Shown: in pieces, positions 1 through 64,000 of the stretch | Layout of the letters: every line of letters begins with the position of its first letter | How positions within the stretch are numbered: the first letter of the stretch is position 1 | Source of the DNA: Acidimicrobium ferrooxidans | Lineage (GTDB): Bacteria; Actinomycetota; Geothermincolia; Fen-727; Anoxymicrobiaceae | Direction of reading: 5' to 3' | Length of the DNA: 64,000 nt | Assembly (NCBI GenBank): GCA_020723485.1 | Contig: DYIU01000002.1 | Span: 95,543 to 159,542 of the forward strand | Made by a program: the position numbers and the translations under genes | Notes under the pieces: generated by a model | What the model saw: only the letters and a program-made list of their open reading frames with translations | Databases searched by the model: none | What the model was told of the DNA's origin: nothing

Positions 1-150
1 CAGAGCTGTCGACGGGGATACAACGGCCCCCGTGGGAGGCGGTCCCGGCGAGGCAGAGCTGTCGACGGGGATACAACGGCCCCCGTGGGAGGCGGTCCCG
101 GCGAGGCACAGCGGTCGATCTGGATACAGTAATCCCCCATGCCGGGCCCG
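1..150. repeat. 53-bp tandem repeat array reaching the left window edge
   Basis: Two identical 53-bp units (1-53 and 54-106), beginning CAGAGCTGTCGACGGGGATA, are followed by a diverged third unit from 107 to about 150. A relative of the third unit lies directly upstream of the MITE-like copy near 45.8 kb. The array is probably cut by the window edge. No ORF explains it, and identical head-to-tail units without unique spacers are not a CRISPR. Confidence 0.85.
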
Positions 151-166
151 GGCTTCAGGGAGATGA

Positions 167-325
167 CCGCAGGTTTGAATCTCAAAAGCTAACAGTAATT
201 ATCAACTGTTATTCAGAACAACAGGAGTAACGCCCGTTGCGGCTTTCGTGCCCCGGTTTGGGTGAATTCCGTGGTCAGGGACCACTTCTGTTAACGACTG
301 TTGTCAGTGTGATTCAAACCTGCGG
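167..325. mobile_element. MITE-like element, copy 1 (159 bp, 15-bp terminal inverted repeats)
   Basis: The left end CCGCAGGTTTGAATC (167-181) is exactly inverted at the right end GATTCAAACCTGCGG (311-325). Inside, GTGGTC-AGG-GACCAC can form a hairpin. A copy of the same length and clearly similar interior lies at 45827-45985, and a more diverged one at 11953-12111. No transposase ORF fits inside, so it would be non-autonomous. It sits just beyond the 3' end of a minus-strand gene, as do the other two copies. Confidence 0.8.
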
Positions 326-353
326 CACGAAATCAGGAACGGTGAAGTCTCCG

Positions 354-557
354 TTACCGCTCGAATTCGAGGACGGTGTTCCTGTCCGGGTCGACGAAGC
401 AGTCCGGGCAGAATGCGACAACCTTGCCCCCGTCACACCCGAACCCGTAATCCTCGAGCTTGACGCAGAAATCGCAGAGTGGGATGCCGCATCCGAGGCA
501 GAGGATGACCGCGTTGGCCTCTCCGCAGTAATGACAGTCCGTCCCTTCTTCTATCAA
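354..557 (-). CDS. small Cys-rich zinc-finger protein
   Basis: This 67-residue ORF carries closely spaced cysteine pairs typical of a zinc ribbon or B-box-like fold: CHYC, CLGC, CDFC and CPDC, with further single Cys/His. It reads away from hisD. The start chosen is TTG at 557, preceded by AGGCGG; upstream codons in this frame run into the hisD start region and look like antisense. No catalytic residues are visible, so its role is unknown; a small metal-binding or nucleic-acid-binding adaptor is possible. The Cys spacing is the main reason for calling it real. The non-ATG start and small size keep confidence moderate. Confidence 0.5.
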   Translation of the reverse strand: MIEEGTDCHYCGEANAVILCLGCGIPLCDFCVKLEDYGFGCDGGKVVAFCPDCFVDPDRNTVLEFER

Positions 558-618
558 TCGAGCCGCCTGCCTAATCGTATGGGTTGCGCTATACTTCGGT
601 AGTCGAAAGGCTTCTGTG

Positions 619-1902
619 ATGATGATATCGACGTTCGACGTCTCAAGGCAAGAAGACATAGCGCCCGCCGTCGCGCGGATACGCTCGACAGAGGCCGCCG
701 GCGCGGGGGTCGAAGACGAGGTCAGGCGCGTCATCGACTCCGTCCGTGAGAACGGCGACGCCGCGCTCGTGGAGCTCACGAAGCGATTCGACGGCGTCAA
801 CCTGGAGCCCGGCCGGTTAGAGCTGCCCTCGACCGAAACCAGGGCCGCGCTCGACGCTCTCGACGGCCCTACAAGAGAGGCTCTCGGCAAGGCCGCCGAG
901 CGTATCGCCAGTTTCGCACGCGAGGGCCTCTCGAGTGACTGGAAAAGGGAAGTGGCCCCGGGGCTTACCGTGGGGCAGGTGCACCGGCCCCTGGACACCG
1001 CGGGCATCTACGTGCCAGGTGGCAGGTTCCCGTACCCATCCACCGTACTCATGACGGGCATCCTCGCCCGCGAAGCGGGGGTCGGTGAAATCGTATTCTG
1101 CGTCCCCCCGTCGGACGGCGGGAGCCCCAACGCGACGACCCTGGCCGCAGCGGCCCTGGTCGGCGGCTGCAGGGTTTTCAGGGTCGGCGGCGCCCAGGCC
1201 GTCGCGGCGATGGCATACGGGACCGGCAGCGTCCCCAGGTGCCGTATCATCGCGGGGCCGGGCAACATCTACGTGGCCACCGCAAAGAGGATGCTGTCCG
1301 ATGTGGTGAGCACCGACCTGGAGGCCGGGCCCAGCGAAGTCGCGGTTTACGTCGACGGCTCGGTAGACCTTTCATTCCCCGCCGCCGACATGCTGGCGCA
1401 GCTCGAGCACGACCCGCTTTCCCTCGCCGTCATGGTCTGTGAACAGCCCGACGTGCTTGATGCCGCCGCCGGGGTCATCAGCGGGCTCCTGGAGGGGCTC
1501 GACGAGGGTACCGCAACTGCCGGGGACGTGGCCCTGGTGCGCTGCGGCACGAGGGAGCTCTCGCTCGGCTTCCTCAACGAGCTCGCGCCCGAGCACCTGG
1601 AGCTCATGGTTGAAAGCGCCGTGGAGCTGCTGCCCGGGGTGACCTCGGCGGGATGCGTATTCCTGGGCCCGATGTCGGCTGTGGCCCTGGGCGATTACGT
1701 ATCCGGGCCCAGCCACGTGCTGCCTACAGGAGGCACAGCGGCAAGGCTGTCCGGCCTCCGGTGCGATGACTTCCGGCGGACTATGAACGTTATCTCGTAT
1801 ACAGAAGAGGGCTTTGAAGCTGACGCGCCGGAGGCGAGGTTGCTCGCCGGGCTCGAAGGGCTGCGCTTCCACGCCCTTTCGCTCGACATAAGGAACCGCT
1901 GA
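619..1902 (+). CDS. hisD: histidinol dehydrogenase
   Basis: Catalyses the last two steps of histidine biosynthesis, the NAD-dependent oxidation of L-histidinol to L-histidine in the cytoplasm. The 427-residue length is normal. Family motifs are present in order: GGRFPYPSTVLM, VGGAQAVAAMAYGT, GPGNIYVATAK and the catalytic APEHLEL (Glu-His pair). Starts GTG616, ATG619 and ATG622 are all in frame; AAAGG at 606-610 best suits ATG619. First gene of hisD-B-H-A-F, 16 nt before hisB. Confidence 0.95.
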   Translation: MMISTFDVSRQEDIAPAVARIRSTEAAGAGVEDEVRRVIDSVRENGDAALVELTKRFDGVNLEPGRLELPSTETRAALDALDGPTREALGKAAERIASFAREGLSSDWKREVAPGLTVGQVHRPLDTAGIYVPGGRFPYPSTVLMTGILAREAGVGEIVFCVPPSDGGSPNATTLAAAALVGGCRVFRVGGAQAVAAMAYGTGSVPRCRIIAGPGNIYVATAKRMLSDVVSTDLEAGPSEVAVYVDGSVDLSFPAADMLAQLEHDPLSLAVMVCEQPDVLDAAAGVISGLLEGLDEGTATAGDVALVRCGTRELSLGFLNELAPEHLELMVESAVELLPGVTSAGCVFLGPMSAVALGDYVSGPSHVLPTGGTAARLSGLRCDDFRRTMNVISYTEEGFEADAPEARLLAGLEGLRFHALSLDIRNR

Positions 1903-1918
1903 GGCAGGAGGTACGAAG

Positions 1919-2506
1919 TTGTCCAGGAAAGGACAGATCGAGCGCAAGACGCGCGAGACGCTGATAAGCGTGTCGCTCGACCTGGACGGGTCGGGGCAGG
2001 CCGGGGTGTCTACGGGGCTGCCGTTCTTCGACCACATGCTCGAGCTCATGTTCAGGCATGCCCTGATCGACCTCGACATGGAGGCCAGCGGCGACCTCGA
2101 GGTCGACGGGCACCACACGGTGGAGGACACCGGCCTGGCTATCGGCGCGGCGCTGCTCCAGGCCCTGGGCGACAAGCGCGGGCTCACGAGGTTCGCTTCG
2201 AGCCTGGTGCCTATGGACGAGTGCCTGGCCGAGGTGGCGATCGACATCAGCGGCCGTCCGCACCTGACCTACGAGGTCGCGCTCGAGCCGGAGCCGCTCG
2301 GCAACCTGGACCCCGCCCTGGCGAAGGACTTCTTCCAGGGGCTGGTGAACGAGGCGGAACTGACGCTGCACATAGAGCTGCGCCGCGGCGGCGGCGTGCA
2401 CCACAGCCTCGAGGCGGTCTTCAAGGCCGCCGGGCGGGCCCTCAAGGGCGCCGTTGCCATCGATCCCAGGGTCAGCGGCGTTCCCAGCACGAAGGGAAAG
2501 CTGTGA
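1919..2506 (+). CDS. hisB: imidazoleglycerol-phosphate dehydratase
   Basis: Dehydrates imidazoleglycerol phosphate to imidazole-acetol phosphate using two Mn ions. This is the 195-residue monofunctional form, without the phosphatase domain of enterobacterial HisB. The metal-binding motifs GLPFFDHML, DGHHTVED and GGVHHSLE are all visible. The TTG start at 1919 follows a strong AGGAGG. The last base of its stop is the first base of the hisH ATG, implying coupled translation. Confidence 0.95.
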   Translation: MSRKGQIERKTRETLISVSLDLDGSGQAGVSTGLPFFDHMLELMFRHALIDLDMEASGDLEVDGHHTVEDTGLAIGAALLQALGDKRGLTRFASSLVPMDECLAEVAIDISGRPHLTYEVALEPEPLGNLDPALAKDFFQGLVNEAELTLHIELRRGGGVHHSLEAVFKAAGRALKGAVAIDPRVSGVPSTKGKL

Positions 2507-3123
2507 TGCCGCGGGTCGGGATAATCGATTACGGCATGGGAAACCTCAGAAGCGTCGAGAAGGGGCTCCAGAAAGTCGGCGTGGAAGTCACGCTCTGCTC
2601 CGAAGCAGAGGAATTCGACTCATTCGACGGCCTGGTACTGCCGGGGGTTGGAGCATTCGGCGACGCGATGGGGCACCTTCGCGAACGGGGCATGGACCGG
2701 GCCCTCCACCACTACATCGGGTCGGGGCGCAACCTGCTCGGAATATGCCTGGGCCTCCAGATGCTGTTCGAGTACAGCGAGGAGCACGGCCGCAACGAGG
2801 GCCTCGGCGTGATCCCGGGAAAGGTCAGGAGGCTCCCGGGCACCGTCAAGGTTCCCCACATGGGCTGGAACGTACTGAACGTCACCCGCGATGTGCCGCT
2901 CTTCGAAGGCGTCGCGAGCGGGAGCCGTTTCTACTTCGTGCATTCTTACTACTGCGAGCCGTCCACGGATGACTGGACGATAGGGACCACCCCCTACGGG
3001 CTCGAGTTCACCTGTGCCGCCGGAAGGGAGAACGTATGGGGCCTCCAGTTCCACCCTGAGAAGTCGAGCCTTCTGGGGCTCCGGATCCTGGAGAACTTCG
3101 GCAGGATGGTGGCTTCGGGATGA
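2506..3123 (+). CDS. hisH: imidazole glycerol phosphate synthase, glutaminase subunit
   Basis: Class I glutamine amidotransferase subunit that feeds ammonia to HisF. 205 residues. The oxyanion/nucleophile region LLGICLGLQML has the catalytic Cys, and GLQFHPEKS has the His-Glu pair. The N-terminus IIDYGMGNLRSV is typical of HisH. Start and stop overlap hisB and hisA by 1-4 nt, so HisH and HisF are made from one message, as expected for a heterodimer. Confidence 0.96.
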   Translation: MPRVGIIDYGMGNLRSVEKGLQKVGVEVTLCSEAEEFDSFDGLVLPGVGAFGDAMGHLRERGMDRALHHYIGSGRNLLGICLGLQMLFEYSEEHGRNEGLGVIPGKVRRLPGTVKVPHMGWNVLNVTRDVPLFEGVASGSRFYFVHSYYCEPSTDDWTIGTTPYGLEFTCAAGRENVWGLQFHPEKSSLLGLRILENFGRMVASG

Positions 3124-3869
3124 CAGCCGCGCAGTTCACTGTCATACCGGCGGTCGACATCAGGGGCGGAAGGTGCGTGCGCCTGTTCAGGGGCCTGCCC
3201 GAGAAAGAGACCGTGTTCTCCGAGGACCCGGTGCGCGTCGCCCGCCGTTGGCAGGACGAAGGCGCGAGCCTCCTGCACGTAGTGGACCTGGACGGCGCGT
3301 TCAAGGGCAGCCCGGTCAACGAGGACGTCGTGCTGCGCATCGCCGGCGAACTGAGCATACCCGTTGAGGTCGGCGGCGGCATCCGCACCCTCGACTCGGC
3401 TCTGGTGTACCTGGAGGGCGGGGTCTCGAGGGTCATAATCGGGACCGCTGCGTTCGGGGCGCCGGGCCTGCTGGAGGAGCTCTCTGCCGAGCTGGGAGAG
3501 CGACTCGCGGTAGGGGTGGACGTCAGGGACGGCCGCGTTGCGCTCGCCGGCTGGACCGAGACGGGGGACATGGGTCCCGTCGAGGCCGTTTCCATGCTCG
3601 GGGAAGCGGGGGTCCGTCGGGTCGTCTACACGGACACTGCCCGGGACGGCACCCTGTCCGGGCCGAACTTCCAGGGGATCGAGGAGGTAGCGCGCGCTTC
3701 CACAGCACCCGTAATCGCCTCGGGCGGGGTCGGCAGCCTGTCGGACGTCGAGCGCATAGCCGCGATGAGCGGTCTTGGAATCGAGGGAGTCATAATCGGC
3801 ATGGCGCTCTACAGGGGTGGGTTCACGCTCCCCGAGGCGCAGCGGACCGCCGAGAGGGGAGCCGCCTGA
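3120..3869 (+). CDS. hisA: ProFAR isomerase
   Basis: 1-(5-phosphoribosyl)-5-[(5-phosphoribosylamino)methylideneamino]imidazole-4-carboxamide isomerase, a (beta/alpha)8 Amadori-type isomerase. 249 residues. [14 protein letters not shown] carries the first catalytic Asp, and [14 protein letters not shown] the second. The half-barrel phosphate motifs EVGGGIRT and IASGGVGSL are present. In actinobacteria this enzyme (PriA) can also serve TrpF; the sequence alone does not settle whether this one does. It overlaps hisH by 4 nt and hisF by 1 nt. Confidence 0.94.
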
Positions 3870-4627
3870 TGCTCGCCAAGAGGATAATACCGTGCCTGGA
3901 CGTCGAGAGCGGGAGGGTGGTCAAGGGCGTACATTTCGTCAACCTTCGCGACGCTGGCGACCCCGTGGAGCTCGCGGCCTTCTATGACAGGGAAGGCGCG
4001 GACGAGCTCGTCTTCCTGGACATCACCGCCTCACACGAGGGAAGGGATACTAAGGTCGAGCTCGCCGGTCGCACAGGGGACGAGGTGTTCATCCCTTATA
4101 CCATCGGCGGCGGGATTAGCACGCTGGACGACATCAGGAACATCCTCAAGGCCGGCGCTGACAAGATTTCGGTCAACACGGCCGCCGTCGACGATCCCTC
4201 GCTCGTGCGGCGCGCCTCCGAAAGGTTCGGGAGCCAGTGCGTTGTGGTGGCGATAGACGGCCGGAGGCGGCCGGACGGGTCGTGGGAGGTCTACACGCAC
4301 GGAGGAAGGACGCCCACCGGGGTGGATGTCATGGAGTGGGCACGCAAGGTCGAGGCGCTTGGGGCCGGAGAGATAATGCTCACCAGCATGGACCGGGACG
4401 GCACCAAGCTCGGATACGACCTGCCGATGACGAAAGCGGTCTGCGACGCCGTGACAATTCCTGTAATCGCCAGCGGTGGTGCGGGCAACCTGGAGCACCT
4501 CGCGGAGGCGATAGAGGAGACCGGCTGCGACGCGGTGCTCGCGGCGAGCATCTTCCACTACGGGGAACACACCATAGCCGAGGCCAAGGCGCTCCTCGCC
4601 TCGCGCGGCATCGAGGTCCGGCTGTAA
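3869..4627 (+). CDS. hisF: imidazole glycerol phosphate synthase, cyclase subunit
   Basis: Condenses HisH-derived ammonia with PRFAR to give imidazole glycerol phosphate and AICAR. 252 residues. The N-terminus [16 protein letters not shown] carries the first catalytic Asp, and [14 protein letters not shown] the second. IGGGIST and IASGGAGN bind phosphate. Last gene of the contiguous his block; about 95 nt then separate it from the first liv gene. Confidence 0.96.
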
Positions 4628-4721
4628 CCCGCCGGCTCGCGCTGTAATTGAAATGCACAATGCCGTATAGTATTCACCTGACGCGTTTTTTCAAAGGAAT
4701 CCACTGCCAGGGAGGTCGAGT

Positions 4722-5900
4722 GTGATGTTCAGGTCCAGGACTTTCGCAGGGGCTCTCGCCGCCTTCATCTTTATCGGCTTGGTCGCGGCGGTGCTCCTTC
4801 CCGGCTGCGGAAAGAGCAACGAGGGCAAGGTGTTCAAGGTAGGGGTCATCGTCTCCCTCTCCGGCCCCGCGGCCCCGCTGGGCCAGCCCGAGCAACGCTC
4901 CTTGAGCCTTCTCGAGGAGAACGTCAACGACTCGGGCGGCATCGACGGCGGCAAGGTCGAATTCGTCATCGAGGATGACGAAAGCGACCCGCAGAAGGCC
5001 AACCTCGCGGCGACCAAGCTGATAGAGCAGGAGGGGGTATCCGTGGTGATCGGGTGCAGCTCCACCGGCTCCACGCTCGCCATTTCGCCCACCGCGGAGA
5101 GCAAGCAGATCCCGGTGGTGTCCATGGCGGCCGGCACAAAGCTGACCCAGCCCGTGAAGAAATGGCTTTTCAGCGTCGCGCCCAACGACGCACTTGTCAT
5201 CGAGAAGGTACTCATGTACATGCAGGACGACATAAAGGTGAAGAAAGTCGCCGTCCTGCATGATTCCAACGCGTACGGCACCGGTGGCGCCGACGAGTTC
5301 ACGGCCAAGGCGCCCGATTATGGCATCACCGTCGTCTCCAACGAGAGCTACGGCTCGGCCGACACCGACATGACCGCCCAGCTGACCAAGATCGGGCAGA
5401 CCGATGCTCAGGCGGTACTTGTCTGGGGCACAAACCCGGGGCCGGCCTCAATAGCGAAGAACATGCAGCAGTTGGGGATGGACCTGCCGTTCATAGGTTC
5501 CTCGGGCATAGCCAACAAGAAGTTCATCGAGCTCGCCGGCCCGGCGGCCGAGGGCGTTGTCTTCCCTGCAAGCCGCCTGATACTGCCGAGCACGATACCG
5601 GCCGGGAGCGAGTGGGCGAAGGTAGTAGAAGAGTTCAGCTCCGAGTACAAGGCGAAGTACGACCTTGACATCGACACCTTTGCCGCTCACGGCTGGGACG
5701 CCGGCAACATGGTGGTCAATGCCCTCCAGGAGGCTGGGGAGGACAGCGCCTTGATACGCGACGAGATAGAGCAGCTCGAGGATTACGCCGGGGCCGACGG
5801 GGTCTTCACGTACTCGCCGAAGGACCACGCCGGGCTCACCGTCGACGCGCTTGTCATGGTCAAGATAGAGAACGGCCAGTGGGTGGAGGCCGTCCAGTGA
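4722..5900 (+). CDS. branched-chain amino-acid ABC transporter binding lipoprotein 1
   Basis: Extracytoplasmic LivJ-type periplasmic-binding protein of about 392 residues. A lipoprotein signal ends in LPGC, so the mature protein is predicted to be membrane-anchored. The two-lobe Peripla_BP_6 fold is recognisable from VGVIVSLSGPAAPLG, FVIEDDES and AVLHDSNAYGTGGADEF. GGAGG-like ribosome-binding sequence GGAGG (4711-4715) serves GTG4722 or ATG4725. The next gene is a close paralogue, so specificity may have diverged between the two. Substrate is inferred from the liv context; related proteins also bind urea, amides or aromatic acids. Confidence 0.9.
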   Translation: MMFRSRTFAGALAAFIFIGLVAAVLLPGCGKSNEGKVFKVGVIVSLSGPAAPLGQPEQRSLSLLEENVNDSGGIDGGKVEFVIEDDESDPQKANLAATKLIEQEGVSVVIGCSSTGSTLAISPTAESKQIPVVSMAAGTKLTQPVKKWLFSVAPNDALVIEKVLMYMQDDIKVKKVAVLHDSNAYGTGGADEFTAKAPDYGITVVSNESYGSADTDMTAQLTKIGQTDAQAVLVWGTNPGPASIAKNMQQLGMDLPFIGSSGIANKKFIELAGPAAEGVVFPASRLILPSTIPAGSEWAKVVEEFSSEYKAKYDLDIDTFAAHGWDAGNMVVNALQEAGEDSALIRDEIEQLEDYAGADGVFTYSPKDHAGLTVDALVMVKIENGQWVEAVQ

Positions 5901-5993
5901 GAATTGTGGACAGCCAACTGACGATATGGTTAAATTCTTCTTTACAGTTTCTGCAGGGCACTGGTACGGGATGAGAAAAAGGGAGGGTGAATA

Positions 5994-7175
5994 GTGCTCA
6001 AGAAAACCAGCTCAGGATTGATACTCGTCGCATTATGCCTGGCGGTGCTCGTTGCCGTCACCGCAGCAGGCTGCGGAGAGCAGAAGGTCGACACCTCCAA
6101 GGAGACCTACAAGATAGGCGCGGTCCTGTCGCTCTCCGGGCCCGCGGCCCCGCTCGGGCAGCCCGAGCAGAGGGCGCTGGACCTCCTCGAGGAACAGCTG
6201 AACGACGGCGCCGGGGTGGACGGACACCCGGTCGAGTTCATAATCGAGGACGATGAGAGCCAGCCCGAGAAGGCCAAGGCCGCGATCACCAAGCTCATCA
6301 ACCAGGAGAAGGTGGCCGGCGTCATCGGCAGCAGCACGACCGGCGCCACGCTTGCAATGGCCCCGGTCGCCCAGAGCTCCAAGATACCGCTCATCTGCTG
6401 CGCGGCAGGCACCAAGATAACCAACCCGGTCATGTCCTACGTGTTCCGCACGCCGCCGACCGACTCGATGGCCATCACCAAGGTGCTCCAGTACCTCAAG
6501 GCCAAGAAGATCGGCAAGATTGCGATACTGCACGACTCCAACGCCTTCGGCACCGGCGGCGCCGACGAGCTGAGCCAGAAGGCCGGCGAATACGACGTCG
6601 AGGTCGTGGCTCGCGAGAGCTACGGCTCGACCGACACAGACATGACCGCACAGCTCACCAAGATAAAGGGCACCCCGGCCGAGGCAATCGTGGTGTGGGG
6701 GACCAACCCGGGGCCGGCTTCCATAGCAAAGAACATGCAGCAGCTCGGCATGAACATACCGTACGTGGGCAGCCACGGCATCGCCAACCAGAAGTTCATC
6801 GAGCTGGCGGGCGCCGCTGCAAACGGTGTGGTTTTTCCCGCAGGAAAGCTGCTCGTCCCCGAGTCAATCGAGGAAGGGAGCGAGTGGCGCACAATGGTCG
6901 ATGATTTCGCCGCCGAGTACAAGGCGAAGTACAACATGGACATCGACACGTTCGCGGCCCACGGATACGACGCGGGTCTCATAATGACCAAGGCCATGGA
7001 AGAGGCCGGCACCGATCCCGTCAAGCTGCGCGACGCGATAGAGGAGACCACCGCCCTGGTCGGAGTCGACGGCGAGTACAACTACTCGGCGAAGGACCAC
7101 GACGGGCTCAAGACTTCCGATCTCATCATGATAATCATCGAGAACGGGAAGTGGACCGAAGAAAAGTCCTCCTGA
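5994..7175 (+). CDS. branched-chain amino-acid ABC transporter binding lipoprotein 2
   Basis: Second LivJ-type lipoprotein, 393 residues, clearly paralogous to the preceding gene; the stretch LSGPAAPLGQPEQR is identical in both. The signal peptide ends in TAAGC. It starts at GTG, 8 nt after GGGAGGG. The 93-nt spacer before it and the strong terminator-like hairpin after it suggest its level is set separately from the permease genes. High-level binding-protein expression relative to permease is common in such systems. Confidence 0.9.
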   Translation: MLKKTSSGLILVALCLAVLVAVTAAGCGEQKVDTSKETYKIGAVLSLSGPAAPLGQPEQRALDLLEEQLNDGAGVDGHPVEFIIEDDESQPEKAKAAITKLINQEKVAGVIGSSTTGATLAMAPVAQSSKIPLICCAAGTKITNPVMSYVFRTPPTDSMAITKVLQYLKAKKIGKIAILHDSNAFGTGGADELSQKAGEYDVEVVARESYGSTDTDMTAQLTKIKGTPAEAIVVWGTNPGPASIAKNMQQLGMNIPYVGSHGIANQKFIELAGAAANGVVFPAGKLLVPESIEEGSEWRTMVDDFAAEYKAKYNMDIDTFAAHGYDAGLIMTKAMEEAGTDPVKLRDAIEETTALVGVDGEYNYSAKDHDGLKTSDLIMIIIENGKWTEEKSS

Positions 7176-7199
7176 TACTGAAGAAAAACGGTAAAATAG

Positions 7200-7233
7200 A
7201 ACAGGCTAGGTCTCTTCGGGCCTAGCCTGTTTC
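7200..7233 (+). terminator. terminator-like hairpin between binding protein and permease genes
   Basis: AACAGGCTAGG (7200-7210) pairs exactly with CCTAGCCTGTT (7221-7231) across a 10-nt loop, with A-rich sequence before and a short T run after. It lies between livJ2 and livH on the same strand. Probably an attenuating terminator giving more binding protein than permease message, or an mRNA 3'-end stabiliser. Confidence 0.75.
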
Positions 7234-7254
7234 TTGGAATACTGGGAGTTCCAC

Positions 7255-8220
7255 GTGGGAAGGGCTGACCGGAGGCAGAGAGCGCTGCTCGTAGGGTCGG
7301 CGGTGTTCGTCGGCCTGGTGATAGCCGCTACGCTCATTTCCAAGGGATCCACCGGCTTCCAGTGGATAGTGAGCGGCATAACCGTAGGAAGCATCTACGC
7401 GCTCATCGCCATGGGCTTCTCCGTCATCTACTCGAGCACCCGGGTCATCAACTTTGCCCAGGGCGAGTTCAGCATGCTCGGCGGGATGCTCATGTACAGC
7501 CTGTCCACCAGGGGAGGCCTGCCCCCATGGCTCGGCTTCATCTTCTCCGTCCTCATAGTCACAGCCATCGGCGCGGCCCTCGAGCGGCTCACCATACATC
7601 CCATGCGCGACCAGTCGGTCATCACGATAATCATCATCACCATCGGCATAGCGATAGCGCTCCGGGCTGTCGCGAAGTGGATATGGGGCACCGACCCGGT
7701 CAAGATAGCGTCGTTCTCCGGGGACTCACCCATCAGGTTCCTGGGGGCCGCGGTCGTTCCGCAGAGCTTCTGGGTGTTCGGGTTCGCCATAGTGGTAGTG
7801 ATACTCGTTTTCCTGTTCTTCAACAGGACGCTGCTGGGCAAGGGCATGCGCGCCGCGGCCACGAACTCCGACGCCGCGAGCCTCGTGGGCGTGAGTTCTT
7901 CCACCAGCTCGCTCATAGCCTGGACGATAGCGGCCGCGGTCGGGGCGGCGGCCGGGATAGTCATCGCGCCCATCAACTTCGCGGGCTACAACTTCGGCAT
8001 CATGCTGGGCCTGAAGGGGTTCACCGCGGCCGTGCTCGGGGGCCTGGGCAGCGCGCCCGGCGCAGTCGTGGGCGGCCTGGTGCTCGGGGTGCTCGAGACC
8101 ATCACCGCCGGGGTGTTCCCGTCAGGGTACAAGGACGCCGTCGCGTTCCTCATCCTGATACTTGTACTTCTCATCAGGCCCCAGGGGCTTCTGGGCCGGG
8201 CTGAGGACGTGAAGGTATGA
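7255..8220 (+). CDS. livH: branched-chain amino-acid ABC transporter permease LivH
   Basis: Integral membrane permease of about 321 residues and eight or so hydrophobic segments. It has family motifs FSVIYSSTRVINFAQGEF near the N-terminus and GLGSAPGAVVGG near the C-terminus (the coupling helix region contacting the ATPases). GTG7255 is preferred because GGGAG sits 6 nt upstream; the alternative TTG7234 falls in the tail of the preceding hairpin. Its stop overlaps the livM start. Confidence 0.92.
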   Translation: MGRADRRQRALLVGSAVFVGLVIAATLISKGSTGFQWIVSGITVGSIYALIAMGFSVIYSSTRVINFAQGEFSMLGGMLMYSLSTRGGLPPWLGFIFSVLIVTAIGAALERLTIHPMRDQSVITIIIITIGIAIALRAVAKWIWGTDPVKIASFSGDSPIRFLGAAVVPQSFWVFGFAIVVVILVFLFFNRTLLGKGMRAAATNSDAASLVGVSSSTSSLIAWTIAAAVGAAAGIVIAPINFAGYNFGIMLGLKGFTAAVLGGLGSAPGAVVGGLVLGVLETITAGVFPSGYKDAVAFLILILVLLIRPQGLLGRAEDVKV

Positions 8221-9332
8221 GTGACCCAATGAAGGCAGGAAAGACCGCGCTCGGCGGCGGAAAGGAGTACCGCACACTCCTCATCTTCGCCGTGGCGGTC
8301 TTCATAGTGCCCGCCTGGGCCACTTTCATCCCCGGCGACGTTCTGCACATGGACATAGTGAACATCATGGTGTTCGCCGGGATATACTCGTGCGTGGTCA
8401 TCGGGCTGAACCTGCTCGTCGGCTACGCCGGCCAGATATCGCTGGGCCACGCGGCGTTCTTTGGCGTCGGCGCCTACACCACCGCGATACTCTGCACCAG
8501 GTTCAGCTGGTTCCCCACTTGGCTGGGGGTGCTTGCCGGGGTCCTCCTGGCGGGTGCCATAGGCTGGCTGGTGGGGGTGCCCGTTCTGCGCCTCAAGGGC
8601 CACTACCTGGCGATGGCGACGCTCGGGCTCGGAGAGATAGCTTTCATACTCTTCACCCAGCTCAAGTGGCTGACCGGGGGGACGATAGGGGTTCCGCAGG
8701 GGCTGAACGTATCCGTGGCCGAGATACCCTCGCTCTCGGTGTTCGGCTTCAGATTCGACACGGACATAAAGTTCTTCTTCCTGGCCTGGGGCATCGTGGT
8801 GCTCCTGATGCTGCTCAACATCAACATAATCAAGTCGCGGGTGGGGAGGGGCCTCAGGGCACTCCACTCCAGCGAGGTCGCGGCCGACGCGATGGGGGTG
8901 GACACGGCCCGCTATAAGACCCGCGTCTTCGTGCTGTCCGCGATGTTCGCCGGGCTTGGGGGGGCGCTCTTCGCGCACTTCCAGCGCTATATAAACCCCG
9001 AATCATTTGTCTTTTCCGTGTCGATTCTGTTCATCACGATGGTGGTCGTGGGAGGCATGGGGAACCTGTGGGGCGGCATAGTCGGCGTCATAGTGCTCAC
9101 GTTCCTCCCCTCGGTGATACAGGCTCTGCCGCAGTGGATACCGGGGATACCGGAAAGCCTAACGAACTTCAGCAACTACTCTCTCGTCCTTTACGGGATA
9201 CTGCTCATACTGTTCATGATGTTCATGCCCCAGGGGATTGCCGCAGGCCTCTCCCGGGGGCTTGCGTTCACCCAGAAGCGCGGCAGGCGCCTGAGGGACC
9301 GCTTCGAGGCGCGGAAGTACGAGGGACACTGA
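8217..9332 (+). CDS. livM: branched-chain amino-acid ABC transporter permease LivM
   Basis: Second permease subunit, 371 residues with about ten hydrophobic segments. Typical LivM signatures are GYAGQISLGHAAFFGVGAYT and VVGGMGNLWG. It pairs with LivH to form the transmembrane channel. ATG overlaps the livH stop by 4 nt and its stop overlaps the livG start by 1 nt, so subunits are translationally coupled. Confidence 0.93.
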   Translation: MSDPMKAGKTALGGGKEYRTLLIFAVAVFIVPAWATFIPGDVLHMDIVNIMVFAGIYSCVVIGLNLLVGYAGQISLGHAAFFGVGAYTTAILCTRFSWFPTWLGVLAGVLLAGAIGWLVGVPVLRLKGHYLAMATLGLGEIAFILFTQLKWLTGGTIGVPQGLNVSVAEIPSLSVFGFRFDTDIKFFFLAWGIVVLLMLLNINIIKSRVGRGLRALHSSEVAADAMGVDTARYKTRVFVLSAMFAGLGGALFAHFQRYINPESFVFSVSILFITMVVVGGMGNLWGGIVGVIVLTFLPSVIQALPQWIPGIPESLTNFSNYSLVLYGILLILFMMFMPQGIAAGLSRGLAFTQKRGRRLRDRFEARKYEGH

Positions 9333-10105
9333 TGGCGGAAGAACGGCTGCTCGAGATCGATAACGTGACCAAGCTCTTCGGGGGCCTCGCGGCCCTGAAA
9401 GAGGTCTCTTTCACCGTCTCGCCGGGCGAGATAAAGGCTATAATCGGCCCGAACGGCGCCGGGAAGACCACGCTCTTCGACGTGCTCACGGGAATACTGC
9501 GCCCGACCTCAGGCACCGTTCTGTTGAAAGGCCAGGGAACAGTGGGGCTCCGCCCCGACCAGATAACCGCAATGGGCATGATACGGACGTTCCAGACTAT
9601 AAAGCTCTTCGAGGGCATGACGGTGCTCGAGAACGCCATGGTCGGCTGTCACTCGCGGACCGGGTCCGGGTTCCTTGCGACGGGCCTTCGCCTGCCGGCC
9701 TCGCGCCGCGAGGAGGCCCGCATCCATGAAGAAGCAATGGGCGTGCTCAAGGACGTCGGGTTGGAGAGACGCGCGCTCGAGGTGGGCACCAACCTGCCGT
9801 ACGGGCAGCAGCGCATGCTCGAGCTCGCCAGGGCGCTGGCGAGCCGACCGGAGATACTGCTGCTGGACGAGCCCGCGGCCGGGCTGAACCAGTACGAGAC
9901 CGGCGAGCTCTCGGCCCTTCTCTCGCGCTTCCGGGAGCGGGGCATCACAATCCTCATCGTCGAGCACGACATGGGCCTGGTGATGGACATCTCCGACGAG
10001 GTCGTGGTGCTCGACTACGGCGAGGTGATCGCCAGGGGCGCACCCGAGGTCGTGCAGAACGACCCCAAGGTCATCGAGGCCTACCTGGGAATCGAGGCTG
10101 ACTGA
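9332..10105 (+). CDS. livG: branched-chain amino-acid ABC transporter ATPase LivG
   Basis: 257-residue ABC ATPase. Walker A GPNGAGKTT, Walker B EILLLDEPAAGLN and His-switch EHDMGLVMD are visible. The signature region reads LPYGQQRMLELARAL, the Gly-Gln variant of LSGGQ usual in LivG. An ORF extends upstream, but ATG9332 overlaps the livM stop, matches the family N-terminus and is the credible start. Confidence 0.94.
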   Translation: MAEERLLEIDNVTKLFGGLAALKEVSFTVSPGEIKAIIGPNGAGKTTLFDVLTGILRPTSGTVLLKGQGTVGLRPDQITAMGMIRTFQTIKLFEGMTVLENAMVGCHSRTGSGFLATGLRLPASRREEARIHEEAMGVLKDVGLERRALEVGTNLPYGQQRMLELARALASRPEILLLDEPAAGLNQYETGELSALLSRFRERGITILIVEHDMGLVMDISDEVVVLDYGEVIARGAPEVVQNDPKVIEAYLGIEAD

Positions 10106-10107
10106 AC

Positions 10108-10815
10108 ATGCTGCGCGTCGAGAAGCTCTCAACTTTCTACGGCAACATACAGGCCCTGCGCGAGATAACGATACGCGCCCGCAGGGGCAACATAACCACC
10201 ATCATCGGGGCGAACGGCGCGGGCAAGACGACCCTGCTCCGCACCGTGACCGGCCTCATCAAGGCCCGCAACGGCCTGGTCATCTACGAGGACCGCGACA
10301 TCACCAACCTGCAGCCGAACAGGATAGTCCACGCCGGAATATCGATGGTCCCGCAGGGCCGCCAGGTGTTCGGCGACATGACGGTGGCGGAGAACCTCGC
10401 CCTTGGCGCGTATGTGAGGCGCAGGAAGGAGCGAGCCGAGGTGCGCCAGGACCTGGACATGGTCTTCGGGCTCTTCCCGGTGCTCGAGGAGCGCAGGAAG
10501 CAGTCTGCGGGGACCCTCTCCGGCGGAGAGCAGCAGATGCTGGCGGTGGGGCGCGCCCTCATGTCACGGCCCCGGCTTCTGCTTCTTGACGAGCCCTCGA
10601 TGGGCCTTGCGCCTAAGGTCATCCAGAGCATATTCAAGACGCTTCACCGCCTCCACGAGCAGGGGCTCACGATACTGCTGGTCGAACAGGACGCCAAGAT
10701 AGCCCTGGAAACCGCCGATTATGGCTACGTGATGAGGACCGGCAGGGTGGCCCTGGAGGGCCCGGCGGACGAGCTCCTCGAGAACGAGGAAGTAAAGCGC
10801 ATATACCTTGGTTGA
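10108..10815 (+). CDS. livF: branched-chain amino-acid ABC transporter ATPase LivF
   Basis: 235-residue second ATPase. Walker A GANGAGKTT, signature LSGGEQQMLAVGRAL, Walker B RLLLLDEPSMGL and switch His region LVEQDAKIAL (Gln-Asp here, as common in LivF). Separated from livG by 2 nt and from hisI by 8 nt. Completes the set of two permeases, two ATPases and two binding proteins. Confidence 0.94.
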   Translation: MLRVEKLSTFYGNIQALREITIRARRGNITTIIGANGAGKTTLLRTVTGLIKARNGLVIYEDRDITNLQPNRIVHAGISMVPQGRQVFGDMTVAENLALGAYVRRRKERAEVRQDLDMVFGLFPVLEERRKQSAGTLSGGEQQMLAVGRALMSRPRLLLLDEPSMGLAPKVIQSIFKTLHRLHEQGLTILLVEQDAKIALETADYGYVMRTGRVALEGPADELLENEEVKRIYLG

Positions 10816-10823
10816 GGTGAGCC

Positions 10824-11192
10824 ATGAGTGACGACGAGGTCGAGGTCAGGGGAATAGAGGACATACGCTATGACGCGCGGGGGCTGGTTCCCGCCATAGT
10901 ACAGGACCACGAGAACGGCCAGGTACTGATGCTCGCGTACATGAACGCGGAGTCCCTCCGCAGGACGGTGGAGACCGGCCGCACCTGGTTCTACTCCCGA
11001 AGCAGGGAGGAGCTCTGGCCCAAGGGGGAGACCAGCGGACACGTCCAGCACGTAAAGCGCATACTCTACGACTGTGACGCCGACACCCTGCTTGTGCAGG
11101 TGGAGCAGGTGGGCGCGGCCTGCCACACCGGTGAGCGCACCTGCTTCTACCGCGAGTTCGGGCTGCCCGGTGCCCCCGGCGGCGGCGACTGA
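10824..11192 (+). CDS. hisI: phosphoribosyl-AMP cyclohydrolase
   Basis: Opens the purine ring of PR-AMP, the third step of histidine synthesis; a Zn/Mg enzyme of 122 residues. Motifs are [28 protein letters not shown] and the metal-binding DCDADTLL with QVGAACHTG. The HisE pyrophosphatase domain is absent, so HisE must be encoded elsewhere. Unusually, it follows livF by only 8 nt, not the his block that ends 6 kb upstream, so the liv genes appear inserted within an ancestral his operon. Confidence 0.95.
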
Positions 11193-11251
11193 CTACTCGG
11201 CGCCGCGCCCCGGCTGCCGGCCCCTGACTACTCCGCGCCGCGCCCCGGCTG
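11189..11251. repeat. tandem duplication of a 28-bp segment at the hisI stop
   Basis: Segments 11189-11216 and 11224-11251 match in 27 of 28 positions. The first copy contains the hisI stop codon, and the second abuts the -10 box of the next gene. Likely a simple slippage or recombination duplication. Confidence 0.85.
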
Positions 11252-11258
11252 GTATAAT
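11250..11258 (+). promoter_or_regulatory. extended -10 promoter of the winged-helix gene
   Basis: TGG directly precedes a perfect TATAAT (11253-11258), forming an extended -10 element. No good -35 is seen at 16-18 nt. Predicted transcription starts near 11265, leaving a leader of about 38 nt before the TTG at 11303. Confidence 0.6.
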
Positions 11259-11302
11259 CCGGGAGTGATGGCTCTTACCCTTCTGAGCAGCGGTGGTACG
11301 CC

Positions 11303-11662
11303 TTGCCTCTAGACGACATCGACCCGGACGTCCTTGAGTTCGTCGACGAATACGTCGACCGGTTCGCCACGTGGGACATCCTCGTGTTCTTCCATGAGAA
11401 CCCGGGCGTCGAGCGCAAGCCGTCCGCGATAGCATCCGACATCGGTCGGAAGGCCGCGCTCGTCGAGGAGGCGCTCGCAGTCCTGAAGGAAAAGGGCGTC
11501 CTGGAAAGGGAGCCCGACGAGGCCGGCGAGCCCACCTACCGGTACGCCGCCTCGCCCGATTTCACTGCGGGCCTGGACTCGTTCCTCGCGGCAACGCGCG
11601 ATCGCGCAACCCGCCTTGCCATAGTCAGCCGCATCCTCCAGAAGGAAGCCCGCAACGTTTAG
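11303..11662 (+). CDS. small winged-helix-like protein
   Basis: 119 residues. The N-terminal helices (VDEYVDRFATWDILVFF) are followed by a helix-turn-helix-like pattern, with RKPSAIASDIGRKAALVEEALAVL reading as recognition helices and VLEREPDEAGEPTYRYA as the wing. The layout resembles MarR/ArsR-type or archaeal-type wHTH regulators. No ligand or metal site is visible. TTG start with a weak GGTGG upstream. Its own promoter just upstream suggests independent expression from hisI. Target genes are unknown. Confidence 0.7.
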   Translation: MPLDDIDPDVLEFVDEYVDRFATWDILVFFHENPGVERKPSAIASDIGRKAALVEEALAVLKEKGVLEREPDEAGEPTYRYAASPDFTAGLDSFLAATRDRATRLAIVSRILQKEARNV

Positions 11663-11683
11663 GGTCAGACCACTTTCGTTGCG
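11651..11683. repeat. REP-like hairpin overlapping the stop codon
   Basis: CGCAACG (11651-11657) pairs with CGTTGCG (11677-11683). The loop contains AGGGTCAGACC. A related hairpin with GCAAC/GTTGC stems and a GGGTCAGGTC loop occurs at 34778-34808. The first arm includes the final codons of the winged-helix gene. Confidence 0.6.
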
Positions 11684-11770
11684 TTGTCAACATCAGCAAC
11701 ATCTACAACACCGACCATGCGCTCCGGCTGTTTGACACCGCAAGGTGCCTTTCCTAGAATCATAGTTCGA

Positions 11771-11846
11771 GCGGGAGTAGCTCAGTTGGTAGAGCGCGAC
11801 CTTGCCAAGGTCGAGGTCGCCGGTTCGAGCCCGGTCTCCCGCTCCA
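11771..11846 (+). tRNA. tRNA-Gly (anticodon GCC)
   Basis: A 76-nt cloverleaf with encoded CCA. Acceptor GCGGGAG pairs with CTCCCGC, the D-arm starts TAGCTCAGTTGGT, the anticodon stem ACCTT/AAGGT brackets GCC, and the T-loop is GGTTCGAGCC. Confidence 0.97.
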
Positions 11847-11847
11847 T

Positions 11848-11950
11848 GCATTGCCTTCCGCCTCGCGCTGAACCTGTATCCGACCCCGTAGACCGTTTCG
11901 ATTAGTTTGCCCCACGGCACCGAGCCGGGTATCGACTGGCAAAAGAGGCT
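11848..11950 (-). pseudogene. C-terminal remnant of an OmpR/PhoB-type response regulator
   Basis: Read on the minus strand, this stretch encodes PWGKLIETVYGVGYRFSARR. That matches the end of the winged-helix DNA-binding domain of OmpR-family regulators, whose last hairpin carries the conserved GVGYRF. Everything upstream of this fragment is missing: the homology stops at the MITE-like element whose left end is at 11953. Downstream, the frame runs into the tRNA without its own stop. No receiver domain or kinase is nearby. It looks like debris left by the element's insertion or a deletion beside the tRNA. Confidence 0.6.
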
Positions 11951-11952
11951 CC

Positions 11953-12111
11953 CCGCAGGTTTGAATCACAACAGTAGCCAGGAATTAACATCCAATATAA
12001 CCAGCCTCGGAATTTTCAGCTAGAGCCTGAAATTCGTGCCAAGGCTGTTGTTGGTGATTAATAATGATAAAATATGTATGCTATTGTTAATATTTGTGAT
12101 TCAAACCTGCG
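11953..12111. mobile_element. MITE-like element, copy 2 (diverged)
   Basis: The left end CCGCAGGTTTGAATC (11953-11967) is matched by inverted GATTCAAACCTGCG (12098-12111). Its length is the same as the other two copies, but the interior is AT-rich and strongly diverged, so the terminal repeats are the conserved part. It separates a response-regulator fragment from the 3' end of a minus-strand lipocalin-like gene. Confidence 0.75.
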
Positions 12112-12241
12112 TTGCGATTGCCTTTCAGCGGCCCATACCCCGGTGAGGTCGGGACCGGCCAGCGTGGGAATGATGCCCGTCAGGTAAGGGTTGATTCTTC
12201 CTGTTCTCGAATTGATACTGACCGACCGCGCCGGATTCGCC

Positions 12242-13300
12242 TTATTTCAGGGCGACCATCTCGTGCAGGGTCACACCCGACTTGTCGTAGGTCTCACCCT
12301 TGTGTTCGACGTGCAGCTTGAAATCGGAGTCGAACCTGAAGTACCCCGGCCTGCCGATGAGCTTGTTTATCACCGGCTGGATGGCCTTGCTCCGCACGAC
12401 GGGAAGGTCCTCGAGGAAATTGTGAGCGTCGATGACCTCGCGTACATCCAGCCGCAGGCCAACGCTCCCCGTGATGCCGATGTCCAGGCTCGACGGGTAA
12501 TCACGGTTCGCGGTCGCGTTGAACACCGTCGGTCCCGTCTCGAGCGTCATCTCGCCGGAGCTCAAGATCACCTCGTCGCCCATGGCCAGCATCAGCGGGG
12601 TCGAGCAGTGGCCTCCGTACTTCTTCTGGGTCTTCACGTAGGCGTAGAGGAGGGTGAACTCGTCGACGTACAGCCTGCCCCAGTACCAGTAGGCGATTAT
12701 CCGCTTCATGTCCCCGACGCCCCAGTTGTGGTCCTGGTACCCGATGCCGCGGGCCTCGAGCTCTCTGCCCCCGAACCTCACTGTTCCCTCGACCCTGGCC
12801 TTGGGGGAGGGGACAACCCAGGCGAAGAACTCGGTGTCCCCGTACCGCGTCATCCCGCCACCGGGCTTCCAGCCTGGGATCTCGTTGTGATAGGTGAGGT
12901 CGAATTCCATGTCCTCTTCGGCGAGATGCACCCTGTACGACGGCAGCCCGCCCCCTTCGGGGAACTCGGCGGAGCCGAAGTTATCTCCGATGCGCACGTC
13001 GAACCCGGTGGTGGAGGTCGAGACCTGGTCCTTCGGATAGAGCCTGGTCACGGAAAGCTTCTCGCCCGAGGGCTTGTAGACGTGGAGCTCGACGCCCGGC
13101 TTCCTGTTGATGAGCTCGGAAGCCTGGAGGAAACCGATCACCACGTGCCCGTCGGAGAGCTTCGCGTCGAAGTACCAGTGCTCGAAGTAGTTCTTGTGGT
13201 TAATGGGATGGACGGCATTTTCCTCAGGCCTCAGCGGTACGATCACACCGTCGCTCTTCCCAGGTCCTGTCCACGTCTCTACCGCCTTTATGGCCGCCAT
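12242..13300 (-). CDS. AttH/CrtC-like lipocalin-fold protein
   Basis: 352 residues without a signal peptide. The central motif GIGYQDHNWG and surrounding aromatic-rich beta segments match the two-lipocalin-domain AttH/CrtC family, which includes hydroxyneurosporene (carotenoid 1,2-hydratase) synthases. The motif His/Asp are kept. No carotenoid genes are adjacent, so a hydratase or other role on a hydrophobic substrate is only possible, not shown. ATG13300 follows GGGAGAGG. The neighbour upstream on the same strand is a ferredoxin-like protein 30 nt away, suggesting co-transcription and perhaps a redox-linked pathway. Confidence 0.75.
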   Translation of the reverse strand: MAAIKAVETWTGPGKSDGVIVPLRPEENAVHPINHKNYFEHWYFDAKLSDGHVVIGFLQASELINRKPGVELHVYKPSGEKLSVTRLYPKDQVSTSTTGFDVRIGDNFGSAEFPEGGGLPSYRVHLAEEDMEFDLTYHNEIPGWKPGGGMTRYGDTEFFAWVVPSPKARVEGTVRFGGRELEARGIGYQDHNWGVGDMKRIIAYWYWGRLYVDEFTLLYAYVKTQKKYGGHCSTPLMLAMGDEVILSSGEMTLETGPTVFNATANRDYPSSLDIGITGSVGLRLDVREVIDAHNFLEDLPVVRSKAIQPVINKLIGRPGYFRFDSDFKLHVEHKGETYDKSGVTLHEMVALK

Positions 13301-13330
13301 CGCCTCTCCCTTCTCCCGCTGCAGTCTTTC

Positions 13331-14125
13331 TCAGAGTCGTACCTTCGAACTCAAACGCTCCACGCACGCGTCGAAGTAGGTCGGGTCCTCTATCCTAACG
13401 GCTACCGCGCCCCTTTGACAGACCAGCGCGCACCTTCCGCAACGCTTGCAGAGCGCCCCCTGGACCGCCTTTCCGTCCACTACCTCCATCTGCTTGAAAA
13501 GGCACGTCTGCACGCATGCGCCGCACCCGTCACATGCATCTGTGACCTCGACGGCGACACCCTCGAGCGGCACCACCATGTCCTGGAACTCGCTGTCGGC
13601 GTGAGGGACTATCTCGTACAGGCAGCAGCAGGGACAGCAGTGGCAAACGCTCATCAGCCGGTCATAGTCCTTCAGCCCGAGAGCGAAAGCATCGAGGCGA
13701 AACTTCCCGATCGAGGTGACCAGCCCGAGCTCGGCGGCCATGCGAACGTGCTCCCTGGCTTCCTCGCGGCTCACGGGTCTTGCGATGCTGGGGTGTATCT
13801 CGCGAGCCGCGTCCCCCATGAAGATGCAGCCGAAGTCCGGGTCGTAGTCGCGGCATCCCATAGTCTTGCGGCACATGCAGTGATAGGAGATAACGTGGTA
13901 CTCCGCCGTGTCGATGAAATGCTCAACTATTGATACAGGGGCAACCGTTCCAGGGGGAATCTCCAGCTGCTGGTTCACCGGTATGTAGGTGATGCTGGCG
14001 TTATCCGGCCCCAGGTACCGGCGGCTGACCGCCTTTATGCCGGGAACCCTGCTCAGCCTCGCCAGGGGCTTCTTGAACTTGAGAGCCTGCATGAGAGCGT
14101 AGAACGTGCGAGAGCTTTTTGCCAC
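13331..14125 (-). CDS. Cys-rich 4Fe-4S ferredoxin-like protein
   Basis: 264 residues. The C-terminal third (about 190-250) holds a classic dicluster ferredoxin: CDGCGACVQTC and CKRCGRCALVC. The middle has extra cysteines, CMCRKTMGC at about residues 98-106 plus CHCCPCCC near 175-182, which could hold another metal centre. The N-terminus is basic and not a signal peptide, so it is predicted to be cytoplasmic. GTG14125 follows GGAGGTGG. It likely carries electrons for the co-oriented AttH/CrtC-like protein or a partner elsewhere. Family members of this layout are usually annotated only as 4Fe-4S binding proteins. Confidence 0.82.
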   Translation of the reverse strand: MAKSSRTFYALMQALKFKKPLARLSRVPGIKAVSRRYLGPDNASITYIPVNQQLEIPPGTVAPVSIVEHFIDTAEYHVISYHCMCRKTMGCRDYDPDFGCIFMGDAAREIHPSIARPVSREEAREHVRMAAELGLVTSIGKFRLDAFALGLKDYDRLMSVCHCCPCCCLYEIVPHADSEFQDMVVPLEGVAVEVTDACDGCGACVQTCLFKQMEVVDGKAVQGALCKRCGRCALVCQRGAVAVRIEDPTYFDACVERLSSKVRL

Positions 14126-14220
14126 CGACCACCTCCGCGGTCCAGGTTTCGCCGAGTCACGCGCCTGCCGCAGTCAATTTAACCAGTTCTGGAACCAATA
14201 TAGTAGAATATTCGCTGCCA

Positions 14221-14294
<74 letters not shown>

Positions 14295-14340
14295 GCGGCC
14301 CTCCGCGCGCTCAGGCCTTTCCGGCATCATCGCCGGATTC

Positions 14341-14481
14341 GTGGGATTTCAAGCCGATGATGCTTTAGGGGGGGAGAGCCTCGGTGATCCCTTCGAGCTG
14401 CCAGGCGTCGGGCTCTTTGTATCGTTCAAAGACACAGAGGGAAACCTTGCGACGCTCTATCAGGACTTCACGATAGGGCGG
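14341..14481 (+). pseudogene. C-terminal remnant of a VOC/glyoxalase-family protein
   Basis: The frame from 14341 reads through PFELPGVGLFVSFKDTEGN and then LATLYQD. That resembles the last beta strands of vicinal-oxygen-chelate proteins, where 'PGVGxFxxFxDPEGN' carries the terminal metal-ligand strand. The N-terminal part is missing, and the frame then runs into unrelated sequence before the convergent membrane-protein gene. Located just after tRNA-Cys. Interpreted as a decayed gene. Confidence 0.5.
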
Positions 14482-14541
14482 CTATGGAAGCAGGCCACTA
14501 TTCAGCGAAGGGCAGCGCCGGGCGGGCGTCGCCACATCGGC

Positions 14542-15036
14542 TCAGGAGGAGGAGGCCTCGGGCTTTGAATCAACCATCCGGTACGCCACGTAGAGGATCA
14601 CTATCGCCACCGTGACAGCGTTCGCGACCCAGATGAATATCCCGGCGTTGCCGGGGGAGTAGTTCTCGGCGATGACCATCTGCCGGATGTGCCCGACCAT
14701 GTTCCCGAGCATCCAGGTAGACCCGGCCACTACCGCGGCCAGGAGCATCTCGTCCCTGAACCAGATGCACAGTATCCCGAGGATGCCTATCGCCAGATTC
14801 GCGATGCCCACCTCGAACTCGAAGGGGCTGGGCTGCCAGCCTATCTGCTCGGCTATCTCTGCGCCTCCGAAGATGTGCGCAAGACCCGCCATGATGCATG
14901 AGAACCCTATGAGGGTGACGACAGATGTCACAACGATTATCTCGAGGACATTCCTTGCGTTTCTCTCTCGCTTGGTGAAGATGACGCGGAAGACGCAAAT
15001 CGCCGCCGCCAGGACTATGAAGAACAGAAATGCCAT
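14542..15036 (-). CDS. four-TM membrane protein (DUF6790-like)
   Basis: 164 residues with four hydrophobic segments (about 1-20, 35-58, 77-110 and 130-155). A conserved-looking loop HIFGGAEIAEQIGW and the motif GNMVGHIRQM resemble the DUF6790 family of small inner-membrane proteins of unknown function. ATG15036 is chosen because GGAGTG lies 6 nt upstream; longer in-frame starts add unlikely polar sequence. Function unknown. Confidence 0.75.
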   Translation of the reverse strand: MAFLFFIVLAAAICVFRVIFTKRERNARNVLEIIVVTSVVTLIGFSCIMAGLAHIFGGAEIAEQIGWQPSPFEFEVGIANLAIGILGILCIWFRDEMLLAAVVAGSTWMLGNMVGHIRQMVIAENYSPGNAGIFIWVANAVTVAIVILYVAYRMVDSKPEASSS

Positions 15037-15143
15037 CGGTTCACTCCTTTCTCCGGTAAGTGTCGGTCGAATGACGAGGAGTCTTGAGCGCCGGGCGTAG
15101 GCCGCCACTCCCACCGGGAGCCTCGGTGGGTTAAGCTTGGCTC

Positions 15144-15716
15144 ATGGATACAGCCGAAGACATAGCGCTCGAGTTCGCCGGCCTGAGGCTCGAGCTGATG
15201 GACCTCGAGGAGAGGTTCAACCCGAGGGGGGAGGACCTGTCCGCCGGGCCTCCCAGGGCGGCCAGGGCCTGGCCGGGTATCTGGGACGACATAGCGCGCC
15301 TCGCCCGGGCGGGGCTCGCGATGGTCGAATCCCGCAGGACCTATTTCCTCACCCCTTCGAGTCCTTCGAGGATGCATGACGACGGAAGGTTCTCCTACCG
15401 GCTCCTCTGGTTGATAGCGGCCGCAGGCTCGGTATGGGCGCGCAAGAGCACCCCTCCCGCTCTCCCGCTCGAGACGATCGAGTCCATCATGAAGTCGCTC
15501 CTGGCGCTGTCCGAGTACACCGCCGTGGTCCCCGACGAGATATTCCGCGCCAACGGCGAGGCCCTCAAGAACTTCGTGACCGCGTTCCCGGGGCTGGGTC
15601 CGCTGGTCGAAGACTGGGCGGAGAAGCAGCCGCCCGGCGACCGCAAGGGGATAGCCCGCTCCGCGGCCGAGGCCGCCAGGATGGCCGGCTGGCCCGACCT
15701 CGGGAAGCTGCTCTAA
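15144..15716 (+). CDS. hypothetical cytoplasmic protein
   Basis: 190 residues, largely helical by composition, with no signal peptide, TM segment or recognisable motif. The central hydrophobic helix LLWLIAAAGSVWA is probably buried rather than membrane-spanning. Codon usage matches neighbours. The ATG has only a weak ribosome-binding site. Divergent from the membrane gene before it and convergent with the small membrane gene after it, so it is a single-gene unit. No function proposed. Confidence 0.65.
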   Translation: MDTAEDIALEFAGLRLELMDLEERFNPRGEDLSAGPPRAARAWPGIWDDIARLARAGLAMVESRRTYFLTPSSPSRMHDDGRFSYRLLWLIAAAGSVWARKSTPPALPLETIESIMKSLLALSEYTAVVPDEIFRANGEALKNFVTAFPGLGPLVEDWAEKQPPGDRKGIARSAAEAARMAGWPDLGKLL

Positions 15717-15729
15717 GCGGGCCGTCCGG

Positions 15730-16023
15730 CTAAGGAGTCGGATTGGTGACGGTGTCGGGGGCCTGCGGGACGGCCGGAACGCCCGGCGCCTGCGGCGTGA
15801 GCGGCGTCCAGAGCGGCGCCTCGCGGGCGTCGCCTGCGGCGGACTCCTTCTCGTAGACCTCCAGGTGACGGCCCCTGAGCCAGAAGCCGACGAGAAAGAC
15901 CGCCAGTATAAGAACGGCGAGAGCTATCAGTATTCCGCGCCTGTGCTCGAGCAAACCGCGACGCCTCCTGTGGCGGTCATCTGAATAATGCCCTTTGTTC
16001 ACGGTCAGACTTCTACCCGCCAC
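15730..16023 (-). CDS. small single-TM protein with Pro-rich tail
   Basis: Up to 97 residues from GTG16023; an internal GTG (about residue 8) is possible. A strongly basic segment (RHRRRRGLLEHRR) precedes one TM helix (about 31-48), followed by an extracytoplasmic tail rich in Pro and Ala. The positive-inside rule predicts N-in/C-out topology. It lies 14 nt after the zinc-ribbon protein on the same strand and probably shares its message. Function unknown. Confidence 0.55.
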   Translation of the reverse strand: MAGRSLTVNKGHYSDDRHRRRRGLLEHRRGILIALAVLILAVFLVGFWLRGRHLEVYEKESAAGDAREAPLWTPLTPQAPGVPAVPQAPDTVTNPTP

Positions 16024-16036
16024 GGCCTATTCCTGT

Positions 16037-16528
16037 TCACAGGTTGTGACCGGGAAGACCGCTGTCGCACACGGCGTTGGGCGCCGCGGGCCCGGATTCG
16101 AGGATGTAGTAGCGTCCGGTCGCGGGGCACTTCGGCGGGGATTCGAAGTAATGGTCCGTGACCAGGGGATGCCCTGCACCCACCCTCCCGTCGGGCGGGT
16201 ACTTGCCGTCCGCGACATAATACCTGGCGATCGACGCCTCAAGGTCACGCAGGTTCGCCCGGCAAACGGACGCCTGGACCCTGTCCTGAAACTCCTCCCC
16301 GGTGGGGATGGAGAACAGCAGCCCGACGGCCGTCGCGACCAGTATCACCGCCAGGCCGAGCAGGCTGAACGTCATCCACCGGGGGCGGCGGTTCCTCCTG
16401 GGACGGTACGTGTCCAACTCGGCAAGGGCCAGCAGCCTGTCGACATTCTCGTCGTCAGAAGCGCCGCATTCGGCGCAGTACTCCTCGCCGGGACCGACCT
16501 CTTTCCCGCACTTAAGGCATACAGGCAA
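16037..16528 (-). CDS. zinc-ribbon, single-TM protein with pilin-like C-terminal domain
   Basis: 163 residues from TTG16528 (GGAGGG 5 nt upstream; a longer TTG start at 16552 lacks one). A zinc ribbon CLKCGKEV...YCAECG opens the protein, a TM helix follows near 55-75, and the rest resembles pseudopilin C-terminal domains: VCRANLRDLEASIARYYVADG, then CPATGRYY and a terminal Cys. Such zinc-ribbon/TM/GspG-like arrangements suggest a membrane-anchored protein with an external pilin-like domain, but no prepilin cleavage motif is present. Confidence 0.7.
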   Translation of the reverse strand: MPVCLKCGKEVGPGEEYCAECGASDDENVDRLLALAELDTYRPRRNRRPRWMTFSLLGLAVILVATAVGLLFSIPTGEEFQDRVQASVCRANLRDLEASIARYYVADGKYPPDGRVGAGHPLVTDHYFESPPKCPATGRYYILESGPAAPNAVCDSGLPGHNL

Positions 16529-16544
16529 ACCTGCCCTCCGTCGT

Positions 16545-16573
16545 TTGAACAAAATAACGTCTTCGGATAATAT
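16545..16573 (+). promoter_or_regulatory. promoter of tRNA-Val (and perhaps thrS)
   Basis: TTGAAC (16545-16550) and TAATAT (16568-16573) are separated by 17 nt, a good housekeeping-sigma spacing. Transcription would start about 25 nt before the tRNA. Confidence 0.65.
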
Positions 16574-16604
16574 TATGGCGTCAAACTTGATGTTTTTCGA
16601 CAGT

Positions 16605-16679
16605 GGGCGCGTAGCTCAGTGGGAGAGCGCTTCCTTGACGCGGAAGAGGTCGGTAGTTCGATCCTACTCGCGCCCACCA
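16605..16679 (+). tRNA. tRNA-Val (anticodon GAC)
   Basis: A 75-nt tRNA with encoded CCA. Acceptor GGGCGCG pairs with CGCGCCC, the anticodon stem CTTCC/GGAAG has loop TTGACGC, and the T-arm loop is TAGTTCGATCC. thrS begins 65 nt downstream. Confidence 0.96.
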
Positions 16680-16743
16680 TCTTTTTACCGTTACACTCCC
16701 CGGGGTGCCCGCGCGGAGTGGGCGGCGTGACGGGGAAACGCAG

Positions 16744-18657
16744 ATGAAGATCACTTTCGAAGACGACCGCAGCATCGACGTGCCAGAGGGTTCGACCCCG
16801 CTGGATGCGTTTTCGGCCGCGGCAGTGGGTATCCCACCCGGCGCCGTGATTGCGGACATCGACGGGACCACGGTGGAGCTCAACCGCCCGCTCGAGCAGG
16901 GCGGCAGGCTTACGGTCATCGGTTTCGACGAGCCAAGGGGCCTTGAGGCGTACAGGCACACCGCCTCCCACGTGATGGCGCAAGCGGTCAAGAGGCTGCA
17001 CCCCGACGCCAGGCTCGCCATCGGTCCGGCCATCGAGGACGGTTTCTACTACGACTTCGGGCTGCCCGGAGCGCTCTCTTCCGATGACCTGCCGGCGATA
17101 GAGGAGGAGATGGCGCGCATAGTCGAAGAGGACCTGCCGATAGTCCGCCGGGAGTTGCCGCGAGGGGAGGCCGCCGGGCTCTTCTCCGGACGCGGCGAGG
17201 ATTACAAGGTGGAGCTCATCGAGGACATCGATGACGATATGGTAACGGTCTACGAGCAGGGCGAGTTCGTGGACCTGTGCCGCGGCCCTCACCTGGCGTC
17301 GACCGGCCCGCTCAAGGCTTTCAAGCTGCTGTCCGTAGCCGGAGCCTACTGGCGCGGTGACGAGAAACGGGAGATGCTCCAGCGCATCTACGGGACCGCC
17401 TTCGGCGACCCGGAAGCGCTGGGGGCGTACCTGGAGGCCCGCGAGGAAGCCGAGCGGCGCGACCACCGCAGGCTCGGCCCCGAGCTCGAGCTGTTCTCCA
17501 TCAGGGAGGAGATAGGCCCCGGCCTCGTCATATACCACCCGAACGGGGCCATTGTGCGCACGGTCATCGAGGATTTCCTCAAGGTAGAGCACTCCAGGCG
17601 CGGCTACCAGCTCGTCATCTCTCCTCACGTCATGCGCACCGATGTCTGGAAGACAAGCGGCCACTACGACATGCAGTACCCGATGTACTTCTTCGAGATA
17701 GAGGGCCAGGGCTACGGCATAAAGCCGATGAACTGCCCTGCGCACATCTACATCTACAAATCCAAGACGCGAGGGCACCACGAGCTGCCGATCCGCTTTT
17801 TCGAGCTGGGTACCGTCTACCGGCACGAGCGCTCCGGCGTGCTGCATGGACTGCTGCGCGTGCGCGGCTTCACCCAGGACGACGCGCACATCTTCTGCAC
17901 CATGGACCAGGCGGAGACCGAGATAAAAGACGCCATCCAGTTCGCGTTCGAGGCGCAGCGCACTTTCGGCTTCACCGAGTTCCGCATCGCCCTCTCCACC
18001 CGTCCGGACCACTCTGTCGGGACGCCCGAGAACTGGGAGCGCGCCACAGGCCTGCTCAAGAAGGCGCTCGAGGACCAGGGGCTCGAGTACTTCGTCGACG
18101 AGGGGGAGGGGGTCTTCTACGGGCCTAAGATAGACGTCAAGCTGCAGGACGCCCTCGGCAGGCTCTGGCAGGGCCCGACCATACAGTTCGACTTCAACCT
18201 CCCGGAGCGGTTCGACATGACCTTCGTCGGCGCTGACAACCGCGAGCACACCCCGGTGATGATCCACAGGACCGTCCTGGGCAGCGTGGAGCGATACATG
18301 GGCATCCTCATCGAGCACTACGCGGGGGCTTTCCCGCTCTGGCTCGCCCCGGTACAGGTGGAGATACTGCCCATAGCGGACCGCCACCTCGACTACGCAG
18401 GCAATGTGAAGGCGGCGCTCGAAGCGAACGGTATCAGGGTGAGGGTCAACGAGGAGCGCGAGACCACCGGCAACAAGATTCGCAAGGCCTGGCGCATGAA
18501 GGTCCCGTACATGGCCATCGTGGGGGACAACGAGATAGAGCAGGGCAATGTGAGCGTCCGCTCGCTCGCCGGGCGCGACGAGCGCGGTGTGGACCTCGAA
18601 CGTTTCATCGGCGAGCTTACCGGCGAGATCGCGGCCCGCCGCTCGCTCGAGGTGTAG
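16744..18657 (+). CDS. thrS: threonyl-tRNA synthetase
   Basis: Charges tRNA-Thr in the cytoplasm. 637 residues with the full bacterial layout: TGS domain (1-60), editing domain with HTASHVMAQ and CRGPH, class II catalytic core (about 235-530) and a C-terminal anticodon-binding domain. The catalytic zinc Cys is in MNCPAH, motif 2 is YRHERSGVLHGL, and motif 3 lies near IHRTVLGSVERYMGIL. ATG16744 gives the normal N-terminus, although the frame opens upstream. The HIT gene follows after 3 nt. Confidence 0.97.
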   Translation: MKITFEDDRSIDVPEGSTPLDAFSAAAVGIPPGAVIADIDGTTVELNRPLEQGGRLTVIGFDEPRGLEAYRHTASHVMAQAVKRLHPDARLAIGPAIEDGFYYDFGLPGALSSDDLPAIEEEMARIVEEDLPIVRRELPRGEAAGLFSGRGEDYKVELIEDIDDDMVTVYEQGEFVDLCRGPHLASTGPLKAFKLLSVAGAYWRGDEKREMLQRIYGTAFGDPEALGAYLEAREEAERRDHRRLGPELELFSIREEIGPGLVIYHPNGAIVRTVIEDFLKVEHSRRGYQLVISPHVMRTDVWKTSGHYDMQYPMYFFEIEGQGYGIKPMNCPAHIYIYKSKTRGHHELPIRFFELGTVYRHERSGVLHGLLRVRGFTQDDAHIFCTMDQAETEIKDAIQFAFEAQRTFGFTEFRIALSTRPDHSVGTPENWERATGLLKKALEDQGLEYFVDEGEGVFYGPKIDVKLQDALGRLWQGPTIQFDFNLPERFDMTFVGADNREHTPVMIHRTVLGSVERYMGILIEHYAGAFPLWLAPVQVEILPIADRHLDYAGNVKAALEANGIRVRVNEERETTGNKIRKAWRMKVPYMAIVGDNEIEQGNVSVRSLAGRDERGVDLERFIGELTGEIAARRSLEV

Positions 18658-18660
18658 AGC

Positions 18661-19137
18661 TTGGAATACCTGTACACCCCCTGGAGGTACGAATACATGA
18701 GCACGGTCGACGAGAGGAAGGGCTGCATCTTCTGCGAGAAATCGGCCTCCGATGACGACCGTGAGAACCTCATCGTTCACCGCGACGAGCTGTGCTTCGG
18801 AATACTCAACCTCTACCCGTACTCAACTGGCCACGTCATGGTGGCGCCGTACCTGCACATTGGGACCATCGAGGAGCTCGACGCCGACGTCATAGCCTGC
18901 ATGATGGCGCTCGCCAAGAGGTGCATGGCGGCGACACGCGACGCGTTCGGTCCGGACGGTTTCAACCTGGGGATAAACATATCGAGGTGCGCCGGAGCCG
19001 GCATAACCGACCACGTCCACATGCACGTCGTCCCGCGGTGGTCAGGTGACTCGAATTTCATGTCGGTGATAGGGGATACCCGCGTCCTGCCGCTCACACT
19101 AGACCAGGTCTGGCAGGAGCTGAGCAAGCGCCTCTAG
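18661..19137 (+). CDS. HIT-family nucleotide hydrolase/transferase
   Basis: 158 residues. Starts TTG to give MEYLYTPWRYEYM, the characteristic N-terminus of a HIT subgroup. CIFC is one half of a zinc site, and HVHMHVVPRW is the catalytic histidine triad. Family members cleave dinucleoside polyphosphates or AMP-linked substrates (Ap4A phosphorylase-like). Immediately downstream of thrS, which can make Ap4A as a by-product; a clean-up role is a plausible inference. The stop overlaps the convergent EF-G-like gene by 4 nt. Confidence 0.88.
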   Translation: MEYLYTPWRYEYMSTVDERKGCIFCEKSASDDDRENLIVHRDELCFGILNLYPYSTGHVMVAPYLHIGTIEELDADVIACMMALAKRCMAATRDAFGPDGFNLGINISRCAGAGITDHVHMHVVPRWSGDSNFMSVIGDTRVLPLTLDQVWQELSKRL

Positions 19138-21212
19138 TCTTCCTGCTCTTTCTTGTGGGCATCGATGATCTTCTGGGCGATATGGTCCGGGACCTCCTCG
19201 TAGTGCGAGAACTCGAGCGAGAAGACGCCCCTGCCGCCGGTTATGGACCTCAGGTCTATCGAGTAGCGCGACATCTCCGCGAGCGGGACCTGGGCGCTCA
19301 CCACCTGCATCTTTCCCCTGGGCTCCATCCCCAGGATGCGACCGCGCTTTGAGTTGAGGTCGCCTATCACGTCTCCCATGAAGGCGTCCGGCACGGTCAC
19401 CTTCACGTCCATGATCGGCTCCAGGAGAACCGGGTCGGCCTTGGAAAACCCGTCCTTCATGGCCTTCGAGGCCGCCATCTTGAAAGCCAGCTCCGAGGAG
19501 TCCACCGAGTGGAAGGACCCATCGTACACGGTCACGTACATGTCTACCATCGGGTACCCGGCAAGGTATCCCTCCTGCATCGCGGCCACCACGCCCTTCT
19601 CGACGCCGGGGATGTACTGCCTGGGTATGGACCCACCCACTATCTTCTCGGTGAACTCGAAGCCCTCGCCCCGCTCGCGGGGCTCCAGGCGCAGGAAGGC
19701 GTGGCCGAACTGGCCGTGGCCGCCGGTCTGCTTCTTGTGCTTGCCCTCAGACTCCACGTTCTTGCGTATGGTCTCCTTGTAGGGGACCTTGGGCATCTCG
19801 GTGGCGACGTCGACCCCGAATTTCCGCCTCATCTTCTCGACCACGACGTCCAGGTGAGTCTCGCCTGCGCCCGAGATGAGCGTCTGGTTGATCTCGGTGT
19901 CCCGGCGCACCGTGAGCATCGGGTCCTCCTCGCTCACGCGGCCGAGCGCGGTAGAGAGCTTGTCCTCGTCACCCTTGGTCTTCGGGGCCACGGCGAGCGA
20001 CATGACCGGCACCGGGTACTCTATTGCCGGAAGGAGTATGGGCTGGTCCTTGTCGCAGAGAGTGTCGCCGGTGAACGTCTCGCCGAGCTTGGCGACCGCC
20101 CCGAGCTCACCGGCTGCGAGCTGTGGGACCGATGTCTGCTCCTTGCCGGTGACCCTGTAGAGCTGTCCTACGCGCTCGGACTTTCCGTGAGTGGAGTTGA
20201 AGACGGTGGAGTCGCTCTTGAAGACCCCGGAGAACACCCGGAAGTAAGTCAGCTTGCCGACGTACGGGTCAGCGAGCGTCTTGAACACCAGTGAGCACAT
20301 CGGAGCGTCCTTGGCGCGAGGCCGTGACGCCTCATCGTCCTTGCCCGGCACGGTCCCGGTGACGTCCGGGAGCTCGTCACCTGTCGGGAGCACCCCGTCG
20401 ATGAAATCGAGGAGCTCCGGAATGCCTATGCCCTTCGTGGCCGCGCCGCAGAGCACCGGGACCAGTGTACGCTCGCGCACGCCCTTCTTGAGGCCCCCGG
20501 ATATCTCGTCGCCGGTGAGCTCGCCTTCCTCGAGGTACTTCTCGAGCAGGGAGTCGTCGGTCTCCGCGACCGCCTCGGTCAGCCTGCCTCGCCCATCCTC
20601 GAGGGCCTCCGCGAGCTCGTCGGGGACCGGGACCTCCCTGGACTTGCCCGGGCCGTCCGCTTCGAAGGCCTTGCCGCTGATCAGGTCCACGACGCCGCTG
20701 AAGCCGTGCTCCTCGCCGATGGGTATGCTCAATGGGACGACGTTCCCGCCGAGGGTGTCCCTGATGTCTTCCATGGTGCGCTCGAAGCTCGCCCGCTCGC
20801 GGTCCAGCTTGCTTATGAAGATGACGGCGGGGGAGCCCACGGCGGCGGCACGCTCCCACATTATCTCGGTCTGCACCTCCACCCCGTCCACGCCGGACAC
20901 CACGAAGCAGCAGGTGTCGACGACCCGGACCGCGGAGATGGCGTCGCCCACGAAGTCCGCGTAGCCGGGCGTATCGACCACGGTGAGCCCGGTTCCCTTC
21001 CAGGACATCGTGGCAAGCGCCGCGTTAATAGATATCTTGCGCTTTATCTCGTCGTCGTCGAAGTCAGTGATGGTCGTGCCCTGCTCGACGTCTCCCATCC
21101 TGTTTATCGCACCTGTCGCAAACAGCAGGGCCTCGGCGAGCGTGGTCTTCCCGGAGCCGCCGTGCCCGAATAGTCCGACGTTCTTGACGGCCTTGCCCTC
21201 GGCTGCTGTCAC
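19134..21212 (-). CDS. elongation factor G-like translational GTPase (EF-G2 type)
   Basis: 692 residues with all five EF-G domains. The G-domain P-loop is GHGGSGKTT instead of GHIDAGKTT, G3 is DTPGY, and the G4 motif reads SKLD where true EF-G has NKMD. Those changes, and no str-operon neighbours (rpsL, rpsG, tuf), indicate the EF-G2-like paralogue common in actinobacteria, not the main translocase. Its role in the family is poorly defined: translocation variant, recycling or stress. GTG21212 lies 6 nt after GGGGG. A separate promoter is visible upstream. Confidence 0.88.
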   Translation of the reverse strand: MTAAEGKAVKNVGLFGHGGSGKTTLAEALLFATGAINRMGDVEQGTTITDFDDDEIKRKISINAALATMSWKGTGLTVVDTPGYADFVGDAISAVRVVDTCCFVVSGVDGVEVQTEIMWERAAAVGSPAVIFISKLDRERASFERTMEDIRDTLGGNVVPLSIPIGEEHGFSGVVDLISGKAFEADGPGKSREVPVPDELAEALEDGRGRLTEAVAETDDSLLEKYLEEGELTGDEISGGLKKGVRERTLVPVLCGAATKGIGIPELLDFIDGVLPTGDELPDVTGTVPGKDDEASRPRAKDAPMCSLVFKTLADPYVGKLTYFRVFSGVFKSDSTVFNSTHGKSERVGQLYRVTGKEQTSVPQLAAGELGAVAKLGETFTGDTLCDKDQPILLPAIEYPVPVMSLAVAPKTKGDEDKLSTALGRVSEEDPMLTVRRDTEINQTLISGAGETHLDVVVEKMRRKFGVDVATEMPKVPYKETIRKNVESEGKHKKQTGGHGQFGHAFLRLEPRERGEGFEFTEKIVGGSIPRQYIPGVEKGVVAAMQEGYLAGYPMVDMYVTVYDGSFHSVDSSELAFKMAASKAMKDGFSKADPVLLEPIMDVKVTVPDAFMGDVIGDLNSKRGRILGMEPRGKMQVVSAQVPLAEMSRYSIDLRSITGGRGVFSLEFSHYEEVPDHIAQKIIDAHKKEQED

Positions 21213-21250
21213 AATAGTCCCCCTGTTATCTCTGGTGAAAACGAAAACTA

Positions 21251-21278
21251 ATTATATCGTAACGGTTAGGCGAGTAAA
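21251..21278 (-). promoter_or_regulatory. promoter of the EF-G-like gene
   Basis: On the minus strand TTTACT (21278-21273) and a perfect TATAAT (21256-21251) are spaced by 16 nt, about 40 nt before the GTG start. Confidence 0.6.
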
Positions 21279-21366
21279 GCGGGCCTCGAGGCTTCCCGGG
21301 ACGCTTCCTTGCGCGCCGCTGACGCATCGGTTAACTTGGGGTCGAAGGTTGAAATTCCGGAGGATT

Positions 21367-22668
21367 ATGAGCCTGCGAGATGATATGTACGGACCGGCGG
21401 TGGTCGCCGCAGTGGAGGAGGGGTCGCCCGCGGAAGAGGCGGGCATCCAGGCCGGCGACCTGATCATCGAGATCGACGGTGAGCCCATACGCGACATGGT
21501 CGACTACTACATACTGCTGGCCGACGACGTCAAGCACCGCTTCCTGGTTGAAAGGGGCGCCAGGAGGTTCGACGCGGACATCGACATCGGGGGGAGTGAA
21601 CCCGGGCTGAGCATCCGGACACCGGTCTTCGGGCGCCTCCTGCTCTGCGACAACAACTGCACGTTCTGCTTCGTCGACCAGCTTCCATCCGGACTGAGGG
21701 ACGCGGTATACGTCAAGGACGACGATTACAGGCTGAGCTTCCTGCAGGGCAACTTCATAACGCTGACCAATCTCGAGCCGGAGGACCTCGAGCGGATACT
21801 CGATGACAGGCTCTCCCCGCTCTGCGTGAGCCTTCACTCCACGGACCCCGAGCTGCGCGAGAGGATATTCCGCTCGCGCGGCGCGGCGCGCGCGCTCGAC
21901 AACCTGGACGCTCTCCTCGAGGGAGGCATAGAGGTGCACGTCCAGCTGGTCATCATGCGTGGCGTGAACGACGCGGAGCACCTTGAGCGGACCCTGGAGG
22001 ACCTGGCGGGCCGGTTCGGGGGCGTTTCTTCCATCGGCGTCGTGCCGGTGGGCATGAGCAGGGGAGGTCGTGTGGAGCCTCCAGCAAGCTGGGGATTCGA
22101 CCGGGAGTCTTCGCTTCGCCTGCTCGAGGAGCTCGAGCGATGGCGGGATGTGTTCGGCGGCGCAGGGCCGTTCGCCTCGGACGAGTTCTTCTTCAACGCC
22201 GGCCTCGAGGCGCCGGAAGCCGACTACTACGGCGGCTTCCCCCAGGCCGAGAACGGCATCGGGCTCGCCAGGATATTCCGGGACTGGTTCGCCGAGTCCT
22301 CGTGGAGGAAGTATCTCCCCGATACCGGTTGTGAGAACACGGCACTCGTGACAACCCCCATCGGAAGCTGGGCCCTTTCCGGCCTGGGGCTCGAAGAGAC
22401 CGGGGCAGGGCTGATAGTATGCACGAACAGCCTGTTCGGGCCCGGGGTCAACATCTGCGGCCTGCTGCCCGGAGCGGACGTTGTACGGGGCCTGGGCGGC
22501 TCCGCCGGCATCGAGCGCGCCCTTCTTCCGGCGGTTGCGCTCGACGAGAGCGAGGCATTCATTGACGGTTTATCGTTGTCCGAGGTATCGAGAATGAGCG
22601 GTGTCAGGGTGGAAGCGGTGCCCGTGAGCGGCGCGGCGCTGGTCGAGGCCCTCTGGAGGTCGGGATGA
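21367..22668 (+). CDS. PDZ/radical-SAM DUF512 protein
   Basis: 433 residues. An N-terminal PDZ domain (1-60, GSPAEEAGIQAGDLIIEIDG) is followed by CDNNCTFC, a CX3CX2C radical-SAM cluster site at residues 94-101, and a C-terminal DUF512 domain. ATG21367 follows GGAGG; the frame opens upstream but only as antisense of the EF-G-like gene. In anaerobes and actinobacteria this family is usually next to der, as here (4-nt overlap), implying a link to ribosome assembly or RNA modification; the substrate is not established. Confidence 0.9.
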   Translation: MSLRDDMYGPAVVAAVEEGSPAEEAGIQAGDLIIEIDGEPIRDMVDYYILLADDVKHRFLVERGARRFDADIDIGGSEPGLSIRTPVFGRLLLCDNNCTFCFVDQLPSGLRDAVYVKDDDYRLSFLQGNFITLTNLEPEDLERILDDRLSPLCVSLHSTDPELRERIFRSRGAARALDNLDALLEGGIEVHVQLVIMRGVNDAEHLERTLEDLAGRFGGVSSIGVVPVGMSRGGRVEPPASWGFDRESSLRLLEELERWRDVFGGAGPFASDEFFFNAGLEAPEADYYGGFPQAENGIGLARIFRDWFAESSWRKYLPDTGCENTALVTTPIGSWALSGLGLEETGAGLIVCTNSLFGPGVNICGLLPGADVVRGLGGSAGIERALLPAVALDESEAFIDGLSLSEVSRMSGVRVEAVPVSGAALVEALWRSG

Positions 22669-23996
22669 GGTCCAACCTCCCGGTGGTGGCTATACTCGGG
22701 CGCCCCAACGTAGGGAAGTCGACCCTTTTGAACCGCCTCTCGGCCCAGATGGCGGCCATCGTCGACTCGACCCCCGGGGTCACCCGCGACCGAAAGTACG
22801 TCCCGGCCCGCTGGCGGGACCGCGACTTCGTCGTGGCCGACACCGGCGGCGTGGGCATAGAGAGCGAGGGATGGCTGGCCGGGGAGATAGAGCGCCAGGC
22901 GTTCTTCGCCGCCGAGGAGTCCGACGTTCTCATCATGCTCGTCGACGTGAAGACCGGGGTGACCGACGACGACGAGTGGCTCACCCGCAGGCTCAAACGC
23001 CTGAGGAGGGAGGTGCTGCTCGTGGTTAACAAGGTCGACAGCCCGGAGTTGGAGAACGAGGCGGCCGTCTTCTACTCGCTGGGGCTGGGCGACCCCATAA
23101 CGATAAGCGCCCATCACGGCCTCGGCATCGGAGACCTGCTCGACCGGGTGGTCGAGCTCCTTCCGCCTCCGGCCGCCGTCTCAGGGGAACCGGAGATCGC
23201 GATAGCGATAGTCGGAAGGCCCAACGTCGGCAAGTCCTCCATCCTCAACAGGCTCGCGGGAGAGGAGCGCGCGGTGGTGCACGAGGAGCCCCACACGACG
23301 CGCGACACCATAGACACCATTGTTGAAAGCGGTGGGACGGCTTACCGGATACTCGACACCGCGGGCATCCGCCGCAAGAGGACCGGCATGAGCGACATCG
23401 AGTACTACAGTTCCATCAGGACGTTCAAAGCCATCGAGGGGGCGGACGTCGTACTGCTGGTCGTGGACGGCGAGGAGGGGCCTACCGAGCACGACCAGAG
23501 GATAGCGAGCAAGGTCGACTCGCGCGGGCGGGCCGCGGTGGTCCTCATAAACAAGTGGGACGTCGTCGAGAAGATGGAGAACGCGCCCGACGTGCTCGAA
23601 TCCATCTCGCACAAGTTCCGCTTCGCCCTGCACCTGCCGCTGCTCCGAATCTCCGCGTTGTCGGGAAGGGGCATGGATAAGATACTCCCGCTCGTCGACA
23701 ACATCTACCAGGAGTGGCACCGGCGCGTGCCGACACCCGCCCTCAACGACTTCCTCTCGGAGGTGAAGACCCAGGTGGCGCCGCCGCGCAAGGCGGGGCG
23801 CCAACTCAAGCTCTACTACGCGACGCAGGCCGAGGTCGCGCCGCCGACCATCGTCGTCTTCGTGAACGACGCCGGACTGGTCAAGCCCGACTACCGCAGG
23901 TTCATCACCAGGCGCCTGCGCGAGGAGTACGGGTTCTGGGGGAGCCCGCTCCGCGTTCACTTCCGCACCGCCAAGGGCCCGAGGGACAAGCGCTAA
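22665..23996 (+). CDS. der: ribosome biogenesis GTPase Der (EngA)
   Basis: 443 residues with two tandem Era-type GTPase domains and a C-terminal KH-like domain (from about 350). P-loops GRPNVGKST (start) and GRPNVGKSS (about 183-191), both with DTGG/DTAG G3 motifs and NKVD/NKWD G4 motifs. Needed for 50S subunit maturation in bacteria. The start overlaps the DUF512 gene by 4 nt. Confidence 0.97.
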   Translation: MRSNLPVVAILGRPNVGKSTLLNRLSAQMAAIVDSTPGVTRDRKYVPARWRDRDFVVADTGGVGIESEGWLAGEIERQAFFAAEESDVLIMLVDVKTGVTDDDEWLTRRLKRLRREVLLVVNKVDSPELENEAAVFYSLGLGDPITISAHHGLGIGDLLDRVVELLPPPAAVSGEPEIAIAIVGRPNVGKSSILNRLAGEERAVVHEEPHTTRDTIDTIVESGGTAYRILDTAGIRRKRTGMSDIEYYSSIRTFKAIEGADVVLLVVDGEEGPTEHDQRIASKVDSRGRAAVVLINKWDVVEKMENAPDVLESISHKFRFALHLPLLRISALSGRGMDKILPLVDNIYQEWHRRVPTPALNDFLSEVKTQVAPPRKAGRQLKLYYATQAEVAPPTIVVFVNDAGLVKPDYRRFITRRLREEYGFWGSPLRVHFRTAKGPRDKR

Positions 23997-24134
23997 ATCC
24001 CTTCATTCAGGCGAAATCCGACCCGGACGTACGAATAATCCCGGGATGACGGCATTTTTTCGACTATCACAAAGGAGGAACCGCTCTTCCGTTGAACGCT
24101 TTACAAAAGACAGTGCTGGAAGGGGGTGAAGTTC

Positions 24135-24410
24135 TTGACCAAGAAAGAGCTTGCAGATGAGGTGGCAAAGAAAGCGAACCTGAAGAAGAAGGACGCCGAA
24201 GCGGCGATCGACGTGATGCTGGATACCATCGCCAAGACCCTCAAGAAGGGCCAGAAGGTACAGCTCGTCGGCTTTGGGACCTTCGAGGTCCGGAAGAGGA
24301 AGGCCAGGACAGGGATCAACCCCCAGACCAAGGCCAAGATCAAGATCGCGGCCAGCAAGGCCCCGGCGTTCCGCCCGGGCAAGGCCCTGAAGGACACGAT
24401 AGCGAAATAG
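24135..24410 (+). CDS. HU-family DNA-binding protein
   Basis: 91 residues, the standard HU/IHF length. MTKKELADEVAKKANL opens the protein, and VGFGTFEVRKRKARTGINPQT is the DNA-binding arm with the intercalating-proline region. TTG24135 is preferred because GGGGG lies 8 nt upstream; the GTG nine bases earlier overlaps that ribosome-binding site. Nucleoid architecture protein acting as a dimer. A strong terminator follows. Confidence 0.95.
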   Translation: MTKKELADEVAKKANLKKKDAEAAIDVMLDTIAKTLKKGQKVQLVGFGTFEVRKRKARTGINPQTKAKIKIAASKAPAFRPGKALKDTIAK

Positions 24411-24430
24411 CAGTTGCACTTCCGTTGTTT

Positions 24431-24464
24431 GAGCCGGGGCCCTCGAGCCCCGGCTCATCCCTTT
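24431..24464 (+). terminator. terminator after HU gene
   Basis: GAGCCGGGGC (24431-24440) pairs exactly with GCCCCGGCTC (24447-24456) over a 6-nt loop and is followed by ATCCCTTT. It separates HU from tRNA-Pro. Confidence 0.85.
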
Positions 24465-24504
24465 CCTGCAAACCGTTACGGCGGATGGTAAAATATCGTT
24501 TGCG

Positions 24505-24583
24505 TCGGGACGTGGCGCAGTCAGGTTAGCGCACTGGTCTGGGGGACCAGGGGTCGCCGGTTCAAATCCGGCCGTCCCGACCA
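24505..24583 (+). tRNA. tRNA-Pro (anticodon GGG)
   Basis: A 79-nt tRNA with encoded CCA. Acceptor TCGGGAC pairs with GTCCCGA, the anticodon stem CTGGT/ACCAG brackets loop CTGGGGG, and the T-loop is GGTTCAAATCC. TAAAAT at 24489-24494 may be the -10. From the anticodon loop to the 3' end the sequence is repeated at 27021, and the T-arm/acceptor end also recurs at 24781 and 27262, marking a recombination hot spot. Confidence 0.97.
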
Positions 24584-24804
24584 TACACCAGCGAACACGT
24601 CACCGGCGGATTTAAACCGGCGACGGGGGGTGCCGGGGGGCGGTGGAGCCCCCCGATTTCCCTTTCTACCAGAGGGGGGAGCAGCAGGTGCGAGAGCGCC
24701 TGCGCTGAGGGGGGACGAGACAGTCCCCCCTCAGGGAGCGGAGCGAGGAGCGGACGCGACGAGCGCAGCGACGTCGCCGCGTTCAAATCCGGCCGTCCCG
24801 ACCA
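24538..24804 (+). repeat. tRNA-tailed structured repeat, copy A
   Basis: Starts in the tRNA-Pro anticodon loop and ends with a second copy of the tRNA T-arm/3' end (24781-24804). Between them is an inverted copy of the T-arm (about 24603-24624), a GGGGGGC/GCCCCCC hairpin (24635-24654) and a 12-bp perfect hairpin CTGAGGGGGGAC/GTCCCCCCTCAG (24705-24734). It matches copy B at 27021-27285 almost throughout. Confidence 0.9.
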
Positions 24805-24862
24805 TCGTTTATCCGTGTGGTTAAGCCGTTATTTGGTTCGGCGCCGAAAGGATATGTACAGA

Positions 24863-25147
24863 ATGAATCCGGGAGACATCAGAGAAGAATCCATAAAATA
24901 CCTGGTGGCCAATGGTGCCAAGCGAATATCATTCTTCGGCTCCTTCGTCAGGGGCGATGCGGGCCCCGGTAGCGACCTCGATGTCCTGGTCGAATTCTCT
25001 GAAAGGAAGAGCCTCCTTGAACTCGTCAGGCTGGAACGCGAGCTTTCCGATCGACTCGGCATGCCGGTGGATCTGCTGACAGCGAAGTCGATCAGTCCTC
25101 ACCTGATTGAGCGGATCAGGGATGACATGGAGGTAATTTACGGGTGA
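24863..25147 (+). CDS. mntA: MntA-type antitoxin nucleotidyltransferase
   Basis: 94 residues. GSFVRGDAGPGSDLD matches the minimal nucleotidyltransferase signature GSX10DXD (residues 26-40). MntA antitoxins AMPylate the tyrosine of the RX4HXY motif in HepT and neutralise it. ATG24863 is chosen because AAAGGA lies 10 nt upstream; ATG24854 is too close. The stop overlaps the hepT start by 4 nt. It sits at the left end of the tRNA-Pro island, in AT-richer DNA, consistent with horizontal gain. Confidence 0.9.
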   Translation: MNPGDIREESIKYLVANGAKRISFFGSFVRGDAGPGSDLDVLVEFSERKSLLELVRLERELSDRLGMPVDLLTAKSISPHLIERIRDDMEVIYG

Positions 25148-25473
25148 GGCGAGACGATTCTCTGTACCTCGAGCACATCCGGGAATCAATTGCGAAGATT
25201 GAGAAATATACGAGCGGGGTCGACGAAAACGGGTTCATGTCGGACGATAAACTCCAGGACGCCGTGATAAGGCAACTTCAGATCATCGGAGAGGCCGTAA
25301 AGAGGCTTTCGGATGATACTACTGCCAAGTATTCCGAAGTCGAATGGAAAGACATCGCTGGTATGCGCGACAAGCTTGTTCATGACTACTTCGGGGTGGA
25401 CATGGACGCCGTTTGGGATACCGTTGTCCAAGACCTGCCCAAACTAAAGCAAGCTTTATCAAGTGGCGCATGA
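25144..25473 (+). CDS. hepT: HepT-type toxin (HEPN ribonuclease)
   Basis: 109 residues, all-helical HEPN fold. The catalytic motif RX4HXY is intact at residues 75-82 (RDKLVHDY), so the toxin is predicted to be active as an RNase and modifiable at Tyr82 by MntA. GTG start overlaps the antitoxin gene by 4 nt, the usual coupled arrangement. Likely stabilises the island or acts in phage defence, as shown for related pairs. Confidence 0.92.
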   Translation: MRRDDSLYLEHIRESIAKIEKYTSGVDENGFMSDDKLQDAVIRQLQIIGEAVKRLSDDTTAKYSEVEWKDIAGMRDKLVHDYFGVDMDAVWDTVVQDLPKLKQALSSGA

Positions 25474-25593
25474 ACCGACGCGAGACGGAGTGCCGACCAC
25501 ACCGCCTACTCCTACAACGAGGCAAGCTGCTCAAATACTTCCAGTCAGAGACACCGGGTCAACCAAACAGGTAGAACTCAATGGGAGTCTACA

Positions 25594-26736
25594 GTGAGCG
25601 TTTCGATCTGGTCTTTAAAAGCTAAGAGGAAAATCCCTGTCCTGGCATTGATTGTTCTTGCAGTCCTGTGCACCTCGGGTTGCGGCAGCCCCAGCATAGG
25701 AAAACTGGAACAGATGCAGGTCTCGTGGACAGCTGATGTCGGCACGCTCGGTACCATAGTTGTTCATGGCACGTTTGTCCTGGCCAGCGGCACTACGACA
25801 GCCGGACGCAATGAGCTCTTCTGCTTCGAGGCTGAGTCCGGCAAGAAGCGATGGTCGTTTCTGGGTGTAAGCCAGTTCACTGAACAGATTGGGTTCTACG
25901 AAGAGAACGCTTGCGTCATAGACGAGAAAGACGAGCTCGTTCTCCTTGAGATCGAGACCGGCCGGGTTACCCGCACAGTGAATCTCAATTCAGACGAAAT
26001 CGATGCGAACGACGAATCCCCGTATTCGGAAGAGCCATCCACAATCACTGGATTTGCCATTTCCAAGAGTACCTGCGTATTCGGAACCCAAGGTGGGACA
26101 ATTGGAGCATATGACCTATCGGGTAACGCCAGGACATGGACTTCCTCAATCCCCTCGGAGTATCTGCTCAACTCATTCTCACCAATTATCGCGGGAGAGA
26201 CCGTGGTGGTCTTGAGCGATACTCCATGCGCGTTCAGCTTGGCCGACGGAAAACCAACATGGACATCAGGCATCAAATATCCCAAGGGAGCAATTCCGAT
26301 TGGAGACAGCGTGGCGGTCTGGAATGAAAACACACTCAGCAGAGTGCACCTGGTTAATGGCGAGACCGTTTTCAGCAGAAGTGTAAACGGAGAGCTTCAG
26401 CAATCATTCGCCCAGCACAACGAGGACATCTTCCTATTCGACAGGAAGCCGGGGCAAAAGGTCTCGGTTATCAAGATGAGTCTTAACAACGGAAAGACTG
26501 CCTGGGCCAGAGATTTCGACGAGCGGAATGTGAGCGGAGCGGCAACAGATGAAAAAGCCCTCTATTTCATTTCCAGCTCTGGCAATGTATACGCTGTGCG
26601 GCTTTCAGACGGTCAAGCGGTTGAGGGTTTCGAAATTGGAGCAAGAACAACGGCAATTACAGGCGTGGCAGCTTCGACGCAGGGTGTATTCACCGGTGGA
26701 AATCCAAAGATGTTCGCATTCAAACCAATCGATTGA
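25594..26736 (+). CDS. beta-propeller (PQQ-like repeat) lipoprotein
   Basis: 380 residues. A lipoprotein signal ends in CTSGC, so the mature protein should be surface-anchored. The rest shows repeated blades of the WD/PQQ-like type, with recurrent W-T/S, GxxxWxF and 'VxLxDGxxV' patterns (ESGKKRWSF, DGKPTWTSG, NGKTAWARDF, LSDGQAVEG). This resembles BamB/quinoprotein-like propellers, without evident PQQ-binding residues. It lies in the AT-richer island after MntA/HepT. Function unknown; it may be cargo of the island. Confidence 0.75.
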   Translation: MSVSIWSLKAKRKIPVLALIVLAVLCTSGCGSPSIGKLEQMQVSWTADVGTLGTIVVHGTFVLASGTTTAGRNELFCFEAESGKKRWSFLGVSQFTEQIGFYEENACVIDEKDELVLLEIETGRVTRTVNLNSDEIDANDESPYSEEPSTITGFAISKSTCVFGTQGGTIGAYDLSGNARTWTSSIPSEYLLNSFSPIIAGETVVVLSDTPCAFSLADGKPTWTSGIKYPKGAIPIGDSVAVWNENTLSRVHLVNGETVFSRSVNGELQQSFAQHNEDIFLFDRKPGQKVSVIKMSLNNGKTAWARDFDERNVSGAATDEKALYFISSSGNVYAVRLSDGQAVEGFEIGARTTAITGVAASTQGVFTGGNPKMFAFKPID

Positions 26737-27020
26737 AGTGTAGAGGACTCCCCGGACAGTCACATCGTCCTTCCAGGCCTGGTTGTCCATCAGATTCATG
26801 CGAATACACCAGTATCACCAAGTGCGGATTCGGAATGTACAGTGCTGTGGTAGACTTCTTTCTACATGTTTTCTACACGGACCTGACGCGCACCATGGTA
26901 GAGTAAGTGACACCAATGTTGAGTCACAAGCTCAATAAACCGCATTATACCGCCATTTATTGGCGAACCAACGGGTACCAAGAGAAACCATGAAACAGTA
27001 CCGGGCACTGCATGAGTCAA
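26737..27020. other. noncoding, AT-richer end of the island
   Basis: No ORF with credible codon usage or start is seen in these 284 bases. CATTTATTGGCGAACC and neighbouring T-rich runs show no clear promoter or tRNA-like fold. It joins the lipoprotein gene to repeat copy B. Confidence 0.6.
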
Positions 27021-27285
27021 TCTGGGGGACCAGGGGTCGCCGGTTCAAATCCGGCCGTCCCGACCATACACCAGCGAACACGTCACCGGCGGATTTGAAC
27101 CGGCGACGGGGGGTGCCGGGGGGCGGCAGAGCCCCCCGATTTCTTTTTCCACCAGAGGGGGGAGCAGCAGGTGCGCATGCGACGGCGCTGAGGGGGGACG
27201 AGACAGTCCCCCCTCAGGGAGCGGAGCGAGGAGCTTGCGACGAGCGCAGCAACGTCGCCGCGTTCAAATCCGGCCGTCCCGACCA
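27021..27285 (+). repeat. tRNA-tailed structured repeat, copy B (truncated tRNA-Pro)
   Basis: Begins in the anticodon loop of a tRNA-Pro copy lacking its 5' half (27021-27066), then repeats the inverted T-arm, both GC hairpins and the terminal T-arm copy (27262-27285). The first hairpin loop differs from copy A while its stem is kept, and the inverted T-arm here matches the tRNA T-arm better than in copy A. The 5'-less tRNA cannot be functional. Confidence 0.9.
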
Positions 27286-27387
27286 GCCAGGTCGGTCTTA
27301 CCCCTCGTATTTGGATGCCTACGGTAAGCCTTTCGCACTGTTGCGCCGCGCGTAACCGAATGCGGGGGCACCCGTTACAATAGTTAT

Positions 27388-30033
27388 ATGAGTAGTAACC
27401 GCAAGAAACGGCCCGTGCGTGCAATGTTTGCCTGGCTGGCAGCCTGCGCGGTCCTCACGCTATCTCTGCTGTGCGCAATCATCCCGCAGGGAGCTCTCGC
27501 GCAGGGCACGCCTGTGGGGGCTGACGTACCGGCCGGCGCGGCACCCACGTTCTCGGAGAGGTTTGGGGTCTGCGACCCGCACCTGATGTTCCATGACCCG
27601 GCGACGGGCGACGCCGTTCTCGACCACATGAACGAGGCCGGCATCGGGTGGGTGAGGATAGTCTTCGCGTGGCCGGACGTCGAGCCCCTGGACGACACCT
27701 GGGTCTTCACGCTCGCCGACCGGGCCGCCCGCGCCGCGCGGGAGCACGGGCTAAACGTACTGGGAGTCCTCGGGTTCTCCCCGACGTGGGCCAACGGCGG
27801 GCTTCCTTACAACAATCCCCCGACGCCGGACCACTATGACGACTGGCAGCAGTACGTGAGCACGGTGTGCGGCCGCTACGCCGGAGACGTCGATGCATGG
27901 GAGATATGGAACGAGGAGAACATCGAGGCGTTCTGGCAGGGAGCGCCGGACCCGGCTACGTACTGTGCCATCACCGAGGCCGCGTCCCCTGCGATAAGGG
28001 CGGCGGACCCCGTCTCGAAGGTCGTCATGGGCGGGGTTGCCGGCCTCGGGCCGGACTTCCTGGACGCCTGCCTCGACCTCGGTATCGCCGAGTACGTCGA
28101 CGCCGTGGCGTATCACCCGTACGTCGAGACCATCGGTCCGCCCACCGGATACGCTCCCAAGGAATCGCTGTGCAGGAACATCGTCGGGTTCGTCCGCTGG
28201 CTCATCGGGGACCACACGACCAGGCCGCTCGAGATATGGATAACCGAGTTCGGCTGGACAACGGCGGAAGGCAGCGCCGCGGGAGTGAGCGAGGCCACAC
28301 AGGCGTCCTACATGCTGCGTTCGCTCGTCAACTACGCCGGCACAGAGGCGGACCGCACGTTCTGGTACTGCCTGTGGGACGAAGAGGACGCTCCGGCAGA
28401 TCCGGCCTACAACCTCGGGCTCCTCAGGAACGACCTCAGTCACAGGCCCGCATTCGGCTACTACCAGACGTTCCAGGCCGTGTTCGGCAGGGCCGTCTCC
28501 TATGCGCCGGCGGCCGCAACCTACTCATGCGGGACGCCGGAGACCCTCGAGGCGCACGCCTTCGCGCTCGACGACGGCTCACTGGCGCTGGGCGTCTGGA
28601 AATCCGACGACGCGACCGACAGCGTCACGGTGTCGCTCGCCCAGGCCGGATACGAGCGCCCCGTCTTCGTGGACCCCGCGACCGGCAAGGCCCGCTACGT
28701 GCAGGCCTACTCGCGGGACGTCTCAGGGAAGCTGACGATAGCGAACCTTGCCGCTGGCAAGACGCCGCTCATACTCCTGTTCGAGAAGACCAGGCCCGTC
28801 TGGTACCTGGGCGAAGGCACCACGGACTGGGGTTTCGACATGTACCTGACCATCGAGAACCCGAACGACGTCGGGGTCACCACCGGCATCAGGTACATGA
28901 CCACGTCCGGGGAGGTCGCCGGGCCCACGGTCGCCCTTCCGGCCCGAAGCCAGGCGACGGTGTTCCCCCGGGAGACGCTCGGCAGCAGGGACTTCTCCAC
29001 CAGGGTCGAGTGCGCCGAGGGCCTCACCATAGCGGTCGACAGGACCATGAGCTGGAACAACGGGGGAGAGGAGGGCCACTCCTCGGTGGGAGTGACCGGG
29101 CCTGCCACGTCCTGGTTCTTCCCCGAGGGCTCATCCAGTTGGGGGTTCGAGACGTGGACCGTCGTGCAGAACCCCGGGGACACTACCGCCTCCTGCACCC
29201 TCACTTACATGATAGAAGGTGAAGGTCCCCGCTCCTTCGTCAAGCAGGTGCCCCCGAGGTCCCGGGCCTCTTTCGACATGTCCGCCGACATAGGGGCGGC
29301 GGACGCCTCCATCCGCGTATCCTCCGACGTGCCGGTAGTGCCTGAGCGCGCGATGTACCGCAACGGCAGGCGCGAGGGCCACGCCTCAGTGGGAACGACC
29401 TCCCCTTCCACCGATTACTACCTCGCCGAAGGCACCACCGCCTGGGGCTTCACCACGTACGTGCTGGTGCAGAACCCGAACAGCTCCGAGGTCACGGTCA
29501 CGCTCACCTACATGACGCCCGACGGACCCGTCGCCCAGCCTCCCTTCAGGATGCCGGCGCACTCCCGGAAGACAGTCAGGGCGAACGACTCTCTCCCCGG
29601 GACGGACCTTTCGACCCTGGTCCACGGGTCTCATCCCGTCATCGCGGAGCGGTCGATGTACTGGGACAGCCCCGCGGGCGAAGCCTGCCACGACTCGATA
29701 GGCGTCGAGAGCGCCCACATGACGTTCCTTCTCCCAGACGGGGACTCGAGGGGGGACAGGGAGACGTGGACGCTGGTGGCCAATCCGAACTCCTTCGACG
29801 TCCAGGTTGAGGTGAAGTACCTCACGCCGGACGGGTCCGGGAACGTCGCCTTCTCGGACACGGTGCGCGCCAACTCGCGCAGGACCTACGCAATGTCGGA
29901 CCGGCTGGCCGACAGCCGCGCGTCCGTGGTCGTGAACAGCAAGACGGCCGGGGGCGGCATCGTGGCCGAGCGCGCGATGTACTGGAACAACCGGGGCGCC
30001 GGCACCGACACGGTGGGCGCTTTCTCCTACTGA
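27388..30033 (+). CDS. secreted glycoside-hydrolase-like protein with four C-terminal repeats
   Basis: 881 residues with a signal peptide (about 1-38, cleaved near ALA-Q). Residues 55-370 resemble a clan GH-A TIM barrel (GH39/GH5-like): WEIWNEE has the acid/base Glu176 and LEIWITEFGW the nucleophile Glu287. Then come about 100 residues of beta domain and four tandem repeats of about 100 residues (472-571, 576-672, 677-773, 780-877). The repeats share EGTTxWGF, NPN, YMT and VAERxMYW patterns. These occur in many large surface proteins of this clade and may bind cell wall or polysaccharide. A TACAAT 6 nt before the ATG hints at a leaderless message. Confidence 0.83.
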   Translation: MSSNRKKRPVRAMFAWLAACAVLTLSLLCAIIPQGALAQGTPVGADVPAGAAPTFSERFGVCDPHLMFHDPATGDAVLDHMNEAGIGWVRIVFAWPDVEPLDDTWVFTLADRAARAAREHGLNVLGVLGFSPTWANGGLPYNNPPTPDHYDDWQQYVSTVCGRYAGDVDAWEIWNEENIEAFWQGAPDPATYCAITEAASPAIRAADPVSKVVMGGVAGLGPDFLDACLDLGIAEYVDAVAYHPYVETIGPPTGYAPKESLCRNIVGFVRWLIGDHTTRPLEIWITEFGWTTAEGSAAGVSEATQASYMLRSLVNYAGTEADRTFWYCLWDEEDAPADPAYNLGLLRNDLSHRPAFGYYQTFQAVFGRAVSYAPAAATYSCGTPETLEAHAFALDDGSLALGVWKSDDATDSVTVSLAQAGYERPVFVDPATGKARYVQAYSRDVSGKLTIANLAAGKTPLILLFEKTRPVWYLGEGTTDWGFDMYLTIENPNDVGVTTGIRYMTTSGEVAGPTVALPARSQATVFPRETLGSRDFSTRVECAEGLTIAVDRTMSWNNGGEEGHSSVGVTGPATSWFFPEGSSSWGFETWTVVQNPGDTTASCTLTYMIEGEGPRSFVKQVPPRSRASFDMSADIGAADASIRVSSDVPVVPERAMYRNGRREGHASVGTTSPSTDYYLAEGTTAWGFTTYVLVQNPNSSEVTVTLTYMTPDGPVAQPPFRMPAHSRKTVRANDSLPGTDLSTLVHGSHPVIAERSMYWDSPAGEACHDSIGVESAHMTFLLPDGDSRGDRETWTLVANPNSFDVQVEVKYLTPDGSGNVAFSDTVRANSRRTYAMSDRLADSRASVVVNSKTAGGGIVAERAMYWNNRGAGTDTVGAFSY

Positions 30034-30143
30034 TTTGGTACCGGTCGCACTGTGATAGACTGTCCCAGATGTCGTTCGGACCGAGCCCTGGCCGTACGTT
30101 GCGGCAGGTCTCCGGCGGGGCTCCAGGCGGTACGGGAGGGCAA

Positions 30144-30773
30144 TTGAAGTTTCTGAAGGAGAACCTGGCCAACATAGTCACGATGCTCCGGGTGTTCATG
30201 ACCCCCCTGTTCGTGGTCTTCATGGTGATGGGCAACACCAATACCGACTTCAGGTACGCCGCCCTCGCCGTCTTCGTGTTCGGGGCGGTCACCGACTGGG
30301 TCGACGGGCAGGTCGCGCGCAGGATGAACATAGTCTCCAAGTTCGGTATCATGGTCGACCCGCTTGCCGACCGCCTCTTCATCGGGGCCACCATCATCAC
30401 CCTCTACGCCATGAGGATGCTGCCGCTCCTGTTCCTCGTCGTCATCCTCGGCCGGGACCTCCTGATGGTCCTCGGGTACCCGTTCATCAGGAAGATAGAC
30501 CCGGAGAAGGTGGCCGTGCACATCACCGGCAAGCTCGCCACCGCGATACTCTTTGTGGCGCTGGGCTGCCTGATACTGGCGCCCGCCCCGCACGAGGGGA
30601 GCTATTTCGGGTTCAGCGGCTACGCATTCACGGACCCCGGCACCTGGCAGTTCTGGGGACTGTGGTTCTTCGTTATAGGCGCCGTCTTCTCGCTCATATC
30701 CGCGGGAATATACGTCTCGCGCGTCGTGGAGCTCTTGAAGGAAGAGGAAGCCGGGGCCGGTCAGGCGGCCTGA
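30144..30773 (+). CDS. CDP-alcohol phosphatidyltransferase (PgsA-like)
   Basis: 209 residues, about six TM segments. The family motif DGX2ARX8GX3DX3D is complete (DGQVARRMNIVSKFGIMVDP, then LAD). Catalyses transfer of a phosphatidyl group from CDP-diacylglycerol to an alcohol, probably glycerol phosphate (PG synthesis) or inositol phosphate; the motif does not separate them. TTG30144 is preferred, with GGGAGGG just upstream. 22 nt before the sugar-nucleotide transferase fusion on the same strand. Confidence 0.85.
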   Translation: MKFLKENLANIVTMLRVFMTPLFVVFMVMGNTNTDFRYAALAVFVFGAVTDWVDGQVARRMNIVSKFGIMVDPLADRLFIGATIITLYAMRMLPLLFLVVILGRDLLMVLGYPFIRKIDPEKVAVHITGKLATAILFVALGCLILAPAPHEGSYFGFSGYAFTDPGTWQFWGLWFFVIGAVFSLISAGIYVSRVVELLKEEEAGAGQAA

Positions 30774-30794
30774 CGGCGCGGCTGGAGGGAGCCT

Positions 30795-33317
30795 GTGAAC
30801 GACGTACAGGAATCCGGGATGCAGGCGGTCGTGATGGCCGGCGGCCAGGGGACCCGCCTGAGGCCGCTGACCAGCAACCAGCCCAAGCCGATGGTGCCGG
30901 TTGTGAACAAGCCCATCATGGAGCACATTGTCGAGCTCCTGCGGCGCCACGGTTTCGGCCAGGTGGTGGTCACCCTCCAGTTCCTGCCCACGGTCATCAC
31001 CAACTACTTCGGTGACGGCTCCCCGTGGGGAGTCGACATCAACTACGTCACGGAGGAGAGCCCGCTCGGCACGGCGGGCAGCGTGCGCAACGCCCGGTCG
31101 TTCCTGGACCGCACCTTCGTGGTGGTCAGCGGCGACGCCATAACGGACATCGACCTGACGGCCGCCGCTCGCTTTCACGCCGAGCGCGGCGCGATGGCCA
31201 CAATCGTGCTCAAGAAGGCGCCCGACCCCCTCGAGTTCGGCCTGGTCATCACCGAGGAGGACGGGCGCATCGTACGCTTCCTGGAGAAGCCGGGGTGGGG
31301 AGAGGTGTTCTCCGACACCATAAACACGGGCATCTACATCCTCGAGCCCGACGTGCTCGGCATGGTCCCCGGAGACAGGCCGTACGATTTCTCAAAGGAG
31401 CTGTACCCGCAGATGCTCGAGAACGGACTGCCTCTATACGGCTACGTGGCCGAAGGCTACTGGACCGACGTCGGCAACCACGAGCAGTACCTGGCCGCCC
31501 ACCGCGACATCCTGGACGGGCTGGTCGACGTGGAAGTCCCCGGGCACAAGCTCGAGAACAACGTCTGGATAGGAGACGGCGTCGAGCTCGACGAGGACGC
31601 CAAGCTGTCGGGCCCTCTCCTTATAGGGAACCACGTCAAGATCGAGGGCGGCACCAAGGTGCGCGAGTACACGGTCATCGGGGACAACGTCGTGGTCAAG
31701 CGCGACAACTTCCTGCACCGCTCGGTGATACTCGACAACACGTACGTCGGCCCCTCGTGCCATATCCGGGGCACGGTCCTCGGCCGCAACTGCGACGTAA
31801 AGTCCGGGGTACGCATCGACGAGGGCGTGGTGATGGGCGACGACTGCCTGGTCGGCGAGAACGCGATAATCAACCAGGGCGTCCTCGTCTTCCCGTTCAA
31901 GACGGTTGACGCCGGCGCCACCGTCAACACGAGCATCATCTGGGAATCTCGCGGGATGCGCTCCCTCTTCGGGAAGCGCGGCGTCTCCGGGCTCATCAAC
32001 GTTGACATAACGCCCGAGATGGCGGTGCGCCTCGGAATGGCGTACGGCTCGATGCTCCCGGTGAACGCCCAGGTGGTGACGAGCCGCGACGGCACCAGGG
32101 CGGCCCGTATCATCAAGCGCGCCTTCATGGCGGGGCTCAACGCAACCGGGGTACACTGCCGCGACCTGGAGATGAGCGCGGTGCCGGTCAACCGCTTCAC
32201 GGTCGAGAGCCACAGCGACCAGGGCGGCGTGGACACGCGCACCAGCGAGCGCGACCCCCAGTGGCTGGACATCAGCTTCTTCGACGAGCGGGGCCGCGAC
32301 CTGGACGTGGACGCGCGGCGCAACATGGAGAGGATATACTCGAGGAGCGACTTCCGGCGCGGCTTTTTAGAGGAGCTGGGCGAGATATACTTCCCGGCGC
32401 GCGCCAGGGAGGCCTATACGCGCACACTCCTCGAGAAGGTAGACATAGAGTCGATAGCATCGGCCGGGTTCAAAGTGGTCTTCGACTACGGCTACGGCGC
32501 GGCTTCACTCATAATGCCGGGCATCCTGGGCAAGCTCGGCTGCGAGGTCCTGAGCCTCAACGCCTACACCGACGAAAAGCGCCTGGTCACCTCCCGGCCG
32601 AGCCGCGACGAGTCGCTCAAGCGCCTCGGCGAGGTGGTCTCGAGCTTCAACGCGGACCTGGGGCTGATGTTCGACAACGGCGCCGAGAGGCTCGCCGTGG
32701 TCGACAACAGCGGTTCCGCGCGTGCTGGCGGAGACCTGCTGGTCTGCATGGTGGAGCTCGTGACCGGCCACTTCGATTCCCCCGGACGGATCGCGGTGCC
32801 CATAAACCAGACCTCCGCAATCGAGCGGCTGGCCTCGGAGCGCGGCTTCGAGGTCCTGCGCACGAGGCTCGAGAGGTCAAGCCTCATGGGGGCCGCCAGG
32901 GAAGAGGGTGTGGTCTTCGCCGGCGCCGGCGACGGGGGCTTCATCTTCCCCGACTTCATGCCCGCCTTCGACGCCATGATGGCGTTCGCCCGCCTGCTCG
33001 AGATGCTCGCCGCGCGCGAGGAGCCCCTCTCAACCCTCTTCGCCCGTATGCCGACCTATTACGTGATGAGGAGGCAGGTATTCACCTCCTGGGAGAACAA
33101 GGGCACCGTGATGCGCGAGCTGCTGGAGGCGCACCAGGGGCCCGGCGTCGACTCGACCGACGGCATCAAGATAACCTGGGACGGCGGCCGCTGGGTGCTG
33201 GTGGTCCCGGACCAGGAGGAGCCGGTCCTTCACCTCTACGCCGAGGGCAAGAACGAGGAGGACTGCGTCGAGATACTCGACGAGTACGAGGAACGCATCA
33301 ACAGGGCGGCGCGGTAA
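30795..33317 (+). CDS. NDP-sugar pyrophosphorylase fused to a degenerate phosphomannomutase domain
   Basis: 840 residues. The N-terminal third is a nucleotidyltransferase (GGQGTRLRPLTSNQPKPM signature, residues 16-33), followed by a left-handed beta-helix of hexapeptides (about 250-370). From about 400 on it aligns with alpha-D-phosphohexomutases, but the phosphoserine loop TASHNP is not recognisable and the metal loop DGDADR is replaced by DNGAER. Annotated relatives (cyanobacteria, actinobacteria) are mannose-1-phosphate guanylyltransferases. The mutase half is probably inactive or regulatory. A normal mutase is the next gene. GTG start with GGAGGG. Confidence 0.85.
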   Translation: MNDVQESGMQAVVMAGGQGTRLRPLTSNQPKPMVPVVNKPIMEHIVELLRRHGFGQVVVTLQFLPTVITNYFGDGSPWGVDINYVTEESPLGTAGSVRNARSFLDRTFVVVSGDAITDIDLTAAARFHAERGAMATIVLKKAPDPLEFGLVITEEDGRIVRFLEKPGWGEVFSDTINTGIYILEPDVLGMVPGDRPYDFSKELYPQMLENGLPLYGYVAEGYWTDVGNHEQYLAAHRDILDGLVDVEVPGHKLENNVWIGDGVELDEDAKLSGPLLIGNHVKIEGGTKVREYTVIGDNVVVKRDNFLHRSVILDNTYVGPSCHIRGTVLGRNCDVKSGVRIDEGVVMGDDCLVGENAIINQGVLVFPFKTVDAGATVNTSIIWESRGMRSLFGKRGVSGLINVDITPEMAVRLGMAYGSMLPVNAQVVTSRDGTRAARIIKRAFMAGLNATGVHCRDLEMSAVPVNRFTVESHSDQGGVDTRTSERDPQWLDISFFDERGRDLDVDARRNMERIYSRSDFRRGFLEELGEIYFPARAREAYTRTLLEKVDIESIASAGFKVVFDYGYGAASLIMPGILGKLGCEVLSLNAYTDEKRLVTSRPSRDESLKRLGEVVSSFNADLGLMFDNGAERLAVVDNSGSARAGGDLLVCMVELVTGHFDSPGRIAVPINQTSAIERLASERGFEVLRTRLERSSLMGAAREEGVVFAGAGDGGFIFPDFMPAFDAMMAFARLLEMLAAREEPLSTLFARMPTYYVMRRQVFTSWENKGTVMRELLEAHQGPGVDSTDGIKITWDGGRWVLVVPDQEEPVLHLYAEGKNEEDCVEILDEYEERINRAAR

Positions 33318-33362
33318 GGCGGGGAGCCGGGGAGTCGGCATCACCATCGGGAGGCAGCTGAT

Positions 33363-34778
33363 TTGACTGACATCGCATTCGGGACGGACGGGTGGCGCTC
33401 AACGGTCGACACCGACTTCAACGAGGAGAACGTCTCCATAGTCACCCAGGCCATCTGCAACTACCTCTACCAGAAGCAGCTTTACCAGAAGGGCTGCGTG
33501 GTCGCCTACGACACCCGCGCGCACTCGGAGCCCTTCGCCGACGTAGTATCCCGCATCCTTGCAGCGAACGGCATCGCCGCACTCAAGATGGAGACGTTCT
33601 GCCCGACCCCGCAGGCGGCGTTCGCGGTAAAGCAGGTGGGCGCCGCGGGCGCGATAATGCTGACCGCGAGCCACAACCCGCCTGAGTACAACGGCATAAA
33701 GTTCATACCTTACTTCGCGGGCCCCGCCACGCCGGACATAACCGACGACATAGAGTGGGAGATAGGGGCGATACAGGACGGGGGGAGCGCTGAACCGCCC
33801 GCGGGGCGCACCATCGGGCCGGTGAAGAAGCTCGATGTCAGCACCGAGTACATCAAGCAGCTGCTCTCGCTCATAGAGAGCGCCATAATCGAGCACTCCG
33901 ACATCAAGGTGCTGTTCGACCCGATGTACGGGGCAGGGCAGAACATCTTCATGCGTGTGCTGTACCACATGGACTCCTATGTCATCCCGCTGCACTGCCA
34001 CCGCGACCCGGAGTTCGGCGGCTGGCTCCCCGAGCCGACCGAGGCCAATCTTGACGACCTCAAGAAGGCGGTCCTCGACAACAAGGCCGACATCGGCGTG
34101 GCCCTGGACGGCGACGCGGACCGGTTCGGCGTGGTGGACTCGAAGGGCACTTACCTGACGCCGAACAAGGCCCTGACGCTCATGCTGTGGTACATGCTCA
34201 CCTATAAGCCTACCGGCGGTGCAGTCGCGCGGTCGCTGGCCACCACCCACATGCTCGATACGATCGCCGAGAAGAACGGCTGCAGGGTGCTCGAGACGCC
34301 GGTGGGCTTCAAGTACATCGGCGAGCTGATGAGGACCAAGATGATAATCCTCGGCGGGGAGGAGAGCGGCGGCATGAGCATTGCTGGTCACATCCCGGAG
34401 AAGGACGGGCTGGTGGCCGGGCTCCTGCTCATCGAGATAGCGGCGCGCTTCAGGAAGCCGCTCACCGAGCTGCTCGACGGGATATACGAGGAGTTCGGCC
34501 CCTGCTACGACGAGCGCATAGACGTCCCCCTCTCGATGGAAGACAAGGAAGCGCTTATGGAATCGCTCAAGGCTAGCCCGCCCAGGAAGCTGGCCGGAGA
34601 GACCGTGGCTCACGTCGACCTGAGGGACGGCGTGAAGGTAGTCACCGGCTCGCAGACCTGGATGCTGGTGCGGCCTTCGGGTACCGAGCCCCTGGTCAGG
34701 GTATATGTCGAGGCCCGCAGCAAGGAATCGTTCGACGAGGCTCGAAAGTCAGCCTTGAAGATAGTACGCGGCAAGTAG
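33363..34778 (+). CDS. phosphoglucomutase/phosphomannomutase
   Basis: 471 residues of the alpha-D-phosphohexomutase family. All active-site loops are intact: phosphoserine TASHNPPEYNG, metal loop DGDADRFG, sugar-specificity loop GGEESGG and the C-terminal phosphate-binding RPSGTEPL. It interconverts hexose-1- and hexose-6-phosphates. Paired with the preceding nucleotidyltransferase fusion, it should supply the sugar phosphate for nucleotide-sugar synthesis. TTG33363 follows GGGAGG. Confidence 0.93.
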   Translation: MTDIAFGTDGWRSTVDTDFNEENVSIVTQAICNYLYQKQLYQKGCVVAYDTRAHSEPFADVVSRILAANGIAALKMETFCPTPQAAFAVKQVGAAGAIMLTASHNPPEYNGIKFIPYFAGPATPDITDDIEWEIGAIQDGGSAEPPAGRTIGPVKKLDVSTEYIKQLLSLIESAIIEHSDIKVLFDPMYGAGQNIFMRVLYHMDSYVIPLHCHRDPEFGGWLPEPTEANLDDLKKAVLDNKADIGVALDGDADRFGVVDSKGTYLTPNKALTLMLWYMLTYKPTGGAVARSLATTHMLDTIAEKNGCRVLETPVGFKYIGELMRTKMIILGGEESGGMSIAGHIPEKDGLVAGLLLIEIAARFRKPLTELLDGIYEEFGPCYDERIDVPLSMEDKEALMESLKASPPRKLAGETVAHVDLRDGVKVVTGSQTWMLVRPSGTEPLVRVYVEARSKESFDEARKSALKIVRGK

Positions 34779-34808
34779 CGCAACATGGGGTCAGGTCGTT
34801 TGTTGCGC
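34778..34808. repeat. REP-like hairpin
   Basis: GCGCAACA (34778-34785) pairs perfectly with TGTTGCGC (34801-34808) over a loop containing GGGGTCAGGTC. The same kind of loop core and stem occurs at 11651-11683. It lies between two co-oriented genes and may also affect transcription. Confidence 0.65.
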
Positions 34809-34825
34809 GCGAGGAGGGTTTTCCC

Positions 34826-35665
34826 ATGGAGTACCTGAAGCTGTGCTGCGTTACGCCGCACCCGCCGATAATGGTCCGCGAGGTCGGCGGCCGCGACGCG
34901 GCCGATGTCCAGTCGAGCATCGACGCCATGGAGAGGCTGGCCGACGAGGTCGAGTCCATCGGCCCGGAGACCATCGTCATCATGTCGCCCCACACGCCCA
35001 TCTACGCCGACGCTTTCACAGTTAAGACCGCTCCCATCCTTTCGGGGTCCCTCCGGATGTTCGCGGCGCCGCAGGTCTCATACACAACCGAGCCCGACCT
35101 CGAGCTCGTCGACGCCATAGCCGACGCCGCCGGCTCGAGGGGGGTGCGTGTCGAGAAGGTGAGCGGGAGGGAGCGTGACGCGGGAGAGCTCGACCACGGC
35201 ATCATGGTGCCGATGTACTTCCTCGGCCGGAAGCGCTACCCCATGGTCTGCCTGTCCATGTCACTGCTCGACTACCGCGACCATTACCAGCTGGGGATCG
35301 CGATGCGGGACGCGGTCGAGAGCATCGCCCGAACGGTGGTGTTCGTGGCTTCCGGCGACATGTCGCACAGGTTGAAGCCGGGCGCGCCGGCCGGCTTCAG
35401 CCCGAGCAGCGAGGAGTTCGACCGCCAGATGGTGGACATAATGACGACGGCGCAGTTCGCGAAGCTGTTCGGGCTGGACCCGTTCACGGTCGACCAGGCC
35501 GGAGAGTGCGGCCTCAGGTCCGTCTTCACGCTCGCCGGCGCGATGGACGGGCACGCGGTCGAGAGCTCCGTGCTGTCCTACGAGGGGCCGTTCGGTGTCG
35601 GCTACATGGTGGCACGCGTGGTCCCCGGGGAGCCCGACCCGAAGCGCGGCCTTGTTTCGCTTTAG
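34826..35665 (+). CDS. LigB/MEMO-like class III extradiol dioxygenase-family protein
   Basis: 279 residues. LCCVTPHPPIMVREVG, MSPHTP, ELDHGIMVP and VASGDMSHRL supply the His/Asp/Glu metal-site pattern of LigB-fold proteins. In this subgroup (AmmeMemoRadiSam system B) it is usually encoded with AMMECR1, as here, and a radical-SAM protein, which is not in this window. Substrate unknown; ring cleavage is not established for this subgroup. ATG after GAGGAGGG. Confidence 0.87.
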   Translation: MEYLKLCCVTPHPPIMVREVGGRDAADVQSSIDAMERLADEVESIGPETIVIMSPHTPIYADAFTVKTAPILSGSLRMFAAPQVSYTTEPDLELVDAIADAAGSRGVRVEKVSGRERDAGELDHGIMVPMYFLGRKRYPMVCLSMSLLDYRDHYQLGIAMRDAVESIARTVVFVASGDMSHRLKPGAPAGFSPSSEEFDRQMVDIMTTAQFAKLFGLDPFTVDQAGECGLRSVFTLAGAMDGHAVESSVLSYEGPFGVGYMVARVVPGEPDPKRGLVSL

Positions 35666-35683
35666 AGAAAGGGTGTGTGCGAG

Positions 35684-36208
35684 ATGACCGAAAGCGAGAG
35701 CGGGAGCAGCCACGCCGAGTACGCCCGGCGGGTCGTCGAGTCATACGTCAGGGGCGAGTCGCCACCCGGGCCCCGGGACGCCCCTGACGAGCTCCGGGAA
35801 AAGAGGGCCGGCGTCTTCGTTTGCCTCAAGAGCTCAGGCGAGCTGCGCGGGTGCATAGGGACAATAGAGCCCGCGACCCCGAGCCTCGCCGAGGAGATAC
35901 TCAACAACGCCATCAGCAGCGCCACCAGGGACCCGAGGTTCCCCCCGGTCAGCCCATCTGAGCTCGGCTCACTCACTTACTCGGTCGACGTCCTGGAGGA
36001 GCCCGAGGACATACCGGACATGAGCTTCCTCGACCCGAAGACCTACGGGGTGATAGTGCGCTCCGGGGCCAGGTCTGGGCTCCTCTTGCCCGACCTGGAG
36101 GGAGTGGACACCGCCGAGGAGCAGGTGCGCATCGCCTCGATGAAGGCGGGCATCAGGCCGGGAGAGCCGGTGCGCCTGCAGCGCTTCAAGGTAACCCGGC
36201 ACGACTGA
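35684..36208 (+). CDS. AMMECR1-domain protein (AmmeMemoRadiSam system A)
   Basis: 174 residues. GVFVCLKSSGELRGCIGTI is the hallmark LRGCIG motif of AMMECR1 proteins, and RDPRFPPVSPSEL and SGLLLPDLEGVDT further support the family. The conserved Cys suggests catalysis, but no reaction is known. ATG35684 fits AAAGGG better than the upstream GTG. It follows the LigB-like gene by 18 nt and precedes miaA by 10 nt. Confidence 0.92.
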   Translation: MTESESGSSHAEYARRVVESYVRGESPPGPRDAPDELREKRAGVFVCLKSSGELRGCIGTIEPATPSLAEEILNNAISSATRDPRFPPVSPSELGSLTYSVDVLEEPEDIPDMSFLDPKTYGVIVRSGARSGLLLPDLEGVDTAEEQVRIASMKAGIRPGEPVRLQRFKVTRHD

Positions 36209-36218
36209 GGCCGACCGC

Positions 36219-37187
36219 ATGCCGCCCTTCCGAGACAATAAACCGCCGCCCGGCTCCAGGCTGCTCGCGCTAGTGGGGCCGACCGCGGTTGGAAAGACCG
36301 AGCTGGCGCGCAGGCTCGCGCCGCTCCTGGGAGCCGAGATAATCTCCGTCGACTCGATGCAGGTCTACCGGGGCATGGACATCGGCACCTCGAAGCCGCC
36401 CGCGGCGGACAGGGCCGACCCCCCGATGCACCTGATAGACGTCGCCGACCCGGCATCCGATTTCTCCGTGGCCGCGTTCAAGGAGCTAGCCGACAGTGCA
36501 GCGCTCGAGGTCCTCGAGCGGGGCCGCGCCCCTCTGCTGGTGGGAGGCTCGGGGCTCTACTTCAGGGCGGTAATAGACGACCTCGACTTCGCCGGCGCGG
36601 GTCCCGGTGAAGACCCCGGCGCCACCGGGGGGCCGGCCGGGCTCACGGACGTCGAGCTCCATGCGCTTCTCGGTGAGGTAGACCCGCGGGCCGCGGCCGA
36701 GATACCGCCTGAGAACCGGCGCAGGGTGGAGAAGGCGCTGGACGTGGCGAGGCGCGGCAGGCGCCTGATATCGGACCGGCAGCGCTCCTGGAGCGAGTAC
36801 TCCTCGCCGTACGACCTGCGCGCCGCCGGGCTCGAGATGGACCGCTCGGTCCTCTGCGGGATAATCGACCGGCGCGTCGACGCGATGGTGGAGGCCGGGC
36901 TCGAGCGGGAAGTCGAGCGCCTGCGGCTGGTGGGCCTGCACCCGGGGACGACCGCGGGAGAAGCCATCGGCTACAGGCAGATGCTCGACTACCTCGAGGG
37001 CGGGGTTACTCTCGAGCAGACCGTGGAGGAGATAAAGTCGAGGACGCGCAACTACGCCCGGCGGCAGCTCACCTGGTTCCGGAAGGACCCCCGCGTCAGG
37101 TGGTTCGAGGTCGCGGCGGACAGTGCGACGGGGTCGCCGTCCCTGGACGACGTCGCGGGCCCCGTACTTGAATATCTCTCGAGTTAA
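36219..37187 (+). CDS. miaA: tRNA dimethylallyltransferase
   Basis: Adds a dimethylallyl group to A37 of tRNAs reading UNN codons. 322 residues. P-loop GPTAVGKTE, DSMQVYRGMDIGTSKP and LLVGGSGLYFRAV are diagnostic; the C-terminal GEAIGYRQMLDYLEG completes it. MiaB is not in the window. 17 nt before the dapF start. Confidence 0.95.
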   Translation: MPPFRDNKPPPGSRLLALVGPTAVGKTELARRLAPLLGAEIISVDSMQVYRGMDIGTSKPPAADRADPPMHLIDVADPASDFSVAAFKELADSAALEVLERGRAPLLVGGSGLYFRAVIDDLDFAGAGPGEDPGATGGPAGLTDVELHALLGEVDPRAAAEIPPENRRRVEKALDVARRGRRLISDRQRSWSEYSSPYDLRAAGLEMDRSVLCGIIDRRVDAMVEAGLEREVERLRLVGLHPGTTAGEAIGYRQMLDYLEGGVTLEQTVEEIKSRTRNYARRQLTWFRKDPRVRWFEVAADSATGSPSLDDVAGPVLEYLSS

Positions 37188-37204
37188 AAGGACAATTGAC
37201 CGCG

Positions 37205-38029
37205 ATGGAATTCTCCAAGTACGAGGCCACAGCGAACGATTTCATAATGCTGGACCGCACTTCCGGGGGGCCGGTTCCCCCCGCGGACGTGGTGCGCGCG
37301 CTCTGCGACCGGCACACCGGGGTCGGCGCCGACGGCGTCATACTCATGCTCCCGTCGAAGAGCGCCGACCTCGCCATGCGCATCTTCAACGCGGACGGCT
37401 CCGAGGCACAGATGTGCGGAAACGGCGCGCGGGCGCTCTTCCGATTCGCGCTCGACAGGGGAGCCGCCTCGGGAGAGTCCCTCCTGCTCGAGACAGCGGC
37501 CGGGCTCAAGACGGTCACAGTAGCGGGTGGCGCTCGAGGGCGCGGGCTCTTCACGGTCGAGATGGGAGCCCCCTCCTGGATGCGGGAGGACATCCCGGTG
37601 TCGGGAACGGGTGACGCGGTGGGCATCGCGCTCGAGTTCCCCGACAGGTCTTTCACGGCCACCTGCGTCTCGATGGGCAACCCCCACTGCGTACTCTTCG
37701 TTGACGACGTCGACGCCTACCCGGTCCGTGAGGTTGGGCCGCTGGTCGAGAACCACGAGATGTTCCCCGAGCGCACCAACGTCGAGTTCGTCCAGGTGGT
37801 CGACCCCGTGCGCCTGCGCGCGAGGGTCTGGGAGCGCGGGGTGGGGGAGACCATGGCCTGCGGGACCGGGGCCTGCGCCTCGGTGGTCGCGGCCAGCCTG
37901 AACGAACTCACCGGGAAGAAGGTGTCGGTCTCGCTGCCGGGCGGCGACCTCGGGGTGGAATGGAACGAGAGCGGCGTGCTCCTTACCGGCCCCGCGCGCC
38001 GCGTGTTCGAAGGAGAGACGGTGGATTAG
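37205..38029 (+). CDS. dapF: diaminopimelate epimerase
   Basis: Converts LL- to meso-diaminopimelate for lysine and peptidoglycan. 274 residues. The two catalytic cysteines lie in AQMCGNGARAL and MACGTGACASV. MEFSKYEATANDF is the normal N-terminus from ATG37205; a TTG nine bases earlier is an alternative. Its TAG is immediately followed by the dapL ATG, and together they form a compact DAP aminotransferase-epimerase route. Confidence 0.96.
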   Translation: MEFSKYEATANDFIMLDRTSGGPVPPADVVRALCDRHTGVGADGVILMLPSKSADLAMRIFNADGSEAQMCGNGARALFRFALDRGAASGESLLLETAAGLKTVTVAGGARGRGLFTVEMGAPSWMREDIPVSGTGDAVGIALEFPDRSFTATCVSMGNPHCVLFVDDVDAYPVREVGPLVENHEMFPERTNVEFVQVVDPVRLRARVWERGVGETMACGTGACASVVAASLNELTGKKVSVSLPGGDLGVEWNESGVLLTGPARRVFEGETVD

Positions 38030-39187
38030 ATGGAGTTCTCCGACAGGCTGGACAGGATACCCCCGTACCTCTTCGCCGAGGTCGACCGGAGGATAGCGGA
38101 GAAGAAGGCCTCCGGCGTGGACGTTATCAGCTTCGGGGTGGGAGACCCGGACGTACCGACCCCGGGCAAGATCGTCGAGGTCCTCCGGGCCGCGAGCCTC
38201 GACCCGGCCAACCACCAGTACCCGTCGTATTACGGGCTGGAGGAGTTCCGCGGCGCCGCGGCCGCCTGGGTCGAGCGACGGTTCGGCGTGCGGTTCGACC
38301 CCGGGACCGAGGTCATCTCGCTCATGGGCTCCAAGGAGGGCGTGGCTCACATCGCCCTCGCCCTGCTCGACCCTGGAGACATAGCCCTTGTGCCGGAGCC
38401 GTCCTACCCGGTCTACGCGATGGGGACGCTGCTCGCCGGGGCCGAAAGCCACTTCCTGCCGCTGACCTCCGAAAACGGGTTCCTCCCGGACCTGGGCTCG
38501 GTCCCAAAGGATGTCGCCAAACGCGCGAAGGTCCTGTGGATAAACTACCCCAACAACCCGACCGGGGCGGTGGCCCCGCGGGAGCTCTTCGCGGAGGCGG
38601 TTGAATTCGCGGCGCGGAACGGCCTGGTCCTGGCCCACGACAACGCATATTCCGAGATAACGTACGACTCCTACACCGCGCCGAGCCTCTTCGAGTTCGA
38701 AGGGGCACGCGAGGTAGGCATCGAGTTCCACTCGCTCTCGAAGACCTTCAACATGACCGGGTGGCGCATCGGTTTCGCGTGCGGCAATCCCGACGTCATC
38801 GGGGCGCTCGGCACCATCAAGACGAACATAGACTCGGGCGTATTCAACCCGGTACAGCTCGCAGCCGTCGAGGCGCTGGAGAACGGCGGGGACACGGTGG
38901 GCCGCATGGTCGACATCTACACGCGGCGGCGGGACCTCCTGGTGCGCGAGCTTTCCGGCCTGGGTTGGGACGTCACGCCGCCGAAGGGGAGCATCTACAT
39001 CTGGATGCCGGTGCCGGACGGGTTCGACTCCGTCGGTTTCTCCACCCACGTCCTCGACAGGGCGGGGGTCTTCTTCACCCCGGGCAACGCGTACGGCCCG
39101 TCCGGCGAGGGGTACGTGAGGCTCTCGATGACCGTCCCGGACGAGCGCATCCTCGAGGCCGTGTCCCGGCTCAAGGAAGTCTTCTAG
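38030..39187 (+). CDS. dapL: LL-diaminopimelate aminotransferase
   Basis: PLP fold-type I aminotransferase, 385 residues, that converts tetrahydrodipicolinate directly to LL-DAP, bypassing the succinylase/acetylase routes. GVGDPDVPTP, NYPNNPTGAV and HSLSKTFNMTGWR (Schiff-base Lys) are visible. Placement directly after dapF is strong functional evidence. This DapL route is typical of some anaerobes, chlamydiae and plants. The hflX TTG follows directly. Confidence 0.93.
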   Translation: MEFSDRLDRIPPYLFAEVDRRIAEKKASGVDVISFGVGDPDVPTPGKIVEVLRAASLDPANHQYPSYYGLEEFRGAAAAWVERRFGVRFDPGTEVISLMGSKEGVAHIALALLDPGDIALVPEPSYPVYAMGTLLAGAESHFLPLTSENGFLPDLGSVPKDVAKRAKVLWINYPNNPTGAVAPRELFAEAVEFAARNGLVLAHDNAYSEITYDSYTAPSLFEFEGAREVGIEFHSLSKTFNMTGWRIGFACGNPDVIGALGTIKTNIDSGVFNPVQLAAVEALENGGDTVGRMVDIYTRRRDLLVRELSGLGWDVTPPKGSIYIWMPVPDGFDSVGFSTHVLDRAGVFFTPGNAYGPSGEGYVRLSMTVPDERILEAVSRLKEVF

Positions 39188-40498
39188 TTGGACCCGGGAC
39201 CGCTCGACCCCGAGCGCGAATCGGCACTGCTGGTCGCCGTACAGCTTCCGGACTCCAGCGACGAGGAGACCTACGATTCCCTCGACGAGCTCTCGGCGCT
39301 GGCCCGCACTGCGGGCATGAGCGTTGTGGCCTCGGAGGTACAGAAGAGAAACTCCTACGACCCCGCCACGGTGCTCGGCAAGGGCAAGGTCGAAGAGGTG
39401 CGCAGAGCCGCCGAGTCCGGCGGGGCTTCGCTCGTCATTTTCGACAACGAGCTCACCGTGACCCAGCAGGACCGCCTGTCATCAGCCCTCGGGGCCAGGG
39501 TTGCCGACAGGACCGCCCTCATACTCGAGATATTCGCGATGCACGCCCATACCCGCGAGGGCGCGACACAGGTCGAACTGGCCCAGCTGTCATACATGCT
39601 GCCGCGGATACGGGGGAGGGGCACCGAGCTCTCCAGGCTTGGCGGCGGCGTCGGGACCAGGATGGGCCCCGGCGAGACCAAGCTCGAGACCGACAGGCGC
39701 CGCATCAGGCGCCGCATGCGCAAGCTGGAGCGGGACCTCGACCAGATGAAGGCCGTCAGGGTAACCCAGCGGAAGAGGCGCCTCCGGGCGGGTCTCCCGT
39801 CGATATGCCTGGTCGGCTACACCAACAGCGGCAAGTCCTCGCTCCTGAACCGGCTCACCAGCGCGCAGGTCCTGGTGGAGGACCAGCTCTTCAGCACGCT
39901 CGACTCGACCACCCGCAGGCTTGAGCTCCCGGGAGGGCAGGCCGCGGTGATCTCCGACACTGTCGGCTTCATCCGCAAGCTGCCGCACGAGCTCGTCGCG
40001 GCTTTCCGCTCCACGCTGGAGGTGGTGAGTGAGGCTGACCTCCTGGTCCACGTGGTGGACGCCTCGAAGCAGGAGACGCTGCGCGAGAGAACAGGCGCGG
40101 TGGAAGACGTCCTGGAGGACCTCGACTCCCTGGACATCCCCCGCGTGCTGGCCCTGAACAAAGCGGACCTCCTCGACCCGTCGGGCATTGGGTACCTCAA
40201 GCGGGCCTACCCGGAGGCGTTGCTCATCTCCGCTCGGGAAGGGACGGGTATTGAGGGGCTTCTCGAGGCTGTCGACGCGCGTATCGCCAGCTACGCCTGC
40301 GTCACGCTGGACGTGCCGGCGGCGAGGGGAGACATCCTCTCCGCTCTTTACAGGGACGGCTCGGTGCTCGGCCGGGAGCTCGCCGGTGAGACGGTGCGAG
40401 TCTCGGTCAACCTGCCGGTCGACAAGCTGGGGCGCTACAGCGCCTTCAGGGCCGGCCCGCGGGCTGACGAGGCCCCGCGGGGCAGAACCGAAGACTGA
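39188..40498 (+). CDS. hflX: GTPase HflX
   Basis: 436 residues. An N-terminal HflX domain with VLGKGKVEEV and GTELSRLGGGVGTRMGPGE is followed by a coiled-coil linker and a G domain (P-loop GYTNSGKSS, G3 DTVG, G4 NKAD). In bacteria HflX splits stalled or hibernating ribosomes under stress. Starts at TTG directly after the dapL stop. Last gene before the nrd promoter region. Confidence 0.95.
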   Translation: MDPGPLDPERESALLVAVQLPDSSDEETYDSLDELSALARTAGMSVVASEVQKRNSYDPATVLGKGKVEEVRRAAESGGASLVIFDNELTVTQQDRLSSALGARVADRTALILEIFAMHAHTREGATQVELAQLSYMLPRIRGRGTELSRLGGGVGTRMGPGETKLETDRRRIRRRMRKLERDLDQMKAVRVTQRKRRLRAGLPSICLVGYTNSGKSSLLNRLTSAQVLVEDQLFSTLDSTTRRLELPGGQAAVISDTVGFIRKLPHELVAAFRSTLEVVSEADLLVHVVDASKQETLRERTGAVEDVLEDLDSLDIPRVLALNKADLLDPSGIGYLKRAYPEALLISAREGTGIEGLLEAVDARIASYACVTLDVPAARGDILSALYRDGSVLGRELAGETVRVSVNLPVDKLGRYSAFRAGPRADEAPRGRTED

Positions 40499-40941
40499 CG
40501 GCCGCGCACTGCCGCCAGTATCTGCCAATTCCGTTTTGACCTCGAGTTCACCATGAGAAAAAAAATTCACTAGACGTCCGCTCCAGCCTGGAGCCCCGTC
40601 GGACGCGTCACCCGGTCGGGGGAGAGCGAAGCCCTTGACCGCGACTCGAAACAACGCCACCTCCGCGAGCGTTGTAATGGCGGGAAAAAAGCGGATTCGA
40701 GCCGGGAATGAACAAGCCTCAAGTGCCGGTTAAACCTTAAATCAACGTTTATTTGACCCGCCAACCCTTGAGCTTTCAGAGAGAGATTTTTTTTCGAAAA
40801 TACGTATTGACACACTTCATCTTGTGGCGCTAAATTGCCTGCAGCACAAAATGTTGATTTTGGCGCCGGTGGTACTTTTTTCGAGAAATCAGGCATTCGG
40901 AGGGCGGCGGAGGATTCTTTCCAGGAGGGCCAGGCAGGGTC
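40499..40941. other. 443-bp intergenic region upstream of nrdR
   Basis: No ORF with native codon usage. The first 300 bases show GCGTTGTAATGGCGGG-type GC-rich stretches with hairpin potential but no recognised RNA family. The rest holds the nrdR promoter, two NrdR-box-like sites and a leader of about 100 nt with purine-rich GGAGG sequences before the nrdR ATG. Confidence 0.7.
40807..40859 (+). promoter_or_regulatory. nrdR promoter with two NrdR-box-like operators
   Basis: TTGACA (40807-40812), an 18-nt spacer and TAAATT (40831-40836) form a good promoter. ACACTTCATCTTGTGG (40812-40827) matches the NrdR-box consensus acaCwatATcTwGtgt in about 13 of 16 positions. GCACAAAATGTTGATT (40844-40859) matches in about 11. 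Their centres are 32 bp apart, three helical turns, as known for tandem NrdR boxes. Site 1 covers the promoter spacer and site 2 the likely transcription start, so binding should repress the nrdR-nrdD operon. Confidence 0.8.
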
Positions 40942-41451
40942 ATGAAATGCCCATACTGCGGATACGGGAAGACGAAAGTGATCGATTCGAGAGCCGCTGA
41001 AGAGCATACCGCGATACGCAGGAGGCGCCACTGCGCGAACTGCGGCTCGCGGTTCACCACCTTCGAGCGCAGGGAGCGTGCGGGAGTGGCGGTCCTCAAG
41101 CGTGACGGGACCAGGGAGCCTTACGACCGCGAGAAGCTCTCGGTAGGCTTCTACAAGGCGTGCAGCAAGCGTGAGGTGCCGGAGCCGGTCATAGAGAAGA
41201 GCGTGGACAGGATAGAGGAAGAGATAATGAAGCGGCCCGAGAGGGAGATCACCGCCTCGGAGCTGGGGGACATGGTGATGGACGAGCTCCGCCAGATAGA
41301 CGAGATAGCCTACCTCCGGTTTGCCTCGGTCTACAAGCGGTTCGACGATGTCAGCGAGTTCCAGAGGGAGCTCGGAGAGCTAATCCCAGAGCAGGGCGAC
41401 ACGGGAGAGGGCCCGGCCCCGGGCGGGGTCGATGAAAGGAGCGGGAAGTGA
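40942..41451 (+). CDS. nrdR: transcriptional repressor NrdR
   Basis: 169 residues. An N-terminal zinc ribbon has Cys3, Cys6, Cys31 and Cys34 (CPYC...CANC), followed by an ATP-cone (about 47-137) that senses dATP/ATP. It represses ribonucleotide reductase genes. The C-terminal 25 residues are Gly/Pro-rich and variable. Start ATG; stop overlaps nrdD by 4 nt. NrdR-like boxes in its own promoter imply autoregulation. Confidence 0.96.
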   Translation: MKCPYCGYGKTKVIDSRAAEEHTAIRRRRHCANCGSRFTTFERRERAGVAVLKRDGTREPYDREKLSVGFYKACSKREVPEPVIEKSVDRIEEEIMKRPEREITASELGDMVMDELRQIDEIAYLRFASVYKRFDDVSEFQRELGELIPEQGDTGEGPAPGGVDERSGK

Positions 41452-43625
41452 CACCTCGGATTCAGGTACTCAACAACCAGGGTGATTTCACGTACAACCC
41501 TGCGAAGGACGCGACGGACATCGCCCTTCAGGTCTCGACGATATCCCGGGAGGAGATAAACCTCTGGGACAAGCAGAAGATCGTCGACTCGATAATACTC
41601 GAGGCGCAAGCCTCTCCCGACCTCGCCCGCGAGATAGCGGACGAGGTCGAGAAAGCCCTGGTCGCCTCGGGCCAGACGCGGGTCACCACCAGCCTCATAC
41701 GAGAGCTGGTCGACCTGCAGCTCATGGAACGCGGACTTTCGCACATGCTGGAGCGGCACACCAACCTGGGCCTGCCGATGTTCGACGTCGAGAATATAAT
41801 CACGCAGGCCAACAAGGAGAACTCGAACACCACCCATAACCCCGAGTCGATAAACCTGACCATCGCCGAGACGGTGCTCAAGCAGTACGCGCTCGAGAGG
41901 GTGTTCTCGGAAGACATCGCCCGCGCCCACTACGAGGGCGCGATCCACCTCCACGACCTCGGCTTCGTGGTCCGTCCGTACTGCGGCGGCCACAGCCTGG
42001 AGTACGTCAAGAAGTTCGGCCTGCACCTGCCCAACATCACCAGCACATCCAAGCCGGCACGCCACGCGGACGTGCTCATAGGGCACATGGTCAAGATGGC
42101 CTCCACGCTCCAGTCCTATTACGCCGGGGCCATCGGCTGGGAGGCGGTGAACGTCTTCTTCGCCCCATTCCTGGTCGAACTCCCTTACGAGCGTATCAGG
42201 CAGCTGGCCCAGATGCTTATATTCGAGTTCAACCAGCTCGCCGGGGCGCGCGGCAGCCAGGTCGTTTTCACCGACTTCAACCTCTACTACAACGTGCCAA
42301 AGCACCTCCGCGACGCACCGGCCATCGGGCCGGGAGGCGAGCCGACCGGGAAGACGTACGGCGACTACGAAAAAGAAGCGCAGCTGTTCCTGAAAGCGCT
42401 CTTCGAGGTATACCTGGCGGGCGACGCCATGGGCAAGACGTTCGTCTTCCCCAAGCCGCTCCTGCACCTGAGCGAGGACTTCTTCAGGACCGAGGGGTGG
42501 GAGGAGTTCCTCGACCTGGCGTGCGAGGTGGCGAGCCGGCAGGGTATAACCTACTTCGTCTTCGACCGGGGGGACGAGGTCACGGTCTCACAGTGCTGCA
42601 GGCTCAAGCTCAAGCTCCAGGAGGAAGACCTGCTCGAGGCACTGACCCCCGAGAAGATGCGCTTCAGCGCCCTGCAGAACATAACCATCAACCTGCCTCG
42701 CATCGCATACCGGGCCCAGGGCTCGGACGAGATGCTCCTGAGCGAGCTCGAGACGACGCTGGAGATGGTGGCCCGGGCGCACCTCCAGAAGCGCAAGTTC
42801 ATCCTGAGCCTGATGGAGCTCGGGCGCGAGGGCCCGGTCTCGCTCCTGTGCATGGAGAACGACGGCGAGCCGTACCTTCGCGTCGACCGGCTGACGTACC
42901 TGGCTGGCCTCCTGGGACTGAACGAGATGGTCCAGTACCACACCGGCGCGCAGCTGCACGAGTCGGTGGCCGCGCTCAAGTTCGGCCTGAAGGTCGTCTC
43001 GCACATGTCCATAGTCTGCGAGAAGCTCTCCAAGAAGTACGGGATAAACATGGTGCTCGAGGAGTCGCCGGCCGAGTCGAGCGGGTACAGGCTGGCCAAG
43101 CTCGACATGAAGTACTACCCGGCGCAGGCGGGCGGGGTCGTGAAGGGCCAGATGGAGGGCGACCAGTACTACTACACCAACAGCATCCACCTGGCGACCG
43201 ACGCGCCGATCGACTACGTCGAGCGCGTGATGAAGCAGAGCATGTTCCACCCGCTCATCAAGGCGGGGGCGATAATCCACGTGTGGCTGGGGGAGCACCA
43301 GCCCCCGGCGGCCTCCATCCGAAAATTCGTCGAGAAGGTGTTCGTCGACACTAACGCAGCGCAGGTCGCGTTCAGCCCGGAGTTCACGGTGTGCAACACG
43401 TGCAGCCGCACCAGCCGCGGGCTCTACGAGGAGTGCCCCAGGTGCGGCTCGACAGACACCTACGGGATAACGAGGATCGTCGGTTACTTCTCGAAGGTGT
43501 CCACGTGGAACAAGGGAAAGATCGGAGAACTGAAGCAGCGGAGGAGGACTCCGCTCTCGGGAGGGGATAAGGATGCAGCTGAAGGTGTTCGTGAAGGACG
43601 ACTGTCCCAACTGTCCGGCGGCTAA
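41448..43625 (+). CDS. nrdD: anaerobic ribonucleoside-triphosphate reductase (class III)
   Basis: 725 residues, oxygen-sensitive glycyl-radical enzyme that reduces NTPs to dNTPs. Residues 1-95 form an ATP-cone. VSQCCRLKLKL carries active-site cysteines, the zinc site is Cys649/652/664/667, and the glycyl radical is Gly679 in RIVGYFSK. The NrdG activase is not adjacent. The last 45 residues after WNKGK are an extension overlapping the redoxin gene. GTG start overlaps nrdR. Confidence 0.95.
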   Translation: MTPRIQVLNNQGDFTYNPAKDATDIALQVSTISREEINLWDKQKIVDSIILEAQASPDLAREIADEVEKALVASGQTRVTTSLIRELVDLQLMERGLSHMLERHTNLGLPMFDVENIITQANKENSNTTHNPESINLTIAETVLKQYALERVFSEDIARAHYEGAIHLHDLGFVVRPYCGGHSLEYVKKFGLHLPNITSTSKPARHADVLIGHMVKMASTLQSYYAGAIGWEAVNVFFAPFLVELPYERIRQLAQMLIFEFNQLAGARGSQVVFTDFNLYYNVPKHLRDAPAIGPGGEPTGKTYGDYEKEAQLFLKALFEVYLAGDAMGKTFVFPKPLLHLSEDFFRTEGWEEFLDLACEVASRQGITYFVFDRGDEVTVSQCCRLKLKLQEEDLLEALTPEKMRFSALQNITINLPRIAYRAQGSDEMLLSELETTLEMVARAHLQKRKFILSLMELGREGPVSLLCMENDGEPYLRVDRLTYLAGLLGLNEMVQYHTGAQLHESVAALKFGLKVVSHMSIVCEKLSKKYGINMVLEESPAESSGYRLAKLDMKYYPAQAGGVVKGQMEGDQYYYTNSIHLATDAPIDYVERVMKQSMFHPLIKAGAIIHVWLGEHQPPAASIRKFVEKVFVDTNAAQVAFSPEFTVCNTCSRTSRGLYEECPRCGSTDTYGITRIVGYFSKVSTWNKGKIGELKQRRRTPLSGGDKDAAEGVREGRLSQLSGG

Positions 43626-43815
43626 GGAGGTCGCGAACCAGTTCCCGTTCAGCAGGCTTTATAACCTGGACGAGGCCGAGGGGCTGGCCGAAGCGGCGTT
43701 CCACAGCGTACTGTGCACTCCCTCGATGGTCCTCGTGGACGACCAGGAGATGGTGATCCAGTCCTGGCGTTGCCACGTCCCCAGGCCCACCGAGATAGCG
43801 AACTACGCCGCCTGA
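43573..43815 (+). CDS. thioredoxin/glutaredoxin-like redoxin
   Basis: 80 residues with a CPNC redox motif at Cys11/Cys14 and a cis-Pro region [10 protein letters not shown]. The size and fold pattern fit NrdH/glutaredoxin-type thioredoxin domains. The GGATAAGG-ATG start lies inside the nrdD 3' end (53-nt overlap), tying it to ribonucleotide reduction. It may deliver electrons to NrdD or keep it reduced; class III enzymes usually use formate or thioredoxin, so both are possible. Confidence 0.8.
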
Positions 43816-43831
43816 GGGAGGACAGGGCCAA

Positions 43832-44269
43832 CTGTCTTTCACCGTAGAGTTCAAGAAGCTCGATCCCGGGGCGGCCGCCCCCAGGTACGCGCACGAGGGT
43901 GACGCCGGGTGCGACCTGGTGAGCATGGAGGACCTGGTCCTCGAGCCGGGAGCCCGCGCGCTCGTCCCTACGGGGATCGCCGTGTCCATCCCTGAAGGCT
44001 ACGCAGGTTTCGTGCAGCCGCGTAGCGGCCTCGCGGCGAAGCACGGCGTAGGCATCGTCAACACCCCCGGCCTCATAGACTCTCACTACCGCGGCGAGAT
44101 AAAGGTCATCCTCGTGAACCTCGACCCCGAGACCCCCTTCGAAGTGAAGCGCGGCGACAAGATATGCCAGCTCGTCTTCCAGAAGGTCGAGCAGGCCGAG
44201 TTCGTCCTCGTCGACGAGCTCGACCCCACCGCCCGGGGCGAGGGCGGGTTCGGAAGCACCGGCCTGTAG
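43832..44269 (+). CDS. dut: dUTP diphosphatase
   Basis: Hydrolyses dUTP to dUMP, following the nrd genes logically. 145 residues if started at CTG43832. Trimeric dUTPase motifs: DAGCDL (1), PRSGLA (2), [12 protein letters not shown] (3), RGDKICQLV (4) and GEGGFGSTG (5). The first ATG in frame (43919) would remove motif 1, and no ATG, GTG or TTG lies between the upstream gene and motif 1. CTG43832, about 10 nt after GGGAGG, therefore seems to be the start. Confidence 0.9.
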
Positions 44270-44316
44270 TGGGGCTCGGGGTACGTTTCCCGCGCTACGG
44301 GAGTACCCTGATGCGT

Positions 44317-44399
44317 CGGGAAAAAAGCACCCCTCGCCCTCCAATGAGGATATTCGCTGCAGAGTACTCGGGGAAAAGCACGCCTCGCCCTTCAATCAG
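44317..44399. repeat. two imperfect 31-bp direct repeats
   Basis: 44317-44347 and 44369-44399 share CGGG-AAAAGCAC-CCTCGCCCT-CAAT with few mismatches, spaced by 52 bp. They lie in the noncoding gap between dut and the DUF3786 gene; CCCG/CGGG pairing just before could form a dut terminator. Confidence 0.6.
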
Positions 44400-44450
44400 A
44401 AGACCACTGCCGGTTCATGGTTCCTGTTAAAATCTTGTCGGAGGTTGTTT

Positions 44451-45071
44451 ATGGAAGAGAAAAAGGGTGAGAACCCGTTTGATGAGCCGACGAGGAAACT
44501 GAAGACAGCCGATCCCGCGAGCGTGGCGGCTAAGGCGGGCGCCCGCTGGGAGCCTTCGGGGGACGGCGGCAGGCTCCTCCTGCCCGTGCTCGGGGGAATA
44601 GCCTCGGTAGCCTGGCCGCAGGCCGACGTGGACGCCCCGGAGGGGCTCGATTCCTTCTCGCTCAAGCTGCTGTCGCTCATATACCTCGTGTCCTCCGACG
44701 GTACCCCGCCGTCGGGCAAGTGGGTGGCGTACCGCGAGCTCAGCGGGGGCCGGTTCTACGAGCCGGTGGTCAAGCGCAGCGTGGAGGACCCCCTCGCGCT
44801 CGCGTTCGGGTCCGACCCCGGAGGGTTCGCCGCTGCCTGCGCGTCGCTGGGCGGGGCCGTTCTCTCGCTGGGGGACGCGTCCTGCTCCTTCACGCTCTTC
44901 CCCAACGTGCTCCTCGCTTTCATACTCTGGCGCGCGGACGAGGAGTTCGACGCGCGGGCCCAGGTGCTGTTCGACTCGAACGACACCAGGCACTTGAACG
45001 CGTTCGACCTGCGCATGGGAGCCCAGGAGATAAGCTCCCGCCTGATCAAGGCGGGGGGCGGCGCGCGGTGA
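44451..45071 (+). CDS. DUF3786-family protein
   Basis: 206 residues, no signal peptide. WVAYRELSGGRFYEPVV and FDSNDTRHLNAFDLR resemble the DUF3786 family found mostly in anaerobes, sometimes near corrinoid-related genes. No catalytic residues can be assigned. ATG44451 lies 6 nt after CGGAGG. Its stop overlaps the queC start by 4 nt. Function unknown. Confidence 0.75.
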   Translation: MEEKKGENPFDEPTRKLKTADPASVAAKAGARWEPSGDGGRLLLPVLGGIASVAWPQADVDAPEGLDSFSLKLLSLIYLVSSDGTPPSGKWVAYRELSGGRFYEPVVKRSVEDPLALAFGSDPGGFAAACASLGGAVLSLGDASCSFTLFPNVLLAFILWRADEEFDARAQVLFDSNDTRHLNAFDLRMGAQEISSRLIKAGGGAR

Positions 45072-45721
45072 GCGGGGCGCGGGGGGCCGTCGTCCTCCTC
45101 TCCGGCGGCATCGACTCCGCGGTCTGCCTGTCCCTGGCCGCTCGCGAAGAGGAGGCGGGCGCCGTCACGGCCCTGACCTTCGACTGGGGCCAGCGCTGCT
45201 GGGAGCAGGAACGCGACGCCTCCTGCGCACTGGCCCGGGCAGCGGGCGTGGAGCACGTGCTCCTGGAGGCGCGCTTCCCATACTCCGGCGCCCTGACCGA
45301 CGCCGGGGCCGACATCCCGCTTGACCGCACCCCCGCCGAGATAGGGGAGGGGGGCACCGCGCCGACATGTTTCCCCGGGCGCAACCTGGTTCTCCTGGCG
45401 TTCGCCTTCGGGATCGCTTTCGACAGGGGAGCGCGCTCGGTCTACTTCGGCCCTAACGCGCTCGACGCGTCAGGCTACCCGGACTGCCGCCCCGGCTTCG
45501 TGGAGGCGATGGAGCGCGCTGCCGACCTGGCGCTCGGAAGCCCGGGGATAAAGCTCGAGACCCCCTTGATGGGTATGAGCAAGGTCGAGATAGTAAGGGC
45601 CGGCGACGAGCTCGGGGTCCCCTGGGACCTCACGTTCTCGTGCTACGCGCCGGTCGACGGGATCCCCTGTGGGCGGTGCGACTCCTGCGTTCTGCGCGCC
45701 CAGGCCTTCAACGCCCTCTAG
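45068..45721 (+). CDS. queC: 7-cyano-7-deazaguanine synthase
   Basis: Converts 7-carboxy-7-deazaguanine to preQ0 with ATP, for queuosine or 7-deazaguanine DNA. 217 residues. PP-loop LLSGGIDSAVCL near the start, GRNLVLLAFA, and the C-terminal zinc site built from FSCYAP and CGRCDSC. GTG45068 overlaps the DUF3786 stop; the frame is open further upstream but only as a shadow of that gene. queD, queE and folE are not here. Confidence 0.94.
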   Translation: MSGARGAVVLLSGGIDSAVCLSLAAREEEAGAVTALTFDWGQRCWEQERDASCALARAAGVEHVLLEARFPYSGALTDAGADIPLDRTPAEIGEGGTAPTCFPGRNLVLLAFAFGIAFDRGARSVYFGPNALDASGYPDCRPGFVEAMERAADLALGSPGIKLETPLMGMSKVEIVRAGDELGVPWDLTFSCYAPVDGIPCGRCDSCVLRAQAFNAL

Positions 45722-45826
45722 TGCCGGTGATGAATCTGAGGTCAAGTCTCATCTGTCAGCCGGAGTGTTCGGTCGACGGGATACAGCGGCCCCCTTCCAT
45801 GCCGGGCCCGGGCACCAGGGAGATGA

Positions 45827-45985
45827 CCGCAGGTTTGAATCTCAACAGTTGACTGTATTTATCACATGTTGTTCAGGACAACATCAGTAACGCCCGACGC
45901 GGCTTCAGTGCCCGGTTCTCTTTGATTTCCGTGGTCAGGGACCACTTCTGTCAACGACTGTTGTCAGTGTGATTCAAACCTGCGG
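45827..45985. mobile_element. MITE-like element, copy 3
   Basis: CCGCAGGTTTGAATC (45827-45841) and GATTCAAACCTGCGG (45971-45985) are perfect inverted ends. It is 159 bp like copy 1 and clearly homologous inside, including the GTGGTC/GACCAC hairpin. Similarity to copy 1 continues about 55 bp to the left (GATACAGCGGCCCCC and GCCGGGCCCGGGC). It lies between the convergent queC and membrane-protein genes. Confidence 0.82.
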
Positions 45986-45996
45986 TGCGAGATCCA

Positions 45997-47652
45997 TTAC
46001 TCGTCGTCATCGTCGTCGGGGAGGATCTTGGGCATCGTGATGTCGAGCTTCACAGAGCGCCTGACGTAAGGGCTCATCACGACCGGGATGAGCATTATCA
46101 CGAAGATGGCGACCAGCAGGTATATCCAGTTCCTGCCCGAGCCCCCGCCGGTGACAACTCCCCTGGTGAAACCGGTGGAGCTCCCGAACAGGTCCGAGAC
46201 GGAGAACTCGGAGGTCAGCACGTTCGTGGTCCCCCGGACCCTTCCTTCGAAATACCTGTCCCAGCTCTTGCCGGTGGCGCCCTCCGCCAGCTCGCTTATG
46301 TCAACCAGGGAGTACTCCCGGCCGTCGAAGGCGTCCCGGCGCTCGATGAGCCGGCCGAGCAGCCAGTCGATGTCCCTGACCTTTCCCTCGGACTCCTCCG
46401 GCAGCTTCCTGGCGACCGAGGCGGTGACCGCCGCGCCCTTGTTCGCCAGGAGGGCCTGGGCGTCCGGGTCGGACTCGGCCTCCTCCAGGGAGACCTCGAG
46501 CGCCATGGGATCCGTCAGGTATGCGCGGTAGGTCCGTGAGAATTCCTCGTAAGCGTCATCGGAAGCGAGGAGTCCTCCGAACGCCGCCAGGCGCAGTGGG
46601 TAGAAGAGGCTCAATCCCGCCTGGAACCAGCGCGAATCGGCGCCGGGTTCGGGCACCAGCGCGTAGCGGTTCCACAGCTCGAACAGGCCGCCGGCCGCGG
46701 CGACCGCGTCCATGTCGGAGAGCGTGTCTGCGTCACTCATGACCACGGCGGACTGAAGCAGCGTCTCCGCCGCGGGCTCATCGAGGCCGAACCGCTCAGC
46801 GCCGCAGAGGAGAACGGAAAGCGTGTCCAGCTCCCGCCGCTCCCCGAGGGTCTCGGCGAGGTCGCCGAACAGTGCCTTGAGGGCGTTGATCTCGGCCTGC
46901 CTCTCGGAGGCGGACTGCTTCGAGCGGTCACTCGAGAAGCCGGCGATGACCTCGGTGCCCCCGGTCTTGAACCGCTCGATCTCGAGCTCGCCCCAGGAGA
47001 CGAAGTTATCCAGCAGCGCCCTCACCCCGGAAACCTCGAACGAGCCGTCCTTCCCGGAGACCGGGGCCCACGGCGACAGGGCGTCTTCCCCGGACGCCAG
47101 CGGGACCTCGACCAGAAACTCCGTCGAGATAAACTTGCCGCCCTCCGTCCGCGGGCACAGGAAGACGTCTGAGCCCTTGAAGAGCTTCAGGTCCGGCTCG
47201 GATACGGCCGTCGGCGGCGCGACGCCTCCAGGGGCTTCTGGGTCCTTCCTGGGGCTATTGTTACCCTGGAACCTCACCGCGTATGCGACGGACACCTCCC
47301 CGGCGCCCGCGGCGGTCACCAGCCAGCCTGAACCTTCAGGTGAGAGCGCCTCGACCACGTATGCATTGTTGGCCGATGGTGCCATCTCTATCTCAGGTAC
47401 AGGTGCCGACGGGGCACCTTCATCCGGGGATGAGGGAGGCCTGATGACGACCTTTTCACCTTGCTCCATGTTGAAGTTCAACGTGACGTCGACCACGGAA
47501 CTCTCGCTCCGGTCCACTTTCAACACGAACTTCACCCCGCCATCCGCTGCTCGAGCGGGTGCCAGGGCGGCGGCGGGAAGCACGAGCGCCGCAGCCAGGG
47601 CCAGGGTCAGCATGCTCATCTTCTTTGCAGAAAAACGGGATATCAAGTTCAT
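45997..47652 (-). CDS. extracytoplasmic protein with C-terminal TM, degenerate peptidase-like region
   Basis: 551 residues: signal peptide (1-36), a beta-rich domain to about 240, a helical domain (260-470), a TM helix near 509-530 and an acidic tail. The helical part (RWFQAGLSLFYPLRLAAFGG and KGAAVTASVARKL) resembles the C-terminal half of gluzincin/M61-type peptidase-MA proteins, but no HEXXH is present, so it is unlikely to be a protease. It stands about 70 nt downstream of the large permease gene on the same strand and may be part of that export or envelope system. Confidence 0.65.
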   Translation of the reverse strand: MNLISRFSAKKMSMLTLALAAALVLPAAALAPARAADGGVKFVLKVDRSESSVVDVTLNFNMEQGEKVVIRPPSSPDEGAPSAPVPEIEMAPSANNAYVVEALSPEGSGWLVTAAGAGEVSVAYAVRFQGNNSPRKDPEAPGGVAPPTAVSEPDLKLFKGSDVFLCPRTEGGKFISTEFLVEVPLASGEDALSPWAPVSGKDGSFEVSGVRALLDNFVSWGELEIERFKTGGTEVIAGFSSDRSKQSASERQAEINALKALFGDLAETLGERRELDTLSVLLCGAERFGLDEPAAETLLQSAVVMSDADTLSDMDAVAAAGGLFELWNRYALVPEPGADSRWFQAGLSLFYPLRLAAFGGLLASDDAYEEFSRTYRAYLTDPMALEVSLEEAESDPDAQALLANKGAAVTASVARKLPEESEGKVRDIDWLLGRLIERRDAFDGREYSLVDISELAEGATGKSWDRYFEGRVRGTTNVLTSEFSVSDLFGSSTGFTRGVVTGGGSGRNWIYLLVAIFVIMLIPVVMSPYVRRSVKLDITMPKILPDDDDDE

Positions 47653-47719
47653 TTATGCGGTGAGTATAGCAGAACCGCGCGGCACTGGGCGGGTGCTCGG
47701 CGTGGGTGGGGGTGGGGGG

Positions 47720-50110
47720 TCAACCGCCTCGCTCCTTGGTGGCCTCGGCGAGCTCGACCCGCTTCACGTACTGCAGGGACGGTATCTGGCACAGCAGGAG
47801 GATTATTATGATGCCCACGCCGACCAGCAGGTAGCTTGAAGGGTTGACCTTGAGCGTGAGCGTGAACATCTCGTTGCTCTGCAGGCTCATCGCGTACCGC
47901 GCCACGAGCACTCCCATGACGCAGCCAGGGACTATGGATAGCAGCCCGAATATGACGTTCTCCAGGGTGGTCATCGCCGATATCTTCCAGGACTCGGTCC
48001 CGATGGTCCGGATGGTCGCAATCTCCTTTTCCCGCTCCAGTATGTTTATCGTGATGGTGTTGAATGTGAGAGTGAAAGCCATCATCAGCGCGAAGACGAG
48101 CATGACGTAGACGATTATATAGAGGAGGCTCATGTAACCCTCGACCTCCTGCCTTATCTGGCGGAGGTCGATGGTCGCCGCCATGCCGTCGAGCTTCTGC
48201 AGCGCGTCCCTGGCCTCCACGTAATGGCCGGGCTCGACCTTCACGTAGAAGCTTCCCCTGCTGGTCATGCCGTAGTCGAGGAGCTCCCTGGCCTCGTCCC
48301 TGGGGATGTAGACGATGTTGCCCATCGGTTCCTCGATGAACGGGCTCACGATGAACTCCCTGTCGCGGTATTCGCTCCTGAGGGTGACCTTGTCGCCCAC
48401 CTCCAGGCCCTTGTGCTTCTGATACCACTGGTTCAGGAGGATGTGCCTGTCGGTCACCGGCACCTCCTGCCTGTCGGGGGTGTAGAACCTCCGCATGTCG
48501 GTGTCGGGCTCTATCCCCATCATGACCGTATCCGACTCCTCGCCGTCCCAGGCTATCTTGACGTTGTACCCGAGTGTGGGCTCCACCTCCTGCACTCCCG
48601 GGACCCGCTTTATCTTGCTGATGAGCGCGGCGTCGCGCCCGCCCAGGAAGATGGCCACCATGTCGAACCGGTTGTTCAGGGTGAAGCCGCGGTTTAGGGC
48701 GTCCCCGGCGGTGTTCAGGACCGCGAGGAACATCAGCACGACCATTACCGAGAAGGTCAGCCCTATCAGCGTAAAGACCGTCCGGCGCCTGTTGCGGAAC
48801 ATGTTCCGGATCGGGACCTTGATGAACATCGGCATCTTCGAGAGGGGAGGGAAGATGCGCTCGACGATTGGCAGCTTGAACGTCTGCTGTAGGGTCTCGC
48901 CCCGCATGGCCTTGGACGGGTCCTGCCTGGCCGATGAGAGCGCCGGGATTATGCCCGCGACCGCGCAGAAGGCTATCGACATGAACATCCCCTGGAACAT
49001 CACCATCCAGAAGACGTGGATCTTTACAAGAGGTATGCCTATCGTGTCGGCGTATATCCGGGCGATTATGTACGACACCCCGTAGCCGAGCAGCGCGCCG
49101 AATATGGCCCCGAGCACGCCGATTATGAGGGCGAAGCTCAGGTAGTGCACCAGTATCTGCCTGCGGCTGTAGCCCATGGCCCTCATAACGCCGATAAACG
49201 GCCTCTGCGTGTACACGAGCCTGGAGAGCAGGATGTAGATGCTGAAGCACGCTATGCCCAGGAAGAGGAGGGGGAAGAAGAGGGCGAAACTCTTGAAACC
49301 CTCGAGGTCGGCCTTCATCAGCTGGTTGCCCTGGTGCTCTTCCTGGGTGATCACTTCATTGATCCCCGTGTTCTTCATTATCTCTTCGACCGCGGCGATC
49401 TGGGGCTCCATGTTCGCGGGGTCCTCGACCTTGAACAGGACCTGGTTGTACTCGTTCGGGAGGTTGGCCATGGCCTGGGCGTCGCCCAGTGGCATGTACA
49501 GTATGGCCATCGCGCTCGCCGAGAGCATCGGGCTGAAATCGCCTGTCTCTCCGGCCAGGACGAGGTATTCCGGGCTCCCTGCTACCCCGATGATCTCGAC
49601 CGGTATCTCGGCGCCCTTGTTTATGTAGTAGACCGTATCACCGGGGTGGAGGTCGTAGAACTTGGCGAAGTGCGATTCCGCTATGGCGACCATCCTGTCG
49701 CCTTTCTCGAAATAACGCCCCTCCTTGACGAGCAGCTTGTCGACTATGTCCTCTTCCTCGGGGACTCCGGTCACCCTGGCCATAAGCCGCTTCCCGTCCT
49801 CGAGCGAGAACGACACGTCGGTCCTGACGCGAGGGGTGGCCATCGTCACTCCCGGCACCCTGGCGGCGCGCTCGAAGTCATACCTGGGTATCTCGTCTGA
49901 CTTGACCCGGAAATCCGCGAAGTTGAGCGTCTCGTAAGTGTACTCGTAGGACGTCTTCAGGTTCCTGTAGGACATCGAGGACGCAATGAATATGCCGACA
50001 CCGATGACCACCACGAAGGTGATGGCAAGGAACCTCACCTTGGCGTTGCTGATCTCACGCACCAGCTTGGTGCGCATCATGTTATGTTTTGGCCTCGGCA
50101 ACTTCTTCAT
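47720..50110 (-). CDS. FtsX/MacB-type ABC transporter permease
   Basis: 796 residues: N-terminal TM (about 24-44), an extracytoplasmic MacB-PCD domain, three TM helices near 265-400, a second TM/periplasmic domain (445-640) and three final TM helices. Two FtsX-like cores in one chain (GVMRAMGYSRRQI; ATIRTIGTESWKI) make it a full-length permease of the lipoprotein/peptide-export class. The needed ATPase is not adjacent. Long out-of-frame ORFs within are shadows. The start has an upstream intergenic region with an AT-rich palindrome. Confidence 0.9.
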   Translation of the reverse strand: MKKLPRPKHNMMRTKLVREISNAKVRFLAITFVVVIGVGIFIASSMSYRNLKTSYEYTYETLNFADFRVKSDEIPRYDFERAARVPGVTMATPRVRTDVSFSLEDGKRLMARVTGVPEEEDIVDKLLVKEGRYFEKGDRMVAIAESHFAKFYDLHPGDTVYYINKGAEIPVEIIGVAGSPEYLVLAGETGDFSPMLSASAMAILYMPLGDAQAMANLPNEYNQVLFKVEDPANMEPQIAAVEEIMKNTGINEVITQEEHQGNQLMKADLEGFKSFALFFPLLFLGIACFSIYILLSRLVYTQRPFIGVMRAMGYSRRQILVHYLSFALIIGVLGAIFGALLGYGVSYIIARIYADTIGIPLVKIHVFWMVMFQGMFMSIAFCAVAGIIPALSSARQDPSKAMRGETLQQTFKLPIVERIFPPLSKMPMFIKVPIRNMFRNRRRTVFTLIGLTFSVMVVLMFLAVLNTAGDALNRGFTLNNRFDMVAIFLGGRDAALISKIKRVPGVQEVEPTLGYNVKIAWDGEESDTVMMGIEPDTDMRRFYTPDRQEVPVTDRHILLNQWYQKHKGLEVGDKVTLRSEYRDREFIVSPFIEEPMGNIVYIPRDEARELLDYGMTSRGSFYVKVEPGHYVEARDALQKLDGMAATIDLRQIRQEVEGYMSLLYIIVYVMLVFALMMAFTLTFNTITINILEREKEIATIRTIGTESWKISAMTTLENVIFGLLSIVPGCVMGVLVARYAMSLQSNEMFTLTLKVNPSSYLLVGVGIIIILLLCQIPSLQYVKRVELAEATKERGG

Positions 50111-50719
50111 AAGTCCTCTATATTAGACACGCAATGCGGCCCGCCGGTTCGAGAGGGGCCTCATAAAAAGAAAGACCCGCGCCGGGTCCGCCGGACCATG
50201 GAGCCTTTATTCATTTTCGTCACATTGAGTTCAACGCTTTACGCGCCTCTCGGCAACGCCTCTAGAGCCGGCTCCCTGCCAATGATAACCGAAGAGGGGC
50301 TTCCCCGGAACGGGAGGGCCTCTTCATGCATATGTCCCATAATATATATTATGTAAACTTGGCGTGAGCCTCATTCTTCTCTCCTTCTTTCAACGCCCAC
50401 TCCCTCCCTTCCACCTTCTCTTCACCTGGCGCTGCGTGTTTCTTCCACTCAAGGTTGTCCCAGTTCGTCATTTGAGCCGGATACGGCCAAGAGACGGGCA
50501 TCGGTCGGAGGCAGGCGCGATCAACGCCTCGCTCCTCCCCCACTTTTCGGCCCGCAGGTGGTGTCGGGGAGGGGATGCAGGTATGAATACGCCCCTCAAC
50601 GACATCGGGGTTTTCCCTATATATGTCGGATTCACCTCGAGTAACCGGGAATCCCGCCGAATCGGTATAGTGAGCAGTTCCCCTGAGGGGACGCGGTGCG
50701 AGGCATTGGAGAAGCCGTG
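50111..50719. other. 609-bp intergenic region with AT-rich palindrome
   Basis: No ORF with native codon usage is found. CATAATATATATTATG (50338-50353) is a perfect 16-bp palindrome, a likely operator or promoter core. A nearly symmetrical AAGAGG...CCTCTT hairpin is just left of it (50291-50323), and CGACAT...ATGTCG (50599-50627) flanks a TATATA. GACCCG/CGGGTC at 50180-50194 could be a small hairpin. Confidence 0.6.
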
Positions 50720-51328
50720 ATGTCACCGAAAAATGCCGGGCTCGAGTCCGGGTTCACCCTCATCGAGCTCATAATCGCCATACTCATAATGGGTATACTG
50801 ACGGCGGTCGCCGTACCGGTCCTGCTCGACATGTCACAGAGATCGGACGCCACCATCGCCATGGCTAACGAGAGGGTGGCCGCGAGCTCGCTCATGCAGG
50901 TCTGGTTCGACCTCACGGACAAGGGCGCGACCAGTTACAGGGACCCGGTCCCGCCGTCGGGGCTGACCGGGAACAAGGAGGTCGACGCCCGCTACATGAG
51001 CTATATCACCAGCAGGAACAGGTGGGTAGAGCTCGAGCAGTACGGAGACCGATGGCGGATCAAGGGCATCTGGAAGGACCAGGAGCTGATACCAGGCACT
51101 GACGGCCCGGAGAACTACTACAATTACGAGCTCCTCTACGGCAACATCGCGATACTGCAGGACTGGTCGTACTGGAACGACGGCAGGTGGCGCCCCAACC
51201 CGCACCGCGACTACGTCTTCGTCCTGACGCTGGACAGGAAAGGTATCGCGAGGTACACGCAGTACAACACGGGCTATGTACACATCTCCGGCCAGTTCGA
51301 GTGGAACGACGGCTGGGGCCACCCGTGA
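50720..51328 (+). CDS. type IV pilin-like (pseudopilin) protein
   Basis: 202 residues. The class III signal G-FTLIELIIAILIMGIL gives prepilin cleavage after Gly14 and a methylated Phe N-terminus. The soluble domain (from about 40) is rich in Trp/Tyr (YWNDGRWRPN and QFEWNDGWGHP). ATG50720 fits GGAGAA 6 nt upstream. No peptidase, ATPase or other pilin gene is nearby, so the assembly machinery must be elsewhere. Could be a minor pilin or surface adhesin. Confidence 0.85.
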   Translation: MSPKNAGLESGFTLIELIIAILIMGILTAVAVPVLLDMSQRSDATIAMANERVAASSLMQVWFDLTDKGATSYRDPVPPSGLTGNKEVDARYMSYITSRNRWVELEQYGDRWRIKGIWKDQELIPGTDGPENYYNYELLYGNIAILQDWSYWNDGRWRPNPHRDYVFVLTLDRKGIARYTQYNTGYVHISGQFEWNDGWGHP

Positions 51329-51340
51329 AACGACCCCCGG

Positions 51341-51889
51341 CTAGAGCTTGCTCAGGCTCTCCTGCAGCATGTCGAGGTACCGCTCGTTCAGGAAGTATCC
51401 CATGTCCTCGTCGAACTCGATGACGTTCTCGCGGCGGTACTGGTCCTCGGCCCGGCGCGTCATGTTGGTAAGGGTCACGGTGAGACCGTGGATATCGTAC
51501 TTGTCGTCCCCGACCTTCTCTGAGATGCCGTCGATGAGCTCCTGTATCATCATCCCGCGGCGCTTCTCGAGCAGCACCTTGATGGCGGTGAGCTCGTTCT
51601 CGTTCAGCTCCGCGACGTAGTTGTTGAGCTCCTCCTGCGTCCACGTGTCCGGCTGGGGCACCATCACTATCCAGGTCTCGGTCGATTCAATGCCGTCTAC
51701 CCCCCGGACCGTGGAAAGGATGGTGTCCTGCAGCGTCTCGAGGTCCGGCCCCCTCATGATGGCTATGACGTCGCAGTGACCGGACACGCCTTCCGCCGAG
51801 ACGACCTGGGGCATCGACGACATTGTCCTCATCACCTGGTCCAGCTTCCCCGCAGAGACTTTAATGAAAACGTAAGCCTTCTTCTTCAC
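51341..51889 (-). CDS. Lrp/AsnC-type RAM-domain protein lacking HTH
   Basis: 182 residues. The N-terminal 80 (AYVFIKVSAGKLDQV, SGHCDVIAIM) match the ligand-binding RAM domain of Lrp/AsnC regulators, with the loop for an amino-acid effector. The usual N-terminal HTH is missing. The second half (80-182) is an unrecognised helical region with KRRGMMIQELIDGISEK. May be a stand-alone amino-acid sensor or interact with a partner regulator. GTG start after GGGGGC. Confidence 0.78.
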   Translation of the reverse strand: MKKKAYVFIKVSAGKLDQVMRTMSSMPQVVSAEGVSGHCDVIAIMRGPDLETLQDTILSTVRGVDGIESTETWIVMVPQPDTWTQEELNNYVAELNENELTAIKVLLEKRRGMMIQELIDGISEKVGDDKYDIHGLTVTLTNMTRRAEDQYRRENVIEFDEDMGYFLNERYLDMLQESLSKL

Positions 51890-52118
51890 TGCGCCCCCTT
51901 TTGAGCGATCGCGGTTCCCGGCACACGCCTGGCCCGTCGTTGCCGGGCTTTCCGGCGGCCGTCATTTCCTCGCACGAGTAGTATACTATTTCCCCCCGCG
52001 GCCGGGGTCGGCCTTCCGTGCGGAGGCCTTTCCCGGACCCCCGGGGGCTCTGGCGGGTATCGCGTCGCTTTGATATATACTCATACTCGTTGCTCCGGAC
52101 ACGGGAGGTCTTTCCGCC

Positions 52119-52913
52119 TTGATTATCATCGGGGAAAAGATAAACGGCACAAGGCAGGCCGTGCGCGAGGCCGTCAACGCGCGCGACGAGGGGTTCATAG
52201 CAAACCTGGCCAGTGAGCAGGCCGCCGCCGGCGCCGATTACATCGACGTGAACGTCGCGACCGGCGACGGCGAGGTGGAAGCCATTGAGTGGGCCCTGGG
52301 TGTGGTGAAGGGGGTCACGGACCGGCCGCCGGCTCTCGACTCCGCCGACCCTGCGGTCCTCGAGCGGGGCCTGGAGCTGTGCGGGGAGAACCGCCCCTTC
52401 ATAAACTCCATCAGCGGCGAGGCGGAGAGGCTCGAGGGAGTCCTGCCTCTCGCGGTAAAGTACTCCTGCCCGGTCGTAGCCCTCGCGATGGACGAGTCCG
52501 GCATCCCGGAGACCCCGGAGTCGCGCCTGGCCGTCTGCCGCAGGATCATGGACAGGGCCCTTGAAGCCGGGCTTCCGGCAGGCGACCTCTACTTCGACCC
52601 GCTCGTGCTCCCCGTCAGCGCCGACTGCGACCAGGGGCGCGTCACCATCGACACCCTGCGGCTGATAATCTCGGAACTCCCCGGCGTGAAGACCGTTATG
52701 GGCCTTTCCAACGTATCCTTCGGCCTTCCGCTTCGGACTGTCGTGAACAGGGCCATGATGGCGGTGGCGGTCTACCAGGGCCTCGACGCCGCGATAATCG
52801 ACCCGTCGGACCGGGGGCTCATCGGCGCGGCCTACGCCGCGGAGGCGCTCGCAGGAGGCGACAGGTACTGCAGGGCATACATGAAAGCGTTCCGGAGCGG
52901 TCTCATAGGATAG
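52119..52913 (+). CDS. methyltetrahydrofolate:corrinoid methyltransferase-like protein
   Basis: 264 residues of the DHPS/pterin-binding TIM-barrel family. IIIGEKINGTR, DYIDVNVATGDGEVE, PFINSISGE and VMGLSNVSFGLP match AcsE/MtgA-type methyltransferases that move the methyl of CH3-THF to a cob(I)alamin protein. A full Wood-Ljungdahl cluster is not here, so the acceptor corrinoid protein is unknown. TTG52119 lies about 10 nt after GGGAGG. Confidence 0.85.
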   Translation: MIIIGEKINGTRQAVREAVNARDEGFIANLASEQAAAGADYIDVNVATGDGEVEAIEWALGVVKGVTDRPPALDSADPAVLERGLELCGENRPFINSISGEAERLEGVLPLAVKYSCPVVALAMDESGIPETPESRLAVCRRIMDRALEAGLPAGDLYFDPLVLPVSADCDQGRVTIDTLRLIISELPGVKTVMGLSNVSFGLPLRTVVNRAMMAVAVYQGLDAAIIDPSDRGLIGAAYAAEALAGGDRYCRAYMKAFRSGLIG

Positions 52914-52925
52914 GGAGGGCGGGCC

Positions 52926-53426
52926 TTGGCCGAGAGGGAAGAGCCGGAGGGCACGAGCTCCTCGACACTGTGGATAGGTTCCACGGTGATCGCGCTGCTC
53001 GGCCTGTCGTTCGGCTCGGCGATGACTATCGTGGGAAGCCTTTTGACGTGGAGGTCGGACAGCCTTCTCGGCCTGTACAGCGTCAACGGCTGGGACTACG
53101 AGAACATCACCGCCTGGGACGGCAGGATAACGCTTGTCCTGGGCGCGCTAACGGCTCTCTTCATCCTGGTGGGGCTGCTGGCCCGGAGCCGTGCGGGTTT
53201 CATGGCGGCGACCGTCGCGTTCTTTATCTCCCTGGTCATTTCCGTGTACGAGGTCGTATACATCTCGACCAGGCCCGGCATCACCGGCCCAGGCACGGGC
53301 CTCTACATGGTCGTCGGCGCGGGTGTCGCGGGCTTCATGTGCTCACTGGGGGGATACCTGATGATGGCGGAGCGCCACAGGCAGTCGGCCCCCGCCCCGG
53401 AGCGCCGGTCCACGGGGGTGGCTTAG
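52926..53426 (+). CDS. four-TM membrane protein
   Basis: 166 residues with four hydrophobic segments (about 16-40, 67-86, 92-112, 122-145) and cytoplasmic charged ends. The extracytoplasmic loop WRSDSLLGLYSVNGWDYEN is typical of a small uncharacterised family seen next to zinc-ribbon membrane proteins. TTG start after GGGAGG. The next gene's TTG starts directly after its stop, and both share the four-TM layout and a W-L/D loop, so they are probably paralogous partners. Function unknown. Confidence 0.7.
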   Translation: MAEREEPEGTSSSTLWIGSTVIALLGLSFGSAMTIVGSLLTWRSDSLLGLYSVNGWDYENITAWDGRITLVLGALTALFILVGLLARSRAGFMAATVAFFISLVISVYEVVYISTRPGITGPGTGLYMVVGAGVAGFMCSLGGYLMMAERHRQSAPAPERRSTGVA

Positions 53427-54002
53427 TTGCCGTTCTGCGCCGGCTGCGGGAGGCAGCTAGCGGGAGGCGTCTTCTGCCCGTACTGCGGCAGGCCCCAGGA
53501 ACAGCCGGTCCGGCCCCCAGGCCGGGCCCGCGCCCCCGGGGTAGCCCCGGGCGCCGCACTCCCCCACCGCGCCCTGCTCACGTGCTCCATCGCCGGCGCG
53601 CTCGCACTGGGGGCCGCCGCCGCCGGCGCGTTCCTGCCGTGGCTCGGGCGCTCCGGGCCCGCCCTCAGCGGGACCGACCGTGACGGCTGGCTCACCTTCG
53701 CACTGGCCCTGGCCGGCGCCGCCGCGTGCCTGCTTTCGGCCATCCTGAAGTCCAGGTGGCCGTTCCTGCCCGCGCTTCTCTTCGCGACTTCACTGCTTGC
53801 CGTCGGGGTGTTCGACGTCTTCGACATCATGAGGACGCCGGGGCTCTCCGCCGCGAACGTGGGCGCCGGACTCTGGGTGACCGTAGGGGCGGGCTTGTTC
53901 GCCGTAGTGGCCTGCGCCGCGGGGCTTGCCCTCGCCCCGGAGAGCGCTCAAGAGTACCCGGGGAGCGCCCGAGCCCAGGACTCGAGCTCCTTTTCCGAGT
54001 AG
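53427..54002 (+). CDS. zinc-ribbon four-TM membrane protein
   Basis: 191 residues. CAGCGRQLAGGVFCPYCG is a zinc ribbon at the very N-terminus, followed by a Pro/Arg-rich linker and four TM segments (about 50-75, 88-108, 112-130, 147-170). The external loop LPWLGRSGPALSGTDRDGW mirrors that of the previous gene. TTG start directly after the preceding stop. The 3' end overlaps the convergent flavoprotein gene by 55 bp, so the C-terminal tail is unusual. Function unknown. Confidence 0.7.
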   Translation: MPFCAGCGRQLAGGVFCPYCGRPQEQPVRPPGRARAPGVAPGAALPHRALLTCSIAGALALGAAAAGAFLPWLGRSGPALSGTDRDGWLTFALALAGAAACLLSAILKSRWPFLPALLFATSLLAVGVFDVFDIMRTPGLSAANVGAGLWVTVGAGLFAVVACAAGLALAPESAQEYPGSARAQDSSSFSE

Positions 54003-55303
54003 CGCTCGGGGTACCGGCTGAAGCGGCCCTTGACCCTCTGTGCATTGAGGCCGGCCCCCGCGAAACCCAGCAGCAGCCGCGGCCTCCTGTATCCCCTGAG
54101 CACTTTCTGGACCATCGCGGCGGGACGCGGGCGGAAGACCCTGGGGACCAGCCCGCTCGTCACCTCCTCCGCCGTCATCACCCCCCTGGCGATGAGCCAC
54201 TCTATGTCGCTCGAGCCCAGCGAGTCCGTGAAGTTGCGCAGGACGTCGTAGTAGGTGAGCAGTGCGCCCCTTCCTGACTGGAACTCACGGCAGTACTCCC
54301 AGAGAGCCTGGCGGTCGCCCCTCCCCTCCCCCAGTGCGCGCCCGATGGTCCTCGACGCGATGTCGGCTGCGATGAGAGCGGACGCGGTGCCCGAACCGGA
54401 TATCGGTATCACCTGGCAGGCGCTGTCACCGAGCACCACGAGCCCGTCGCCCGCAAGCGCGTCGAGCGGACGCCTTATCGGAATGGGCCCGCCGTCTCCG
54501 AACAACTTCTCGCGCACGAAGCCCATCTCTTTCAGGACCCGGGCGAAACGCTCGTCCGCGGTCGGAAGGTCCGGCGACGGCTTTATCCCAACCAGAATGT
54601 CCGCGAAACCACCCTCGACATCCAGGTAGACCGACTCTACCGAGTAGGCACCGTGCGCTCCAGTCCGGTCGGTCCTGAGCCTGTCCACCAGCTTTCCCTC
54701 CTTCACCGCGCGTTCCGCTTCGTCCCTGTCAACGCTCCTGATCTCCCGGCGGGCGAGAACGGTATCCGACGCGCGGACCGGGTCCGAAAGCCTCCAGCCC
54801 GCGGGCGTATCCTTTCTCAGCACGCCCGCGATGCCCGTGCAGTCGGCGGTTATGCTCGCGGTTATCCTCTCGGCGACCCCGCCCGCGGACACGGTCACTC
54901 CGGCAACCGCTCCGCCGTCCATGACGGGGGCCGTTACCCGCGCTCCCGTGCGCAGGCGCGCACCGCTGCCGACCGCCCAGGACGCGAGCTGCCTCACGTA
55001 CTCGCCGTTGCGCACCGGCACCAGCGGGGTGGGCGGTAGCTCCACCACGTGCTCGCGGCTCGGTGAGACTATGACCGTCTTCTCCGGCTCCTCCCACAGC
55101 GCCTCGGTAACGGGCCGCGGGACAGCCGCCGCGTCGAAGGCTGTCTTCTCCACGTCCACTATCCACTCGCGCCCCTCCCCGGGACGGCTCCGGCTCTCGA
55201 GGAGCAGCACCTTTGCGCCCCGCTGCGCGACCTTCGCGGCCAGCGCGCATCCGGCCGGACCGGCGCCGGCGACCACGAGGTCCCAGTCAGGAATCGACTT
55301 CAA
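53948..55303 (-). CDS. geranylgeranyl-reductase-family FAD oxidoreductase
   Basis: 451 residues. N-terminal dinucleotide-binding GAGPAGCALAAKVA, then the FAD motif LVVLGDSACQVIP with ISGSGTASALIAADIA, mark the GGR family of isoprenoid or menaquinone-side-chain reductases and related hydroxylases. It is likely FAD-dependent and cytoplasmic or membrane-associated; the actual substrate cannot be told. TTG55303 follows GGGAGG. Overlaps the metallo-hydrolase by 4 nt and the convergent membrane protein by 55 nt. Confidence 0.85.
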   Translation of the reverse strand: MKSIPDWDLVVAGAGPAGCALAAKVAQRGAKVLLLESRSRPGEGREWIVDVEKTAFDAAAVPRPVTEALWEEPEKTVIVSPSREHVVELPPTPLVPVRNGEYVRQLASWAVGSGARLRTGARVTAPVMDGGAVAGVTVSAGGVAERITASITADCTGIAGVLRKDTPAGWRLSDPVRASDTVLARREIRSVDRDEAERAVKEGKLVDRLRTDRTGAHGAYSVESVYLDVEGGFADILVGIKPSPDLPTADERFARVLKEMGFVREKLFGDGGPIPIRRPLDALAGDGLVVLGDSACQVIPISGSGTASALIAADIASRTIGRALGEGRGDRQALWEYCREFQSGRGALLTYYDVLRNFTDSLGSSDIEWLIARGVMTAEEVTSGLVPRVFRPRPAAMVQKVLRGYRRPRLLLGFAGAGLNAQRVKGRFSRYPERYSEKELESWARALPGYS

Positions 55304-55989
55304 TCCAACCTCCCGTATCCTCTCATCATCGCCTCAACCGCGCCGCGGGCGCCCCGGGTCAACGGCTCGCCGTGTCCCGGCAGCAGTACATCGAAATCGA
55401 GCGCGAGGACCTTGCGCCTGATGCCGTCGAACGACTCCTCCAGGCCCGGGGAGAACTGAGGCGGCGGCCCTTCCAGCACCCCTCTCTCGTTCCTGATGGT
55501 GTCGCCGGTGAAGAGTATCCCCCGCTCCCTCTGGTAAAGAGCCACGCTCCCGTCGGTGTGGCCCGGAAGGTGGACCACCTCAAGCCCTCCCAGGGCGTCG
55601 ATGACCTCCCCTTCCTCGAGCTTCACATCCACCCCGACGTGCTCGTAACGGTACAGCGGGGCCAGCGCCTTGTAGTACGCGGTCCGCAGCAGGTCGAGCT
55701 TGTAGACCTCGTAGGGCCTGGTCCCCTCCATGACGGGCGCGTCGCAAACGTGGGCCGCCACCGCGGAGCCGAAGCGGCGCTTCAAGCGCGACATGGGACC
55801 TACGTGGTCTATGTGGTAGTGGGTCGCGACGAGCATGCGCGGCGCCGAACCGTTCAAGAACTTCAGGATGCGCCTCTCGTCGAGAGGGAACCCTGCGTCG
55901 ATGATAACCGGCCGCTCGCCCGCTGACACGTATATGTTGGAACCCCAGGTGCGCTCCAGCATGAAGACTCCCGGGACCGGTTCTCTCAA
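55300..55989 (-). CDS. metallo-beta-lactamase-fold hydrolase
   Basis: 229 residues. Metal motif HYHIDH (HXHXDH), then LPGHTDGS and GDT, and LPGHGEP, all as in glyoxalase II-like hydrolases. TTG55989 has GGAGG 8 nt upstream, whereas longer starts would add a Gly-rich shadow. Overlap with the reductase gene implies a common message. Reaction unknown; glyoxalase or lactonase-like activity is plausible. Confidence 0.85.
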   Translation of the reverse strand: MREPVPGVFMLERTWGSNIYVSAGERPVIIDAGFPLDERRILKFLNGSAPRMLVATHYHIDHVGPMSRLKRRFGSAVAAHVCDAPVMEGTRPYEVYKLDLLRTAYYKALAPLYRYEHVGVDVKLEEGEVIDALGGLEVVHLPGHTDGSVALYQRERGILFTGDTIRNERGVLEGPPPQFSPGLEESFDGIRRKVLALDFDVLLPGHGEPLTRGARGAVEAMMRGYGRLD

Positions 55990-56021
55990 TGGGATACCTC
56001 CAACGGCCGTTGTCCGCCGTT

Positions 56022-57032
56022 TCAGGACCTCGGCACGACGAGCTCGCAGTCGACCCACTGTACGCCCGTCAGCCCTATCACCTCCGCCGCCCCCCGGGAC
56101 AGGTCGAGGGTCCTGCCCTTCACGGACGGCCCCCTGTCGTTGACCCTGACTATAACGGAGCGCCCCCGGAACGTCACCCTGAGCCACGTCCCCAGCGGAA
56201 GGGTGCGGTGAGCGCAGGTGAACCCGTACTGGTCGTAGCGCTCTCCGCTCGCGGTCGGGCGGCCGTGGAGCTCGTTCCCGTACCAGCTCGCGTAGCCGCT
56301 GAATATCTGCCCGGTCCTCACAAAACCGTTCTCATCGGGCTTCGCGTACACCCTCGTCGGCCGGAAATCAGTCGGCAGTGGTGACTGCGTGGCGGGCAGC
56401 TGGGTCTCGATGAGCGAACCGTTGAGCTCGGCAAGCTCGTTCTTCTTCTGCGAGATAAGGGCCTCGAGCGCCGCGGTATCGGAGCCCCTCGCAAGCCTCG
56501 CCGCCTCCTGCTTGAAGGCGATGAGCCTGTCCTGCTCCCTGCGGAGCTCGCTCCTTCTATCCTTGAGCTGGGCGAAAGCGTCGGCCTCGCGGTTCGCCAC
56601 GTGCAGGACGTAGTCGTACCTGGTGAGGAACTCCGATACGTCCTTCGACCCCATCAGCTGCACCAGGGCGTCCTGCCGGCCTTCCATGTAGAGGTACCTG
56701 AGCTTGCTGTTCAGGCTGCGCCTGGCGTTCTCCACCGCCGCTTCCGCGGCGTCGACCTTGAGGTAGGAGTCCAGTATCCTGCCCTCTACCTCCTCCAGCC
56801 TCTGAGAGGCCGCGACCCAGTCCTGGCGAGCGCGCGCCAGTTGTTCCTCGAGGTCCGCTATCTCGCGCTCCAGCCTGCTCGCCCGTTCCAGCCTGGACAT
56901 GTAGTCCTCCGGGGCGCTCTGCGCGAGTGCAGCGCTCGCCGCGAGGGCGCACATCAGCAGCACCGCAAGCGCCGTTCCGGGCAAACGGAGCTGGAGCGGC
57001 AGGCCTCCCGGACCTTTTCTAAGGGTACGCAA
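56022..57032 (-). CDS. RlpA-like double-psi beta-barrel protein with coiled coil
   Basis: 336 residues: signal peptide (1-37), long coiled coil (about 42-205, heptads rich in L/E/R/Q) and a C-terminal RlpA domain (245-336; [45 protein letters not shown]). The Asp and Trp/Tyr of the active groove are present. RlpA proteins are septal-ring lytic transglycosylases or related; coiled-coil versions resemble resuscitation or cell-wall-remodelling factors in actinobacteria. TTG start; an AT-rich promoter is upstream. Confidence 0.88.
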
Positions 57033-57063
57033 CGAGCTCGATACCTCTCACTTCGTTAAAGCG

Positions 57064-57091
57064 ATTATATAGAATTTAACATTATTGATAA
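57064..57091 (-). promoter_or_regulatory. promoter of the RlpA-like gene
   Basis: Minus-strand TTATCA (57091-57086), a 16-nt spacer and perfect TATAAT (57069-57064) lie in an AT-rich stretch about 30 nt before the TTG start at 57032. Confidence 0.6.
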
Positions 57092-57161
57092 TAATAATCA
57101 ACTACTGGGGTTAATGGTGCTAATGTATATTATAGATTAATAATGTGGTTATTGAGACGGG

Positions 57162-58178
57162 TCAGCGCCTTGCCCGGGAGACCTTCTTGAGCTCCTTGAC
57201 CTGGTCCGGTGCTCCCTGGACGATGAGTATGTCGCCCTCGTCGAGTATCGTGTCGCCGCTCGGGTTCACAACGTAATCGCGCTTCGGCCGCTTCAGCCCG
57301 AGTATCCCGATGCCCTTCATGTCATCCACCAGCACGTCCCTGATGGAGCGGCCCACGACGGCCGCTCCCTGCTCCACGGTTATGTCCTCGAGCGTGAGCT
57401 CCACCAGTTCCCCGTGCGTCACCACGTCGAGAAAATCGCAGACCATCGGCTTCAGGAGGAGCGCCGCCATGCGCCGGCCCCCCACGTTATGGGGGGATAT
57501 GGCGCGGTCGGCGCCGGCGCGGTAGAGCTTGGATTCCGATTCGTCGGAGTTGCAGCGCCCTACGATGAAGATATCGGGCCGCACCATCCTCGCCGTCATC
57601 GTCACGAAGAGGTTGTCCGCGTCCGAGGAGAGCGCCGTCACCAGTCCGGAGGCGCGCTCCAGTCCGGCGTTCCTCAGCGTGGACTCCTCGGCCGCGTCGC
57701 CCTTGACCGCGAGAAAGCCGTCGTTGAGACAGGCCTCCAGGACGGGTCCCTCCTTCTCGATGACCACGACGCTCGTGCCGCGCGCCTGGCACTCCCTCGC
57801 TATCTGCCTGCCGACCCTTCCGTAGCCGCAGATGATGTAGTGCCCCGATATGTCCTGGAGCTCGCGCAAGACCCTTCGCCTCCCCATCAGTTCGAGGATC
57901 CTTCCCTCCAGAAGGAGGTCGACCACCGCGGTCGTCAGGTAGACCACCGCGCCCAGTCCGCAGATGATTATGAATATCGTGAATATCTCGCCGGCCCTCG
58001 ACGGGAGGACTATCTCCCTGTACCCGACGGTCGAGACCGTGATCACCGTCATGTAGAGGGCTTCCCAGAACGAGAGCCGCTCTATCAGCATGTAGCCCAC
58101 CGTCCCGACCGTTATGAGGCCGAGGAAGGCGAGCAGCGCCGTCCTGAGGTGCCAGTATGGGCTCTTCCTGCTACGCAT
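57162..58178 (-). CDS. two-TM potassium channel with TrkA (RCK) domains
   Basis: 338 residues. Two TM helices flank a pore with the selectivity filter TVSTVGY (about 47-53). Then a Rossmann RCK-N domain (GYGRVGRQIA) and a TrkA-C domain (from about 240). Layout of MthK/Kch-like ligand-gated K channels, with an octameric gating ring controlled by nucleotide or Ca. ATG58178 with no strong ribosome-binding site. Downstream of the DUF151 nuclease, but separated by a terminator. Confidence 0.9.
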   Translation of the reverse strand: MRSRKSPYWHLRTALLAFLGLITVGTVGYMLIERLSFWEALYMTVITVSTVGYREIVLPSRAGEIFTIFIIICGLGAVVYLTTAVVDLLLEGRILELMGRRRVLRELQDISGHYIICGYGRVGRQIARECQARGTSVVVIEKEGPVLEACLNDGFLAVKGDAAEESTLRNAGLERASGLVTALSSDADNLFVTMTARMVRPDIFIVGRCNSDESESKLYRAGADRAISPHNVGGRRMAALLLKPMVCDFLDVVTHGELVELTLEDITVEQGAAVVGRSIRDVLVDDMKGIGILGLKRPKRDYVVNPSGDTILDEGDILIVQGAPDQVKELKKVSRARR

Positions 58179-58213
58179 CTCGCATACCGCCGCAGCTCAT
58201 TCGGACCGATAAT

Positions 58214-58235
58214 GAAAAAGCCGTAGCACGGCTAC
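58214..58235 (-). terminator. terminator after the DUF151 gene
   Basis: On the minus strand AGCCGT-GCT-ACGGCT is followed by TTTTTC, a compact Rho-independent terminator between the nuclease gene and the channel gene. Confidence 0.8.
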
Positions 58236-58264
58236 GACAACTCGATACCCAGGCACTCCCACCA

Positions 58265-58735
58265 TCAGAGAAAGTCCTGCGGCTCCACGTGGTCGAGGAA
58301 GTCGCGGAACCTCTGGATCTCCTCTTCCTCGGATGTCTCCATCACGATGCTGGCTTCGTCCAGGACCTTCTCCTCGGCGAAGATGGGTATCTCCATCCGG
58401 ACGGCCAGCGCTATCGCGTCGGACGGCCTTGCGCTGATGACGTGCTTGGTGCTGTTCTGGAACAGTGTTATCTCCGCGTAGAACGTCCCGTCGACGAGGT
58501 CGTTGATTATCACCTTCTCGACCTGGACGGCCAGGTCGTCGAGCACGTTCTTGAATAGGTCGTGGGTCATGGGCCTTGCGGTCTCGACACCCTGCAGGGC
58601 GAAAGCGATGGCGGTGGCTTCAAAAGCCCCGATCCATATCGGGAGGAACCGCTCTCCCTCGTCTTCCTGCAGCAGTACTATAGGTTGATTGGACGGCAGT
58701 TCGACGCGAACGCCGACCAGGTTCATCTTTATCAC
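58265..58735 (-). CDS. bifunctional nuclease/DUF151 domain protein
   Basis: 156 residues from GTG58735. LPIWIGAFEATAIAFALQG and the conserved SARPSDAIALAVR define DUF151, the bifunctional DNase/RNase family first described in plants. GTG58735 agrees with a predicted transcript start at about 58746 and leader GTGAGG; TTG58747 and GTG58744 would sit at or upstream of the start site. The C-terminal acidic helix (EEEEIQRF) is typical. Physiological role unknown. Confidence 0.88.
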   Translation of the reverse strand: MIKMNLVGVRVELPSNQPIVLLQEDEGERFLPIWIGAFEATAIAFALQGVETARPMTHDLFKNVLDDLAVQVEKVIINDLVDGTFYAEITLFQNSTKHVISARPSDAIALAVRMEIPIFAEEKVLDEASIVMETSEEEEIQRFRDFLDHVEPQDFL

Positions 58736-58752
58736 GTGCCTCACCAACCCCT

Positions 58753-58781
58753 TTTATACTCCAACGATATATGCAGGTCAA
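58753..58781 (-). promoter_or_regulatory. promoter of the DUF151 gene
   Basis: Minus-strand TTGACC (58781-58776), a 17-nt spacer and TATAAA (58758-58753) form a strong promoter. Initiation near 58746 leaves a leader of only about 10 nt. Confidence 0.75.
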
Positions 58782-58872
58782 ATGAGCCTGCAGCGCCGTC
58801 TCGAAGCGCGTATTGACGTGGATTTCGGCATTCCGCGAGAGCTCGCGGCGGCCTCAGTGAAGCCTTGATGCG

Positions 58873-60198
58873 CTAGAAAATCCTGAACGGAGCGGAGATG
58901 ATCTTGCCCATCCAGCAGAGCGAATACCACAGGAACGCGAACGCGCCCCTAATGGGGCCGGTCCTGTCGACGGACCTCGCCGCCACCACCTTGCCGCGCT
59001 CGAGCTTGCCGTCGTTGAGCCAGCTTTCGACAGTGCCCATGGCGCTGCCCTTCTCCACCTTGGGCGGCGCCTGCTTGCTGTAGACAATCCTGACCCTGAA
59101 GACGTCACCCGAGCCCTTCAGCGTGAGGGCGCCCATGTCCTTCTGCCCCACGACGTTCACGTATCGCCGCGGGAATGCCGAGACCCGGCTCCTGCCGACC
59201 TTCTGCCCCTTGTCTACGAACGCGACCCTGACCGTCTGCGAGAAGCCGTAGTTCATGAGGGCCGTGGTGTCGTCCGCCCTGTGCGAGCTGTTCAGCACCA
59301 CCGAGATGAGCGACTTCTCCTCCCTCGTCGCGGAAGCCACCAGGCACCAGCCGGCCTTGCCGGTGTAGCCGGTCTTTATTCCGTTGGCGCCGTCAAATAC
59401 GCCAAGTATCTCGTTATGGCTCACGAGGGTCCTCTCAGGCTGGCCGGGCGGGCCCGGTATGTTGTGGCTCCTGGCCGCGACCATCCTGGCCAGCACCGGG
59501 TCCTCGAGAAGCTCGCGTCCCATGAGAGCCAGGTCGTAGGCCGTGGAGTAATGACCTGACTGGTCGAGGCCGTGAGGGTTCACGAAATGTGATTCGACGG
59601 CGCCGACACTCTCTGCCTTCTTGTTCATGAGGTTCACGAACGACTCGACCGAGCCGGCGGTGGACTCGGCCAGTGCGGTCGAGGCGTCGTTCGCCGAAAG
59701 GACCAGCACCGACCACAACAGGTCCTCGACCGAAAGCTTCTCGCCGGCAACCAACCCGACCGTCTGTTCCCCCACCGCGGCCGCCCCCGGCGAGACGGTG
59801 ACCTCGTCATCGAGGTCGAGCTGGTCCCTCACTACCAGCGCCGTCATCATCTTGGTGGTGCTGGCCATGGGGAGTTTCACGTGGGCGTTCTTCTCGTAGA
59901 GGGTGCGCCCGCTCTCAGCGTCGGTGAGTATAGCTGCGTCGGCCCACAATCCGGGCGGGTCCGGCTTCGGACCTGCCGGCGCCTTCATCCGGCTCTCAGA
60001 GTGCGCCACCGCGGTGTTCATGCTCGACCCCGCGGCCGTCAGCATGCACGAGATGCCGAACAGGAGCAGTACCGCTGCCAGGAACAGGACTACGAGCTTT
60101 CGGTAGCCCTTGAACATGAACTCCGGTACCCCGGACACGGATACCTTGGGCCTGTGCCGCCCTTTACTTCCGCGGCTCTCGGTGTAGATCTTCTTCAT
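58873..60198 (-). CDS. D-alanyl-D-alanine carboxypeptidase
   Basis: 441 residues, penicillin-binding protein family S11. Uncleaved signal or TM anchor at about 34-57, then the serine peptidase domain with SxxK (STTK, Ser113), SxN (SAND, Ser168) and KTG (IKTGYTG). The C-terminal PBP5-like beta domain (from about 330) ends in an amphipathic helix for membrane docking. It trims the pentapeptide terminal D-Ala from peptidoglycan. Start ATG; the upstream neighbour on the minus strand is the PRC-barrel gene. Confidence 0.92.
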   Translation of the reverse strand: MKKIYTESRGSKGRHRPKVSVSGVPEFMFKGYRKLVVLFLAAVLLLFGISCMLTAAGSSMNTAVAHSESRMKAPAGPKPDPPGLWADAAILTDAESGRTLYEKNAHVKLPMASTTKMMTALVVRDQLDLDDEVTVSPGAAAVGEQTVGLVAGEKLSVEDLLWSVLVLSANDASTALAESTAGSVESFVNLMNKKAESVGAVESHFVNPHGLDQSGHYSTAYDLALMGRELLEDPVLARMVAARSHNIPGPPGQPERTLVSHNEILGVFDGANGIKTGYTGKAGWCLVASATREEKSLISVVLNSSHRADDTTALMNYGFSQTVRVAFVDKGQKVGRSRVSAFPRRYVNVVGQKDMGALTLKGSGDVFRVRIVYSKQAPPKVEKGSAMGTVESWLNDGKLERGKVVAARSVDRTGPIRGAFAFLWYSLCWMGKIISAPFRIF

Positions 60199-60326
60199 GC
60201 AACAACTAGCTCATGGCGCCTTACGAAAAGCAAGACCGTTGTGTCTCCTCAGCGGTCCTGGGCCTCAACTTCGATATTTTCGAAGATGAGTATATCACCG
60301 GGCTCTCGGGGCCAACAACAGCCGCT

Positions 60327-60911
60327 TCACTCCGGCGGCTCCTCCAGCACCAGCTTTCCGTCCTCGATGCGCTGAACAGCCTCCCAGGGGATGAGGTCCG
60401 GGTCGTGCCTGACCATGTGCTTCCTGCGCAGGCCCGCGATGAAGGCCCTGAGCTTGGAGCTCGTGTACAGCAGCCCCTTGCTGACCTCCAGGCCTTCGAC
60501 CACGAGCCCCCCGCCCTCCGCCCGCAGCAGTACGTCGTCAACCCGCTGGATGCGGTTGCCGCGCTGGTCCAGCATCTGCTGGTTGAGGATGTCGCGCCTC
60601 ACAAGCCGCAGGCCGCCGGACGACTCCGCGGTGAGGGCCGGGTGGCTCTCGCTGATCCGCACCGCCTCCTCCGAGACCTCACTGACCTTCGACCATGGGA
60701 CCAGCAGGACCACGTCCTCCGCCCTCCTGACGAGTTCCACCTCGCCCACCCTGTCCGTCCACAACAGGTGGATCCCCAGGTGGGATATCCCCGGCGTCGA
60801 GACGTCCTTCTTCATCGCGAGGTCCTGCACGTGGCCGATGTGCCGGCCGTCGCGGTCGTAGACCTTCACCTTGACCAGGTCGCTCAGGCTTATCTGCTCG
60901 CCTTCTTGCAA
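60327..60911 (-). CDS. stand-alone PRC-barrel protein, paralogue of the MgtE N-terminus
   Basis: 194 residues from TTG60911 (GGGAGG 8 nt upstream). Two PRC-barrel-like halves: VKVYDRDGRHIGHVQDL and VRRDILNQQMLDQRGNRIQR. The second resembles the MgtE-like protein two genes upstream, which has LARDLLDKQMVDMDGYRIVR, and both proteins end this part with an IPW motif. It may be a soluble Mg-responsive regulator or subunit for the adjacent transporters. Minus-strand operon order: mgtE-like, NRAMP-related, this gene (17-nt gap). Confidence 0.75.
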   Translation of the reverse strand: MQEGEQISLSDLVKVKVYDRDGRHIGHVQDLAMKKDVSTPGISHLGIHLLWTDRVGEVELVRRAEDVVLLVPWSKVSEVSEEAVRISESHPALTAESSGGLRLVRRDILNQQMLDQRGNRIQRVDDVLLRAEGGGLVVEGLEVSKGLLYTSSKLRAFIAGLRRKHMVRHDPDLIPWEAVQRIEDGKLVLEEPPE

Positions 60912-60927
60912 GGTCAGCACCTCCCTG

Positions 60928-62205
60928 TCACCCCGCCGGGAATATGGTGGCAATGACGAGCCATGCGTCGAGTACGTAGAGCACGAACACGGCGAGCCAC
61001 GCGACGGTATTATAGGTGTCGCCGTTCACGTGATCCCCCATCACGTCCCTGTCCCTGATTATCTTGAGCATGCAGGTGAGCACCACGGGCAGCAGCAGCC
61101 CGTTTACGGTCTGGGATATCAGCATCACTGTTATGAGCGGCATCCCCGGGACCATTATGAACGCAGCGCCTCCCACGATGAAGGTGGTATAGACGATGTA
61201 GAACTTGGGCGCCTCAGAGAACGAGTGGTCGACCCCGTACTCCCAGCCGAACGCCTCGCAGACGGTGTAAGCCGTCGCGAGCGGCAGAATGGACGCAGCA
61301 AATATGGAGGCTCCCAGGAGGCCGAACGCGAAGAGGTACGACGCGTAATCCCCGGCGACCGGTGCGAGCGCGAGCGCCGCCTGCTCGGCGGATTTTATCT
61401 GGGTGGCCCCCACGTTCGGATTGTTGAAGAAAGCCGCGGCGCAGGCGATCATTATCGCCGACGCGGTGATGACCAGGAACACGGTGCCGATACCCGTGTC
61501 CGCCCTCTCGTAACGGAGGTCCTTCTCCGAGAGCCCCTTGTCGACTATCGAAGACTGCTGGTAGAACTGCATCCAGGGCGCGATGGTCGTGCCGACTATG
61601 GTTATGACCATCAAGATGAAAGAGGCGTTCATGCTTCCGCTCGGCACCAGGAAGCCCTTGGCCACCTCGGACCAGTCCGGCCTGGCCAGGAACGCGGATA
61701 TGATGTAGGCGATGTAGACCAGGCTTACCAGGAGAAAGACCTTCTCTACCACCTTGTAGGTGCCCTTCAGGACGAGCCACCAGATCCCGGCCGCCGCGAT
61801 GGGCACGGCTATGTAATACCTGACGCCGAATATCTCGGCGCCCGCCGCGATCCCCGCGAAGTCGGATACGGTGTTGGCGAAGTTCGCCGCGAGCATCGCG
61901 AGCATGATCAGGGCGGTCAGCCTGAAGGAGAACTTCTCCCTTATGAGCGAGGCCAGGCCCTTCCCCGTGATGACGCCCATCCTGGCGTTCATCTCCTGGA
62001 CCATGTAGAGGAGCACGGCCGTGGGTATCATCACCCAAAGGATGGCGTAGCCGTACCTTGCGCCGGCGACCGAATATGTGGCGATGCCTCCCGCGTCGTT
62101 GTCCACCATCGCGACGATTATCCCCGGCCCCAGGACCGCCAGCAGGGGGCCCAGGTTGCTCTCTCTTATTCTCTTCCTCAGGTTGGAGAAACCTACGGCG
62201 GACAA
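60928..62205 (-). CDS. NRAMP-related transporter, probably Mg-selective (NRMT-like)
   Basis: 425 residues, about eleven TM helices. The family fold is clear from GPGIIVAMVDNDAGGIATY. In canonical NRAMP, TM1 reads DPGN and TM6 MPH; here they are DAGG (Asp37, Gly40) and APW (Ala209). The Asn-to-Gly and Met-to-Ala changes are those of NRMT Mg transporters and lose the soft-metal ligand. Flanked by MgtE-like and PRC genes, which supports Mg transport. Confidence 0.85.
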   Translation of the reverse strand: MSAVGFSNLRKRIRESNLGPLLAVLGPGIIVAMVDNDAGGIATYSVAGARYGYAILWVMIPTAVLLYMVQEMNARMGVITGKGLASLIREKFSFRLTALIMLAMLAANFANTVSDFAGIAAGAEIFGVRYYIAVPIAAAGIWWLVLKGTYKVVEKVFLLVSLVYIAYIISAFLARPDWSEVAKGFLVPSGSMNASFILMVITIVGTTIAPWMQFYQQSSIVDKGLSEKDLRYERADTGIGTVFLVITASAIMIACAAAFFNNPNVGATQIKSAEQAALALAPVAGDYASYLFAFGLLGASIFAASILPLATAYTVCEAFGWEYGVDHSFSEAPKFYIVYTTFIVGGAAFIMVPGMPLITVMLISQTVNGLLLPVVLTCMLKIIRDRDVMGDHVNGDTYNTVAWLAVFVLYVLDAWLVIATIFPAG

Positions 62206-62234
62206 GTCATTCTCCGATCATCGCAAACGGCGGG

Positions 62235-63986
62235 CTACCTCCAGGCGCGGACGAGCAGCCCGCTCACCACCAGGAACGAGAGCAGCGATACCGACATCAC
62301 CGCTACCCCCAGGAGCCTGCCCGGCGCAAGTACCAGGTCCAGCTTGAACCGGCGCAGGACCAGCGGCATCACCAGCCCCAGGAAGCCGGCGATGGCGACC
62401 CCCACGAACAGCGCGACGGCACCGGCCACCAGCGGGACCCTCGAGGTGGTCCAGACCATCATGAGCGCGAAGGCCAACGCGCTCACCAGGAGGGCGGCGG
62501 CGAGCGCGTACAGGTACTCCCTCGCGAAGAACCTGGCGAACCTTCCTCCCCCGGAGAGCGCCTCGGGCTCACCTCTAACCGACATGGCCAGCGACCAGAC
62601 CGAGACGTCGTGAGAGGCCCGCAGGGCGAGCGGGACGAAATAGACCAGGGCCAGGGCCGTGGCGAACTCGCTCTTGAATATGCCGAACAGGGCGGTAGCA
62701 ACGATGCCCCCCATGAAGGTGACCATGGTGCCCGCCCACCTGCGCGCGTCCAGGGCCTGTCTCGCCGGCGCGCCCTCGGCCTCCAGGGCTACTCCCGAGA
62801 GCTGCGCGAAGTCCTCCGAGGACTCTTCTCTTATCACGTCTATCGCGTCGTCGACGGTGACGATGCCCTTGAGGGTATGGTCGGAGTCGACGACGGGCAG
62901 CGCGAGGAGGTTGTAGCGTGTAAGCCTCTCGGCCGCGACCTCCTGGTCTTCGTCGACCTCCGCGGTTATGACGTCCCGCATCATGAGTCGCCCGACGACC
63001 TGGTCTGTGGGCGCCCGGAGGAGGTCCCTGAGGGAGAGCACGCCGGACAGGTGCCCGTCGCGGTCCACGACGTAGACGTAGTAGATGGTCTCAGCTTCCT
63101 CGCCCTTCTCCCGGAGCATCTCGATGGTCTGGGCAACGGTCATGTAGTCGGGCAACGCGACGAACTCCGTGGTCATCCTGCCGCCCGCGGTCGAGGGTTC
63201 ATATCCCAGCAGTTCGGAGACCACCGACGCTTCCTCGATGCCCATGAGCGAGAGGAGCGCCTGGGCTTTCTCCCTCGGGAGGGAACCCAGGATGTCCGCT
63301 GCCTCGTCGGGCGGCATTATCTCGAGAAGGTCGGACAGGCGCTCGTCGTCCAGCGACTCGGCCACGGATGACCTTATCCCCGGGAGTATCTGGGCGAGCA
63401 CCTCCGCCGCCTTCGGGGTCTCGACCAGTGCGAGCACCTTGGCCCTCTGGTCAACGTCGAGCTGCTCGATGATGTCGGCAATGTCAGACGGGTGGATCTC
63501 GAGGAACTCCCGGTAACCCACGTTGAGCCTGACGTCGTACGGCATCGGCTCGACCGGCGACACGATGCTCCAGGGGATGACCTTCTCCTTGATGAACCCG
63601 ATCCTCAAGTCGCGAAGGCGCTCCGCGACAGAGCTAAGCCCGAGCCTCCTGAGGATGGCAAGGAGCCCTACGTCGGCCCCGATGACGCGCAGCTGCCTGC
63701 CGGACCAGGCGAGCCTTATATCGCTGACCCTGACTATCCGGTAGCCGTCCATGTCGACCATCTGCTTGTCCAGCAGGTCGCGCGCCAGGTAGACGTCCCC
63801 CCCGGCGGGCTCAGCGCCGTCCGCCGGGACGCGCGCCACCACGCACTCGTCGCGCCACTCCCTGATGTCCGACCACCGGAGATAGAACCGCCGCCTGCCG
63901 CGGGCCCTGGACCCCGCGACCTCTATCCCCTTCACTGTGGGGAACTTGGCCGAGGGCTCCACCACCACGTCCGACAGGCGGCCCAT
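62235..63986 (-). CDS. MgtE-like magnesium transporter/regulator with PRC domain
   Basis: 583 residues: PRC-barrel (about 66-150), MgtE-N domain (170-270, superhelical repeats ILPGIRSSVAESL), two CBS domains (280-400), then about five hydrophobic segments (from 425) of uncertain relationship to the MgtE pore. The PRC-MgtE-N-CBS order is usual in actinobacterial proteins of this type. ATG63986 with a GGTGG upstream; near the window edge, but appears complete. 29 nt before the NRAMP-related gene. Confidence 0.82.
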   Translation of the reverse strand: MGRLSDVVVEPSAKFPTVKGIEVAGSRARGRRRFYLRWSDIREWRDECVVARVPADGAEPAGGDVYLARDLLDKQMVDMDGYRIVRVSDIRLAWSGRQLRVIGADVGLLAILRRLGLSSVAERLRDLRIGFIKEKVIPWSIVSPVEPMPYDVRLNVGYREFLEIHPSDIADIIEQLDVDQRAKVLALVETPKAAEVLAQILPGIRSSVAESLDDERLSDLLEIMPPDEAADILGSLPREKAQALLSLMGIEEASVVSELLGYEPSTAGGRMTTEFVALPDYMTVAQTIEMLREKGEEAETIYYVYVVDRDGHLSGVLSLRDLLRAPTDQVVGRLMMRDVITAEVDEDQEVAAERLTRYNLLALPVVDSDHTLKGIVTVDDAIDVIREESSEDFAQLSGVALEAEGAPARQALDARRWAGTMVTFMGGIVATALFGIFKSEFATALALVYFVPLALRASHDVSVWSLAMSVRGEPEALSGGGRFARFFAREYLYALAAALLVSALAFALMMVWTTSRVPLVAGAVALFVGVAIAGFLGLVMPLVLRRFKLDLVLAPGRLLGVAVMSVSLLSFLVVSGLLVRAWR

Positions 63987-64000
63987 CAGTCCACCACTGG

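Follow-up and report, generated by a model that had tools for sequence, protein, structure and literature searches.

Bacteria of several phyla have, behind their tRNA genes, a previously uncurated family of structured elements of about 200 bp, and each element carries a direct copy, and usually also a mirror copy, of its own adjacent tRNA. Two of them, copies A and B, occur in the window, by which we mean the whole stretch of 64,000 nucleotides of the Acidimicrobium ferrooxidans contig DYIU01000002.1 that was analysed. It is fairly probable that they are non-autonomous mobile elements of about 180-250 bp, which enter tRNA and tmRNA genes at the T-loop and are recognised as a folded single strand. 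The copies, the gene-matched arms, the direct repeats, the empty sites, the compensatory changes and the cross-phylum spread were all observed directly. The copies constitute a ready comparative dataset for the fold of the element, and they raise the questions of which enzyme moves it and how its arms come to match the host tRNA. In many under-studied genomes, such structured elements lie unannotated in the 3' flanks of tRNA genes and can seed spurious antisense genes.

Both copies in the window belong to a tRNA-Pro(ggg) locus, which comprised the following features.

24506..24583, plus strand: intact tRNA-Pro(ggg), host gene of copy A (ARAGORN; Rfam RF00005)
24584..24804, plus strand: copy A, consisting of spacer, anti-T-arm, hairpin body and terminal tRNA 3' end (repeat search, own-genome search, relatives' tRNA-Pro loci)
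24602..24624, plus strand: anti-T-arm (left arm) of copy A, complementing the T-arm of the adjacent tRNA-Pro (inverted repeat; specificity matrix)
24635..24654, plus strand: GGGGGGC/GCCCCCC hairpin of copy A with variable loop (sequence, fold)
24705..24734, plus strand: perfect 12-bp hairpin of copy A, the equivalent of the covarying core hairpin (inverted repeat; core model match)
24781..24804, plus strand: tRNA-Pro 3' end repeated directly at the terminus of copy A (sequence GTTCAAATCCGGCCGTCCCGACCA)
24805..27020, no strand assigned: cargo, belonging to a decayed island of the integrase type at tRNA-Pro, with a left end (TCrT..TGGTTAAGCC) common to relatives' tRNA-Pro flanks
27021..27066, plus strand: attR of the island, a 46-nt tRNA-Pro 3' half that hosts copy B (100% match, tRNA positions 33-78)
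27067..27285, plus strand: copy B of the element (repeat search, own-genome search)
27085..27107, plus strand: anti-T-arm of copy B (inverted repeat)
27188..27217, plus strand: perfect 12-bp hairpin of copy B (inverted repeat)
27262..27285, plus strand: terminal tRNA 3' end of copy B (sequence GTTCAAATCCGGCCGTCCCGACCA)
30069..30773, plus strand: pgsA-like gene (named by reading the translation, no family search standing behind the name)

Aligned in register, 214 nt of copies A and B (24538-24751 and 27021-27234) showed 95% identity (repeat search). The features that an earlier note on this DNA had ascribed to both, namely the anti-T-arm, the GGGGGGC hairpin with a variable loop, the 12-bp hairpin and the terminal tRNA copy, were all recovered at the positions listed above. 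The same note had the repeats begin at tRNA-Pro 3' ends; this held for copy A, which follows the intact tRNA, and for copy B with the refinement that it follows the 46-nt half at the attR of the island. The anti-T-arms of A and B were complementary to the tRNA-Pro T-arm at 87% and 91%, respectively, and the loop of the GGGGGGC..GCCCCCC hairpin was read directly as GGTGGA in copy A and GGCAGA in copy B. The terminal tRNA copies were 24 nt long in each case. The folding of both copies was far stronger than that of dinucleotide shuffles (z = -6.3 each, 0/200), and a covariance model of the 73-nt core, devoid of any tRNA sequence (R1), matched the locus of copy A with 23.8 bits (L081, 1664-1744). 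On the minus strand, an open reading frame at 24003-24584 starts with MVGTAGFEPATPG, the antisense of the tRNA T-arm; this gene call is probably spurious. A further repeat (CCAGGTCGATCTTACCC..TTTGGATGCCTCC..GTAAGCC..) was located directly 3' of tRNA-Pro, tRNA-Ala(ggc) and tRNA-Met ends (window 27284-27360, L072 and L082).

Related bodies were present in the source genome behind the tRNA genes for Val, Lys, Arg, Ile, Ala, Thr, Leu and Gln, as well as behind tmRNA; in the own-genome searches a first query returned tmRNA and tRNA-Val(cac), and Lys, Arg and Ile came to light with a second. An antisense copy of the gene's own T-arm was found within 400 nt downstream of 15 of the 49 tRNA/tmRNA genes and upstream of none (shuffle expectation, 0.015). 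In a specificity matrix against all 49 genes, the best-matching gene was the adjacent one for 14 of these 15 anti-T-arms, a figure that includes one tie (Gln with Lys) and one lead of a single point (Pro 15, Phe 14); owing to such ties and narrow leads, and because T-loops are alike between tRNAs, the ranking is strong overall but not decisive locus by locus. Bodies that were 88-90% identical stood behind different genes with arms that differed, each following its gene. The body was 88% and the left arm 45% identical in a Ser/Thr pair (G000), and the corresponding values for a Thr/tmRNA pair (G001) were 89% and 43%. Thus, the description "tRNA-derived" in the earlier note, which had proposed a tRNA-derived mobile or RNA element, applies to the arms and fails for the conserved body, while its mobile or RNA guess holds. 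Direct copies of the tRNA 3' end were present at most other element loci too. The length of this direct repeat was variable, at many loci it ran through the spacer and the left arm into the body, and many loci closed with a fractional second unit. The anti-T-arm was not clear in several Omnitrophota and actinobacterial copies. On average, pairing of the left arm with the intact tRNA was no weaker than with the terminal copy (mean -27.0 versus -23.0 kcal/mol), and a closing stem formed by the left arm and the terminal copy is therefore not claimed as the main selected helix. A second body type was observed behind tRNA-Ala(ggc) (L072), tRNA-Asn (L058) and tRNA-Arg of G005 (L010) and at L008 (3343-3545); it starts approximately with GGGGTCACCRCGCR after the anti-T-arm, ends with GCGTGGGGT before the terminal tRNA copy, and is probably a distinct repeat family of the same layout.

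Compensatory changes preserved the stems in an alignment of 68 cores fitted to R1, which favours the model somewhat: the stems had 70 double-change cells versus 15 in shuffles, and the covariation score was 0.334 versus 0.105 +- 0.010 in shuffles, with sliding controls at 0.02-0.07. G-U pairs were more frequent in the stems than A-C (16 versus 5), so the tRNA-sense strand is favoured as the folding strand. The earlier note would have retreated to a simple local duplication had further copies and compensatory stem changes both been lacking; the latter are evident in this alignment, and the former were numerous and extended into other phyla. Within the class, 9 of 31 genomes contained copies matching R1 at E<=0.001; at E<=1e-5 such copies occurred in 10 of 296 genomes sampled from the same phylum and in 55 of 285 Omnitrophota genomes. 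The exact core pattern was met in 17 stretches, with named records from Omnitrophota, Patescibacteria/Berkelbacteria, Rokubacteria and Methylomirabilota; two of the 17, one from an acidobacterial record and one from Actinomycetospora, have the appearance of chance matches and were omitted.

A tRNA or tmRNA gene in the same orientation lay within 200 nt upstream of 37 of 66 distinct core matches. Others lay at tmRNA, at contig starts with T-arm sequence, in antisense orientation at a 5S rRNA gene, and at unrelated sites. The same tRNA placement was counted by hand for 19 of 25 core matches in a later, mainly Omnitrophota sample, many loci of which had an additional hairpin inside the terminal T-loop copy. 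In Omnitrophota loci (L286-L300), left arms often read GGAC-GA-GAACC, where the exact T-loop complement would have TC, and terminal copies were often GGTTCTA with an extra hairpin. A group I intron was also noted in a 23S rRNA gene of an Omnitrophota genome (L115, 3349-4059; Rfam). Presence of the element was patchy between related genomes and varied from tRNA to tRNA, and many copies were decayed. Two genomes (G067 and G068) held copies with fixed ends at unrelated sites. Those dispersed in G068 ran from AA-GCATCGGAATT.. to ..GGGGATATCTTG, usually with YTG on the left flank and with no target duplication seen; for one G068 insertion inside a tRNA-Glu-like D-arm, the rejoined flanks gave no detectable tRNA. 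No copies were found on phages or plasmids in IMG/VR (searched with the exact pattern) or in INPHARED and PLSDB (searched with one element as the query), and a phage or plasmid origin was rejected accordingly. Nothing relevant to the core sequence or to tRNA-linked repeats emerged from literature searches.

The conserved fold also bears on the main rival explanation, a role as RNA, which is compatible with mobility. The element would then be a host RNA element, co-transcribed with the tRNA and freed by tRNA 3' processing as an rtT-like RNA of about 200 nt, which would regulate or buffer tRNA maturation through the anti-T-arm by forming alternative hairpins, either between the tRNA T-arm and the anti-arm or between the anti-arm and the terminal copy. 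The orientation, identical to that of the tRNA in nearly all tRNA-linked cases, speaks for such a role, as do the compensatory changes, the average pairing of the left arm with the intact tRNA and the annotation of E. coli rtT RNA as processed from the tyrT transcript. However, this explanation does not readily accommodate the patchy presence between related genomes, varying by tRNA, the copies away from tRNA genes (antisense at 5S rRNA and at unrelated sites) or the many decayed copies, and we consider it unlikely.

Comparison with relatives' tRNA-Pro loci separated the element from the island on whose tRNA copies it sits. In four relatives (G002, G006, G009 and G010) the tRNA-Pro site was empty and a pgsA-like gene directly followed tRNA-Pro, whereas in the window a similar gene is 5.5 kb away. 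A second tRNA-Pro 3' half was located 1.5-8.4 kb downstream in G000, G001, G003 and G004, and the 8.4-kb interval of G001 encodes Phage_integrase, a DnaB-type helicase and a terminase; on these grounds a decayed island, bounded by attL and attR, is the reading given to the interval between A and B. The island cargo (24805..27020) includes a nucleotidyltransferase/HepT-like toxin-antitoxin pair (24857-25473) and a PQQ lipoprotein. In G003, G004 and G005 the island left end (TCrT..TGGTTAAGCC or close variants) came directly after tRNA-Pro with no element between them, and in the window it came after the terminal tRNA copy of A instead. Copy A is therefore a 221-bp insertion relative to these three genomes, comprising 197 nt and a 24-nt direct repeat of the tRNA 3' end. 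Copy B is the same insertion at the attR half, so that the element sits on both tRNA copies of the island; copy B may be a copy of A made by homologous exchange.

These data also address a second possibility, that the repeats are att-site debris left by phages or integrative elements whose tyrosine integrases use tRNA genes. The interval between A and B is such an island, with a 46-nt attL/attR of tRNA-Pro, a conserved left end and Phage_integrase in the G001 counterpart, and such sites typically show the tRNA 3' end as a direct repeat. Nevertheless, the element is a further 221-bp insertion superimposed on the island, the G003 and G004 islands start directly after the tRNA without it, it occurs behind many tRNAs where no island was seen, and a single body with compensatory changes accompanies many different att sequences. 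For the element itself this improbable reading is already contradicted. Simple local tandem duplication of the tRNA 3' region, with which the identity and proximity of A and B and the fractional second units agree, is highly implausible and is refuted as the sole explanation by the occurrence of the same body behind different tRNAs in several phyla.

Under the favoured reading, that of a mobile element, insertion would occur at the tRNA T-loop, which is placed as the insertion point because the common direct repeat takes in, as it does in E. coli rtT, at least the final 18-19 nt of the tRNA. The inserted unit would supply a duplicate of the last 18-36 nt of the host tRNA, and the tRNA gene would stay intact owing to this duplication of its 3' end. 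The left arm would usually be an inverted copy of the host T-arm, and arm, body and terminal copy could close into one branched hairpin; this folded strand may be what is recognised. The arms are presumably tailored at or after insertion, and the match of the left arm could arise by copying at insertion or by template switching that corrects an imperfect inverted repeat, as is known from quasipalindromes (PMC7202029, PMC8794818). Movement is likely to be ongoing or recent. Against mobility, direct repeats that reach into the body fit tandem duplication as well as insertion, the phage and plasmid collections gave no copies where a mobile element might be looked for, and several copies are without a clear anti-T-arm. 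No transposase or integrase gene was found inside any element. Among enzymes acting in trans, a single-strand (HUH/IS200-605-like) transposase would be the best candidate, a suggestion made solely from the end architecture of the dispersed copies. A Y1 search of seven element-bearing genomes (incomplete MAGs), including G068 and G010 with 7-10 copies, gave no match.

Several known systems resemble the family in part. REP/BIME repeats are likewise short, non-coding and palindromic, and a Y1 transposase (TnpA-REP, RAYT) is believed to mobilise them in trans (PMC3733652, PMC8266576, PMC3116915). The source genome has three RAYT-like Y1 transposase genes, two of which (L121 and L122) lie within about 1 kb downstream of repeat-bearing tRNA genes. 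A common sequence (CCGCAGGTTTGAATCACAATAATAATC..) with a mirror end was noted beside the C5 RAYT gene and also behind tRNA-Ile (L034 and L121). Despite the two suggestive neighbours, a Y1/RAYT enzyme was rejected as a demonstrated mobiliser, since the core was near none of the 33 Y1-transposase loci inspected, a cognate Y1 gene flanked by repeats being a REP/RAYT feature. The present elements differ further from REP in being several times longer, targeted to tRNA and equipped with arms that follow the host gene; the unit of about 200 nt has multiple hairpins, in contrast to the 20-40 nt REP hairpin tagged GTAG or CGTC. GACG, the complement of CGTC, precedes the terminal tRNA copy, but length and fold differ from REP. 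The G067 and G068 copies resemble IS200/IS605-derived miniature (palindrome-associated) elements in their subterminal hairpins and precise ends ending in CTTG, and those of G068 also in insertion after a YTG-like sequence with no target duplication seen, whereas the tRNA-type copies have tRNA 3' direct repeats and no fixed ends. Integrative elements with tyrosine integrases also duplicate and restore the tRNA 3' end; unlike these, the present element is devoid of an integrase and uses many tRNAs with one body. Integron attC core sites have the consensus RYYYAAC/GTTRRRY. An attC or cassette identity was rejected, as the T-loop GTTCRA lacks a purine at position 4. Each of the REP/RAYT, integron and integrase-att readings either conflicts with one or more of the features tested or accounts for the island alone.

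The closest counterpart is rtT of the E. coli tyrT operon (Rfam RtT), and the view of the earlier note that no named family has this layout was therefore not quite right. In rtT, the tRNA, spacer, anti-T-arm, hairpin body and direct tRNA 3' copy follow one another in the same way and in tandem; the anti-T-arm is degenerate (GGGGAAGGATGAGAAGCTTCGA, score 13), and the direct copy covers the last 19 nt of the tRNA (AATCCTTCCCCCACCACCA). R1 had no match at E<=10 in the two E. coli tyrT loci, and Rfam searches of the window and of 12 element loci gave no RtT match. The annotation of rtT is confined to tRNA-Tyr, in contrast to the present family, which occurs behind many tRNAs in several phyla. By layout, rtT looks like an element of the same kind, although R1 does not match it. 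We propose, tentatively, a widespread class of miniature mobile elements that use a T-arm-like hairpin to enter tRNA, tmRNA and 5S genes and that reconstruct both arms from each new target, so that one body can colonise many tRNA genes harmlessly; E. coli rtT may be a relic of the same kind. By this comparison rtT, a little-understood oddity of one E. coli operon, looks like a representative of a general element type found across phyla.
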